Shown here in pieces: positions 1-64,000 of a stretch of DNA of 64,000 bases. The DNA lies in contig NW_006767435.1 of the NCBI RefSeq assembly GCF_000264995.1, positions 1,884,531-1,948,530 on the forward strand, given 5' to 3'. This stretch comes from Punctularia strigosozonata HHB-11173 SS5 (Eukaryota > Basidiomycota > Agaricomycetes > Corticiales > Punctulariaceae). Each line of letters begins with the position of its first letter. Position 1 is the stretch's first letter. Both the position numbers and the translations under genes were made by a program. The notes below the pieces were generated by a model that was given only the letters and a program-made list of their open reading frames with translations, made no database searches and was not told the DNA's origin.

Positions 1-40
1 TCATCCTGAAACATCGTCGCTTCGATTCTTCCGTTTGCCA

Positions 41-1269
41 TCATCGAGCGAGTTGGGCGATGATCGCAGCAGTGCCAGCGAATAGCACTGCGAGCGGGAT
101 CGGCGCCGTCGCCGTCGTGGGCGCAGCGGAAACCGACGGACCGTCAGCACCGCCGCTGCCGTTGGTGTCGGGGCTACTTTCTCCGATGTATTGCTTGCCC
201 AGGTCGTTGATTTTGCCCTTCGAGGTCATCAGCGCATCTTTCTGTAAGGGCACCGCGTCACCGATACGATAGAGCCTGGAGCGTCGTCAGTCACTCACGG
301 AATTGACGCCTTGCATATTTTCCATCGCACCAAACCACGCATAGCGTTCTACGAAGTCCGATTGGTCCATGAACGACTGCGTCTTGTTGAGGAACAACTC
401 AATGTCGTCCATGGAACATTGGCTACCGCCGTTGTAGTTCTGGCAGGCCCATTCTGTGACCCAGATGGGACGTTGGAACGTATTGCGGAAATCTTCCAGA
501 TATTCGATCATTGCAGTCGCGTTTACGTCGTAATAGTCTAGTTATTGGAAAGAGAGGAAGCACCTGGGGGTGAGCAGCGATAGGCAGAGGTTTAGGTACA
601 AACACACGCAGGGCTATGAAGTCAATGGTGCAGCCACCATCGCAAATGGTCAGGAAGTCCTGGATCCAAGTCTTCCCTGACGGTGCGCTGGAAGGCGCAG
701 GACTGCCCAGTCGAACTCCCCGCGAACGCAATGGCTCGAGATACGTTTTCCACATTGCTGCCCCTTCTTCTGGTGTTAGATTTGATTGGCCTGCCTCCTG
801 TGGCCTGCATTAATATGTCAGCACGATTTCCTTACTGTCAATAGGACCACCAACTCGTTCATGCCAAGGACTGCAGTTATACCACCGGCTTCGATGGTAT
901 TGTTGATGGTCGTGGAAAACTGGTCGACTTGGGATTGACCCCACAACATTGGGACGAACTCAAGCTTCGTGTTCGTAGGGCTCGGCCCCCAGGAATAATA
1001 CCTGTATCATCGAGTTTGTAACGCGATCACCGGAGAGACCTGTGCACTCACCAGGACACTTTGCCTGTTGTCTGATATTGCGTAATGTCGACAGACTGAC
1101 CATTTGGCCAGGCCAGACCCGCCTTGGAGGAGCTGGTGACAGAACGGTCGGGGAAATCGTGTACAGGCAACGATTGCGGTGCGGCGGTGCAAGGCTCGAC
1201 TTGGTTGAAGATGACGAGGCATATGAAGCAAGCATGGGTGGCCCAGGTCCTTGATTTCCATGAAAGCAT
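41..1269 (-). CDS. GH128 (Asl1-type) endo-beta-1,3-glucanase, secreted, probably GPI-anchored
   Basis: Multi-exon gene. The chosen start at 1269 gives a hydrophobic N-terminal stretch (TWATHACFICLVIF) that fits a signal peptide. The family hallmarks follow: AGLAWPNG, KVSWYYSWGP, FVPMLWG, ITAVLGMNE (the Glu is the expected acid/base residue) and WVTEWACQ (the Glu is the expected nucleophile), then YAWFGAM. GH128 enzymes cut beta-1,3-glucan in fungal cell walls. The C-terminus has a Ser/Thr/Pro-rich linker and a hydrophobic tail (IPLAVLFAGTAAIIAQLAR), which suggests a GPI signal and wall remodelling at the cell surface. Family and strand are secure; exact intron borders, especially near 285, were not settled. 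A TATA-like stretch lies near 1330. Confidence 0.85.
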
Positions 1270-2721
1270 GACGGCTTTATTGAACTATTTCGTGAGATCG
1301 TGAAAGAGGTTATTAGTACAAGAGTGTAGATATAGGTAGGTGTGTCATCATACCTTACCTGGGCATAACCACTCGTCCTTATGTAGCACGGAGATCATGG
1401 AGCACACTTGTGAATGCGACCGGCCATTGTTTTCGTCATGGGCTGACTACAGACACCGGGTGTGCATGTTGCGCGATGTGAAGGCATCCGTGTCCCGCGC
1501 TTGGTGGAGTCGAGACGTTGTGTATCAGTGACGTCATCGTCAATGAACTACCAATTGGGTCTGAAGACCTTACTTACCAGTGAGCGCTTTTAGATCAATG
1601 CGATACACGCCTGTGTATAGACAGTACCAGTCAGTACAGCACGCTGGAAGCTGTAGAAAGCTTGCCTCGGTTTGGATCTCAGGTCTGTAGCTCGCGGCGA
1701 CGTCTGTTGAATCGTCTCCCTGGGTCCAGCGAAGCCCATAAGCAAATTGCTAACCCATGGACAACACGCCTAGAGGCTACGGACGGTATCGATTAAGGGA
1801 AAGGTCCAAATAATCACCATTATATGGTGCCATGGGAAACGCTCGAGGAAATTCTAACGGCGAGAGTACCACTCAGACTGTAAGCGCCAAGCCGTGTGAA
1901 GTGATGATTCCTGAAGCTCCTTCTTCCGCTTTTATGGTGAACGACGGCCCGCTCATGGCGCAATCACTGCTATACCAGTACGTCCTGTGCTAAGTACAAT
2001 GGGGCGGTCAATCAAGACTCCCGGTCTCGCTAATGCTACGATCTCGTGAAATGAACTCTCTTCCATAGGGTTGATGGCAGCTTACTGGAATTCGCACATG
2101 GCACATGCTCTCAAGCGCTAACAACGGACAGGAGCGTGGCGCGGCGAAGTTCTTATCGATTTGGGCGCAATAACAATATCCTGGGCCTTGTCAGCATGGA
2201 TGATTTCACAGGTCGAACTCAAACGTATTACCGATGGTCGCATGGCGGACCATCGTGCCCCACCCACTAGATCACTGGGACCACTGGCATCGTCTGCGTC
2301 AGCCATTTTCGTCAGACTTGTGGTTTTGATTGGTTCTTCTCCGTTCGAGGTCGAAGTGGTCCAAGATATGGTTGCTGTGTTCGTTTGGGATATGCCATGT
2401 ATGCTGCGGCAAGACTTGCTGTTCAGAGGACAGGGACCACGAAAGCGCTCTACAGCTTGACCCCCCTTCGGAACAAGATGTGCAAGATTTGGTAATGCGC
2501 TGCGTCTTTATTCTGGGTAACTGAATGGCGCGGGCGTCTAGTTATTCAGGGCATGCTTCTCGGCCATCTGACGCATGGTTCCGTACGCGTTCGCTGCGCC
2601 AAATTACGGCTGAAAACTCTAATAATTTGGTTGTTCATCGCCTCACTATAGCTCTACAGAGGTACTTAAACTGCCTAGGCCGTGCCGGTTCTCGTCTCAT
2701 CATAAGCCATCATCCTACACA
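1270..2721. other. Intergenic region
   Basis: About 1.45 kb between the divergent GH128 and DUF6699 genes. Only short, unsupported reading frames are present on either strand. The longest ATG-led one on the minus strand (2118-2306) resembles nothing I know. I see no repeat or RNA gene. Confidence 0.5.
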
Positions 2722-3511
2722 ATGACCATCCCGACGAATTATTTGGGCGGCTGGGGCCAGCAGTACCCGGCTCACGGACAGGGCCAACATGTATTATGGG
2801 TGCCTCAGGCGGTTCAGCAAACTGTACCGATGTTCGTTACCCCGAATGCCCCGCATCCACATTGGCCTACCCATGCCCGCTCATCGGACCGCAGACGTAG
2901 TAAGTATCTCTGCGTCGCTGTCCACGCCACATATTCTGACCGGCCTGATCGCAGGATCTCCCGCATGGTCGCCGCCCGCGTCCCTGACTCATCCCGAGCT
3001 TTGCTACGGTCTAGCGACGGATTCTCTCGTCGTTCAATGGGACGTCCGCCATCCTCCAAATAGTAACATTCCTCCGAACGACTACAATCATCTTGGGCGA
3101 TTCCCCGTCATTCCCCAGAGCCAACCAACACATATCCGATTGATATCCAAGAATTTTCCTTGGACGATCGACATCGTGCACAGCAAGAAGATATACTTGC
3201 CATCTCCGGAGCCTGTCAGCTGTGCATATATGTGGGAGAAGCTCTATCAAGCCTTGCAATCACCACTGGAAGCAGGCGAGTGGGCGCTGATATCCGAAGA
3301 CGAGGAGAAGGCGACGGCCATCAAGGAGGCCGCAGCGGAACGGGCGACGCGCGATGGGGACCAACATATCAAACGTATCGATTATCTTAGAGGACACACC
3401 ATGTTCAGGGGATTGAAGAAGAACGAGGAGCTCGAACAACGTATCCTGCTTCCAGGAGAAGAGGTTTGTGCGCAGACGTGGGTTGTGAAATTTGGACCAC
3501 GGCCCAAGTAG
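2722..3511 (+). CDS. DUF6699-domain protein
   Basis: Two exons, 2722-2899 and 2955-3511, with a 55-nt intron (GTAAGT...GCAG). Together they give 244 aa in one open frame. The N-terminal third is Pro/Gln/His-rich low-complexity sequence. The C-terminal part has the features usual for DUF6699 proteins of Agaricomycetes: VQWDVRHPP, a PQSQPTHIRLISKNFPW stretch, and near the end DYLRGHTMFRGL. The function of this domain is not known. No signal peptide or membrane segment is visible. It is convergent with the next gene, 264 bp away. Confidence 0.8.
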
Positions 3512-3775
3512 CGTGACAATCAGATAGAGAACAAGTTTGCGCGGGAGGGTGCATGCTCTGCCAATGTAAACTATCTTTACCAATATTGTGCCGACCGAAG
3601 CTCGGCATTATTATCGTCCGTTAGCCCTTCCCCGTTGATCAACCCGCGGAACGACGCGGAAGGCGGTAAGCCATAAGCTATATCATTAAGAGACTACGAA
3701 AACCCAGAAAACAAGATCAACCCGTAAAATAGATCAGCGGATGCCTAACGTATTCGCAGCGTCAAAGGAAAGCTC

Positions 3776-4490
3776 TTAGTAGCTACCGTACGAGCCGGAG
3801 CTCTCCGAGGAGCTCGAAATGGACTCGGAGGAGCTCGAGACAGATTCCGAAGAGCTCGAGATAGACTCCGCGTTGACGGAGACGACGCTCATGATCGACT
3901 CGAGCATCTGGATAACCACCTCCTGCTCGCTGATGTTGACCATGTGGCTCTCGATGACGTTGACAACGTCAGATTGCTCGCTGCGATGACGCCCTCAGAA
4001 AGGGCTCAAATAAACGGCGAGGAGAAAGTTGCTCACATAGATACGCCGAAAGATTGCATCTCTTCGATGATTTCCTGAATGTCGCTTTCCCTCCTGAAAG
4101 CAGTGTTGAGTACCACCACTTCGAACCAGAATGTTCAATGCCTACACCACGTTGGTAGTGACCGTGGACAGGACCAGAGACTCCACCATGGACTGGACGA
4201 TGATGGTCTCGGACGAGCTCGAGCGCCTGAGTGTGATAGAAAATTTAAGATGCTGTTGCAATCATAGGAACAACCATAGTACGAACCACGAAGAGGAAAT
4301 GTGGCTACCGATGTTGTGGAAGTAACCCGACATGTTGTGAGAGAGCGTCCTCGAGATCCTGCAAGGAATATTGAAGGATTAATATAGGCTACTCGATATA
4401 AATTGGGAAAAGTTCTTGCATGACAGGTGCCGCGAGGATAGGGGCAACCAAAGAAGCAGCAAGGAAAGCGGCGGTAAAGATGCGAACCAT
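3776..4490 (-). CDS. Small secreted protein with Ser-rich tandem-repeat tail
   Basis: The start at 4490 opens with a clear signal peptide (MVRIFTAAFLAASLVAPILA). The last exon, ending at 3776, encodes EQSDVVNVIESHMVNISEQ, then EVVIQMLESIMSVVS, then three Ser/Glu-rich units and a GSYGSY terminus. The middle is broken by several short introns whose borders I could not fix; the first acceptor is probably CTTGCAG near 4359. I do not recognise the family. A small secreted, helix-prone protein with a Ser tail could be a surface-active or effector-like protein, but that is inference. A TATAAAACC box lies about 155 bp upstream. Confidence 0.6.
3810..3872 (-). repeat. Three tandem 21-nt units coding for a 7-residue Ser/Glu repeat
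   Basis: Three consecutive 21-nt units (3810-3830, 3831-3851, 3852-3872) each begin gagctcga on the plus strand. On the coding strand they give near-identical Ser-rich heptads (SES-I/V-SSS type) in the tail of the small secreted protein. Confidence 0.75.
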
Positions 4491-5573
4491 GGCAGCAGAA
4501 AATTTAATAGAGAGCGGGGGCGGAGTGCAAAGAGCGTTAAGTGACGGCACCGGGAAGTTGAAGATGAAGGGGAACGAAAGGTAAACCGGTACCTGGAAAG
4601 AACGAAGGAAGCTGGGATGAGGATAGCAGTCGTAGGGTGTAGGTTTTATACTTATGGAAAACTGCGCGTGCCAAGCCCATCGCCACCCAAACTGAGCATA
4701 TCGTCCAATGGGGAGTAATGCTCCGGCGAGAATGGGCGCTTCAGGCGGTGCAATGGCAGCGACGGATGGTTTCCAAAGGATTGGGCGGCTCACGGACGTG
4801 CGGAAGACGGTGTTGAAACCGTGGAGGCCAAAAATACCGCGCATTGACTTTGATGGGCCTGACCTGCGAAAGCTATCGTTGTGCGACTTGAAGTATGTGC
4901 GGGGCACGAACAATGCCGATACGACGACCAAGTCCCGGTGTTGATGTCCACAGCACACCTTGAAGCCTAATAGAACAGGAGGCAATTTGCGCTAGGATCC
5001 TCAGGATGATCGAGACCGGGACACGCGGCGTTGGAACTTGAAAACATGTCTGACGGCGATGCTGATGCGCCCGCCCACTGTGAAGGCGAGGGAAGGCAGA
5101 AGCAACGGTCTGAACCAGACTTGATGGATGGAAGTTTGTGCTACCCAATGGCATGAACAGGAAAGGAACGTCTGTGAGAGCGTCAGCGTAGTATCATTTC
5201 CCAAGAGAGTAAGAGCCTTTGAGTCAAGCGCATGGAGTTGTGTAAGTCGGCCCCGCCATCATTGAATGACAGGCAGCCCTGTTCAGAATCTTTGTATGAT
5301 TTGTGTGTCGTCAATGTCACGACAGTTGCGACAAGTGCATATACCAGCGAATCGGAGAAGTCAGTGGTTCCGTATTAATAGTTGACGCTGTGGTCAAAGA
5401 GCTCAATCAGATTCTCAGCCACAGCCTCTGACTACAATCCACTACGATCCATACACGGCTATTGCCGTACCGCCAGCACACGCGGTGGGTACCACGATAC
5501 GTGCAAAAGTGACATGATTCCGACGCCGGCATATAGACGTCTACGGCGGGATATCGCCCAACGTCGTCTCAGT
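4491..5573. other. Intergenic region with TATA box
   Basis: About 1.1 kb upstream of the small secreted protein and downstream of the aldo-keto reductase. A TATAAAACC box (minus strand, 4644-4651) is the only clear signal. A 198-codon frame on the minus strand reads through this promoter and shows no family features. Confidence 0.45.
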
Positions 5574-7289
5574 TTAACGGTAGTAGGACGGACCACTCCC
5601 CTTAACCCCGCTCCAAGCCTCGTCCAAAGTCTTGACAACCTCGTCGTCTGTTCGTAACGGGCGTTAGTAGAAGCGCAGGGAAAGGACGAATAGTGCACGC
5701 ACGGAGAGGTCCTTTCTCCAGATCAACAAGGTTCTAGCGTCAAATTGATCAACGCCGGCATTCGAGAGGAGCAAGACCGGGTAAACGCACCTGTTCGATG
5801 TGCTTCAGGCTGGATGCGCCGATAATAACCGAATCCCCGAACTCTCACTTCATGGCGCTGTGATGCGAAATCCATCGAAGCGCTGCAAGAGCGACGGACT
5901 CATAAGTGAGCTAGAATTGGTACGGTCGGTGTGAGAAGCCGACTTACCACTTACCGACTTCAGCCATGGTGAGGCCGTGCTTGTCTGCGACCTTCTTGAT
6001 ATTCGTGACGGTGTCGAAGTAGGCGTCGGTCCAGTAGACGGTGCTCGCAAACTACAGAATTGCCGAACAAGGTAAACAAGGCAACCGAGTCCGTTCTCCG
6101 AAATATCCGTACCTTTCCTAGCCACTTGTTAGTGTCGAAGCGTGAACCTGGTTCGACCTTGGCATCCTTGCTCAGATATTTGCCGGTGAAGAAACCTCCG
6201 CCCACTGCATTGTGATAGTGGTGAGCACGCATATCGTGATATAGCAGTTGGCGAAGAGGCGCACGGGGGTTATACGCGTAAAAGCTGATGCCATACTTGC
6301 GCAAGCAAGGGAACAATTCAGGTTCCACGCCGCTGCCGAAAACATACACTGTCAGCTGGGAACCACGAAATGTTCGCAATGAACACACCGTCGAACGGCG
6401 TTGTAGAGCCCTTGATAAACAGTCGGCTGGACGTAATCATTGGCCTTGCAAATTCGCAGATCTGCGCGACTTCCCAGCTGGGCATGGAGCACTCTCGTAT
6501 CAGTGCGGGTCCGAGGGTGAGAGTTGTTCTGAACCTACGCCATGTAGTTGCTGAGGCCGAAGCGTTTGAACTTTCCCTCCTTGTAAAGTTCATTCACGGC
6601 CTTCATGGTAACCTCGTAAGGAGTCGTGCGGTCGGGAGAGTGTAAGTACCACAGGTCAATACAGCTAGGTCGGAACGGAGCATCGGCAACATGATCAGCC
6701 AAAACAACCGGAAGGCACGTACTCGGTGTTCAGCTCCTTCAGGGAGACATCGAGCCATTTACGGAGATCCTCCGGCCCGTGAGAAATAGTCTCTGTCCCG
6801 ACCACTGTCGCCAACTGGTCAAAGGAAGCCAATGAGGTCGCCGAAAGCACGTACTTCCGTTCCTAAAGGCTACCGGTATGTGGTGGGAAACAGCTTTGTC
6901 GCAACTTTCAGACCTTTCTTGGCATAATCGATCCGGGCGAGGTAGGACTCCGCGCTGCCCCCTCCATAAGCTCGAGCGGTGTCCAGCTTGCAGCGTGACA
7001 AATTCAGATGTGTTAGAATGCTCAAGTGGAGATAGCTTACCTCAGTATGGCCATGAGCCGCAAATGCATCGATGATTGCCGCGATTTCTATCACCATTCA
7101 GACTTTATAGGTATCATGAACGGCAAGCATGAACAGACCTTTCAAATCCGAGACCCGAGCGGCCTCAGTACCGGGATCTCCAAATGTCATGCAGCCCTGA
7201 GTAGCCGTGAAGCATAGCAATCAATCGTGGCTGATGAAACGTTGACTCACCATGACAATGTTGAGCGCGCTCTTCGGGGTGGTGGCCAT
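5574..7289 (-). pseudogene. AKR7-type aldo-keto reductase, probably inactivated
   Basis: Homologous to AKR7 enzymes (aflatoxin-aldehyde/succinic-semialdehyde reductases, NADPH-dependent). The start at 7289 gives MATTPKSALNIVM, then CMTFGDPGTEAARVSDLK, DTARAYGG (catalytic Asp and Tyr), VATKLFP (Lys), YLHSPDRTTPYEV (His), SWEVAQICEFA, NDYVQPTVYQG, LFPCLRKYGISFYAYNP, GGGFFTGKYL, IIGASSLKHIEQ and the usual end, SGPSYYR then stop. Two lesions are seen. Near 6449 one base appears to be missing (CEFA is followed by KANDYV only in another frame). At 5845-5847 an in-frame TGA replaces the residue expected after HHSAMK. All other parts look well preserved, so this is a recent pseudogene or carries sequencing errors. 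Multiple 50-60 nt introns. Confidence 0.75.
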
Positions 7290-8483
7290 TATGACTCGGA
7301 GTTGGATGTTCAAGGTTCATCTTCTCCGACAGCTTGACGGTATTTATACCTTGCTTCCACCTCATGCAAGACGATGAGGCCTGTGATAAGAATAGCGAGA
7401 GCAGTGGGTACATGTCCAATCCAAGGTTGCAATCCTGCATTGCCGACATGCCGGGCACGTGAGCGCGCGGCGGCGCGACGCGACAGGACGCGACGCATTC
7501 ATAGCTTGACCAGCGTATCTCTGCAACGCAAGTGCTCTCGCGATCTGTGCGCTCAAGCCCGGAACTCGCAGTGGGCTTGCTAACCCGACTACGGTGGTTC
7601 AATTTGCCATCAAAAGCGGCACCAACGGACATGCATACCATGCTCGGATCCCACCGCGCCGCTCTACCATGACTCCGCGATGGACCTCACTGTGCGATGC
7701 TCACAACACCTGTCTTGTAGCCGTTTACGCGTCGCAGTGACGCAGTCATGGCCACGCATAGGCACACCCCCAATAGTTGTCGGATTGTAGCTCACCAAGA
7801 TTGGGAACGACTGCCTCCATCGCGAACACTTTACATGGCAGCAACAATACAGTATCATAGCATCATCGTTGGCCCTTATCGCGCTATTCTTCGACAGTGA
7901 CGCAGGTACGCTCTCTTTGACAACGTTGTAATCAAATGTGTTCCGCGGATCTTCGCCCCATAGACAATAGTCTTCGCTGGCAATGGGAAGAAGGCTGCCT
8001 GCGAGCGGGGCGACGACGACACCCAAGGCACTTGGCTCCGTTCTGGTCGGAAGTAGCACCAGGTCGCAGACTGCTACCGACATCCCTTTCCTGCAGATCG
8101 CGAAGCGTTCGGAACTGCTTTGCAGTGCCAGTAGGCAAACCAGCATGTCTGTTTTTGCGGGTGACATGGCCACCACGTGTTCGCTTCTCCGCAGATGGGC
8201 TGCACTCGACGAACGAAAAGGCAAACGCATTGGTTGCCCTTGCCATTGGCGTATGCCAGTTCCGCGTGTAGCCAGCCGCATTGATCATAACACAGTATGC
8301 TGGATTGATAGCTTGATGCTTACGGGAAAAGTTATATGAATATCCAAGCTTAATACTAAACGAATTAGTGTCCTTGATGACTTTCGGCAGTGCCAACCGG
8401 CATGCGAATCGGTATGGTGCAGTATCAATATATATCTGGGTTTACAGATGGTATACATCGGTTTTTACAACGGGTTGTCAGCA
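7290..8483. other. Intergenic region
   Basis: About 1.2 kb between the start of the reductase gene and the 3' end of the subtilase gene. A short CpG-rich run (about 7460-7500) is the only visible feature. Long open frames here on the minus strand show no domain or codon pattern I can support. Confidence 0.4.
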
Positions 8484-11400
8484 TTATGCGGCGACACCGA
8501 TGACTGGCGACAGCCACGACTCAAAGTCCGCCTCATTCTTGGGGCTTCCGGTAACCTTGAGAGCGCGGAAAAGTAGCTTGTAGGAGCCGTTGGGGATGGT
8601 CGTGCCGTTGGCGAAGGTGTTGGTCAGCGTGATCTCGCTCCAGCCGTTGTCCGCGGCATCCTACAAATCGGAAATCAGTCACTCGTCAAGAACAGACTTG
8701 GTGAGCGTCTACTCACGGAAGCGTCGGAGTTCCTTGGGCTGTAGTCGAATTCGAACACGTTGCCGAGCGTCTTGATCGACGAAGAAGACTTCCTCGGGAG
8801 GAGATCGAGCTCCTCCCGGCGGTTCAGTGTCGTAGAGATCTTCGCGTTGGACGGAACGAGATCGACAAGGATCAAGGGCGTACCGAAGGCCAAGCTGCAC
8901 GAACGCATCGTTAGTTTACGAGACCTTGTGGATAATCGTACGGAAATGCGTACCGGAAGAGCAGGGTCGGCGCGTCAGTGCCGTTGAACGTGTAATTCGT
9001 GGGTGCAACCTGGACATCACCCGCGGTGTCGAGGATGGCAGGGAGCTGTAGGCCGAAGAACTCGTCCGTGTTGTCTACGATCTGCTTGTCCTTGAGGGAG
9101 GCGGCGAGACCCATATAAGCTACCTGAAGCTGCTCGTCCGCGCTCGTGAGCTGGATCCAGCCGGAGAACACGGGGAACGTCGTCGCGTCGACTCCCTTAG
9201 GAGCAGTGAAGTGTGCGGTGAGCTTCTGAGTCTGACCCGGGCGGACAGTGAAGGAGGACTCGCTGAACTTGACGGACGCGTACTGCGTCGTGAGCGGAAC
9301 CGGTCCGTCCGCGGCGAAAATGTCGCCGGCCGTGACGGTCGTGGCTGTGCCAGCCGGGACGTGCGAGAGCTTGAAGGATTTGCTAGTCCGACCCGTGTTC
9401 TTGACAGTGAAGGTCTGGAGAGGCTTGAAGTTGGCGGTGTCGTTGAGGACGAATTGGCCGGGGGAGACGATGATGTGGGTGTTGAGCGCATGGAAGGCGT
9501 CAACTAGGCCGGCACCCTGTTGGGTGAGGGTCTGGAGTGGGTCCCCGTCCGTCTTGCTAGAAGGAACCTTCTGCGCTGTAGTCTGGAAAAGGTCCCGTGC
9601 AGCGATACCAACGGCGGGGGAGGTTCCCTTCACGCCGAAGAGGAGTGCGGAGACACCGGCCTGTGATAAAGTACATGACTACGTGTTCAATGCATGGAAA
9701 GGCAAAAACGCACCATGAACGGAGTGGCCATACTGGTACCGGAGAGCACTGCGAACGAGCCAAGGGGAACAGGGAAGGTCGAGATGATGTTGCCGCCGGG
9801 CGCGGCAATCGCCGGCTTGACTGTTCAGGTTGGTCAGAGAAGGCTGTGTTTAGGGTAGAACACCGGGGCCAATATTACTCACAGAACATATCGTTGGTAG
9901 GACCGTACGAGGTGAACGTCGATACCAAGCCTCCGACGTCAGACGGGAACTGGGTATCCGCTCCCGACTGCGGGAAGGTGAGGAGCACTTCCTTGCCAGC
10001 AGCGAATTGTTCGACGAGCTGCAGGCAAAGTCAGCCGGTGTTGAGGTCGCAGGACACGTTGTAACGTACGAAAGCACCGTCGTCAGCCTGGATCAGGGTA
10101 GCGGTGAAGTTGTCAACGGTGATAGCGGCAAAGCCGTTGCCGTTGTCGTAGATGAGGGCGGCGGTCATACCCTTGTCGGCTGCGTTCTGGAGCTTCTGGA
10201 CGAACGTGCACGTTCCACGACGGATTACGACGATGAACTTGGAGAGATCCGGAGTGCTGTCGGGTAGCGGGTCGCAAGCGTCGTCCACCACGGTGGTGTC
10301 GTTGCTCGTCGCGTAGACGGGACGGGTATCATTGATAGGGAGAGGGAACGTGGCGAAGTAGGTTATCGGGTCGTGGGTGACGTCTCCGGAGACGGTGGCG
10401 TTCTGCAAAGGAATGACAGTGTTTTCGATGGACGCGACAGAGAGGGAGTTGATGCCGTTGCCGGGGGATGAGGAGTACCAGGAGCCGAACGCGCCGTCAT
10501 TGCCAGCGGCGATGGTGACAATACGGCCGGTTGCAGAGATGCGAGAAGAGACGACAGAGGAGGAGGATTCTGTCCAGCCGTCGGCGCCGCCGAGGGACAT
10601 GGTCAGGATGTTCATGCCATCAGAGACACCGCGGAGAAGGGCCTCGACGATGACTAAAACCAGAAGGATCAGAGAAGGAACACGGCGAAACATCAAGCAG
10701 CCTTACTGTCATCAGAGACGGATCCCGAGCAGCCGAAAAGCCTGTACGAGAAGATGGTCGATTCGTATGCAACACCGGAGATGTTGAACTCGTTGCCAGG
10801 GTTGGCGCCGATGATACCGGCGACGTGGGTTCCGTGCCCATTGCACCTGATTGTGTTCGTATGAGAGGTGGGATAACCAAGCAAAATGGGGGAGACTTAC
10901 TGATCCAGGGGATCATTGTCCGGCACGGGAGTGTTGCTGCCATCGTAAGCGTCGCCAACGAAGTCGAAGCCACCAGCAACTTTGAACCCAGGGCCAAAGC
11001 CTCCACCAAGGCTCGGGTGCGTATAGTCGGTTCCTATTCAGAGATAGCACAAGTGTCAGTCCGGTGCGACGCGATCACATGATCTCATGGAAGACTGCAA
11101 TACGCAATTAGGGCCACGCGTGCTGGAGAGAAGGGAAACGCGGGCTCCGTTCTCCAGGACTCCAAATACACCGAAGATGCAAAGAAGGACGCAAACTGAC
11201 CTGTATCAATGATGCCAATCTTGATTCCCTTGCCGAGGACACCTTTTGCGTGAAGCTTGTCGACGCCGGTGAGAATATGGGTGGACTCCGTGTCCGCCGG
11301 AACATGGGGATCTGAACGGGACTTGACGATTTCAAGCTTCTTCAGCTGATCCTTCGGAGAGGGGATGGAGATGACAGGACGGAGCGCCTGAATCTTCGGG

Positions 11401-11778
11401 TCGCTGACCAGGGTTTTCACATCCTATTCAACGAAAACAAGATGAAACCAAAGGTTAGCAGGGCGATCCCACGGCACGAATCGGAGCACGAACATCGGCG
11501 TTATCCAGAGTGACACTAGCCCCGACGAAGAGACCCTCGTGGTTGAACTCCCTGTCGACGGTGAAACCGACGCCACGCTTGCGTAGGCTGTCGTAAACGG
11601 CCTCATGCGGAGAACGCCCCTGGAGGTCGCGGGGTATCTCGGAGACGGACGCGACCTCGAAGATGAACTTGTTCGGGATGGCGTTATTGGGCAACGAGGT
11701 CGTGCGGTGGCTCGGGAGCGTAACGACGGCGACAGCCGCGCCAGCGAGGAGGAGGGGGGAGAAATAGCGGGCCTTCAT
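8484..11778 (-). CDS. Secreted subtilisin-like serine protease (S8, minor-extracellular-protease type)
   Basis: The start at 11778 gives a signal peptide ([19 protein letters not shown]), then a propeptide with an I9-like stretch (KFIFEVAS). The catalytic triad is visible: Asp in KIGIIDTG (about 11205), His in GHGTHVAGI (about 10830), Ser in SGTSMATPF (about 9740). The oxyanion Asn lies in [10 protein letters not shown]-type insert sits between His and Ser ([17 protein letters not shown]). After the catalytic domain comes an fn3-like region ([11 protein letters not shown]) and the protein ends SPVIGVAA. Many introns. The length, around 900 aa, fits Vpr-like fungal subtilases that degrade extracellular protein. 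It is divergently transcribed from the muskelin-like gene. Confidence 0.88.
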
Positions 11779-11825
11779 GTTCGACGACCGCGACCCTTGG
11801 CGGCGGTGGAACGACGGGCAGACGG

Positions 11826-11833
11826 TTTATATA
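11826..11833 (-). promoter_or_regulatory. TATA box of the subtilase gene
   Basis: On the minus strand the sequence reads TATATAAA, 48 nt upstream of the chosen ATG. This supports the start at 11778. Confidence 0.55.
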
Positions 11834-12662
11834 CCGATCCAACGGCGGATTATGGCGGGGTTGGAACACATGCCCGAGGGGCGCGAGGTTATATATGGGA
11901 GTCGGCGGGTCCACACATAGCTAACACAAGCACATGGCCGTCTTCTGTTTTCGCAGAGGGCATCCACTTGGCAGCAGCGGTCGGCTTCTTTTGCGCCCTA
12001 TCAACGGATGCCGGCTGGAATGGTAGCGAAGCGTGCAGATCCTGGGCCCGTTGATGGGCAGATGGAAACAGCAAACGCGATGGGGCTTGGCCTGAACGAT
12101 GGTCAAGGTCTGTGCTGCTTGACCGAGTGGAGATGTCGCTGCATATATTCTAGGCAAGAAGCAGCGCCCGAAGCTGTTTGAATGGCTGTTTCACACATGA
12201 CGAGCCTTGTTCTGGATCAGAATTTCCCCGCAGGCGATAAGGAAGGGTCGGCGAAGGGGATCAAAGGGGATCAATCGGGCGACCAACGCGTTCGTCAGGG
12301 ACGGCGAGTTGTTCTTGTGCACCGGTCCCTGCCCAGGCCCAGTGCTCGCATGGCGACTTGATGGCTGCGCTTCGTCCAGCGCTAGCGTGCTACGAGCGTC
12401 ATCGCGACTTCCGCCCTCGCCTCCGTTCAAGCAAGTCGCTCTGCATACCCACCGGCGATGGCGAGCAGACCGGTATGGGCTGCGTCTTCACAGGCTGCCA
12501 TCACGCTGCATGGATATTCGTGCTATCGGAATCAGATGGTCCATCACTGGCCCCCACGAGTTTCTCAGCCAAAGTCCCAGGAAAAGGGACGAGCAGCCTG
12601 AGTGAGAATAATCAGACCGCGATGGCAATGCGTCGCGTGACCCGAACGCGCATCTCTACGCG
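11834..12662. other. Divergent promoter region
   Basis: The shared upstream region of the subtilase (-) and the muskelin-like gene (+). A second TATATA stretch occurs near 11890. Open frames on the plus strand (12207-12605) lack recognisable features. Confidence 0.4.
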
Positions 12663-15600
12663 ATGCCGACGCTACCACCGCCAGTACCGGGCCCTTTGGC
12701 GTACAGAATCGAGGCCTGCTCCGACCACAGCGGCAACTACTACCCAGAGAATGTGCTCGTGGATGAGCCGTACAGTCGGGAGTCCCGCTGGTCCGGCGGA
12801 CAGCAAGGATCTTCGGCGGGCACTGGGCCATGGTTGATGCTCAAGCTCGAGAAAGATTCGGTCTTGAGTCAGTCGCGTTGATATGGATGAATCTGCGCTG
12901 GATACTGACGATCTTACAGCAAGCATAACGTTCGGAAAGGTGAGATGATAAGGTTTAGCGTCAATGTTCCGTTGCTGAACTCCTGGCATTCGTATGGTCT
13001 ACAAGTTCAACCAAGGCAAGCATGACCACGAGATCCTCTGCCGCCAGCCGAATGACAAACTCTTTGCGACGCAGTTCAACCGTGCAATATGAAGGAATTC
13101 AAGATCTACACCGGCATCTCTCGCTCTCGGCTTTCTCTCGCATTCTCTGGCACACTGAGAAACGACGCTATTCCGGAGACTTTCGCAATACGTCATACCA
13201 AGAGCGTGAAGGCTGGCGAGAGTCGGGACGGCTCCAATGAAGTCGAGTTCGCTACTAGATACGTGCGGATCGTACCCGTCTCGTGAGTCACCATCATTCT
13301 GCCCAGAGTTTGAATGTATGCCGAAGCGCCATTGGCGCGTATAGGGCGCACGGGCAGTCGTTCCATCCCTCCATCTGGCACGTTGCATTCTCCGGGATCG
13401 CCGATCCAACTTACGTCGCCGAAGTGATGCGCAAGTACGATGCGGTATGGCTGGCCGAGCTGCAAACGTCTGGCCATGAATTCACTTCGCACCGCGTTTA
13501 GCACCGGGAGACCCTTGCCCTTCGACACATTCTTAAACATTTGCGGCAACGTCAACTTCTACCGCCATTCAACTCTCTTCTGACATCCCTATCCTCCGCG
13601 CCGGGCGTGGACAGCGTACAAGATTTCCTCGAACATCCCCAGGTTCGTCTGGCCCCACTTTTCCCCGCGTTCAAGGCATCGCCAACGCGCATATTATTAC
13701 ACCGCAGATCACCGCCCTCCACTCCGCACTGGTCCTTTCCGCCGACTACGCCGAAGCCGAACGCATCCTCACGCGAATCGCCCATCCGCCTTACTCCCTG
13801 TTCGAGGACTTCCTCCGCTCCGGCAACTGCCCGCCTCGAGCGATATGGAACGAGTTGGTACCGCCCTCCAAAAACGAGACATGCGACAGCATCACCGTCT
13901 ACGACGACGGTGGTGGTCACGAGGGGCGGCAGGTCCCATCGCGGAGAGGAGGACATGCGATGTGCATCGACGACGATGGGCGAAAAATCTGGATGTTCGG
14001 AGGATGGGACGGTAAGAAGAGCCTAGATGACCTCTGGTGCTTTGAATATGGAAATGCTGCCGGAGAATCCGAGGACGTCGCGGGCTGGAACTGCGGGCGC
14101 TGGAGACGCGCCTGTGAGCATTGCGGCGCAGAGGCTGACGGCCCTGGACCCAGGAGCAACGCGCAGATGTGCTATGATTGTGAGCTCGTTTGATCTCGCT
14201 TTCTCGTGCGGCGGGTGCTCACGCCATGTTCTTCACAGCGAAATCAGGGTGTCTCTACCTTCTCGGCAAGCTGTCCGAGGCGGAAACCTCCGTTGCACCA
14301 CCGGCACCAGGACCGGTGCCTTCGTCTTCGATGCCTAGCCGCAGTCACCCTACGCGTGACGGCGCCTCGCGCTTTCGAGTTCCGTCCATCTCAGACGTAT
14401 CCGGTGCCGCCGCCGGGAGCGGGGGAGGACGCGATGGAGGACGGTCTCATGGCCAGCTCGCATTGGCACACTCTACGGAGCTGATGAATGATCCTTTGGC
14501 ACGGTTCATGCGCGGCACCGATGCGAACGAGGACAGACGGGTAGAGCGGAGGGAGAGGGAGAGGCCGGAGCGAGCAGAAGCCGAGCGGGCAGGGGCGCCT
14601 TCGCCATCTAGCGTAGGGCACGACACTACCGGAGCGGATAGGGCTGGGGAAGGCTCGGGGGCGCGTACGAACGAGTTCTATAGGTACTGGACCAGGGGTG
14701 AGTCGAAGGGAAAGTGGGAGCGCTTGGGAGCTGCGGCAGAGGTATGACTGTTCGAGTTTGACGATGTCCACGGCTCGCTGAGTACGAACTTATGACAGGG
14801 GTCAAGCTGTACAGGACCTCCATTGATCTTCGATCACCAGATGGTGTTGGACTCGGGGAGCCAGATGATCTACGTCTTTGGCGGTCGGGTGGCCGAAGGG
14901 GACTGGGACAAGTATTCGGGATTCTATTCTTACAACATTGAGATCGGGGAGTGGCGTCTTTTGCAGTAAGTGCCCATTCATCCCGGCGCGCCCTACCCCT
15001 TTAACGGTTGCGAGGCAGATCTTCCGAAAGGGAGTCAGGCACATTCATTTCGGCGCGATACGGTGACTATATGTGTGGCTGTCCGATTTTACTTTCAAGT
15101 CTGACTATATGCTACTTCAGGACATTCGATGGTTCTCGACCCAAACCATCGCGTGCTCTTCATCCTGTCGGGCCTGCGAGACGAGAAGTACTTGTCCGAT
15201 ATGTATGCTTATGACCTCAATAGCAATACGGCCACGAAGCTCTTCAGTAAGATGTCGATCGTCGGCGGCCCTGATCCAAGCTGGGTGCAGCGGGCGACGA
15301 TCGATCCGGAGCATCGGGAGATTTATCTGTGGGTCTTCTATATCAACTTGCGATACATCTAGGCCTGACTCGCGTGGCAGTTACCCTGGTCTATCTAAAA
15401 CTGAGTCGGGGAGGCCCACGATCGGGGTGAACTGGGTTTATCGGTATGATGACCCGTACAAACCTGGTACATGGACGAAGATGCTCTCGGAGGACCCGAA
15501 CGAGTTGGAGACTCAGTTACCGATCCCGAGGTATGCGCATCAGGTGGTTTACGACAAGATGGTCAAGACGACATTTATGTTCGGCGGGAATGCGGGTGTT

Positions 15601-16255
15601 GCCGACCGGGAAGACGACGGAAAGCCGGAAGGAGGAAGAGAAGCGGAAAAGAGGTTGAACGATTTATGGGAGATGAATCTGAAGAGGTCCTGATTGCGTC
15701 TTCGTCGTTCATATTGTAAACCAATTAACTATCTTTTGCAGGATTGGCCCTGACGAAATTGTGCGGAGAGCAGCATTCCACATCAGGCAGCACCAGTAAG
15801 ATCGTCTTGTGTGTGTGCGACGTTTTGGTTTATACGAGCGCCGCAGGTTCCGGGAGATGTGTCAATATGCGACCCCGGTCAAGGCACTGCAGTTCTTGCA
15901 GACGCAGGTGTCGTCAGTCGTGGATCACGGCAATGCCGAGGAGGCTGAAAGCTTTCGCTCGCTGCTCTCGCACCTTCTCGCAGCTCCTCCTTCGCCGCCG
16001 TCGCCACCTAGATCCACGGCGGGCAGGAAGCGATCCAGGGACGACACTATCGACCAGTCCACCGGAGAGGACGAAGAGATGGCCGATGTCAATAACCGTG
16101 CAACAGATGCAGAGACGGCAAAGCAGGAGAGGGATCGAGTCAAGCAGCGCATGGACGTGTTCGAGACTTTGCTGGAGTTCGTCGATGCGTCCGCAAAGGA
16201 GCCGGCGACCGAGCTCTTGGATTATATGGACCGAGAAGACGACCAAGGCTGGTGA
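12663..16255 (+). CDS. Muskelin-like kelch-repeat protein
   Basis: The start at 12663 opens directly into the muskelin N-terminal discoidin-like domain: LAYRIEACSDHSGNYYPEN, VDEPYSRESRWSGG, LMLKLEK, SITFGK, NMKEFKIYTG, ATRYVRIVPVS. A LisH/CTLH-like helical part follows (HLRQRQLLPPFNSLL, ILTRIAHPPYSLFEDFL), then kelch repeats (RRGGHAMCIDDDGRKIWMFG, GGWDGKKSLDDLW, QMIYVFGG, RYAHQVVYDKM) and an acidic C-terminus ending YMDREDDQGW. Muskelin in animals is a scaffold subunit of the CTLH/GID E3 ubiquitin ligase; fungi carry homologues. At least seven introns. The junction between exons 1 and 3 (about 12950-13070) was not resolved and may hide a very small exon. Confidence 0.88.
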
Positions 16256-16820
16256 TGGTGATGTGTATCGTAGGTCATGACAAGGCGAGGCTTTAGCACG
16301 TACCGGACTATCCGATTCATTCCGAGCGGCGACGGGTGGTCAGCGCGATCATCCCGGACCTCAATGCATAATATGGAAATGAGTTCTCCTTCAACGTACG
16401 GTCTGGCTGGATTCGTCTCGCTGCCAACTGGCCCGTACTGCTGCATCTGGCTTGTATCGATCAATTGCAAGGAGTCCATGCTCGTTACGATTCGCCTTCA
16501 CACCCCCGAATCAAAGAACGCCGCAAAGATCTTGTGCCACCACACTCACCCGACCCGCACTGTACACGCATAGCTCTCATTGTTTCTCACATCGCGAACT
16601 GGTTTTGTTTCGGACTCGGACTCCCGTACCTAAAAGTACCCAGGCTCTGTTCTTAGTAATGTCGCGTAACTGGCTAAAAGAAGTCATCATTATCATCATC
16701 ATCACCTGACACCGAAAGTAACAACAATCCGGATGATCCTGCTTTCGAAACCTGCCGATATCTTCACTACCATTACGCAGCTGCTTGAGGAGATCATCTC
16801 TCATACCCACCGCATCTATC
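16256..16820. other. Intergenic region
   Basis: About 560 bp. It holds a short ATC microsatellite (about 16686-16706) and nothing else I can name. Confidence 0.4.
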
Positions 16821-17607
16821 ATGGACTCAGAAGACGAGCGCGAATTGAGCCGGGGAGAGAAACAGACTTGTGCGGAGCTTTACGTACCATCATCTTGAGC
16901 CCAGTATTGAACTCGATTGGAATCCCTTACCTGCGCACCATTCTACCGCTAGGGTTCTATCGCCGGCATGATGAGCCGTATCTCAGGCTCTATGTGGATG
17001 AGGAGGTATCAACCCAGGAGCTGTATATGGATGTCATGAATTCGAACGAGGATATGGAAGGCGGCGATTACGGTTTCGAGGCTACAACGGCTCGTATGCA
17101 CGGCACCATGTTTATTTGGCGCGTGCGCAGATTTTGTGCTACCATGTTGGTATGTGAACTCCCTTATAACCCACCGGAGATGCATGTAACGAACTGTCCC
17201 CAGGGCTTCCACACAGTACGCAGACCGAATCGCTCGATCTCATTACCGTCGCTCTGACTTGATGTTGCAGGGAGTGCTCGATCTTACCGGCAGACATGAG
17301 TATCGTTATGCGTCCCTTTCGCGTCGGTGGGTAGACTGGGTCGTAGATCTGCTGGATTTAGAAAAGCACAGTATCAGACATGAGCGCCAGGTTGAGCCAG
17401 AGCCATGGGAACGTATGCTCGGGCAGGACGAGGTGGCCACCGAAGTGACCTTCGATACCCCTTCGGATATAGCCAGCAAGTTCCTGGAGAAGTGGAAGAT
17501 TCCCAACGAAAGCTTTGACCTTGAATGGCTGCTACGTTCAGCAGGAAAGATCCTTCACTGTCATCCTCAGTCAATGTATGTACTTATCCCCGAGTACAGC
17601 GAAAGTC
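16821..17607 (+). CDS. Uncharacterised protein gene, possibly disrupted or the 5' part of the F-box gene
   Basis: Coding-like sequence in three successive frames: MDSEDERELSRGEKQ from 16821; HHLEPSIELDWNPLP near 16888; LRLYVDEEVSTQELYMDVM, GGDYGFEATTARMHG and MFIWRVRRFCATML; then, after a probable intron (GTATGTGA...CCCCAG), YADRIARSHYRRSD, YASLSRRWVDWVVDLLDL and FDLEWLLRSAGKILHCHP. I do not recognise the family. Two joins between frames (about 16884 and 16970) have no plausible intron. They look like small indels, so the first exon may be broken. It could be a separate gene or the front of the downstream F-box gene; no intron I tried joins them in frame. Confidence 0.45.
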
Positions 17608-19162
17608 ATGGTCCTGATAAAGGAGAATCCACGACCGAAACTCCAACGTTTATGCCTCGCACATCTCCCTCCCGAGCTTATACATCGCGTGATGTACCTC
17701 GGAGGTGTGGACGTGGCACGCCGTTTGGGTGCGACGTCGTCATTCTTCCATCAAATCGCGCTGCCACATGCATTCAAGGTTCGGATGCCTGACCCTGTGT
17801 GCAATGGAGACTTACAACTACTGTCACCAGTGGCGCACGTTCACCTTGACCTCTATTAGCTCGAGTCGCGGAGCGCCTGAGGACTTGGTCACACTCACTG
17901 CTGCGCGCTGTCGTGAAATCATCGACCGAGCCCGCCGTCACCTGATGGACAACATCTCTTTCACTCTTTCCCATCCTCAGATCTTGCAGTCCATTGAACA
18001 CATATCCGTTCACCGGGGCTGGGACGCGGAGCTCATGTTCGAAACAGCGATCGACGACATTCATCAAGCTGCAGAATTTTGGCGTCCAGTGCTGGAGATG
18101 GTCGCGGAGTTGGTGACTGCGTGTCCGAAGCTGAAGAAGTTCTCCGCGTCTGGCATAGTACTGCAAGGTCAGGCATTGGATTCGTTGTCTTCCGCCGCAA
18201 AGCTCCGGGGTGTCGAACTTAGGGCGTGCATCCCAATACTGTTACCGCAGTCTCAACCTATTCAGCGCTGTCGCGCCCTGAACGTTTACCTCGGGATGTC
18301 CGAATCGGAACAATGGGAATTATTGGCATACTTTCCTGACATCAGAGTCCTTTCGGTTCGCGGATCTCTGGAGCGCCCGATCCAGGTCACGGAGCCCGCC
18401 ATCGTATTCCGGATTCCTCTCTTCAAACATTTACAGCGCCTATGCCTCATGAGGTTGGACAATGACCACGTCACGACGGTTGCGGAATGGTTAATGTTAC
18501 AATCGGAAGCATACAACGGCTTACAACTGACGCACGTCAAGATCAGGACAGCTCTAGGAATGTATCGCCACGAGGTATTACACCTCGTTCGCGCTCTGCA
18601 TTCCGCGCCGTTGCAAGTTCTTTATCTGGAAGGCTTGGACTACATCGGCGCCGAGCTGTTTGAAAGTCTCGCCCTCTCAACGCCAAATGTTGAGGCGCTG
18701 ACTCTCATCTATCGCGATGGCCGGTTGCAACGCACACTCAAACCTGCCAACTGGCCGTGTACGACATGGGAGCTCGCGTCGTGGCTCTCTCAGCTCGGTC
18801 GTCTGCAACATTTCGGGTGCAACTTACGCATACCCTACTACGAACCGACTACGCTCAACCTGCTTTACATGGAGCTTGGTTTCCCGGAAACATTACCTGG
18901 AGATGACGGATTCAGCAATCCGGAGCGCGACCGTGTATTCAAACAAGAAGAGACCGGGGCGACCGTTGCGAGGCTCTTCGCCGTACATGCACCCAATCTG
19001 CAAACGGTCCTATTCTCTCACGGCGAGAGGGAATATGATGTGAGGAGGAAGGGGAGTCGTGTATGGGCACAAGCTCGTCGCCCGTACTCCGGATGGGAAG
19101 AGGTCGAAGAGTACGATCCAGATGATGGGTGGGATACCATAGCCTCTCCGGAAGACAATTGA
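17608..19162 (+). CDS. F-box protein with LRR-like C-terminal region
   Basis: Two exons, 17608-17778 and 17831-19162, with a 52-nt intron containing a CTTAC branch site and ending CACCAG. They give 500 aa in one frame. The F-box lies at residues 19-57 (LPPELIHRVMYLGG, RRLGATSSFFHQIALPHAF). It is followed by WRTFTLTS and a long Leu-rich region (HLQRLCLMRL, LQVLYLEGLDYIG, NVEALTLIYRDG), as in the large F-box families of Agaricomycetes. The product would recruit substrates to an SCF ubiquitin ligase; substrates are unknown. The ATG at 17608 is the nearest good start, but an upstream exon is possible. Confidence 0.7.
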
Positions 19163-19234
19163 ATATACGTTGAGATACTGTACGTGAAGTTGTGATAAAT
19201 CCATCTGACGACGCTCTCATGGTGTATTGCAAGA

Positions 19235-19440
19235 TAGCGGCAATCCGCTGCACTTGGAACTGGGCTTGCCGGAGAATGCGCCTTAGTATAACGGGCGCGG
19301 CCATCGTGAAGCTCCTCGCGGCGCATGCGGGCAGTCTGCGGTCCGTGGCCTTGGCGGGCTATGGAGCGGAGACGCCTTACGACATATGTTGGATGAAGAG
19401 CGGGCATATGTGTGCCAACGCGCGCTTTGGGTGGCCGTGA
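19235..19440 (+). pseudogene. 3' fragment of a tandem F-box paralogue
   Basis: Just behind the F-box gene, one frame reads NPLHLELGLPENAP then stop, matching NLLYMELGFPETLP of the intact gene. A second frame reads GAAIVKLLAAHAGSLRSV, matching GATVARLFAVHAPNLQTV, and continues to FGW, matching SGW. The order is the same as in the intact gene, but the stretch between the two matches is lost and the frame changes. This fits a decayed remnant of a tandem duplicate. Confidence 0.6.
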
Positions 19441-20278
19441 GGTGGCGAAAGCAGTCCCGTATGTGCAGCTCCGCCGACATGTCCATGTCCAGGAATTGGG
19501 AACATCTCCTTCCGTAGAGCATCGCTCCGGTCCCGTCGAAACCCCAAAGCTTTGAACGAACCATTGGGCGACCGAAGGTGTTTACTGGTGTCCAGGCCGG
19601 CCGAATTCAGACATCGGCCGCAGGAGAAGCCACAAGGAGCATCCGCACAAGGCTTGGTTTCTGGCAGGCCGGAGACAGAAGCCTTCGGTGTCTGGTGCAG
19701 GTTTTCCACCAGGGTCCGGAGCCCCGGTGGCGGGCACGATAGTGTAATATGCAGCTGGATGGGGCCCCGCACCACGCCACTCGGGAACCTCTTCCAGGCC
19801 CGGACATGATGCCAGTCCCGTAATGTCGAAGGCACTGCGATGACGACGCTTGACACTGCGCTATCTGCAAATGGAGGGTTGCACCTTGCCAATGCAGGAC
19901 CATGGCGAGTTCTTGCGATGATTCTGCGAGCTACGAAAGCATGACGAACATATGACGAGGCCACAACTCATCCCGTGCAAGACGCAAGTTATTCAGGGTC
20001 GACAGTCCAGCGAGCCCGCATCGCACGTTCCGATGCCGGTAACGCAAGTTCTCTCCGATTGCATGAGCATGCGAGACTTGGAGAACGGGCGGCAACGGTA
20101 TCTCCTTCCCGCGAGTGCAAAATTGGCGTACGAAGCCACACGTTTTTGGGCGCTCCAATCGACGACTGATGTCCGGCAAAGCAATCGTAGGATCGTAGGC
20201 GTGTGTGATCATACAGGAGTGAGGTAGCGCACGATCGAGACGACGTGGCGTAAACCCATGGGCGTACAGGGACGCACT
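19441..20278. other. Intergenic region
   Basis: About 840 bp between the F-box relic and the 3' end of the Rrp17 gene. I see no gene, repeat or RNA. A 195-codon minus-strand frame overlapping 19377-19964 has no recognisable content. Confidence 0.4.
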
Positions 20279-21362
20279 CTATCGCCGCCGTGGCTTGCCT
20301 TTGGGCTTCTTTCCAGCTCGATCTGCCTTTTCGAGCTTACGAGCTCGTTGCTTGGTGCGTTCGGTCTTCCGGGCCGCCTTGGTCTGGTATCGAACCTTCT
20401 TGGGCGCTGCGGGTTTAGAGTTGGATCTGGAAGGGGCAGCGCCTGCGAACTTCGCTGCCGGACGCGGAGGCTTTCGGTCATCTTGATCTTCTTCGTCCGC
20501 GCCCTCCTCGCTGTTGTCGGACCGGGGCCGAGTTGTCCGTGGCGGGCCATGTATGAGTGTGTCTGGGTCAAAGTCTTCGACCACGGTAACCGTCGCGAGC
20601 TGCTCTTCGTCTTCATATTCCGCCTCTTCCTGCCCTGCCTCATTTCCGTGATGTGAGGACGACAGGCCGCCCCACTCCTCCTCCGAGTCCCCTGACTTTT
20701 GTTAGCGAGATCGGAACAAAGAAGGCGAGAGACGGGCGATGATGTAGCCAGTTAGATGGAGATGGGATCTTGCGCTCGGGAGAGGCAAAGAAGGAGCGAG
20801 GAGCGGCGGGATCTCAGTATGGACCGCTCACCGATAGTGGCGCCGTAAGCCCGCTCTACCTCGACCGCGTTCGCTTTGGCGCGCTCTGCCAGCTGACGTC
20901 GGTGCTGCCGGGCCGCAGGGGGACGGAAAATGAGCGATGGTTAGAAAGCCCGAAGCCAGATCTCCGCTCACTTCTTTCCTGAGCTCGAGACGCTCCTGCT
21001 TTTCGAGCTGCTCGCGCTTCTGCTTGCTCGCCTCCTTCTTCTGGAGCTTGCGTTTGTGAAAGCCGGTGAGGAATTCTCTGCGCGGGCGCCATCAGCTGCG
21101 GTATAAACGGATGATGGGGACCAGATGGGGGAGGAGGGATGGCAGCGGTGGGGAGGGAAGCGAGATGGGATAGGCCGTGGATGCGGATTGCGATATGAAG
21201 GGCAAGCCGAGTGCCACCGATGAGATAGCGGGTGATTGCTGACCTCCGTGCGTCGTCGTCGAAGACGACCTGCTCGAGCTGGTGCTTGCGGGCGCGCTTC
21301 TTTGCCGCGATGGCGCGGTGGGATGCGGTGAGGGCGGCGAGGTTGTTGGCGGGCGGCGGCAT
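20279..21362 (-). CDS. RRP17: Ribosomal RNA-processing protein 17 / Nop25 family
   Basis: Reading from 21362: MPPPANNLAALTASHRAIAA, KKRARKHQLEQVVFDDDARR, EFLTGFHKRKLQKKEASKQK and REQLEKQERLELRKE, then an acidic middle and a very basic tail ending GKKPKGKPRRR. The motif FDDDARREFLTGFHKRK defines the Nop25/Rrp17 family, a nucleolar 5'-3' exonuclease needed for pre-60S rRNA 5'-end maturation in yeast. The long Lys/Arg-rich helix and nuclear-signal-like tail fit nucleolar targeting. At least three introns. An upstream in-frame ATG at 21398 is possible. Divergent from the FAM72-like gene. Confidence 0.85.
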
Positions 21363-21767
21363 CGGAGGCGGGAGCAAGACGTAAAATGTGGAGGACAAAA
21401 AATCCAGCGGAGGCGGCGTTCATCCCGCGCGGTCTGGGCCGCGTTCACAAGGTTTATTTGCCGAGCGGACCCCTGCCGCGGCAGTTCGCTCGCTGCTATT
21501 CGCCAAAGCGGGCGCCCACACGGCCGAATGCGGCAGGAGCGAAAGGCGGGGGTCGGCGCGGTCGGCTACTCAACGCCCCCCTCATGGGCAGGCATCACGT
21601 GTCGGGCTTCGATCTGAATTTGCCGGGGGGTTCGATCTGTCGAGCGCGGTTCGAAGGGGAAGCGCGGACAGGAGAGACACGGCCGGACGCACAAGACGAC
21701 GGGCAGCAGACGACGCTCTCCTCCCGACCCAGCGTCGCCCCCGCCCGCCTCTTCCCCACCGTCCGCG
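21363..21767. promoter_or_regulatory. GC-rich divergent promoter of RRP17 and the FAM72-like gene
   Basis: A 405-bp spacer with no TATA box, GC-rich toward its right end, separating two divergently transcribed genes. Long frames here on either strand reflect the base composition. Confidence 0.45.
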
Positions 21768-23668
21768 ATGCCCGCCCTCCTCGACGACCCGCGCGCCGCC
21801 CCCGACCACCTCCCGCCGCACGCTCCTTACCATCCATACGCCTACCCCCATGCGTACCCCCTCCATCCGTCCCTCCCGCCTCCGCACCAGGCCGCGTACG
21901 GACACCCCTCGGGCGGATACCTTCCTCACAGGCTCCCTCCGCCCCCCGCGCTCTCGCAGCCGCCGCCACCGCCGCCGCCGCCGATCCTCCAAAAGGTCTG
22001 GATCCTCGACTGTAGGACGTGCGGCACGTTCATCACGAATAGGGGCATGAAGGTGCGTCGCCCGCGTCATCCGGATGCGCCTGCGGGCGCCTGTGTCCTC
22101 CGTTCTCGTCATCGCCACCATCGCGCGGGCGATCCGGGCCATCGTTGGAGCCCGGGCTCGTGCGCCTGGCCGCCCGGGGCACGCGGCGTCCACGCCTTTC
22201 CCTTTTGTCCTCGCCGTGCCTCTTTGGCTTGGTAGGGTTCTGGGCAGATTCGTCAGATCTCGGCATCTTCCCTGCTCGAGCGCAAGCCAAGGACCGCTTT
22301 GACGCGCTTACAGTCGGTATTATTTCCAGAGCGAAGCGCGATGTTCCTGCTTTGTTTGTTTTTACCTCAAAGGCATTCTCGGCTATACGACATTCCATAT
22401 ATGGACTGTTGCGTGGCAGGTGTACGCCGATGGGCCACTATTTTGCCTGTTTAATCGTAGCACATTTGCTTTGTTTTGCTTCACCATTCATTCGCGTCTG
22501 CCACGATGCGCCTTCTCCCACCTGTGCATGCAGCGCCTGGAAAACCGTCTCTGACAAGTGCTATTTATTCCACAGGCTGTCCTTCTACTTCGTCCGAACG
22601 TCGCACTCTACTCCACAGACGCGCTCCCGATCAACTGTTCGGCTTACCACCCTTCGCCCTCGACTCCCTCTTCCTCGTCCTCCCATGGCCGCCCAGCCGC
22701 GCCTACGAAAGAGGCAGCACCTATGCCCAGAACGTGCGATTGCCTCACGCAGACGCTCTACTGCCATGGCTGCGGCACTGGCGTCGGCTACATGATCGTT
22801 GTACCCGTAAGACCATCTATATGCATAGATAACCGGTCGCTGACGCAAGAGTGTTCTCTGGCAGTGCGCGCGCTGCACGCAATCCATCGGCGCTAACAAC
22901 CGCGCGACGAATGGCCACCGATTCGTCTTTCACTCGTCCGAGATCAGCGTGTGCGAGCGGCACTACATCGCGGACGAGCCGGGCGTGCACCCAGCCTATA
23001 CGCCTCAGCCAGCGCAGAGCTCGCCGAACCCGTCCTTGGCGTCCATGGCGACGTCGCCGATGATGCATGCGCCTCCGAGCCCCGTGCATATGATTGTACC
23101 GTCCCACCGCGAGCCGCGCCATCGGTCGTCGCGCAGCCATCCTCCTGTTCGCGCCCCGCAAGATGGGGACGAAGAGGACGAAGAGGAAGACTACGATGAC
23201 ATGGTTCCGTCCGACGTGCCTGAGCTCGTGAGCGGATGGGACGATGAGGTGGATGGCGGGCGTGATGGGCTGGGCACGAGCGGGAGCTTCGACTCGGAGC
23301 TCGACTTCTCGCCTCCGCCGCCTCCTCCCGGTCTGAGACCGCGCGGGGCACTCTCGGTGCACCATCAACTTCAGCAGCGGCAACAACACGTGCTCCCTTC
23401 CTACGTCTCGCCCTCGACCTCGGCGCAGTACCACCCGTATCCGCAACCTCATCGGGACCGTCTGCTCGACCAGTACCAGCTCCAGATGCAGATTCACCTG
23501 CAGGAGAAGGCGGAGGTGGAGCGCGTGGAGCGTTTGATGGACGGCGACGTGCTGTATTGGCACCAGCTCGTACGGAGCGGGGAGATCCCCGGCGTGGTGG
23601 AAGACGAACGCGCGCGGAAGCCGAAGGTGGAGAACCGCAGGACGGCGAAAGCCTGGGTAGACCGGTGA
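21768..23668 (+). CDS. FAM72-like protein
   Basis: Three exons (21768-22052, 22576-22806, 22865-23668) give 439 aa without a stop. The first intron is unusually long (523 nt). After an N-terminal Pro/His/Tyr-rich region of about 75 residues comes the family core: VWILDCRTCGTFITNRGMK, AVLLLRPNVALYSTDALPIN, CDCLTQTLYCHGCGTGVGY, CARCTQS, NGHRFVFHSSEI. The paired Cys residues suggest metal binding. Vertebrate FAM72 proteins antagonise the uracil glycosylase UNG2; what the fungal members do is not known to me. The C-terminal half is acidic and Pro/Gln-rich and looks disordered, with a helical stretch near residue 375 (LLDQYQLQMQIHLQEKAEVE). Both ends are longer than in the compact animal protein. 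Confidence 0.85.
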
Positions 23669-24523
23669 GACGGTCCGCGGCCTCGCGGGCGTTCAACCGG
23701 CAGCGGGGCCTGCAATAGGTGGACCTTCCGCGCATCCCGACCTCCCACTTCACCAACACATTTCGACGACTACGGTCGGTTACGATCGCTACGAACACTT
23801 TCGTTCTTTTTTTGACACGACTCCATATCGCAATGACGCCGTTTGTAACGGACTCGTATCCTCGGCCCGCCCCATCCCATTCTGTTGTACCTATCACTCT
23901 TGTCTCCTTTCACACTCATACCCCCCCTCGCCTGCATTACTGTCCCTCCCCCATCCTTTCCATCAACCACACCACAAGTGCACGGCTTATCTTTATCTTG
24001 TCATGTATTTCTTTTTCTCCGAAACGGCCCGGTCACAAACAACAACTCCCCGTTTGTTCTATACCACCACCGATTTTCCATGATGTGTATGTATCATTGA
24101 ACGGACGCGCCAGCAAGTCCCGAAACTCGCACAATCTCAATGTACATGGTCCTAAACCATCAGATCGTTGCATTTTCATATCGGACGAGATGGTATGAAT
24201 TTATGTGTCCGGAATGACGTGATCGCGGAAGAGAACTGCCGGATGGTCCTTAAGATCTTGCCTTGCTAGTCGCTACGTCCACCTCCACAATTGATGCAAA
24301 TTGTAAAACACCTATGCACTGCCGTCATGAACAAGCTCGTGAAGTCTCGCGGGAAGTCTCATGCCCGACAAGGTGTCATCGAGATCGTACTTATCGCACT
24401 GATACGACGCGCTTGTGAAAATCGGACCGAAAGAAGGCAGAGATTTCCATGATGACAACTATGGATGATTCATGCACATGTCGTATAAGTACTGCTTACC
24501 GGACACATCCTCTATTTGAAACC
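23669..24523. other. Intergenic region
   Basis: About 850 bp: the T/C-rich 3' region of the FAM72-like gene, then the ADH promoter with a TATAAG box at 24483-24488, about 40 bp before the ATG. Nothing else seen. Confidence 0.45.
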
Positions 24524-26012
24524 ATGTCTGTCTTGGACACTACGACACATGCGTCCAGTAGCTTGCAGGGCTTCTATGGGTGGACAGATACATTGAAGGG
24601 GGTATACTACGGACCGGGTTCCGTCTCCACCGCGCTCCCCAAGTTGCTTGAGACCCTAGGAGGGAAACGGGCGTTGGTTGTGACCGGGAAAAGCCTCAGA
24701 GAGAAGGTATGGCATGAATTTGGGCCTCTGACACTTCTCAATATATTCGACTCAGACGGACGTCATCAGCAAGATCGAAAACATTCTGAAGGAACGGAAC
24801 GCCTATGGCGCTACGTTCTCCGATATTGGACAGCATGCACCGATCTCGGGCATTCGTGGCGGCATCAAGGCATTCAAGGAAGCTGATGCAGATATCATCG
24901 TCTCCGTCGGTGGTGGATCCCCTGTCGATGCGTCGAAGGCGATCATCTACATGCTCCAGGAAGAGCGCGGTGGAAACTACGCACGTCAGATAGCCATACC
25001 CACCACGCTGAGCGCGGCGGAGTATACTGTCGGAGCTGGCTTCACGAACGACGAAGGCGTAAAGACGGCTGTGAGCTCGCCGGAACTCGCACCCGCTGGG
25101 ATTGTCTTGGATGCCGAGCTTACTTTAGCTACTCCAGAGCGCCTATGGTAGCCTTCTTCGTTATCATGATGCGTCATATCACCTGGCTCACGCGTTCACA
25201 GGCTCTCTACGGGACTTAGAGCTCTTGACCATGCCGTTGGTAAGCACCCGTCCCTCTATTGCGGTGTCATGACTGATGCGGATCGCAGAAAACTTATATC
25301 GTCCTCTGGTCCCCCCTCCGATCAAGTACCTTTGCTATGCTGCCCTCACCGACCTCTTCAAGTATCTTCCTCTGTCCAAGGCCGACCCAGGCTCAGTGGA
25401 GATCCGGCAGAAGCTCCAATTGGCTTCGTGGATGAGCTTGTGGCCGCTGAAGTTGGAGAAGTATAGGTCGGTGCCAGCATGCACCCTGTCGAACCATGAC
25501 TGATGTCAAGTACTGTTAGTGCGTTGGGCTTGTCACATGCTCTTGGTCATAAGCTGGGCGCTGCGTACGGTATCCCACACGGCATCACCTCTGTGCGCGT
25601 GGCTTTTGACCTCATGAAGTCACTGGTCTGATGTTCGAAACAGTGCCTCACCCTCGCGCCGGTCGTTGCACTCAAGGCTGAGACCGCGTCGCAAGAGGAC
25701 AAGGAGTGGTTAGCGAACACTCTGTTCTATCTGCGTGAACCCACCACCGGGTCCATTGACGGCGACATACGCAGGCTTTCAGTACTGATCAGAACGTAAA
25801 TCCATCTCCGTTGCTGCCTGTTCGTGGAATCTTCATACTGATTATTGATGGTCATTGACAGGCTGGTGAATGATCTCGGCTTACAGTCGGACTTGGCGTA
25901 CTACAAGGTACCAACAATTGATGTTCCCGGCATTGCCGAGAAAGCGATGGGAGGTAAAGACGATCCTTCTTATCCGAAGGTTGTCGATCTCTTGCGGTCT
26001 TTGTATCCGTAA
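24524..26012 (+). CDS. Iron-containing alcohol dehydrogenase / maleylacetate-reductase-like, copy 1
   Basis: Reading from 24524: MSVLDTTTHASSSLQGFYGW, YYGPGSVSTALPKLL, RALVVTGKSL, then DADIIVSVGGGSPVDASKAI (NAD-binding GGGS), QIAIPTTLSAAEYTVGAG, LSTGLRALDHAV, LGLSHALGHKLGAAYGIPHG and SYPKVVDLLRSLYP. All four expected metal ligands are present: Asp 25227-25229, His 25230-25232 region, His in LSHALGH, and His in IPHG (25578-25580). The set of motifs is closest to maleylacetate reductases, which act late in aromatic-ring catabolism, but a general alcohol dehydrogenase is possible. About six introns. It is convergent with Hsp20 copy 1 and has an inverted partner at 49315-50794. Confidence 0.85.
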
Positions 26013-26203
26013 AGACAAGGGAGGATATTTCCTTAGCAACTTGTTTCATCGGTCCAATTCCCGTAGCCTGCATGTTGAAGCTGATATCCGATGCAAGAGA
26101 ATGTATTATGATGCTATTGCTACATGATGGGTTCCGATATTAGTGACTGGGTATGCGGTGAATGGGTGATGTCGTCAACAAGACCAGAGCGGGTGTTGCC
26201 AGC

Positions 26204-26729
26204 TCATGCAATCGTAATCTTCTTCGGCGCGGCCTCAGGCGCCGACTTGGGGAATGTCACCGTCAACACCCCGTTCTCCATCGACGCCTTGATCTCCCCG
26301 TCCTTGATGCCCTGCGGCAGCTGCAACGAACGCGAGAACTTTCCGAACCGCCGCTCCCGTACAGCGTACCCGTTCTCGTCATGCTCGCTTGAGACCTTGC
26401 TTTCGCCCGAGATCGTCAGCCGATTGTTGTGCACGTCGATGCTGACATCTTCCTTCTTCAGGCCGGGCAGCTCGAACGTCGCGGTGACGGTGTTGGAGTC
26501 TTTGTTTTCGTGCAAGTCCATCCTGAGAAGCCACTGTCAGCATCGTGGTCTAGAAACTTGCCGAAGCGAGCATTACATACCTTGGCCGGAGTGGACCTGA
26601 TGCGGCGCCTGGCGAACGCTGGACTTGGCCACCGTTGTTACTCGTCCGCGCGTTGAACGCCTCCTCGAAGAGACGATCAAAGTCGGAGGGAGTGAAGACG
26701 GGCTCGTACCAGAAAGTGGAAAGCGACAT
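26204..26729 (-). CDS. Small heat-shock protein Hsp20, copy 1
   Basis: Two exons (26581-26729, 26204-26522) and a 58-nt intron. The N-terminus MSLSTFWYEPVFTPSDFDRL is followed by the alpha-crystallin domain (MDLHENKDSNTVTATFELPG, LKKEDVSIDVHNNRL, AVRERRFGKFSRSLQLPQGI, ASMENGVLTVTFPK) and ends APKKITIA. The product is an ATP-independent holdase chaperone of the cytosol, about 155 aa. The coding region and about 240 bp of promoter are almost identical to copy 2 in inverse orientation. The promoter carries a heat-shock element and TATA box and is split by a transposon 239 bp upstream of the ATG. Confidence 0.93.
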
Positions 26730-26831
26730 GGTGATGAGGATAAGTGGTTAGTGAGGTAGAATCGAGTGCGCTGAGTAGATGATTGTTTGTTGTTTGTGTT
26801 TTCTGCTGAGCGGGACAGGCTACCACTGGCC

Positions 26832-26879
26832 CCTTATATGCGTCCAGAGCATCTCTTCCACGACGTTGAGCGAAATTTC
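26832..26879 (-). promoter_or_regulatory. TATA box and heat-shock element of Hsp20 copy 1
   Basis: On the minus strand CATATAAGG lies around 26832-26840, about 105 bp before the ATG. The inverted GAA/TTC pair GAAATTTC at 26872-26879 is a heat-shock-factor core. A further TTCGA-rich stretch lies at about 26930-26960. Confidence 0.6.
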
Positions 26880-26967
26880 TCGAGCCACACGGAAGTATCT
26901 TGGTGACGTCGGAAGAGGAGCAAAGCAATGTCTCGAACGGGATCGAAATCTCGAGACGCTTCGTTTA

Positions 26968-26993
26968 CAGTGATCCACCGTTCCTCTGGACAG
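26968..26993 (+). repeat. Left terminal inverted repeat
   Basis: 26 bp starting CAGTGATCC, next to TA at 26966-26967. It pairs with 28327-28352 with two mismatches. Confidence 0.85.
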
Positions 26994-27403
26994 CACCACT
27001 CCCTTGGACACGGGCTAATTTCTCCACATCGCCTGACTCTTTCCTCTTGATTATTTATATATATATACATCCAATGGATCCTCACCATCTCTTGTAGCCC
27101 GATGGACAATATGTAGTGTTTTACTCGAATGAAAAATCGGAAACACCATGGTGGCTGTGCTATTCAATCTTTATGTGGGCTTTGAGGTGTTTGTGAGCTA
27201 CTGTACCACAAATCAGTGTACATATTCAGACTCTACAGTGCTGAAAGCACTATCTGCAACTGAGCTCATGAGGGTACATGTATTAATGGGCCCAATATCG
27301 CTCCAGGTTTCTGCATGCTTCGGCGGAGCAGCAGCTAAGGCAGCCATGTGACTGTCGATTAACCTCCGAAAACGGTTTCCCGCGCTCACACCGGCAACTA
27401 CGG
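26983..27403 (+). repeat. Direct repeat, left copy, bordering the sequence gap
   Basis: About 420 bp, repeated from 27695 to about 28113 (offset 712). The two copies are identical except for a few one-base indels in the last ~40 bases next to the gap. Confidence 0.85.
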
Positions 27404-27694
27404 NNNNNNNNNNNNNNNNNNNNNNNNNNNNNNNNNNNNNNNNNNNNNNNNNNNNNNNNNNNNNNNNNNNNNNNNNNNNNNNNNNNNNNNNNNNNNNNNN
27501 NNNNNNNNNNNNNNNNNNNNNNNNNNNNNNNNNNNNNNNNNNNNNNNNNNNNNNNNNNNNNNNNNNNNNNNNNNNNNNNNNNNNNNNNNNNNNNNNNNNN
27601 NNNNNNNNNNNNNNNNNNNNNNNNNNNNNNNNNNNNNNNNNNNNNNNNNNNNNNNNNNNNNNNNNNNNNNNNNNNNNNNNNNNNNNNNNNNNNN
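27404..27694. other. Assembly gap (291 N)
   Basis: A run of undetermined bases inside the MITE-like element. The sequence before the gap reappears directly after it. Confidence 0.99.
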
Positions 27695-28113
27695 CCTCTG
27701 GACAGCACCACTCCCTTGGACACGGGCTAATTTCTCCACATCGCCTGACTCTTTCCTCTTGATTATTTATATATATATACATCCAATGGATCCTCACCAT
27801 CTCTTGTAGCCCGATGGACAATATGTAGTGTTTTACTCGAATGAAAAATCGGAAACACCATGGTGGCTGTGCTATTCAATCTTTATGTGGGCTTTGAGGT
27901 GTTTGTGAGCTACTGTACCACAAATCAGTGTACATATTCAGACTCTACAGTGCTGAAAGCACTATCTGCAACTGAGCTCATGAGGGTACATGTATTAATG
28001 GGCCCAATATCGCTCCAGGTTTCTGCATGCTTCGGCGGAGCAGCAGCTAAGGCAGCCATGTGACTGTCGATTAACCTCCGAAAAGGTTTCCCGCGCTCAC
28101 ACCGGCAATACGG
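27695..28113 (+). repeat. Direct repeat, right copy, bordering the sequence gap
   Basis: Repeats 26983-27403. It starts immediately at the last N, which is typical of two contig ends that overlap but were not merged. Confidence 0.85.
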
Positions 28114-28140
28114 CAAAGTCACAAACGGCGTGGGAAAACC

Positions 28141-28158
28141 GCTGTCCAGAGGAACGGT
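28141..28158 (-). repeat. Internal copy of the element's terminal repeat
   Basis: The complement of this 18-bp stretch is identical to 26977-26994 inside the left terminal repeat. It may be an older end, or the end of a second element nested within the first. Confidence 0.7.
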
Positions 28159-28326
28159 AAAGTGGCTGTGAGGGGGTCACCCGTATTATGGCTCTCAGAT
28201 TTTTTTTAGGATACCTACTACTCCAAAAATATTTGGGTAGATGGGCAGGATGTACAGCTAACTAATAATGCTAATTTAAAGAAGAACGAGAGCTCATGGG
28301 AGGAGCAACGCGCAGTACAATTTTTC

Positions 28327-28352
28327 CTGTCCAAGGGAACGGTGGATCACTG
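28327..28352 (-). repeat. Right terminal inverted repeat
   Basis: Its complement starts CAGTGATCC and is followed on the plus strand by TA at 28353-28354. Confidence 0.85.
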
Positions 28353-28569
28353 TACCACGTGTGACGTACGTCAACTTGGCGCGGCGTTGAGCGCGAAACC
28401 AAACACTGGTCAACAGAGCCGCTACTGCTACTTAGCAATGCTAAGTATGGTCGCGCACGCAACGTGTCCGAGAAGGTCCATGAATAAGGTGAAGCTGTAC
28501 TATACATCCAGCCGGTAGTCTGAAAACCCATCTCGAACTCAGCGACATCGAAGCATAAGTACGCATCCA

Positions 28570-29549
28570 TTAACCAAGGTAATGCAAAATAAGCCAGAAG
28601 CAAAAGAAAGTGAATATAGCTCCAGCGAAGAAGATATACATGTCCTGGGTACTGCGCGGGAGTAATAAGTGACACTCAACGAAGGACAGTTGGGTTTGGG
28701 AACTCACCTTCTCCTCTCAATCCATCCAATGACATCTCTGCTCAGACCGAGCGTGTTCGCAGCGTCCAAAAGCCGGCGTTGCGTCCCTTTCAGCATATTC
28801 CGCTGGTCTACCAAGTTGTCCAGCACTTCCCTCCCCTGGGCGATAAAGTCATCGAGTTGGCTATGTGTTTGTTGCACAAAGGAATGTTCCCGCAGAGCAT
28901 GGCTTTCACGAAGAGAGCTGATACCGTCGTAGCTATTGGGATAATTGGGGGTTGGCGTACGGAAGGGGGACTCTGAGACGTCAGAGGCCGTGAGGGATGA
29001 CGACACTCCAGGAGGGCGGCGATATGTTGCTGACGAGGAGGGTCCTGCAGCTGTGGATGTAGAAGCTCCTGAAAGGAGCTCTGCTCGGTCGGCAGCTTCT
29101 TTCTATAAGGAAAATGAGCATAAAGTGGAGGTGCGCGCTAAGGAAGACCTACTTGCGCCTTCCATCGCTCGAATTCAATCCTGAGTTCGTTGTAGTCTGA
29201 GCGGAACTTTGTTACGCGCCTATAATGCGTTGTGAACCGTGGTGAGCCCTTGATATTCACCAGGGGTAGTACGGAACTCGCACATTTGTGCCTTTTCCTG
29301 CTTCACTTTGATCAGCTCCCGTTTCGCCATAGAATCATAATCGTCAATTGTCCGCTGCATTGCAGCAAGCGAAGCGGATATCTGCCCTGGCATGCATGTC
29401 CTTCAGATTTGACACGTACGTATACTACGCGTTTTCCATATGACACACGTACCGAGGAGCGAAGCGGACGCATCTCCGCTCTTCAGCCTTTCAAGGTCGG
29501 CTTGTATCGAGTTGGTCTGTCGGACCCCAAGGGTATATAGCGAGTTCAT
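28570..29549 (-). CDS. BOS1: Bos1/membrin-type Qb-SNARE
   Basis: Start at 29549 (MNSLYTLGVRQTNSIQADLE). Later exons read ISASLAAMQRTIDDYDSMAK, RSDYNELRIEFERWKAQ, then the SNARE helix (HSQLDDFIAQGREVLDNLVD, QRNMLKGTQRRLLDAANTLG, SRDVIGWIERR) and, after a last intron, a C-terminal anchor (MYIFFAGAIFTFFCFWLILH, YLG). The arrangement and the QRxxLKGTQ motif are those of Bos1/GOSR2, which acts in ER-to-Golgi vesicle fusion. The anchor needs the splice into the frame TQDMYIFF, and this frame runs cleanly to a stop at 28570. At least four introns. Divergent from the P5B ATPase gene, 498 bp apart. Confidence 0.9.
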
Positions 29550-30047
29550 AGTGAACTGTAGTCCGAGTGAGCCGCCAATGTAGGTATCAAGAAGGCCTGC
29601 TGTGTGTGGACGGGAAGTGACAATGTGACGATAGTGGCGGTAAGCAAGGGTGACAGAATGTGACTTATTTAGTAACACAGTTACTCCTGAACTGACGATC
29701 AAGCACTGCGGAATTTGCTTGCATTCATGCCCCGTCACGGCGGCATCAACCAAGTTTATGATGCTGTCACTGATATCTGGACCAATATGGAAAGGTTTGT
29801 TGACGTCAGTCCACTTCATCCGGCATCCCGCCTAAGCAATTCCTTACAACCACGAATTGCATAACGGCGTTAAACCTAGTTCGGTGGGCTGCCTTGACAT
29901 TTCGGTCAACTCATAGTCTTTACATAAGGTACATATCCAAATCCATCATTCCAGCGACCGGTGTTGACGATACCAGCACAGGGTGCAATATCTGTCAGGA
30001 CGGCATCGGAGTCTATACCGCTCAGTACCATTGGGTCGAGGTCGAGC
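29550..30047. promoter_or_regulatory. Divergent promoter of BOS1 and the P5B ATPase
   Basis: About 500 bp with no other gene. No clear TATA box was seen for either gene. Confidence 0.35.
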
Positions 30048-33000
30048 ATGCCTGAGGGCCGCCCAATATCGCCGTCAAGGCGCCGGTCGCACGATTATAC
30101 AGAAGGTGCATCCGCCGGCGATATCGACGATGTGCTCGCATCCCAACGGCGCTCGAGACGCGACTCCGCGCATAGTACTTTCTACGACGATACGGATGCC
30201 GGCATTTCGGGAAGCGTGTTCGACGGACCTGGACACGCTGCCGTCCCGAGCAGCGTAACGCGCATGAGAAGTGGAAGTTTGCAAGGCTGGGGGCGGAGAA
30301 GGAGCATGGACCGGAGGAGGAGTGGCGAAAGCACGAACCGAAGTTTGGGCAGGAGATCATTGAGTAGGCGCTCGAGTCGGGATGACCAACTTGGATCGGA
30401 CCCGGATGCAGTGTTCGTGGATGATGAATCGGACGAGGACGAGGACGAGGACGTGCGCGTGAGGACGAAGACGCGTCCCCAAGAACCTGCAAGAGGTCTA
30501 CTAGGGAACCTGTCGCATATGTTCCGTGCCTCATCAGAGCAAGAACGCCCCCCTTCACTATCCCGACGGTCATCTCTCTCAAGCCGCACCTCACGGCGCT
30601 CTCGGGCAGAGGAGGTCGAAGACGAAGATGAACGATGGGGCTACTCTTCAGGCGAAGAGGACTCGGAAGCGGAAGATATGCGCGAAGATGCTGGTGATCT
30701 CGATTATGGGTCGTATCCGCCTTCTCCCAGCGCATCTCTACCGCTTCTGTCCGCCGATCCGATCTTTGGCGGCGAGTCACGCATTGACATAGGCGATACC
30801 CTCGAGGACTTGGACTCCCCACCACCGGCTGGTCCGCCCAGTAGACAGACACTCTACGTTGCCGACGAAGATGCCCATATTCGATTTGTTGGTTTCGAGA
30901 CCTCTCCTACCCGGCGATGGGCATGGAGGCTTTGCTGCGTGCTCAGCCTTGGCATAGTCGCGTTGCTTGGCCGTTGGTTTCCTCAGATGTGGCTCCGCTT
31001 CGTCACTCGAGAGAAGGCCTTCACCGGTGCGGAGCTCATAGTTGCCGAGGTGAGCATGCGGTCAAGGCTGCTTGATTTGCGAGTTAAATGAGAATGGCGC
31101 GGAGACGGCTTACAGGGATGTTGCTATCTTTCCGATCCGGCATATCGACTATCCATACGACATATTATCCGCGTTCACATCTCCGGGTCCGGATGCTGGA
31201 GCTCGATCGACGAACGGAAACGGGAAAGCTCCGGCAAGACCATCCGTGACACGCACATCGACGACATCAGGCTCCTCCAGCGGTTCCAGCGGGATTCTTG
31301 GCGAACTGACGGTATTTGACTACCGGTATGCTAGGTATGCACTCAACCCTCGTACCGGGCTATGGGTCGCGGTAAAGTATGTGGCCTCTTTCGCCCGCGC
31401 TATGTTTCTTACTCTGGTGTTGCTGCAGGGATTGGCGTGACCCTCGGTGGAACGGGCACAGCGCGATCTTGCCTGGCTTAGACAGCAAAACTCGCGAACA
31501 ACGAAGGTTATTATTCGGAGAAAATGAAATTGATGTTGAATCCAAATCTGTGGGGCAGCTACTCGTCGAGGAGGTGAATATACATAAACCGGCTTCTACT
31601 GGTTCACTAATCATTTACCTGCCAGATTATCCACCCATTCTACGTCTTTCAAATTGTCAGCATCGGCCTATGGTCCATTGATGACTACTACTACTATGCA
31701 TTCTGCATAGCACTGATTTCCGCGCTCAGTATATCTAATACACTCTTCGAGACAAAGAAGGTCGAGCACATTCGCCGGATAATTTGGCGACGCTAGTTTC
31801 TGACATTTTCCACAGACAATTGCTAGGATGAGGGAGATGTCACGTTTTTCCTGTCCGGTGCATGTCCTTGTGAATGGTTCATGTACGGACCAGCTGTTGT
31901 TGCTATGATCCGTGATCGCTGAGCTGGCCTACATAGATGTAGAATTGGACTCAACAGCGCTCGTCCCTGGAGATATTATCAACATCACGGCTTCGCACCT
32001 TACCTCCCTCCCTGCTGACATGTTCCTGCTCTCGGGAGATGCCATCGTGAACGAGTCGATGCTAACTGGTGAATCGGTCCCGGTGTCGAAGGTTCCCGCC
32101 AAAGATTCAGACTTGAGCATTTGGAAATCGAGCACAGATCTGGCCAAAGAGAGTAGTGGCAGCTTCCTTTACGGAGGAACGAGAGTAGTGCGAGTCAGGG
32201 GGGATATGGCAGCAGATGGAAGTCAAGGCGCAGCGTTGGCTGTTGTTGCGAGGACTGGTTGGTACTAGAGGTGGTTGTTTCGTCAGGACTGGCTAACCTG
32301 TTTTCGCATTTTAGGCTTCGCAACAACTAAGGGCGCTCTGGTACGGTCCATGTTGTTTCCCAAACCGATGGGCTTCAGCTTCTATCGGGATTCCATCCGG
32401 TTCATTCTAGTCCTTACTGGAATCGCGGGCCTTGGGTTCTTGGCCAGCGCAGTGCAGTTCGTCCGCCTGGGTGTAAGATTGTTGTGCCGTTATGGAAAGG
32501 AGGACAACTACTGAAACCCCTCCTACAGGTCCCATGGCATACGATCGTCGTTCGTGCGCTAGATCTCGTTACAGTTGTCGTCCCACCAGCCCTTCCTGCA
32601 ACGCTCAGCATTGGCACCAGTTTCGCGATAGGGCGTCTGCGCAAACATGGCGTGTTCTGTATCTCCCCTAACAGGGTCAATGTCGCTGGCAAGGTCAACG
32701 TCTGCTGCTTCGACAAGACCGGCACCCTCACCGAAGATGGTCTCGACATTCTTGGCGTACGACCCGTGGACCGCGCTATGGAACGCTTCGGAGAACTCAT
32801 CGAGGATATACGTGACCTTCCGGCTCGCGATGACAAGGAAAAGGCGAGGTTCTTATACGCACTCGCGACTTGCCACTCCCTGAAAGTCGTGGATGGAGAA
32901 GTGGTGGGAGATCCACTGGACGTCAGAATGTGGGAATTCACCAATTGGGAGATCGAGGAGGGAAGCGTCACTAGTGCTGGAACAGGGGTAATCAAGGGCG

Positions 33001-35363
33001 GGAAGACCGGTGAATCTCGACCCGCTGCACTGGTACAAACTGTGGTCCGTCCTCCAGGTGGGGGAGCGTTCAGAGTCGAGGATGCGCTAAAGGGTAACAC
33101 AAGGGTGAGTACTCTTCAATTCATGTGCCGCATATGTCTGATCTAAGAGGCGCGATAGCGCACCCACTTTTTGGAACTCGGTGTGATCAGGACATTCGAT
33201 TTCGTCTCCAGCTTGCGTCGCATGAGCGTCATAGTTAAGAGACTGAAAAGCAACAGTATGGAAGTTTACGTTAAGGGAGCTCCCGAGGTTATGGCGGAAA
33301 TCTGTAACAAGGACTCCTGTACGTCTGTATCTGCTTCTCGCCTTTGATTACGCTAACAGCAAGGGCAGTTCCCCAGGATTATGATGATCTGCTGCATTAT
33401 TACACGACACGCGGCTACCGCGTCATCGCCATGGCCGGCAAGAGCGTTGAGGGCTTATCATGGTTAAAAGCTCAAAAATTGAAACGGTACGTTTACAGGA
33501 CTGCATGCCTCCGCTCAGGGAGCCATAACTTATGACGCTCTACGTTATTCAGGGAGCAGGCGGAGTCTGGATTGAATTTCCTAGGTTTAGTCATATTCGA
33601 AAACAAACTGAAGCCCGGAACAGGTCCCGCTATCCAAGCTCTCAGGGAGGCTCATCTCGCTTGTCGAATGATCACGGGTGACAATCCGCTAACGGCTGTA
33701 AGCGTCGCTCGCGAGTGTGGACTCATCAAACCCGCAGCATATGTTTTCGCTCCGCGCTTCGTCTATGGTATGGGTATCTTGGTTCCAATGTTAAAACTTA
33801 AAACTCACGCCAGGCCACAGGGAATGCGTCATCACCTTCGGCACAGCTAGAGTGGGCGTGCATGGAAGAGATAGCTTGGAAACTGGATGATTATGATCTC
33901 AAGCCGCTCACACCTCCGCCGCACCACACGGTGGAAGCTGACGAGATTGACTACCACGACTATTCGCTGGTTGTCACTGGCGACGTATTCCGGTGGTTGA
34001 TCAACAACGCTCCGTTGGAGACATTGCAGCGCGTGAGTATCGCGCTCATGTAGTTGTCTGTTGTGAGACCGGACCTTGACGTGGATTCTAGATGTTCGTT
34101 AAGACGCAAATATTCGCACGCATGTCCCCCGATGAGAAGAACGAAGTTGTCGAGCGTCTGCAAGGCCTCGGCTATACCGTATTGATGTGCGGTGATGGTG
34201 CAAACGACTGCGCGGCACTGAAGGCTGCGGATGTCGGGGTGTCCCTGTCGGAGGCGGAGGCATCGGTGGCTGCCCCCTTCACGAGCCGGACGCCTGACAT
34301 AACCTGCGTGCTTGAAGTCATCAAGGAAGGAAGGGCGGCCCTCGTCACAAGCTTCAGCTGCTTCAAGTACATGTAAGTGATTTTTTGCGAGTCGTAGGAT
34401 CTCGATGTCCTGACTGGTTTTCGTCCAGGGCGCTCTACTCTCTCATACAGTTCACCACGATCACGCTTCTATATTCGTTCGCCTCCTCATTGGGCGACTT
34501 TGAGGTGAGCCTGGTCCATTACCTATTAGCTTCTTGCTGAGTTGATCGTAGTTTCTGTACATCGACCTGTTTATCATCATACCGGTCGCGGTGACTAGTA
34601 TGTTCGCGCCGTGCGTGGCTTCGTATGCTGTATTAACCCTTTATCACAGTGGGCCGCACACTTCCGTACGATCGCATACACACAAAACGGCCCACAGCAA
34701 GCCTCGTGTCAAAGAAAGTCCTGGCGAGTATCGTTGGTCAAATCATCATAACCAGCGCCATCCAGTTTTGGACCTTCTTCTGGGTCAAAGACCAGGACTG
34801 GTGAGCTTTCGGTGGTGCCACTAAGTTGTGACACTGACCGTGCCCCATTGACCATGTCCCAGGTATATCCCACCAGCAAAACCAGACCCCAACTCCGATG
34901 ACAATCACCTGAAGGCGACCAATTACGAGAATACGGTACTATTCCTGGTATCGTGCTTCCAGTACATACTGGTTGCCGGCGTGTTTAGCATCGGCCCGCC
35001 TTACCGCAAGCCAATGTGGACGAACCGTACGCGGTTCTGTCATTCGCGCGTTTCAACACCATACTGATCTTGACTCTAGCTCTCCTTATGCTCTCCCTCG
35101 TCGGTCTTGCACTCTTCAACCTCTTGGTCTTGCTGCGACCTCCGCAAGCATTGGTTGTTATCCTAGAACTCATGCCCATCCCTTCCTCCGCCAGAACGAC
35201 ATTACTCGGCCTCGTCATCCTCAACGTTGCCCTTTCGGTGGCATCCGAGCGGTGGGGTACCGTCCTTGTTACTCGGGCTATCAGCGCACTGTCTTCGTTG
35301 CGGCAGACAAAGCGGCACCGGGATGGTAAAGTGTACAAAGCCGTCGAGGGGGGGATGCGATAG
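30048..35363 (+). CDS. YPK9: P5B-type cation-transporting ATPase (Ypk9 / ATP13A family)
   Basis: First in-frame ATG at 30048 ([14 protein letters not shown]). A cytosolic, Ser/Arg-rich and acidic N-terminus leads to [15 protein letters not shown] and the first membrane segment. Family motifs: TGES in the actuator domain (32065), PPALPAT in TM4 (32583-32603, the P5B signature), the phosphorylated Asp in [11 protein letters not shown] (32712), TGDNPLTA, and [11 protein letters not shown] (34191). Four or more C-terminal membrane helices follow ([20 protein letters not shown]). P5B pumps sit in vacuolar/lysosomal membranes; animal ATP13A2 exports polyamines and yeast Ypk9 protects against Mn2+. 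More than ten introns. The splice near 31883-31935 (GTACGG...ACATAG) is needed to keep the frame before [11 protein letters not shown]. Confidence 0.9.
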
Positions 35364-35776
35364 TCGTGGAGGATATTATCGCCCCGGCCATGTATATAGG
35401 CCTAGATGGGTACCAGACTCTGTTGCCTTGAAACCCGGAAGCGGTGTCGTGATGGTAGTAGGCGGCCGACGTGGGTTGCCCGACCATCACGAAGTCGGTG
35501 TAAACATCTAATGGGATTAGAAGCGGAGTCTGAATTCGAACACTCTCTGGTCGTGATGCGACTGATGTGGCTGCAACGGCCTTCAGTATATCGACAGTGC
35601 CTCACTGGTCTCTTTCCCCGCCCACCACCTGCTCCCCCCCTTGGTCTGACGAGCCCTGTGGGCCATTTCATTCCTTTGTTATCTTTCGTCGACGGCTAGC
35701 ACGTCGAGCCCGAGCCGGCCTCTCTCTTCAATCCACGTTCCCCAGCCCAACACTCGCCTCATAGCAACAAACAATA
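35364..35776. other. Intergenic region
   Basis: About 410 bp between two genes on the same strand: the ATPase 3' region and the promoter of the surface protein. A pyrimidine-rich stretch lies just before the next ATG. No other signal. Confidence 0.4.
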
Positions 35777-36968
35777 ATGCTGCGACCTGTACACCTCATC
35801 CTGCTCTCGTTCTGCCTCCTCTGGCTCTCTCAAGCCGACGCCCTACCCTCGCCTCGAACAAGGATTGAAAGGAGAATTTTCATTCGTCAGAACGGTTCAC
35901 CTGTGACTGTGCAGACAACGGATACCCTGTGCGTTTCTACAGCTACTTGTCGTATCGGACAAGTCACTCACGGATATCTATCGTGATAATAGGGCGGACG
36001 GGACGACGGAGAACTGCTCGATAACTCTGACAGACATTGGCAATGGCCAGTTCCAGGAAGTCAAGAGCTGCGTGATCTCGGCGGCCAGTGGCTCTTCGGG
36101 CTCGTCGACCACGAGTGGTTCTAGCAACTCTTCCGGAGCTTCCTCGTCACCATCCTCTGCGGACGCTTCGTCTTCGTCTGTATCGTCTTCCACGGACTCC
36201 TCCGCTTCTACGGCTGCTCCAGGGAGCTCTACGGACTCTTCGACCTCGACCTCGTCAGCTTCAGGATCCAGTGCTGCTGCAACGAGCTCCGCTGCCTCCG
36301 GCGGTGCTGCAGTGTCCGTCATTGTAAGCTCATCCTCATGGCACCATGCTGTGTATGCTCAAAATCGTACAAGGGACTCACTACCGTGGATGCAACGGCA
36401 ACGGCTGCGGCATCTGTCACCGCGGTTGCCAGTTCCGCGCCTATCAGCGGTTCAGGTTCTAGTTCCACGGTGAGCTACAGCGTGCCCCCTACCGTCAACC
36501 TCTCTGACATCTTTAGGGTTCTGCCGCGTCATCTGCCGCCGACTCTGCGAGTTCCACGGGCACATCTGCCACAGCTGCAGCTGCTAACGCTGCGACTTCT
36601 TCTGCGGGTGCGTCGAGCGCAGCAGATTCGACCGCGTCACCAACCGCCACCCAAGCTGCATTCACTCTTCCGGGAAAGAAGTTGTCCGTTCTTCCGATCG
36701 GTCTCGGCGTATTCGCTGGAATTTCCGTCATTGCCCTCATTGTTGTCGGATTGGTCACCTACGAGCGGACCAAGTACCGGAGGGTAAGTCTCAAGCGTCG
36801 TTATGACGGGTATATACTTGGTCGCTGAACTTCCTCATAGGCTTTCAGGCAGCGCAAACTTGCAGAGTCCGGTGCATCTATGGGATACGGTGGCATGGCG
36901 TAAGTGCACTTTTATTTTCCCTGTTCTTACTAATCTGGAATGAACGTTTCAATAGGCAACGTGCTTAG
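35777..36968 (+). CDS. Ser/Thr-rich single-pass surface protein, possible wall-stress sensor type
   Basis: The start at 35777 gives a signal peptide (MLRPVHLILLSFCLLWLSQA). After a short ectodomain with Cys residues (TTDTLCVSTATCRIG; ENCSITLTDIGNGQFQEVKS) comes a Ser/Ala/Thr-rich stretch of about 200 residues, likely O-glycosylated. A transmembrane helix follows (VLPIGLGVFAGISVIALIVV), then a basic stop-transfer (YERTKYRR) and a short tail ending SMGYGGMAQRA, joined through a final 57-nt intron. The layout (signal, Ser-rich stalk, one helix, short tail) is that of Wsc/Mid2 sensors, but I see no WSC domain, so that role is inference. About five introns. Confidence 0.75.
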
Positions 36969-37676
36969 CGCATTTTGCTTTGCGTATGTTTCTTACATTT
37001 ATCTTATTGGACTTTGCCTTCTGTCTCGGTTACGTAGCTGGCACCTTCGACGCTTTCGATACTCTACGCGACTCCGCTGTGTGTGGAGCTGTACATTACT
37101 CGCGAATAAAAGGAGGATGGAGCGTAAAGAGCAACGATTGGAGTGTAGATATTGTACTCCGTATCGGCTACTTCGGAGGTTCACGACCGATCTTTTGGTA
37201 CCCGGCAACAACTGGGCATGTACATACCATATACTTGCCACCGGGATATTGCATATATGATGTGTGTTGGCTCGCTATGCTACACGACACGAATCTGAAC
37301 CGTCTCACGACGTGCTACGTAGCTCGGGGTCAGGCAGGACCGGTCGTTGCAGCTGCGGTTTCATTCCAGCTAAATTCATTACGATAGACCGTTTTGCGCC
37401 AGCTCTACTTTCGGGTTTTCTTTGCTACCCGCCAGGGGCTTCCCCAATATGTATAAGACCATGCTGGATTTGGGTGAATGCGGTGTATCGTACCCACGAA
37501 TGCCCCAAATGCCGGCCAGCCGAGCAGAGCCTCCTGCCCGAAAAGGCTCTTCCCCTGAAGCGGAAGACGTTGCAACCGTGAGCAAAGCTGGTCTATCGTA
37601 TTGAATTTAGCTGTCATACCTCCGCATGAGAGTACGGACCGGCTTTCCTCACAGCGACACCAATAGCGGACACAAT
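36969..37676. other. Intergenic region
   Basis: About 700 bp. A 135-codon plus-strand frame (36980-37387) starts with hydrophobic residues but overlaps the end of the previous gene's 3' region and shows no family features. I see no gene. Confidence 0.4.
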
Positions 37677-39138
37677 ATGCAGCGCCAAATTAGTTCTCAA
37701 CCTAGCAAGACGTCACAATATGGGCTTAAGTTCTGTGGGGCGGCGTTTGCCAGTGAGCATCCGCTGAACGGTCCGGCAAAATGATATCGATCTCGAGATC
37801 TCCTGGTAGACATGGTTGCGTCGGCCGTAACCAATCCAGTCGATGTGTACGTCCTAAGTCAATCAATGACTGCATGGACCTCAATCGTTACTAACCTCAT
37901 GCAAGCGTCAAGGTGCGGCCGACTCTGCCTGTCGTAGGCTCGGTCTTTAATTGACAGAGCAACCGATCATTCTCCAGGTCCGACAACAGCTTCGCACTCA
38001 GGGTACGTATCGAACGTTTTCCCTCCACTGACATCTTGAAGACGTTTGAACCAGTGGCTGGATCGAGGGTAAATGCCTTCTGGCATGTCGGAGCGGAGAT
38101 AGCCCGTCGAGAGGGCTTTCGCAGCCTGATGAGCGGGTTTACTGCCAGCATGCTTCGAGAAGTCGCATACTCAGGCCTCAGGCTAGGCGCGTACGAGTTC
38201 TTCAAAGACAAGTGTGTTGTTGAAGTCCGCTTTTGGAGAATATTCAACATGACGACATTCCGTCAATAGGATATACGGCGCCTCAAACGGCGCTTTAACC
38301 CGGGATGGTCTGGTCCTCAAGGTCTGCGCTGCCACGATTGCCTCTGGATTGGGTTCGTGAGTGCATTCAGTCATCATTACGCTCGACGATATTACTTACG
38401 GCTACGCACAAGGTATATCGCTAACCCGGCCGATCTTGTGAAAGGTGCGGAACACGCCATAGCATAACTACAGCTATCGCATCTCAGCTTTGATCAGTCC
38501 GGATGCAAGCTTATTACCCGGAAGGACGGCCATACAGGACAACCTTGCACGCGACTACATCAATCTGGAGAGAAGGACAACAGGGCCCGTATCGCTCTGG
38601 CCTCCAGGCCCTGTACCGAGGCGTTACTGCTACGACTGTCCGCGGTGTTGTTCTCTCGGTCTCGCAGATATGTGCATATGACGAGGTGAAGCAGAGGCTG
38701 AAGCGCGAAGGTGTGATGCGAGAAGGCATAGCCTTGCACTCCGTGTCGAGCATGGTCGCTGGGTAAGATTCGCAGTTCGTCCTTTACGGTCATCCATCCG
38801 GCTGACTGATTTGGCATGTCAGACTCTTTTGCTCGATAACCTCCAACCCAATCGGTAGGTTCTTGTTCAGCCACATGCATATCAGGTAGTTTAGTGACCG
38901 CACTACAGACGTTATCAAAGTACGCCTTATGAACGATAAAGATCACAAATACAGAGGTACGATGGACTGCGTCCGGTCCATCGTCACAAAAGAGGGTCCT
39001 CTGGCATTGTATAAGGTAGGCAAATAGACTGTCGCCATTCGCGCTGCCATTGACTGAAGCCAGGGGTTCGGTATGTGCTGGGCGCGGGTACGTGTTGACT
39101 TCGCCATTATACAATTTCAGCGATTTACCTCCCCTTGA
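37677..39138 (+). CDS. Mitochondrial carrier (SLC25), dicarboxylate/oxaloacetate/uncoupling-like
   Basis: Start at 37677 (MQRQISSQPSKTSQYGLKFC). Three carrier repeats are seen, each with the PxDxx[KR] signature: NPVDVVKVRQQLRTQ, NPADLVKVRMQAYYP and NPIDVIKVRLMNDK. Matching repeat ends are GFRSLMSGFTASMLREVAYS, LQALYRGVTATTVRGVVLSV and GPLALYKGFGMCWARV. This is a six-helix inner-membrane transporter. The VRQQL and YSGLRLGAYEF motifs point to the dicarboxylate/oxaloacetate/UCP group, but the substrate cannot be fixed by eye. At least seven short introns; the C-terminal exon ends QRFTSP. Confidence 0.85.
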
Positions 39139-39436
39139 AATCGACAGCTCGGAACGCATACCATCCTCACCTTCATTGTTTTTGAGCGGCTGCGGTACGC
39201 CTTGGGCATTGATCCTTTGTAAACCACCATATCTGGCCGTATTGCCTCAGAGAATACGAAATTCACGTGTCATGAGCAGTACATTTTCCATCTACATAAA
39301 TTCCATCTTCGTCCCAAATGATGCTCTCCTTTGTGACTTGATTCACGTGAGCAGCGGTCGTGCAATAAGGGACGCGACGCGACGCGTTCTCAACCTGCTT
39401 CACGCGCTCAAGTCTCGAGTGCTGCCTACACTAAGT
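39139..39436. other. Intergenic region
   Basis: About 300 bp between two genes on the same strand. It holds a short GGGACGCGACGCGACGCG run (about 39369-39386) and nothing else notable. Confidence 0.4.
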
Positions 39437-40820
39437 ATGGACCAGTTCGAGGTTCGTTATCCAAGCGGCAGCACGAGCGGGGGTCGGTATCGCCTTCTGG
39501 AACTGCCATCGGACCTGAGTAATCTACTCGAATCCGCCTCTGGTCAGCAAATCAAGTTAGAACATGATGAGCTACACATCCGAACAAATCTAACGACAGC
39601 TCCCGTTGTCCGACCAGACTGGAGATCAAGGGGCATCCGACCGAGGATGCGGTGCTATGCACGGCTAACAGAACCTATGCATTGCGGTCCGTTGTGCTAT
39701 CGAACTCCGTCCTCGTGGTTACACCCCGAGTTGAGCATGAGGACGGCGACGTAGTCATCCAAGACACCGTCAATGAGGTCTTGGAGCTCCAACCAACTGT
39801 GCCCAAAGTACACGTGCTTCGTTCCCTTCTACGAGGTCGAGATTATGACGGAGAGTTCGAGGATGAAAATGATACGTCTGCAAAGGTTGTGATCCATATG
39901 CTTAGCCATTCTACGATTGATTGTTCAACCTCGCAGAATCCATATACGTACCTGGATGCCAAGCACGACATCCAGGCGAGCGACGAAGAGCTGGATATAG
40001 GCCTTCGCAAGGCCCATATATTGACTTTGAAGGGTTCGTGCTCGATGACTTAACTGGAACACGATGAATAACCGAATATATGGCCAGGACAACTCCGTCC
40101 GATAACCGACGCCCATCTCCTGACCATCTTGGAGCTTTTGTTGAATACCCTGGTGGTGCTCTCAGTACCACACGACTCCGCGCCAGTTGAAGATCTCTCT
40201 GCTGCGCTCCAAGATGAGCATGATATACCGAGACATGTCTCCGAACAGGTCATGGGCTGGTTCGGCACTCTTGACTCCAACGCAGGGAAATGGAATATGG
40301 ACGTGGATGCTGTCGTTCGACAAATCGGTATCGCGTTGCTTCGGTCTCATAGGGTACGTTCCTGCGCATGATTGCAGATTCGCTGAGCGAATGGAGCTCA
40401 TAGAAGGAGCCGATCCCCGAGGCGCAATTCCTCGAGAAATGGCGAAAGGCTGTTGGTGATACATTCGAAGCCTCCGTGACGATCACACATCTGGCCGTGA
40501 GTCTGTGATATTCCGTGTTGTCTCCAATCTATATTGATCGGACCAAACGACGGTTACAGGGGGATTATCTGGCGTCGGCGAACGTCGATGGAACGTCGAT
40601 CTCGTACTTCCCGAGTGCAGAACTGCCCATGGATCATGCTGCAAGATTCGGGAGCTTGTTCCTCGCGCGATCACGGTGGAAGGCGGGCGAAATCGCCCCA
40701 TTTCTGTCCGACATCGCGATAGATCCTAAGGAGCGCGACAAATTACTCCTCAAGTATGCCCGTGCCAATCAAGATGGAGACGGAATATGGTACAGTGCCC
40801 GGTCTCAGTACACTGCGTAA
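39437..40820 (+). CDS. DCC1: Sister chromatid cohesion protein Dcc1
   Basis: The start at 39437 (MDQFEVRYPS) leads into RYRLLELPSDLSNLLESASG, QQIKLEHDELHI, then AVLCTANRTYALRSVVLSNS (the most conserved Dcc1 motif) and LVVTPRVE. The C-terminal winged-helix part reads RPITDAHLLTILELLLNTLV, QFLEKWRKAVGDTFEASVTI, HLAGDYLASANVDGTSISYF, FLARSRWKAGEIAPFLSDI and KLLLKYARANQDGDG. Dcc1 with Ctf8 joins the Ctf18 clamp loader, which loads PCNA and supports cohesion. Several introns. Convergent with the DUF262 gene, with only 64 bp between the stop codons. Confidence 0.85.
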
Positions 40821-40884
40821 TCATGTCAGTATCGTGATAGCTCTTGCATGCACATATGAAACGCCGGCGCTCAACCGTACGTAC

Positions 40885-42495
40885 TCAATGACGCCTTCCA
40901 GAGGGCGCGTAATCGTCATCCTTCTCTGCCCGGCTGCTCTTTTTCCGCCGTGTTCGCCGCACTGGTCGTTCGTCATCATCAATGTCCAAGTACTCCTCAA
41001 TGATATCCCACAGCGTCCTTGCGACATCGTCGTTCATCCTTACGTCCTTGTGCGCTTCTTTCACCCTGATACGCATATCGTGGATGGCCTCAGCGCGATC
41101 CACGCGCGATTTGTGACGCATGACAAAGAGCAAGACACCTGAGAAGAGAATGAGTGAGGTCAGACGCTGAGATCGCAATAATGCCCTACTTACCCATGAA
41201 GACGAACTCTATTGGGGCGACTATCCGCTTCACTTTGCTGAACGCGTCGTTCAAGATGGGATCGGCAGCGATAGCCCACAATTCCCGGAGAGATTGGTGG
41301 ATAGCCGCTTTGAACGAATTGTCTGGTTCGTTGTCTCGCGATAGCCAAGTAGTCAACTTCTTTCCCGTCGGAGTAGGCCGGTTCCACGTGTGTTCACAAG
41401 AATATACCAGCTGTACAAGACATTGGTAGTCGGCCGCGCGCTTCGTGTTCCAGTTCAAGACAGTGGTCAGGCCGTCCTCTGCGTTCACGAATTCCTCTTG
41501 GAGGTCGCCAATCCAGACAGCGCAAGGGGACGAGATGGCCTGCAGTTTCTCTGCTGTTCGGTCAAGAGGATATTCTCATAGCTGTGTAACTGAATACGTA
41601 CCGGCGGCGGATAACGGCGTGCCCATCTGCACACGCTGGAAAATCTCGCGCTCCGTAGTAGGTGCAACATCATGATATTCAGCTACCCATTCGACGTCAT
41701 TGGGTCATGCTATGGATATTGTGAGGTTGCGTACCGCATTGGATGGTCTTTTTTAGAAACTGATCTTTGGCCCATTGGGGAACCGCCAGCATATTGTCTT
41801 TCTGCGACCGGGGCACGCTAAACCAGAAAGACTTTTTGTTGTACCGATCTGTGATAGGTTCATTGCCATTGGACATTCACGTTTTACGAACCATAACGCA
41901 CAAGGAATCTATGCTATACGTGAGTCATACCTTAGGGGTTGATGAAGCTCTTTTCACGTACCGCTCCATCCATAAACTTGCGGATCGAAGTCAGTCTTTG
42001 CTTGCCATCTATGCATTATTGTGTGAGGAGACGAGGTTATCATGCATGCAGACCCACCGACACATATCCGGATCGGTTCTCCATCTTCGTCCTTCGTGAC
42101 CGAGAACACGATCGGCGGAATATAGTAGTTCTCGAATATAGACGTTATGAGGTTAATTTGCTTGTATTCTGGCCACACAATATCTGAGGGTCGCCGATCG
42201 CTGGTGTATCGATATCCGCGAGGGTCAAGCTGAGATGCACACCTCTTTGATAAGGAGGGTTTAGGTCGATCATCCCTTCATGGATAAAGGCTGGAAATAC
42301 GGAGGGCCGTTAGCTTGGTTGCGTCAGATATTCTGGCTTTCGCGTACCATGAAGTTCTTGGGTGGTTCGCGTGATTACCTTCGGAGGGACGAGAGGTGAC
42401 CTAATACTAAATCCATTCTCATCTTCAATGGCGTTCTCTACCGAATCATCATCGTTTAGCTCGTCCACTTCCATCAGATCTGCGTCCAGAGTCAT
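40885..42495 (-). CDS. DUF262 (GmrSD N-terminal / ParB-like) domain protein
   Basis: Start at 42495: an acidic leader (MTLDADLMEVDELNDDDSVE) followed by the DUF262 core, spliced from three exons. It reads LNPPYQR, DIVWPEYKQINLITSIFENY, YIPPIVFSV, ICV, then DGKQRLTSIRKFMDG. The DGKQR motif equals the DGQQR signature of the family, which resembles the ParB/Srx nuclease/NTPase fold. The downstream part is helical and contains FKAAIHQSLRELWAIAADPI; the C-terminus is very basic and acidic (VRRTRRKKSSRAEKDDD). In bacteria this domain serves modification-dependent restriction (GmrSD) and other defence systems; the role of fungal members is unknown. At least six introns. Confidence 0.8.
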
Positions 42496-42929
42496 ATTGA
42501 AGCAACGCGGAGCGGGATCCGAGGCTGGTCAGTCCGTATGATTGCGTAGCTTTGTCTTTGTGCTGTGAGCATCGACTGTCCAAGTCGACGCGTTCTACGT
42601 CGGATCGGGTGAAGCGTGCAGCGTGCTTCTCTCTCAGCTTCAAGCTCCGCTCGACCTTCAAAAACGCGACCCGGTCGTTCCCTAAAATTTCCTCGTTTAC
42701 GACCAGGGCGACCAGTCGGACAGTAGGTGGACGAGGATATGGTCGACGTGCCTTGCGCCTTGCCTGTTCCCTGAGCTGGCACTGCCCTCGACGTTCCAGT
42801 TTGTGCCGCGACTTCCCTGCGCAGTCATCACGCTGACGACCGAGCTCATCATCACCTTCTTATGCACCACCACCGGCTTTCTTTCCTCCTCAGCCTCCGC
42901 CACGCTCGTCACGTCTTGTAGGCCGTGTC
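42496..42929. promoter_or_regulatory. Divergent promoter of the DUF262 and NIPA-like genes
   Basis: 434 bp between two start codons. No TATA box or repeat stands out. Confidence 0.35.
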
Positions 42930-44918
42930 ATGTCCGCGAATGTCTCGCTGACCGCGTCTACGGCATTGCCGTCCCCTACTACCTTGGTTGATGACCCTGT
43001 TCCAGCACATCACGCAAACCCTGTTGTTGCATTCATCATCGGCCTCTCCATCGTATTGCTCGCTTCTATATTAAACGCAGCAGGACTCAATATCACGAAA
43101 GTTGATCATGTATGCGCTCTATTCACCGTCTTTCCGGCCCCTATTCTTACCGTATTTCTTAGGTTAGAACCAGCGCGATACCCAAAGCATCTAGACGAAG
43201 GGACTGGTTACGGCCACTATGGTTATTAGGAATGATATTATACATGTATGTCGTCTTGTTTCCATTTCACGGACGTCATGTTAATCTCATCTCCCCCGCC
43301 GCCAGACTTTCACAGCTAATTGGCAGTACTCTGGCCCTCGAATATATGCGAGCCGAATACGTCGCACCGCTAGGCGCTACCTCGTTAATATTCAACTTCC
43401 TCTTCGCCCGTTTTCTCGTTGGCACCCCCGTCACGAACAACGACATCTACGGGACGATCATCGTCATCCTCGGCGTCATCGGCATCGTCGCGTTTGGTTC
43501 CATCAACAGCGGCCTCGCCCAAGAAACCGACATACATCGCCTTGCCTACCTCTGGTCGCGCGGCAACTGGCTTGCCTACTTCTTTTTCATGTCATTCGCC
43601 CTCATCGCACTGGTGATCTTCACCTCCTCGCTTGACGCTGTTCTTGCTGCCCGTTCTGACCTGAGCGCAGAACCCTTCGCCGGGATGAGCACCAGGCGGC
43701 CGGTGGAGATTTCGTCGGCCACAGGCTTCTTTGGCAAGACCATGGCGTACCGCAATCGCGCAATGCTCTGGGTGAAAGAGCGTCTGGAAGTCTGGACAGC
43801 TCCGAAGGACGACAAGCTCATCGCCTGGACCCTTGGCATCGGCTGGGCGTGTTGCGGAGGAGGCCTCGCAGGTGGATGCCTTGTGTTCGCTAAAGCAACG
43901 TGAGTGATCGTCTTCGAGCATGCTGCACCCTTTCTCGCTTCTGCACCCTTCGTGATGATCCTATCCGAGTAATTAGGAAGTGCCGTCTGAAGCGCTTCGG
44001 CGCCACTGTCGAGTCTCGGTTCTCTGATCTATGTCTTGTTTCCTGTATTCCATTGAACATCTTGGACCTCCATACTGACTCCTACGACAGTGTGAAGCTC
44101 GCCTCGGGAAGCCTTTCGCACGAAAACACTGGCAATCAGTTTGGCCATCCTGCCGCTATCTTCACGATGATCATACTGGCCGTCACTGCGGTGTCTCAGA
44201 TCATCTGCCTGAACCGGGGGCTCAAGGTGTATGATTCTACCCTTGTCGTCCCGGTATTCTACGGAGTATACACTGCGCTTGGGTGAGTTATCCATCCCGT
44301 TCAACTCGTCGTCGAGACTGACGGCCAGTTGATTGTAGCTTCCTGGATTCCTTGATATTTAACGATTCAGTGGACGCGTACCAGAACTGGGCTCTGTTCT
44401 TTATCTTCGCGTCCATAGTCGTCCTCATTTCTGGCGTCGTCCTTCTTACGCACAAGAAGCCCGAAGCCGGTGCTACTCACCGGGCGCAGGTTGGATCCGT
44501 TCCCTCGCGCAAGCGGGCGAACAAGGCTAAGGCCGGCGATGGCGACTCTGAAGAGGAAGAGGCGCTCAGGACAACCGAGGAAGGCGAAGGCGAGGATAAC
44601 CACGTCATGTGGCAGATTGGAGACGCGAGCGACGACGAAGACGAGCAAAACGCGGGCGGGTCGGGTTCCAATGTCCGTGAGCCAACGGCCTCGCGCGGCG
44701 TCGGTTCGGCGTACCCAGAGAGGCGGGAGGGTGTGGGGTTGATGAAGGACGTAGACCACGGTCAGGAAGGCGCAGGAGACGAGGAGGCCGAGCATGATGT
44801 GCAGCGAACTGGCCGTCATAGACATCGGCGGTCAGCATCGTCAGAAGCCACCATTGCTGTGTTCACGCCTCAAGGTGGAGGCGACGCGGAAGAGTTTGGA
44901 GAGTGGAAGGATGGATGA
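42930..44918 (+). CDS. NIPA-type (DUF803) magnesium transporter
   Basis: Start at 42930 (MSANVSLTASTALPSPTTLV). The first helix reads FIIGLSIVLLASILNAAGLN, followed after an intron by KASRRRDWLRPLWLLGMILY. Then come LEYMRAEYVAPLGATSLIFN, LFARFLVGTPVTNNDIYGTI, IVILGVIGIVAFGSIN and, further on, QIICLNRGLKVYDSTLVVPV and FYGVYTALG. These are the membrane segments and sequence blocks of the NIPA/DUF803 family of the drug/metabolite-transporter fold, linked to Mg2+ transport. A hydrophilic loop of about 80 residues interrupts the helices, and the C-terminal tail of about 150 residues is acidic, Ser-rich and probably cytosolic. About five introns. Confidence 0.88.
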
Positions 44919-44989
44919 ACGCATAACAACGTTGACCATACTGTAACATATCTGCATACTACCGTCCCCCTGTGACAAACCCTAATAGT

Positions 44990-46099
44990 TCATTCATTCT
45001 CCGTTCTTGCACCATATATAAGAGATGCAACGTCCCCACCACACCATGCTTGAGATATTGGGCGGCCGGCGGCTGCTGGATAGCGATATTGCCCGACGGT
45101 AACATCCGCCAAAGACGGGCAGGCCGTGCGCCAGGCAGCTACTACGGCATCGACGCTTGCACGCTCAACACCGATTGGTGGCAAGTTCACTGTGGAGAGG
45201 TATTTGAGTGGGCAGAGAGATTGAGCCAGTCGCTCGACCCCTCCTTCCACATCAGGGGAGATGTTCAACAAAGGCGGGATATTGTTGATGTCAAGCTCGC
45301 GCAGTTGTGGTAGGCGGCATGCGACCGACTCAAGGATCGTCAGTAACTGAAGCAGGGAGAAAATGCGGCCCGATTTCAGTCGGAGGATGTTGATGTGAGC
45401 AGCGGAGCGTTTGAAGTAGCCTTGATAAACCTCCCAAGGCAGTGGATGGATATCGAGACGCAGCTCTTGTACGGGTCGTTTGTCAAGCAGCTGCCGAAGA
45501 GGGCCCGCCTCGCCCTCGCAGTATCCGATTTCGGTATAGCTCAGGAGCCGTAGCCGTGGCGCAGCGTCGTGAGACAGGTGAAAGGGCGGTTCTTCGATGG
45601 AAAGCTGCGGCAAGACCCTGACGATATACAGCTTCTCGAGCAGTTTCTGACCATTCAAGAAGCGGGAGAAACCTTCGTCGCAGTGTAGGGTTGCTTTGAG
45701 CTTCCTCAGGGAGAAAGGATACCATTCATCTAGAGAGAAGTAATGCCAGCAGTACATCGCGAGTTCCTGGAGACGATGGAGACGCATGAGCACCGAATGG
45801 ATCAAAGCTGTGAGCTTTTCTCCGTCCTTCAGGGTTTTGGCGGTCACGCATATCACGAGGGAGCGGACGCAGGATGGGAGGGCCTCGTTCTTCGACAACG
45901 AGTCGAGGCACTGCATCAGTTTGACGGGGTGCATGCGAGGTATATTGCGGTAAAGCGCCTGCGTGGCGACGATCCGGAGTGATGAATGAGTTTGGGTGAG
46001 GGATGCCAGAGTACGCAGATCGGGGGCGATCCACTGGCAGATTTCGTCCAACATTTCTGTGGGGAGCCGCGGGGCAATCAGCGTCAAGCCCTGATGCAT
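44990..46099 (-). CDS. F-box-like protein, single exon
   Basis: An uninterrupted 369-codon frame beginning MHQGLTLIAPRLPTEMLDEI, with an F-box-like N-terminus (LPTEMLDEICQWIAPDLRTL, THSSLRIVATQALYRNI) and a Leu-rich remainder (LRLLSYTEIGY, QELRLDIHPL, LRELDINNIPPLL). This layout is common in the expanded F-box families of Agaricomycetes. It is unusual here in having no intron. It is unrelated in sequence to the F-box gene at 17608. The last residues, GARTENE, precede a stop at 44990. Convergent with the NIPA-like gene. Confidence 0.8.
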   Translation of the reverse strand: MHQGLTLIAPRLPTEMLDEICQWIAPDLRTLASLTQTHSSLRIVATQALYRNIPRMHPVKLMQCLDSLSKNEALPSCVRSLVICVTAKTLKDGEKLTALIHSVLMRLHRLQELAMYCWHYFSLDEWYPFSLRKLKATLHCDEGFSRFLNGQKLLEKLYIVRVLPQLSIEEPPFHLSHDAAPRLRLLSYTEIGYCEGEAGPLRQLLDKRPVQELRLDIHPLPWEVYQGYFKRSAAHINILRLKSGRIFSLLQLLTILESVACRLPQLRELDINNIPPLLNISPDVEGGVERLAQSLCPLKYLSTVNLPPIGVERASVDAVVAAWRTACPSLADVTVGQYRYPAAAGRPISQAWCGGDVASLIYGARTENE

Positions 46100-46460
46100 T
46101 TCGACATTCTAATCCTCCTCGACGCGTATGAAGCCTGAGGGCGGGAGATGTAGGCTAGAAGCGGTAAGCGCAGATCACTACAGGCTGCGGGAGGACTGTG
46201 ATGAACATGACATATTCAAGATATAGGGGGACTATGACCTTGTAACGCCTGAGTGCAGCAATACCTTGAAGGAGGCCAAGCAACGCCGGCCGAGTAATGG
46301 GGGACCGTGAGTGGATACGTGTAACGGCGTCCACGGTGGCCGGGAAAGGCGGGGCCGAAGCTGACAAGTGACCGCATCTGTTCCGTCTCCTCGGTCAAAT
46401 ACCGAATGTGCCTCGGCTAGTACAAATTCGCAAAGGGACACGTCGGCGCTCGCTTTGTAT
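46100..46460. promoter_or_regulatory. Divergent promoter of the F-box and CDF genes
   Basis: About 360 bp. No clear core elements seen. Confidence 0.35.
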
Positions 46461-48140
46461 ATGTTCACTCGCTGCTTCGCGGGAAGTACCAGCAGTACAC
46501 CCGTCGCCCTCCCCCGCCGAGTCCTCCTTCGCGCCACCTGCAGTCGCGAACCGCAGCGTTCCGTCTGCTGTAACCCCTACTCCAGCCTTGGCGCGGCCCC
46601 CGCGTCCCGCAGTACTAGTCGTGCAACGCACCGGCTTCCCAAACGAGGGTCTCATACAAGGTCTCTGATTCATAAGGCGCAAGCGGGCGGACACCTCCGA
46701 CTTGCTCCAGCACCGATGACGACTGCACCCAATGGCCTCACAGCGCGCAAGCCGTACTCAACGCAGGGCGGGGGCAAGGGGCCCGAAGAGACCAATGTCG
46801 TAGCTCATCACCACGACCACGAACACGACCACGAACACGGTGACCATTCACATTCGCACTCAATATTCAGCAAACATGTACATTCACATGGCGAGGAAGG
46901 ACACGATGCTACAGCGGAGGAGGTGATCAAGGCTTTGCAAGGGTCAGGTGCGTGTGCTCTAATCCTACTAGCTGCCGGGATAGAAGCTGCAACAATCGTT
47001 CAGGTGACCGCGGAAGCAGAATCACGCTCGTAGGCTTGTTTGCCAATATCGGCCTCACCGCCTCCAAAGGTGCCGCGGGCTGGTACATGAACTCGGCAGC
47101 GTTGTTGGCCGAGTCTGCCCATTCGTTAAGTGGTTCGTTAACTTTCCTATCGTCTTCCACCATTGATCTTGGAGCGAGGACTAATCCACGTCCGTCAGAT
47201 TTGCTTGGCGACTTTGTCACCCTCTTCTGCTGGAAGCTCTCTCGGAAACCTCCATCCGCGCGGTATCCATATGGCTTTGCCAAGTTCGAGACACTCGGAA
47301 CTACGACCGTCTCCCTCTTGCTCGTGGGCGGTGCTCTCGGGATAGGCTTCCACTCCTACTACCTCCTCGTCGATGCCTTGACGCACACTGCATCATCTCT
47401 TCCTCCTGGCGTTCTGCAATCAGCTATACAGAACGTAACGGAAGTGGCACAAAGTGTGCCCATACCGGCTATAGAGCCTGGGCATGGGCATGGACACGCG
47501 CTCGATCCTAACGCGGCCTGGTTCGCGGCGCTGGGGGTGATAGCGAAGGAATGGCTATACCGAGTGACAGAGAAGGTTGCACGGGAGGAGAAGAGTCCGG
47601 TGTTGCATGCGAATGCCTTGCATCACAGGAGCGACGCATACTCAAGCGTAGTCGCGCTCGTCGCCATCCTCGGAAGCTCGTGGTTCCCGGCGTTACCGCT
47701 GGATCCCGTCGGAGGTTCGTGTACACGGCGGGCCAGCGCGTACGTTATGCTCACGTCAATCTTACGCAGGCTTCCTCATTTCCATCGTCATTCTTCGCCA
47801 GGGCCTCGGTATACTCGTCGGCGCGTTCAAAGAGCTGATGGACTCCGGCGTCTCCGCCAAGACGCATGCTTCACTCGTTCGAAGCGTCCAACCACTCATA
47901 GCGCCCCCAACAGCACAGAACGGGAATGGCACCACCACAAGCGATGTCCCGTCGTTGCTTGCCATCCATGATCTTCGTGCGCGCCGTGCAGGGTCGATGA
48001 CCTTTGTTGACCTCACCGCGGACGTGCCGCGCGATCTCAGCGTGAGCGAAGCGGCGAGTATGGAGGAGAAAATTGAGAGGACGATGAAAGAAGCGAGGCG
48101 AGAGATCGCGGAGGTGCGGGTCCGATTCCGCGCAGTATGA
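46461..48140 (+). CDS. Mitochondrial cation diffusion facilitator (MMT1/2-like)
   Basis: The start at 46461 gives an Arg-rich, acid-free N-terminus (MFTRCFAGSTSSTPVALPRR) that fits a mitochondrial presequence. A His/Asp-rich stretch follows (HHHDHEHDHEHGDHSHSHS), then the CDF membrane core: NIGLTASKGAAGWYMNSAAL, LAESAHSLSD-LLGDF (HxxxD metal site), ARYPYGFAKFETLGTTTVSL, HALDPNAAWFAALGVIAKEW, ANALHHRSDAYSSVVALVAI (second HxxxD site) and VILRQGLGILVGAFKELMD. The C-terminal domain is cytosolic or matrix-facing. Yeast Mmt1/2 export iron from mitochondria; zinc or manganese cannot be excluded. About five introns. Confidence 0.85.
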
Positions 48141-48547
48141 CGGTTTGTGCTCCAGTAGGATTATCATTCTCGTGTAGGTTTAGGCTATGGATCGCTGTAA
48201 TGTTGCTCGTGTACATCATCGCTATACCCTCGAGGGATTGCTTTCATTGCAAAGCCGTATTTACGGCTATTTGCAAAATCCCCGTTTTGGCACTCGACAC
48301 CGCACGTGGGAAAAGAAGCGTCTCGAGATTTCGATCCCGTTCGAGACATTGCTTTGCTCCTCTTCCGACGTCACCAAGATACTTCCGTGTGGCTCGAGAA
48401 ATTTCGCTCAACGTCGTGGAAGTGATGCTCTGGACGCATATAAGGGGCCAGTGGTACCCTATCCCGCTCAGCAGAAAACACAAACAACAAACAATCATCT
48501 ACTCAGCGCACTCGATTCTACCTCACTAACCACTTATCCTCATCACC
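48141..48547 (+). promoter_or_regulatory. Promoter of Hsp20 copy 2 with heat-shock elements and TATA box
   Basis: From about 48303 to the ATG the sequence is nearly identical to the complement of the copy 1 promoter. It holds GAAGCG and TTTCGA-type motifs (48316-48350), the core element GAAATTTC (48398-48405) and TATAAG (48439-48444). CACGTGGGAAAAGAAGCG at 48303-48320 is the uninterrupted counterpart of the transposon insertion site in copy 1. Left of about 48300 the similarity fades. Confidence 0.65.
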
Positions 48548-49073
48548 ATGTCGCTTTCCACTTTCTGGTACGAGCCCGTCTTCACTCCCTCCGACTTTGA
48601 TCGTCTCTTCGAGGAGGCGTTCAACGCGCGGACGAGTAACAACGGTGGCCAAGTCCAGCGTTCGCCAGGCGCCGCATCAGGTCCACTCCGGCCAAGGTAT
48701 GTAATGCTCGCTTCGGCAAGTTTCTAGACAACGATGCTGACAGTGGCTTCTCAGGATGGACTTGCACGAAAACAAAGACTCCAACACCGTCACCGCGACG
48801 TTCGAGCTGCCCGGCCTGAAGAAGGAAGATGTCAGCATCGACGTGCACAACAATCGGCTGACGATCTCGGGCGAAAGCAAGGTCTCAAGCGAGCACGACG
48901 AGAACGGGTACGCTGTACGGGAGCGGCGGTTCGGAAAGTTCTCGCGTTCGTTGCAGCTGCCGCAGGGCATCAAGGACGAGGAGATCAAGGCGTCGATGGA
49001 GAATGGGGTGTTGACGGTGACATTCCCCAAGTCGGCACCTGAGGCCGCGCCGAAGAAGATTACGATTGCCTGA
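48548..49073 (+). CDS. Small heat-shock protein Hsp20, copy 2
   Basis: Exons 48548-48696 and 48755-49073 with a 58-nt intron, 155 aa. The protein differs from copy 1 at only about one position in exon 2 (KDEEIKAS against KDGEIKAS) and carries the full alpha-crystallin domain (TFELPGLKKEDVSIDVHNNR, ENGVLTVTFPK). It is in inverse orientation to copy 1 and convergent with the ADH pseudogene, mirroring the left arm. The intron and part of the 3' flank are also conserved, so the duplication is recent or the pair is kept alike by gene conversion. Confidence 0.93.
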
Positions 49074-49314
49074 GCTGCCAACGCTGGCTCTGGTTTCAGC
49101 TCCTTGTCCTGGCCGCATTCACCCCACCCATTCATTGCATACCCGCTCATCAATCATGGAACGCATGTAGCAATATTGTAGTAATATATACATTTGCACA
49201 GAATCTAGCCTGAAGATAGCGCCAGAGCAATGTGCGCGATGAACAGATTGTGTTCTGGTTCTGAATACACGTACAAGCTGGTTTGGAAGCTGCTCAAGAA
49301 CTTAATTATAGCCT

Positions 49315-50794
49315 TCAGGGATACAGTGACTGCAGAACTTCGATAACCTTGGGATACACAGGGTCATCTTGACCTCCCAGCGTCTTCTCCGCAATACCGG
49401 GAAGATCAGATGTCGGTACATTGTAGTAAGCAAGATCCGACTTCAAGCCCAAATCGTTTACCAGCCTGAGGTAGATTATGGAGGATGGTGGTGAGCGAGA
49501 TATCACATTATGGGAGTAAAATGTACTCACTTGTTGATCAAAGCCGAGAGCTTGCGAATGTCGTCCTCAACAGAGCCGGTAGTAGGTTCTCGCAGATAAA
49601 AAAGAACGTTCGTTAGCCATTCCTTATCTTCCTGCGACGCAGTCTCCGCCTTAAACCACTGGCGCAAGGGTGAGGCACTGAAAGTGTGGTCGTCAGTGAT
49701 CGACAACCGGAAAATCTCTGAAATCGACCGTACGGATACGCACAGAGGTGATGCCGTAAGGAATACCGTACGTCGCACCCAACTTGTGCCCAAGAGAATG
49801 GGACAGGCCGACGGCACTGTCCGGATTTTAGCGATCGTACGTGCAGCCGAGATATATGAGCATGCCTTGGCTGCTCGAACTTGATGGGCCAAAGGCTCAT
49901 CCACGAAGCTATCTGGAGCTTCTGACGAGCTTCCAAGGAGCTGGGGTTGGCCTTCGACTCCGGTAAATACTTAATCCGCCAGGGCAGCGTAGCAAAGATA
50001 TTTGATCGGGTGAGGGACGGAGGGGCGGTAAAGATTCTCTGGTGTTTCGTGAGCAAATGTACTGTCGAGAAGAAAAGGATACTCACCGATAACGTGATTA
50101 AGAGCACGAAGTCCCGAAGATAGCCTGCGAGTAAGTCAGACTCAGAATAATCGCGATGGGGTAGAGTTACGAATTCACCATAAACGCTCTGGGGTGGGCA
50201 AGGTGAGCTCAGCGTCTAGGATGATGCCCGCCGGTACGAGTTCCGGCGCGCTCACACGCGTCTTGAAACCGTCCTCGTTTGGGAAGCCAGCATTAACAGT
50301 ATACTCTGCAGCGCTTAGATAGCAATCTGACGCGCGTAATGCCCACCGCGTTCTTGCTGCAGCAGGTAGATGATGGCCTTAGCGGCGGCAACCGGTGATC
50401 CACCTCCGATAGAGACAATGATGTCTGCACCGGCTTCCTTGAAAGCCCTGATACCCTCGCGAATATTTGCGATAGGCGCATGCTCGCCCGATCTCCGAAA
50501 AGGTCGCACCGCAGGTGTTCCGTCCCTGCAGAAGAATCTCAATCTTCGAGATGATGTCGATCTGAAGGCAAACATTAAGAGAACCCTCTAGGGCAAAATT
50601 ATGGGTCATACCTTCTCTCTGAAGGTCTTGCCAGTTACAATCAGTGCTTTTTTCCCTGCTAGGGTATCCAGCAACTTGGGGAGAGTGGTGGCGACAGAGC
50701 CCGAACCGTAGTATATGCCGTTCAACGAGTCGGTCCACCCATAGAAACCTTGTAGGTTGCTAATCGCGTGTTTCGTTGAGTCCGATGCAGACAT
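49315..50794 (-). pseudogene. Iron-containing alcohol dehydrogenase, copy 2, decayed
   Basis: Paralogue of the gene at 24524, with the same exon plan (MSASDSTKHAISNLQGFYGW, KALIVTGKTFREK, ADIIVSIGGGSPVAAAKAII, SYP-type end VIEVLQSLYP). Four faults are visible against copy 1. An extra base lies near 50485-50489, between SEIG and EHAPIANI. About 10 bases are missing near 50317, removing the PTT of QIAIPTTLSAAEYT and creating a stop. The metal-ligand Asp is Asn (50097-50099, LRALNHVI for LRALDHAV). A metal-ligand His is Tyr (49756-49758, GIPYG for GIPHG). The remaining exons read well, so decay is fairly recent. Confidence 0.8.
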
Positions 50795-50969
50795 GTTTCC
50801 AGACAGAAGACGTTTCCGTTGAGCACTGTATATCGGGATAGCGATGGCGTGTCCAGGTTATACGTCTTCGTCATCCCATGCATATTACTCATAGAGAGCG
50901 CACGGTGTTCGATCTCCTTTCGGTCGGTGGTCACAAGCGCGTTCTCACTGGGTTACCGGTACCTCCTCG
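50795..50969. promoter_or_regulatory. Compact divergent promoter between the ADH pseudogene and the flavin reductase-like gene
   Basis: Only 175 bp separate the two start codons, so the genes probably shared control elements. Confidence 0.45.
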
Positions 50970-52220
50970 ATGACGTCCATCCTCAGAGCTCAGAAGCCAC
51001 TACTAGGATGTTTGCAGCAAAAGGCACGTATCTACGAACGTGCCGCTGTCGGTCGTGGCGGATGGTAAGCGTAGTCCGCGTCTGAAACGCCGTTTCTGAC
51101 CACGCTTCCCTTCTTCCTCAGCCGCCGTTACATATCCGATAGACCCAAGTTCAACGAGGGCCCTGCCTTTCGGTTCACACGCCCACCTCATCCGGACTGG
51201 AAACCGGGCGATGGCCTCCCAGGCACGAGCAAACTGGCCAGCGAGTGGAAGGCAGATGAAGCGGCAGGCTGGAAGACATGGCAACTGGACAGTACATCTC
51301 CACGGTACGCGAGTCGCAAGACCACTCCGTCCTGTTCTTTGACTGTCGTCGTGCGCGATTGCATACAGGGACATATATCGCCTTTTGACCAGCGCGGTCG
51401 TTCCTAGACCCATTGCATTCGTGTCCACCATATCTAGTAATGGCGTACCAAATCTGGCCCCGTTCAGGTACGGAGCGCATACCTTCAGTCCGTTACTGAA
51501 AGACCCTTACGTGCCAGTCCTCTGCCTACAGTTACTTCTCTATGGTCGGTCCCATGCGTCGTACCAGGGCTTACCATACTGAAGGCGAGTGCAGGTAGCG
51601 CACAACCCACCACTGTGCAGCATTTCCTTCACCGCCGGTCACAAAGACACTCGCGAAAACATTAGGGAAACCAGAGAGTTCACGGTGAACATCATTAGCG
51701 AGCCATTTGTGGAGGCAGCGAACTTCACCTCTATCGATGCCCCAGAAGACGTCGATGAGTGGGTTCTCAGCGGTCTTACACCTGAACCAAGTGTGAGTCG
51801 CAATACGTGACTCATGTTATATAGGGACTCAATAACGCATTCGACAGATACACGTGAAGACGCCAAGAGTCAAAGAAAGCGCGGTCAGCTTGGAGTGCGA
51901 GGCATGGCATACTTATAGTCGTATATCTGCTAGACGTTGCTGATGTCGACTTCTCACAGCTATATCATTGGCATGATATAAGGCCTCCGAACTCTTCAAC
52001 CGTCACCCACTCGCTGGTACTGGGGCACATCAAGACGGTCCACGCTCGAAATGCCGTACTGAACGACGACGGGACAATTGATCCCGTCAAGTTCCGCGCC
52101 GTTTCACGCCTGGGAGGCACGACTTATGCACGTATTGGCGAAGGATTCGACCTGCCAAGACCGTCGTGGAAGAAGAATCTCGACACATATGCAACCCTTG
52201 TCAAGAAGGGATCGAAGTAG
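50970..52220 (+). CDS. Flavin reductase-like (FMN-binding split-barrel) protein
   Basis: The start at 50970 (MTSILRAQKPLLGCLQQKAR) is chosen because its exon joins in frame, through a GTAAGC...CCTCAG intron, to RRYISDRPKFNEGPAFRFTR. The flavin-reductase-like core follows: DIYRLLTSAVVPRPIAFVST, ISSNGVPNLAPFRYFSMVGH, PPLCSISFTAGHKDTRENI, REFTVNIISEPFVEAANFTS, VLGHIKTVHA, RAVSRLGGTTYARIGEGFDL. These are the FMN-binding features of the DIM6/NTAB group of oxidoreductases found widely in bacteria and fungi. The N-terminus is basic and could be a weak mitochondrial signal. About five introns. Confidence 0.82.
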
Positions 52221-52620
52221 GGGCCGGAATTGTTGCTACGTGTTTCTGTCGTTTGTGCATTGGGTCGAACTCCGATAATAGGTGCATTCGAAATTATACA
52301 CAGTGTTCCAATCTACCTCTTCAACGCAGGACGCACCGGTTGTACCGTTGTTTGCATTTGTTTGCGTTTGTCCCGAAATGGTAGTCGTGGGTAACTCCAG
52401 AACGTTCTTCAAGTTTTCGATGTGCGTGCCATGGTGATATGACGCAAAGCGGAAGCAAAACACTGCGAGCGACATCCAGAACCTTCTCCAGAGTATTTCT
52501 TAGATGCTACCCAAGTTCGAGTATATATGGCGGCGGTACGCGCCTCCCTCTCCATCAGAATTCAGAACAACTATTTCATTACCGCATTCGCTTGCACCCA
52601 CCTCTCGACCACTCAACACC
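52221..52620 (+). promoter_or_regulatory. Promoter of Hsp20 copy 3
   Basis: 400 bp. GAACCTTC at 52479-52486, followed by a TTC at 52496, forms a heat-shock-element-like array. TATATAT lies at 52522-52528, about 95 bp before the ATG. Confidence 0.5.
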
Positions 52621-53213
52621 ATGTCTCTCTCGAACGTCTTCTACGACCCGTTCGCGGACTTCGACCGCCTCTTCGATGAGGCATTCCGCGCAAGGACGTC
52701 GGGCAACGCATCCGGCCCTAACAACCAACTACAGCGTCAGGGCCCCAACGGCCAAGCTGGTCCGCTCCGCCCAAGGTGAGTTGTGGTATGACTGCCTATC
52801 AGACCCTGAATTGGTACTGAGACGTTGGCACAGGATGGATCTCCATGAGAACTCTGAGACCAACACGGTGACGGCCACCTTCGAGCTCCCAGGATTGAAG
52901 AAGGAGGATGTCAGTATCGATGTCCACAACGCCCGCCTCAGTGTCACGGGCGAGAGCAAAATTGCGAGCGACCGGGACGAGAACGGATACGCCGTCCGTG
53001 AACGCCGCTATGGTCGCTTCGCAAGGACACTTCAGCTGCCTCAAGGAGTCAAGGTTGGTATATTGGTGCACTGCTTCGCGACTTGTTCGATGATGCTGAC
53101 TACTGTGATTACAGGAGAGCGACATCAAGGCGTCGCTGGAGAACGGTATCCTTACGGTGACATTCCCCAAGGCCGCTCCCGAGGCTGCGCCGAAGAAGAT
53201 CGCGATTGCATGA
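52621..53213 (+). CDS. Small heat-shock protein Hsp20, copy 3
   Basis: Three exons (52621-52775, 52834-53053, 53115-53213), 157 aa. N-terminus MSLSNVFYDPFADFDRLFDE; alpha-crystallin domain MDLHENSETNTVTATFELPG, DVSIDVHNARLSVTGESKIA, RERRYGRFARTLQLPQGV, SLENGILTVTFPKAAPEAAP. The first intron has the same position and length (58 nt) as in the other copies. A second intron (61 nt, after GVK) is found only here. It is the most divergent of the four copies and is followed by about 1.4 kb without genes. Confidence 0.9.
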
Positions 53214-54657
53214 TTTGTTACGAGTCTCTAGCAGGATTGGATTGCACGGGGTTCCACCCCTTTTTTATCTTTGGAAACATTTTCACCAAGCACGCTCGTT
53301 TGTATCGATAGCATTGCAATGACATGTGTTATGAACAACCCTGGATCGATTGATGCTTTGAAATAGTTTGATATCCCTCCAATACTCCGATGTTTTAGAA
53401 CCTTCCACGAGCTAGCTCATCGGTTACCCCTCGGATTACAAGGTTTCGGTGTTGAGAAAACATCGGATGAATCCTTGAAGTGACAATGCCCTCTTGCGAA
53501 GCTAGGGAGCGGCAGAGTACTGAGTGCCTACTTGGGCACAGAACCTTCATTCTATTTCACGCCTACGAATAGCTACATCTCGTTGGTTTGTTGATATGGA
53601 GTCTTGGGCTCCTTGCACCTTATATGGATCAGCAGCATGGTAAACGTCGGTCGGCAAACACGTTGCCCAGATCTCTTATCATCTGCGCGGTGCAAAACGA
53701 AGCACAGCAGAGAAAGAAGACAGGCGTGTTGCGCTTACAGCTGCTTGCAGCCGTCCGGGTCCTGACTCCGGTTCTATTGCAATTGAGTTCTGAGATGGCG
53801 GCGCGGGGATGAACAACGGAAAGATCCTGGTTGGGATTTAGAGATGAAAGACGCGTTCATATGCATACATGGATTGTGTATACAGAGGCATGCGGACACG
53901 CGTTGATGTATCTTGGCTCGTGCATACTCCAACTGTCCTCTGACACTATGCATGAGTGTTTATCGTTCACACAATGGCTAGCGTCCAGGATCAGGATTCA
54001 GAGTTGCTTCTCTAGTGGGTGTTTTGTGAGACTGAGGTTTGGCCGGGCCGGGCCGGTTTCGAGCGATGGTATATCGCACAGACGCACGCCCCGCAACAGA
54101 TCATTTGTTCAGATAAAGCAGATAGAGTATATATCGTATGTACATATAGCAGGCTTCTGGCAATTGCGACCGAGGGTACACGCAGCACAAGCAAGGCAAT
54201 CTGAGATCGGCATACGTAGGGAACCTCCGCAGTAGTTTCCAAAAGGGACCTGAGACAGGACTTGCAAAGAAAGGCCACGAGGAGCGGAAAACAGCAACTT
54301 CAACAGGGGACAGGCTACAGCAAGGGATTCGACAACGAAGCCAGGTAACTCAGACTGCCAGTACGTGAAAAAGAGCTGATGGGTCACGTGGTGCGAAGAC
54401 CGCTCTGCTCACAACGGTCAGTTCCATTCCTGACCTACGCCTTTTCGATCAGTCTGCTCTCATCTTTCTTACTCGCCCTCGACCGCTCTGGACGGCTGCG
54501 ACAGCGCATTGAACTGCCTCCTTCTTGCCCCCCTCCCGTTTTATGTTCGATATCACTTCCACGGAGGTCAGTCTTGTCCCCTCGTATCAATACGACCTTC
54601 TCCTGACGCAGCGAGCAGGAAACGTGGCCGTATTGCTTTGCCCTATCGCTCTAAACC
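53214..54657. other. Intergenic region
   Basis: About 1.45 kb. It holds a GGCCGGGCCGGGCCGG run (54043-54058), a TATATA-rich stretch near 54130 and a C/T-rich leader before the next gene. No coding or RNA feature was recognised. Confidence 0.4.
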
Positions 54658-57600
54658 ATGGAGCAGTCCTCCGCTGCCGAGCAGCGTGAACAGCGCGCTG
54701 TGCTCGTTGCAAAACTCAAGCGAGCCGCATCGCTACCGCGGATGAAGGACGGCAGGCGCCCGCCCATGCACGTCGACGGCGTTAGCGAGGGAGAGAACGG
54801 GAAGCAGGGCGAACACAATGACGTGGAGACGCCGCCGTCAGCGGATGACCAGGAGAGGGAGAGAGACTCGCCGGAGCTACAGGGTGATGAAGCGTCTGCG
54901 ATGGTCACCCCGACCGCCGCTGCCACGCAACATGAGCAGACGCCAATAGTTCCGCTCGCCGAACCAGAGCGTCCAACGACCGCCGAAGCGCCAAAAGATC
55001 ACGAACTGCTCCCACAAGCGACAGCAGAACCTCCTGCCGACTTGGAAGCTGATCCCGAACCAGACGCGGACGAGCCGGCGAAAGCCAAGAAGCGGCGGCG
55101 ACGCTCCCGCTCCCGCTCTCGAGGATCTAAGGACTGGAAAAAGGCGGCGCCTTCAGGCATCTCTCCCGTACCAAGCCCGGCCATCAACGGCGGAGGCAAC
55201 GATTCCTCCCCCGAACAACTCCCCTCACAACTTCCTCAATTGAACCTCCAGATACCCGCGCTCATCAGTCCTATACCCTCTCACTTTGCTCAGTTCCAGC
55301 GCCGCGCCGCGTCCCCAACGTCCCCCATGTTGTATCCCGGTACCTCGCCCCCGACTCCCCTGCCCTCTCTGGATCAGCTGAATGGGCTCTTCCGTTCCAA
55401 CAGTGCCGCCGCGCGTCTGATGGCCATGAATAAGCTCACCGCAAATCAGGGCGGTGAAGCATACTCGCCATCTCCTACTCCCGACCCTCTACGCTCTCTA
55501 ACGCGGAACAACACTGTCACATTCGGTGAGCGTCATGCAGCCAGGAACCTGATGATGGGCCGGCTGGGAAAACGTTTGAACGCGGACACGAGTGGAGGGG
55601 AAGACGTCTCGGCCGCCGCCTTGATACCCCCCACGCGGTCCCCTACTCCCAAACGGCGACGGCCACGAAAGCCCTCCATCAGTACTTCCACCGTCGTAGA
55701 TGATCGCGAGCTCTCATCTACTGCGCCGAACACGCCAGTCGCCCCTCCGTCTCCGATGTTAGCTTCCGCAGATGAGAGGGTGGATCCTCTTCCACCTCCT
55801 TCGCCCTACGCTACGATGAATACGCGACAGGTTAGCATCGAGCCCGACAGGCAGGACACACCGGTCGCGGCCACGAACAACGTAAACGAGTACGTACCCC
55901 GCCCGCGCAACCGACGGAGTGTTGTGGTGGAAGAAGATGATGGGCCGGATGCGGAGGCTCCTTCCATTGTGGAACCTGCCTTCCGTGGTCTCCCTCCGCC
56001 TCCTCCCATACCTACCCATGTTGCAGGTCCTCGGGCTATTCATAGTTCCGATGCACCATCCAGCATTTCCACGGACTCGGCAGGGGCTGTCGCTTTGCCC
56101 GTCTTCCTGGCGGAAAACACGGTGTACAGAGTAGATGCATTTCCGACAAGCCCGTTCAACACCCCTTTGAAGGAGCGGCCAGCCAAGGACGACGAGGAAG
56201 AGGAGGTACTCTACCAGAACGAAATCAACAGGCTAGTCACACATCGTGAGGCGGTTGATCGCAGCCCCAGCTGGGTGGAGGAACCGAGTGCGTTTGGAAG
56301 AACAAGATAACCTTGATTGTCAAACTAATGGATCTATGCAGTGCTGAGGTCGCGTATGCCCATACACGATGAGGACGAAGAGGAGGACGGTCGTGACTCC
56401 CCACTCGACGACGTTAAGACCGAGGAACCTCAGGAGGAAGACCACGAGGACCGTGATGATCCTTTCGCCGATGATGAAGTGCAGACCTATCCGGAGGAGA
56501 GTTCCTCCGCGCAGCACATCGCCATCTCCAAAGCGCATCCAGGGGAAGCTCAAACCTTCCTTGAGATCACGGATTCATACGAGCCTTCCTCGCCTTCTGC
56601 AGATCCTATGTCTCCCGCATCGAGTGAAGATTCCTTCTCGTTACCCATGCAACCCGCGGCAGTCGTACCCCCTCAGAGCCCGAGCCCAGCGGTCAAGGCC
56701 GTACCCATGTCCAGGTCTGGAAGCGGATACACGGGAGGGGAAGAGACGAGACCTGTCGTGTTCGATAGTTCCGGCAAAAGCCACAGCACCTGGGACAAGG
56801 TCCGTAGCGCTATCATGCGAACGGCATCAAACGGCGGCCTTCGGTCTCGCGCGAATAGCGTCACACGTGAGCGGCGGACGAGCTCTAGTGTTAGCCGGGA
56901 GAGCGGCGCGAGCCAGGGCGACAAGACGGAGGTGTGGAACACGGCGATGCCAATGCACACGCCGTTGACGCCGCCTATGCTCTCGCCCTCTGCATCCGCC
57001 TCGTATCTGAATCTCGCCCACAACAACGTGCCGCGTGGAGGCGTGTCGCCGATACCACCCGCGTCCTCCGCCGATCTCATGAAGTACGACAATGAAAAGC
57101 TATTCCCGTTCCCTGGAATCAAACAGCTGGAGGAAGAGCGCAATCGTGCAAAGGGCCTAACGTCGTCGTCATCTCCCGACGTGGCATCTCCGGGAACGAT
57201 GTCACCTGCTCCCTCCGGCACTGGGTCGGGGTCGACGCTTGCGAGCACCCCCTTGGATGGGCCCCGGGATCGAAAGCTGTCCCACCAAGCTTCCGACAGT
57301 CGATTGTTGGCGAAGTACGCCAATCTCAACAGTCCACCGCCTATGGCCGCCACGCCGTCCTCAAGCTCTCAGCGGGAGTATTTCGACCTGTCTATTTCGC
57401 ACGGTAAGAGCCCGAGCCAGCAGATCTCGTCGTCGTCCAAACTTCCGAAAGACCGGAAGGGAGTGAAGGAGTGGCTAAAGGTGTTCTCGCCCGGTTCAGG
57501 CGCCGCCACACTGCAGATGCAGCAGTCGATGTCCGCGGGGTCTGGAACGGATGTAGCCAAGCCCAAGAAGAAGCCATCACTCTCTGATCTTCTGACTCGT

Positions 57601-59886
57601 CGCAAGGAGGGCGAACTCAATGCGGACTGGGAAGAGGTTTCGGGGGACAATACGCCTACCAGCGGATCGGGCAGTACGTTAAAGAAGGCCATTGCCGTGC
57701 AGCAAGATGTCTCTATTGCCATCTCAAGGGATCCTTATCCCCATGCAAACGGCATTCAGCGGCATGTCGTATACTCCGACGAGTCCGCTTACACGGCACC
57801 CAGATTGGGAGTCAGGCCTCAGGAATCGATGGAAAGCTCGGACCTCGCCCCCTGGCCGTCCCCGCCTGAACATCCATCATCGACGACTCCTGACCCATTA
57901 TCCTCCCTGGACGACTACAACCGCAGCACGTCGGAATCCGGCTCGACTGTTTCCTCCCAGTACTCCACAACGCCGGCTCACGAGTATTCATCTTCACAAG
58001 GGCGGCTCATCCTCGAGCGATTGGACGAGATGCTTGGGCGCGGGTCACGCAGTCCGATGTGGGCTTCTGCTGTCGACGGGCCTCCGCGCAAACTCATTCT
58101 ATCCTCCCCCGTGCTTCAAGTCGTCAACTCAAACACCGTCAAAGACCGCTTCTTGTTCCTCTTCACTGATATTATCGTCATTGCGAAACCTATCATGCAT
58201 GATCACGATTCCCTGCTCGACCCCACTCCACTCGACCGAAAGTTCACGGTGAAGAATGTTGTACAACTTCGAGATTTGCGCTTCACTGCGGATCGTGACG
58301 TCGCCGGGAGCGTAAACCATGCTCGACACCCTGCTATGTCAACGTTTATACAACAGTTTGCGGAGGATCCTGATCGCGCTATCTCGGGTCTCTCCGCTAG
58401 GTTAGGCACCCGTCCGGATCCGTACGACATTGCGCAGATCTTGTCCCGTGCCCCAGCCATCGATCGTGCCCGTCTGGGAGAATACTTCTGCCGCCGTTCG
58501 TCGCGACCTGTCCTCAAAGCATACGCGGATGCCTTCGGCCTGTCTGGTCTCCGCATCGACAAGGCACTCCGTTGCTTCCTCCAGTCAATTGTCGTCCCGG
58601 CCAAGTTCCCGAACTGCAGTCCATTAGAGTATCTTAGCGATGCTTTCGCGGGTCGATGGTACGAGGCGAACGCATCGCGCGTTGCCTTCGACAAGGACAT
58701 GGCTATTCGCCTGTGCCGCGCCATCATCCAGCTCAATCAGGTTCTCTACGGCGGTGTTGCCGGACATCGCCCGTTCTCCGAGCATGGACGTCGAGAGGTT
58801 TCCGGGTCCGCCTTCATCTCCGCTTTCAAGCAGCATGACCGCAGCGGGTTGGTACCAGAGGACACTTTGGGCGATATCTACCGCTCCATCCATCTTGAGC
58901 GCTTGTCGCAAGTGCACGATCCTTTAGATGGGAAGCCTAGCATCCTCGTTAACGTCAAACGAGCCGTCCCAACACATCTGACCTACAATTCATGGTCGGA
59001 CCCCGTGGTTATACGACTGCCGCAACCAGATCCAAACTTTTACATCGAACTGTTTGGGGAGGATCTTGTCTTCGAACCCGCGGTCCTCACTTTCGCGAGG
59101 TCAGCTGAGGGGTCATTCCGAGTGAAGGGCAAAGCGTTCGGATCACGCGTCATGTACATGGTTCGCTCTGGCCTCCATGCTCCACTGTATACCGGCCTAC
59201 CTCTCAGCAGCACTGTCACTGTCGAGCGCGCGTTCATGCGACACACCTTCCAGCTCGCGTTTCTCAATCATCAAGGCCTGAAGCGGAAGTACATGTTCAG
59301 CCTCGACGACCCATTAAAACGCCACCAATGGACGGTATCGCTGAAGCGACAGATCGAGGCTGTGGCCGATGCTCCGTTAGGTGACAATCCGGCACCTGCG
59401 CCTAGCAGATTCCACCGAGCGGCAGATGCTGTAGCGTTCAAAGTACTCCAGGACACGCTGATCGGGCCTTCTGACTTGTCGGTGGCCGCATTGGCCATTG
59501 ACAAGGCGCTCAGCAGAGAGGCAGCCTCTCGGCGCTTCGCTCCGGACAGTCGGTTCGCTCGGGCGAACGTTGGGCTAGGGGTGCTCTCTCCGGACCGAAG
59601 GGCGTCCCATGTTCGATCGAAGTCGCGGAGTAAGATCTACCATCGGCACGGGGCGGGCAAAATGGAGATGGAGTCCAACGCGATGAAGGGTCATAGACCG
59701 GATGCTTCGGTAGACTTCGACGATGATCCGCTATCACGGCAAGCGGAGGGGCCGATATGGACGGGCCAGGATTTGCAGCTGCTCTGTCAGCAAAATAGTT
59801 CTATCCCACTCGTTCTGTCCTTCCTTCAAGTCGGTTCTCCCGACCACAACAGCTTCCAGTGGTCTATATCAGGTGCTGAATCTTAG
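54658..59886 (+). CDS. Sec7-domain Arf guanine-nucleotide exchange factor with PH domains
   Basis: Two exons (54658-56287, 56342-59886) joined by a 54-nt intron give 1,724 aa. The first 1,100 residues are Ser/Pro-rich, acidic and mostly disordered, with an Arg/Ser patch (KKRRRRSRSRSRGSKDWKK). Around residues 1120-1190 is a PH-like strand set (LFLFTDIIVIAKPI). The Sec7 domain lies at about 1205-1365 (FIQQFAEDPDRAISGL, RARLGEYFCRRSSRPVLKAY, FGLSGLRIDKALRCFLQSIV, LCRAIIQLNQVLYG); the Glu of GEYF is the expected catalytic finger. A C-terminal PH domain follows (MFSLDDPLKRHQWTVSLKRQ). Comparable yeast proteins (Syt1) activate Arf GTPases at the Golgi. The usual LNTDLHN motif is here LNQVLYG. Confidence 0.88.
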
Positions 59887-60433
59887 CCTCTGTCCGTCGT
59901 AAGTGGCGAATTTATGTCTGTGCACATTCCTTTAAACTAACGGTTCTCTGGCATTCTAGATTAACCCTGGCACCGTTTGCTTTGGACGCCCCCGAGTATA
60001 CACCTTTCGTTGCTCTCGACACACGCATTATACCGATCTTGCTCTATCATATACAATGTCATCTAACTTAATCATCTACGTTATGTCGTCCCTATATTAT
60101 CATGCATGTACATGTTCGCTGCTGTCATCAATAGTTTGCCTATGTTTCAATCAATGTACACCAAATCCCGCGTACCAGATCAGGGTGAGTGAGGATGTCA
60201 GTAACACGACCACCCGTTGTGAATTCTTGTTTACTACAATGGATTGAGACTTCTATGAGCAGGGGTGTTTGACAGAACTAGTAGTCATTCAAACCCACAG
60301 GCATCATGTACAGGGATCAATTGACTGTTTGTGTGATCAATTGGCTGTTTGTATAATTGTTTGATTATATGTTACATGACTATCGATACACTTCCGTTGT
60401 TGGGTACAGGTGCGTTCCATGATGGCGAGGGAA
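59887..60433. other. Intergenic region with a short direct repeat
   Basis: About 550 bp between convergent genes. GATCAATTGRCTGTTTGT occurs twice (about 60316 and 60336). A/T-rich otherwise; no gene. Confidence 0.5.
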
Positions 60434-60962
60434 TTATGCAATGCTGATCTTCTTCGGCGCGGCTTCAGGCGAGGACTTGGGGAACGTGACCGTCAGGACA
60501 CCGTTCTCCATCGACGCTTTGATGTCGCCGTCCTTGATACCTTGCGGGAGCTGTAGCGAGCGCGAGAACTTGCCGAACCGCCGCTCGCGCACCGCGTACC
60601 CGTTCTCGTCGTGTTCGCTCGAGATCTTGCTCTCGCCCGAGACGGTCAGCCGGTTGTTGTGCACGTCGATGCTCACGTCCTCCTTCTTAAGGCCCGGAAG
60701 CTCGAACGTTGCGGTGATGGTGTTGGAGTCTTTGTTTTCGTGCAGGTCCATCCTATGAAGCGGCGGTCAGCACCGTTATCGAGAGATCAGCGGAGGCGAC
60801 GGTTGCATACCTTGGGCGAAGGGGACCAGATGTGCCGCGCGAGCGCTGGAGATCGCCACCGGTGTTGCCGTTGCCCGTTCGCGCGTTGAAAGCCTCATCG
60901 AAGAGACGGTCGAAGTCAGAGGGGGTGAAGACGGGCTCGTACCAGAAGCGGGAGAGCGACAT
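60434..60962 (-). CDS. Small heat-shock protein Hsp20, copy 4
   Basis: Exons 60811-60962 and 60434-60752 with a 58-nt intron at the shared position, 156 aa. N-terminus MSLSRFWYEPVFTPSDFDRL; alpha-crystallin domain DSNTITATFELPGLKKEDVS, NNRLTVSGESKISSEHDENG, RRFGKFSRSLQLPQGIKDGD, ENGVLTVTFPKSSPEAAPKK; ends ISIA. It is close to copies 1 and 2 but clearly distinct, so it lies outside their recent homogenisation. Its upstream region keeps the ancestral promoter order that is split by the transposon in copy 1. Confidence 0.93.
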
Positions 60963-61272
60963 GATGATGAGGAGTCGATTCGGATGCGGCGAGGTGCTTG
61001 TTTGTTTGTTGTGTTTTGTTCTTGAGCTGAGTCGTCGTGGGCAGGGCCTTTATATACAGTTGACACTGTACGTTCCGTGAAGTTTCGAGATAGTAATGAG
61101 AGGTCATGGGACCCTACGCTGACGCAAGGATGCGTGCAAAGTGCCGTTTCTGGAGACTGAAAGTGGTCTGGACGGGAGGCTGGAAGGCGGTCGAAATTTC
61201 GAGTGGCTTCGGTTCCCACGCTGTCTATCATAGCGCGGCGTTGAGTACCAAATTGGGACGAAACCAAACAAG
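60963..61272 (-). promoter_or_regulatory. Promoter of Hsp20 copy 4 with heat-shock elements
   Basis: TATATAAAGG (minus strand, about 61047-61056), a three-part element GAAGTTTCGAGA (61079-61090) and a second core GAAATTTC (61193-61200). The stretch GGCTTCGGTTCCCACG (61205-61220) and GCGCGGCGTTGAG (61233-61245) match the two flanks of the transposon in copy 1. Confidence 0.65.
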
Positions 61273-61652
61273 CGTATCCGAAGTTGTTTACGCTGCAGGG
61301 TCGTTACACCGTCGCGGGATCCTGCAGACAGTTCGTATGTTTTATTTTACCGTCGTTACTGCGGTATTGTTCAGAATCAGGACCTGGAAAAGGTTTATCA
61401 CGTGTCATCGGCAGAAAGGCCATTCACGGAAGATTCGGACAAACAAATGGATGCTGTCCAAAGCGCAACCCGCAGCGCGACACCCACTGTCGAAACTATA
61501 CCTTGGCATGCGCGCGTAACGAGACAGAACAAAACGGCACTTACGCGTATCAAAGGCAGCTTGACTCGGATGAATAGGCGTCGTAGCATCGCCTTGTGCG
61601 CAGACCTCCTGCGTGAACGGATAAATAGGTCCGCACCAGGCGGCGACCCCCC

Positions 61653-61658
61653 TATAAA
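61653..61658 (+). promoter_or_regulatory. TATA box of the 61733 gene
   Basis: TATAAA, 75 bp upstream of the ATG at 61733, supports that start. Confidence 0.5.
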
Positions 61659-61732
61659 GCGAACCGCTCAAGTGCTCCGGTCGGTATCACACGTCGCCCT
61701 TCCAAGTAAATCCGCCAACTGGACCACCAAGT

Positions 61733-62168
61733 ATGAACGGAACAACCACCAAAGGACCCCAATATCTTCCCGTAACCGCACGAAAGGAAGTCGTTGACGA
61801 AGCATGGGACACATTCACTCGGAGGTGGAGGGCTGCAGCGCGTTGGCCCCGTAGATCGTGACATCTCCTTTGCCGAGATACCATGGCCGGTGCCAAATCC
61901 TGAAGTGGTGCGGGAGCCAGGCGACATAAGGTTGGATCACGTCGAACAGTTCGTCCACTGGACTGCGGACCGGCTGCTCATGCGCCACGGGGAGTTCCTC
62001 GCCGTCTTTGCGTGGGCATGGTCGAGGAAATGCAATGCTTTAGCATCCGGGCAGAGGACCGAGAGCGAGACCGTTCAGGAGGGCCTGCGGGTCGTGACAA
62101 AACGACTGGCTCGAATGCTTGCCGAGGAAGGGTATGTCAACCCCCACAATGCTTGTAAGGGGTATTGA
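61733..62168 (+). CDS. Uncharacterised protein, probable one-base frameshift
   Basis: From 61733 the frame reads MNGTTTKGPQYLPVTARKEV, VDEAWDTFTRRWRAAARWPR and then stops. A second frame starting within the same stretch continues with DISFAEIPWPVPNPEVVREP, LDHVEQFVHWTADRLLMRHG, EFLAVFAWAWSRK and TKRLARMLAEEGYVNP, to a stop at 62168. The EAWDTF and FAEIPWPV motifs together recall a pattern in Agaricomycete hypothetical proteins, some with J-domains, so both parts probably belong to one protein of about 144 aa. No intron fits the join near 61840, so a one-base error or mutation is likely. No membrane segment or signal; function unknown. Confidence 0.55.
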
Positions 62169-62515
62169 CCTAAAGCACTGGATAGGCAACATCTTGACAA
62201 GACCCTGCAAGTCTTAGACGGACCCCGGTGGGCGATTGGCACTCACGAGTACAGAAGCGAGGACCTTTCAGGACTTGTTCAAGGATGGGTTCGTACTGCG
62301 GCGTGAAAGGCCAAGCCAACTGTATCGTTGTGTTATGCGACTTGTTCGTGATATTGTAATCACCTCGTGTAATGAACACATCCTAGTGTTTATAGGTTGT
62401 GGAGTAGCTGGCAAGGCCGACAAACCCTGGGCAAATGGAACCTGGAGTGCGAGTAGAGGTAGAGCTGAGCATTATAACAGGAGATAAGATACGGTACATG
62501 CTGTCTAATGCTGCA
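62169..62515. other. Convergent 3' region
   Basis: About 350 bp between the 3' ends of the uncharacterised gene and MIA40. Nothing notable. Confidence 0.4.
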
Positions 62516-63402
62516 TCATGGTGAACCTGTGCCGGTGGATGTGGACGACGAAAGTATTGCTGCGTCCGGTGATAATGATACAGAACCAACAGTGGCTTCA
62601 GGTTGCTGATCCTGTCCCCCAGCAGGCGCAGGTGCGTCAAGTTCGTCGTCGTCGTCGTTCATGATTTCTGTTCGCGGTCACTTAAGACCGACCACGTCAT
62701 GAACATATTAAGCAAGCACGCACCTTCACCATATACATCCGGATGCTCCCTAAAACAGTCTTGCATCGCCTTGAACTTCTCGACGCAGTTGATACCCTTG
62801 GGCTCCTCCTCTGAGAAGACGAAGCAGGAGAATGCGTCGCGGAACTGCTGGCCACACGGTCCATGGGCCATGCCGCCAAGGCAGGGGCAATCCCAGTTGA
62901 TCTCGCCGGTCTCTGGGTTGTAGGCGCCGCCGGAGGAGGGACTCTCGCCTTGCGCCTCCTCGGCGGTAGTATCCGGTGCAGTGGAGGCAGAGGAAGAGTC
63001 GGACGGGGTCATGGTTTCCTCCGCGACGAACTCTTCCGTGATCACGGCTGGTTCAGACGCCGTTGGTTGGGCTGGAGCCTTCGATCTTGGCTTTTGAGAT
63101 GACGCAGGGGTGATGGTGGGTCCAGAGCTGACTGCCTTCGTGGAGAGCGGCCGACGGGCTGCGGGCGGTCGCTCATGGTATGCCTACGACAAGACAAGGG
63201 TATACAACCTACCAGTGGTCTCCTCCGCATCAAGCGCAACATTGTTTGCTCCCGACGTTGTCCTCCATGCAAGGTACGCGCCGGCTGCAGCGGTACCGAC
63301 AAGCACCAACGCGCCTTGGTTCCCGCGCGGTATTTGTTGCGCCTGACGCGCAGTTGTCTGCATGCATCGCCGGAGAGGCAGTCGGGACAGTGAGCGCAGC
63401 AT
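62516..63402 (-). CDS. MIA40: Mia40 / Tim40 intermembrane-space oxidoreductase
   Basis: The start at 63402 gives an Arg-rich presequence ([20 protein letters not shown]) and a membrane anchor ([16 protein letters not shown]), the bitopic layout of fungal Mia40. A low-complexity linker (Ser/Thr/Glu) leads to the core: the redox-active CPC ([13 protein letters not shown]), then twin Cx9C motifs ([11 protein letters not shown] and [11 protein letters not shown]) and [10 protein letters not shown]. The last exon adds an Asp-rich, Ser/Thr-rich tail ending TGTGSP. The protein oxidises and traps Cys-rich proteins entering the mitochondrial intermembrane space, with Erv1 as electron acceptor. All key Cys residues are present. 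Two introns are supported (GTAGGT near 63210; GTGCGT near 62723). Confidence 0.93.
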
Positions 63403-63915
63403 TATTTTGTGGTAGTAAGCAGGAACAGAGGTATGTGTCAGCGAGGTCAGGCTGCCCCGACGAAGGACTCGGAGGTGGCTGACGAAATTTCGGCGGGGAG
63501 GTTTCCGAGTCCGACTCCGCGAATGAGGTGGATGACGCCGCGTGACTGTCACAAGTGATCACATCGCCTCCGGCAGGCTTGACGACCGACTATCGTCTTC
63601 ACTCTACAGGATTTAATTCATTCGTCAAGCCATTGACCGGGATCTTTTCGGCGTCTACAATTACTCTGTGTGATCATGAGCCGGCCATTGCTAACAGCCT
63701 GCGATGTCGAGGTCGTCCGGAAAGACGTCATTTTGATCCGTCAACGGAGCTATCCCCTCTTCACGCGCTTCGTCGCAACCTGGAGGTCAACGCGAGCCTA
63801 TGATGCAATCACCAGGCTCGCAGCACGTACATAAACCACCCGACGTGCAACGTACGAGCTAGTTTGACGACCACAACCACCGTGGTCCTCGCGAAACCGT
63901 CGTGTTGTTATCGCG
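63403..63915. other. Divergent intergenic region
   Basis: About 510 bp between the MIA40 start and the next secreted-protein start. No core promoter motif is convincing. Confidence 0.35.
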
Positions 63916-64000
63916 ATGTGCAGGCTGGCATCTCTGCTCGCAGTTGTCCTACTTACGGCCCACGTTTCGTGCTACCCATCAGCTTACCTGCAGCGTTCCG
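63916..64000 (+). CDS. N-terminus of a secreted protein, cut by the window end
   Basis: From the ATG at 63916 the frame reads MCRLASLLAVVLLTAHVSCY then PSAYLQRS, a clear signal peptide with a cleavage site after about residue 18. The rest lies outside the window, so the family is unknown. Confidence 0.5.
   Translation, partial: MCRLASLLAVVLLTAHVSCYPSAYLQRS

Follow-up and report, generated by a model that had tools for sequence, protein, structure and literature searches.

Probable splitting of an Hsp20 promoter by a MITE-like, pogo-related element in the wood-rotting basidiomycete Punctularia strigosozonata

The promoter of one Hsp20 gene (copy 1) of Punctularia strigosozonata HHB-11173 SS5 was very probably split by a nonautonomous, pogo-related MITE of about 675 bp that inserted at a TA, which is the best explanation of the evidence taken as a whole. 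Sequence comparison shows the insertion, the existence of an element family, and the presence of conserved blocks on both sides of the element. The window (the whole 64-kb stretch of DNA analyzed; Table 1) belongs to a genome of 33.6 Mb. A genome-wide profile search with PF00011 gave seven matches, six of them on contig C3 and the seventh on C2. Within the window, the C3 matches were copies 1, 2, 3 (in two pieces), and 4; a fifth copy lies 6 kb outside it.

Under the proposed history, a MITE-like element derived from, or cross-mobilized by, a pogo-like DDE_1 transposon would have entered the copy 1 promoter at a TA lying 237 bp before the ATG, interrupting a promoter module that copies 2 and 4 retain intact. 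The distal motifs and the E-box would have been pushed to ~0.92 to 0.96 kb from the ATG, leaving the TATA box next to the gene together with the best predicted heat-shock elements (HSEs), and gene conversion would have homogenized copies 1 and 2 as far as the insertion.

TABLE 1 Positions of the features discussed (window positions unless a contig is given)
Feature	Position	Strand	Details
Window	C3:1884531-1948530		P. strigosozonata HHB-11173 SS5
Hsp20 copy 1	26204..26729	-	Exon 1, 26729-26581; intron, 26580-26523; exon 2, 26522-26204; 155 aa
Hsp20 copy 2	48548..49073	+	~21 kb from copy 1, inverted relative to it
Hsp20 copy 4	60434..60962	-	
763-bp tract, 98.8% identical, copy 1 side	26200..26962	-	9 mismatches
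763-bp tract, copy 2 side	48315..49077	+	
Copy 1 proximal promoter, beside the gene	26730..26965	-	TATA-like TATAAG (reverse complement from 26833) and HSE-like sites
MITE-like nonautonomous transposon as assembled, both flanking TAs included	26966..28354	.	Paired terminal inverted repeats (TIRs); 7 other full-length genomic copies
TA, left half of target-site duplication	26966..26967	.	Gapless alignment with copy 2 across the join when one TA is kept
Left 26-bp TIR	26968..26993	+	
First copy of the 421-bp sequence present on both gap sides	26983..27403	+	Read as unmerged contig overlap
Assembly gap of 291 N inside the element	27404..27694	.	
Second copy of the gap-flanking overlap	27695..28113	+	
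Internal third copy of the TIR core	28141..28158	-	18 nt, 100% complementary to 26977-26994
Right 26-bp TIR	28327..28352	-	24/26 versus the left TIR
TA, right half of target-site duplication	28353..28354	.	
Displaced distal promoter	28355..28405	-	E-box CACGTG, 28356-28361; TGACGTACGTCA, 28362-28373; CTCAACGCCGCGC, 28379-28391; TGTTTGGTTTCG, 28394-28405
Unoccupied paralogous position, copy 2	48303..48320	+	16/18 versus the joined copy 1 flanks; GA at copy 1's TA
Unoccupied paralogous position, copy 4	61205..61220	-	
Copy 4 distal motifs matching the displaced copy 1 block	61233..61270	-	

Element structure, genomic family, and length

The sequence-only reading had proposed an element bounded by inverted repeats identical at 24 of 26 positions with TA on both sides, and recomputation of the arms bore this out: 26966-26993 and 28327-28354 are 93% complementary over 28 nt with the TA included and 24/26 without it. 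A genome search with the right-hand 660 bp of the element produced at least 13 matches, 2 of which came from the window's own element, interrupted by the gap; the other 11 comprised seven full-length copies, a pair of pieces on C9, a piece on C1 next to a gap, and a partial match (69%), all counts being lower bounds. The seven full-length copies elsewhere are 672 to 682 bp long and 91 to 99% identical, and every one of them (7/7) carries exact paired TACAGTGATCCACC ends, 672 to 682 bp apart, and TA at both ends. An element unique in the genome, the outcome that the sequence-only reading had named as counting against it, was rejected, given these seven copies. Because all full-length copies have exact paired ends, the element is considered a true mobile family, MITE-like and nonautonomous.

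The TIR end pattern, with at most one mismatch allowed, had 28 matches in the genome versus 6 for a reversed control. Apart from eight MITE-sized pairs (the window's included), none of the 28 bracketed a longer element, unpaired matches being examined to 1.5 kb on each side, and no coding element with near-identical paired TIRs was seen among them. A transposase gene of the element's own is absent by length, with ~675 bp being too short for the 273- and 554-amino-acid (aa) frames of its relative on C23, and stop-to-stop frames overlapping the element at the seven full-length loci reached at most 176 aa among the four longest frames listed per locus. One MITE copy on C9 is split at a single internal point into L012:1484-1614 and L008:1501-2049 (C9:1278395-1278525 and C9:1286278-1286826); the two pieces face opposite ways with 7.8 kb between them, and both abut CACCGCCATTTTGG. 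This arrangement would fit the insertion of a further element followed by an inversion. The copy at C1:3586500-3591537 (L087, L011) breaks off at a stretch of >5 kb of N.

The first 98 bp of the element matched one terminus of an element of 3,347 bp at C23:2812-6158 (72% identity, E = 7e-11), with an alignment score of 61 versus a maximum of 32 in 300 shuffles, and the 3' ends of the two elements showed a weak likeness (35 bp, 71%, E = 4.9). The C23 element has imperfect TIRs (26/30), is flanked by TA, and contains the two overlapping open frames mentioned above, with matches to DDE_1 (2.5e-17) and HTH_Tnp_Tc5 (2.3e-6). A relationship of the MITE to pogo-like (DDE_1) transposons is the parsimonious reading, and its mobilization by a C23-type transposase seems plausible. 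A survey for DDE_3 gave 20 matches, and the TIR test of the best 10 loci returned one single end, with 5 mismatches of 19, in L060.

Pogo/Fot1-like transposons (Tc1/mariner superfamily) and their nonautonomous MITE derivatives resemble the element in its TA target site, and the ends of the local DDE_1 and HTH_Tnp_Tc5 element (TACAGTG...) are common to the MITE. In contrast to pogo/Fot1-like transposons, the MITE has ~675 bp without a transposase gene and an extra internal copy of the TIR core, and its likeness to the coding relative is confined to the ends. Two further DDE_1 loci were observed. At L052:14-3139 (C11), a 493-aa open frame lies between perfect 27-bp TA-flanked inverted repeats that also start with CAGTG, and L049 (C3:1976001-1976513), which lies ~27 kb past the window's right end, has a 606-aa open frame.

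The assembled length of 1,389 bp includes the assembly gap, which is best read as two overlapping contigs left unmerged, with the length inflated as a result. The element would then measure about 677 bp with both TAs, for a net insertion of about 675 bp. It is very unlikely that the assembled structure is genuine and represents a tandem dimer, two elements sharing one TA. The 291 N come near the ~254 bp (an estimate) that a dimer would need, and gap sizes vary in this assembly, so the 291 may be a paired-read estimate; however, the two 421-bp halves have in common a substitution (column 381) that is absent from every other copy, and their differences are confined to the vicinity of the left contig's end. 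Moreover, at 4/4 other gaps (L056, L057, L069, and L070), which were those with sequence on both sides at loci chosen for transposases or a motif and so a nonrandom set, the start of the right flank is repeated in the left flank (326 bp at 100%, 199 bp at 99.5%, 220 bp at 100%, and 107 columns at 98%, with L069 and L070 sitting in locally repetitive sequence). The match reaches the gap edge in three of the four and stops 143 bp short in L056. From the shared substitution and these control overlaps, an element length of 1.39 kb was rejected. With the window's gap included, duplicated flanks were present at 5/5 gaps examined, and gap-spanning repeats in this assembly need care.

Copy 1 promoter and the insertion site in its paralogues

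When the element was taken out so as to leave a single TA, the joined flanks of copy 1 aligned without gaps to copy 2 (CACGTGG-T/G-AAA-C/A-GAAGCG), and their alignment to copy 4 needed gaps. Copies 2 and 4 both read GA at the position of copy 1's TA. Since neither paralogue has the TA, either copy 1 gained it before the insertion or copies 2 and 4 lost it. The site in copy 1 before insertion would have been contiguous CGTGG-TA-AACGAAGC, and an unoccupied copy 1 allele would have a single TA within contiguous CGTGGTAAACGAAGC. Copies 2 and 4 are better described as diverged paralogues with unoccupied paralogous positions than as strict empty alleles. The sequence-only reading, in which a transposon split the promoter and two paralogues kept the empty site, stands as to the split and the unoccupied positions, and its flank words and coordinates for copies 2 and 4 were correct, but its notion of an empty site has to yield to the GA and the divergence of both paralogues.

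Flank matches were compared with shuffles, which here and in the HSE, C23-terminus, and tract-flank tests preserve base composition only, and with random pieces of the window. The joined flank scored 54 against copy 4 (as high in 0/1000 shuffles and 0/1831 random pieces) and 60 against copy 2 (0/1000 and 0/1844), the latter score coming mostly from shared proximal promoter. The 90-bp distal flank scored 31 against the region upstream of copy 4 (0/1000 mononucleotide shuffles, 2/1821 random window pieces), with common blocks of 12/12 and 13/13 bp, and did not match copy 2 when used alone (score of 19, as high in 148/1000 shuffles and 311/1847 random pieces). The earlier claim that the flanks match the paralogues beyond chance was upheld for the joined flank and for the distal flank in copy 4 but fails for the distal flank alone in copy 2. 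Retention of copy 1's further motifs in the copy 2 distal region was rejected on that score of 19; copy 2 shares with copy 1 only the CACGTGG-nAAAnGAAGCG block, without the further distal motifs. A matching site in copies 3 and 5 was also rejected (joined scores of 17 and 17, with 614 and 633 of 1,000 shuffles as high).

An exact search of the 33.6-Mb genome for the module CGTGGKAAMMGAAGC gave two matches, which lie upstream of copy 2 and copy 4; since the pattern had been derived from these two copies and copy 1, the matches show its rarity elsewhere rather than an independent match to copy 1. With one mismatch allowed, it fell to background (14 matches in all versus 45 for a reversed control). 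Both CTCAACGCCGCGC (13 bp) and TGTTTGGTTTCG (12 bp) are also exact in copy 4, and the spacing of the distal motifs to the ATG, recomputed with the same result as had been claimed, amounts to 263 bp for copy 1 once the assembled element is taken out, compared with 271 bp for copy 4. Genome-wide, CTCAACGCCGCGC occurs in six places, four of them away from these Hsp20 genes, versus three for a reversed control. The TGACGTACGTCA motif is a perfect 12-bp palindrome directly adjoining the E-box in the displaced distal flank and is presumably CRE-like.

In copies 1 and 2, HSE-like sites were predicted ~150 bp (GAAnnTTC) and ~219 bp (gapped TTC-n7-TTC) before the ATG, with a predicted TATA-like box between them and the gene. 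The 239-bp proximal promoter contained two HSE forms versus 0.12 expected. In the 660 bp of the element scanned, no short or three-unit HSE forms were found (0.62 expected), the only occurrence being one gapped GAA-n7-GAA. A weaker HSE-like site, of three units with one mismatch, occurred once in the displaced distal 346 bp (0.23 expected), ~216 to 130 bp past the join depending on the end counted from. The E-box, TGACGTACGTCA, and the two blocks shared with copy 4 moved from ~240 to 290 bp to ~0.92 to 0.96 kb upstream of the ATG. The best predicted HSEs and the TATA box stayed proximal; not every HSE-like site did. The claim that distal sequence was pushed more than 0.6 kb away while proximal HSEs stayed in place agrees with the shift of ~675 bp and the proximal position of the best HSEs but needs amending for the weaker, displaced site. 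Because the proximal HSEs are intact, heat induction of copy 1 would be largely kept; inputs acting through the displaced block, with its putative regulatory motifs, may be weakened.

Copies 1 and 2 form a natural near-isogenic promoter pair, with 230/233 bp of proximal promoter identical and either the MITE at -237 or native distal DNA beyond it, and their diverged 3' ends would let RNA reads separate the two genes. With this pair, the importance of distal promoter DNA for fungal Hsp20 induction can be examined without engineered constructs. The natural promoter test suggested earlier is stronger than had been thought for copy 1 versus copy 2 (3/233 bp differ) and weaker for copy 4, whose promoter could be matched to copy 1 by BLAST only within ~10 bp of the ATG.

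Identity tract of copies 1 and 2 and gene conversion

The 763-bp tract covers the proximal promoter, exons, and intron, with three mismatches in 233 bp of promoter, one in the 58-bp intron, and five in exon 2. It ends 4 bp away from the insertion TA on the 5' side and just past the stop codon on the 3' side. Over ~200 bp beyond the stop codon, copies 1 and 2 are 58.7% identical versus a shuffle maximum of 54.6%, and homology is evident in 74/100 columns around 26016-25917 and in 77% over 64 bp at 25791-25728. Beyond the insertion, their identity of 54.0% is indistinguishable from no homology (shuffle mean of 51.1% and maximum of 55.7%; 200 shuffles).

The tract looks like recent gene conversion within an old inverted duplication. 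A high-identity block with sharp edges inside an older, diverged duplication was found when the 3' side was compared, the 5' side being without older homology. A recent duplication of the gene and proximal promoter alone, without conversion, would also make copies 1 and 2 identical, and it would fit the lack of significant homology between their 5' flanks past the insertion (score of 19; 54.0%), but it is unlikely, as the 3' flanks are still homologous though diverged. Therefore, the older inverted duplication would have come first, and the 763-bp block would have been homogenized later. The usual length of conversion tracts is 50 to several hundred bp (PMC3924818), and for this reason 763 bp is long for one event, and several events are possible.

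The element may have acted as a barrier to conversion: only 4 bp separate the 5' edge of the tract from the TA, and this edge falls within an 18-bp block common to copies 1 and 2. Substitution clocks allow the element's presence at the time of conversion: the element has 5/660 substitutions (0.76%; four private and the fifth, at column 381, also in the window's own left half) and the noncoding tract has 4 per 2x291 (0.69% per lineage), with widely overlapping confidence intervals. In L010, 141 private indel columns were an alignment artifact of a contig-end tail and were excluded. Nevertheless, the edge probably fell near the insertion by chance, detectable homology of copies 1 and 2 ending just past CACGTG anyway. 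No distal homology to copy 2 was detectable, and the 3' edge of the tract is likewise at a drop in homology, after the stop codon, where no element is present. Chance is the more likely reading because detectable homology to copy 2 gives out within ~12 bp in any case and because the tract formed its 3' edge without any element. It is rather doubtful that the element fixes one edge of concerted evolution, with the shared proximal half homogenized repeatedly and the distal control region of copy 1 kept private. If true, the insertion would act as a heterology and a transposon would partition a promoter into shared and individual halves. The locus offers an opportunity to ask if gene conversion between paralogues is limited by insertions.

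Concerted evolution of Drosophila Hsp70 was reportedly described by Bettencourt and Feder in 2002. The type of event seen here is already known; this case is new as far as the literature search reached, which found no report of the element or of transposons in P. strigosozonata Hsp20 promoters, as judged mainly by titles and the openings of abstracts. The near-identity of copies 1 and 2 ending 4 bp from the insertion is new here. Transposon insertions are known from Drosophila heat-shock promoters (PMC2793543), whereas the present case concerns a fungal Hsp20 gene, a pogo-like family, and one genome, and was studied from sequence alone. For the hsp70 cluster of Stratiomys singularior, PMC3071340 describes paralogues homogenized by conversion, diverging 3' regions, and incomplete Mariner copies nearby. 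The Hsp20 paralogues resemble that account of hsp70 clusters in being homogenized with diverged 3' regions and differ from such clusters in forming a homogenized inverted pair that has a transposon insertion 4 bp from its 5' edge. The 763-bp inverted pair, ~21 kb apart, could also promote inversion of the intervening DNA or mislead the assembly of short reads.
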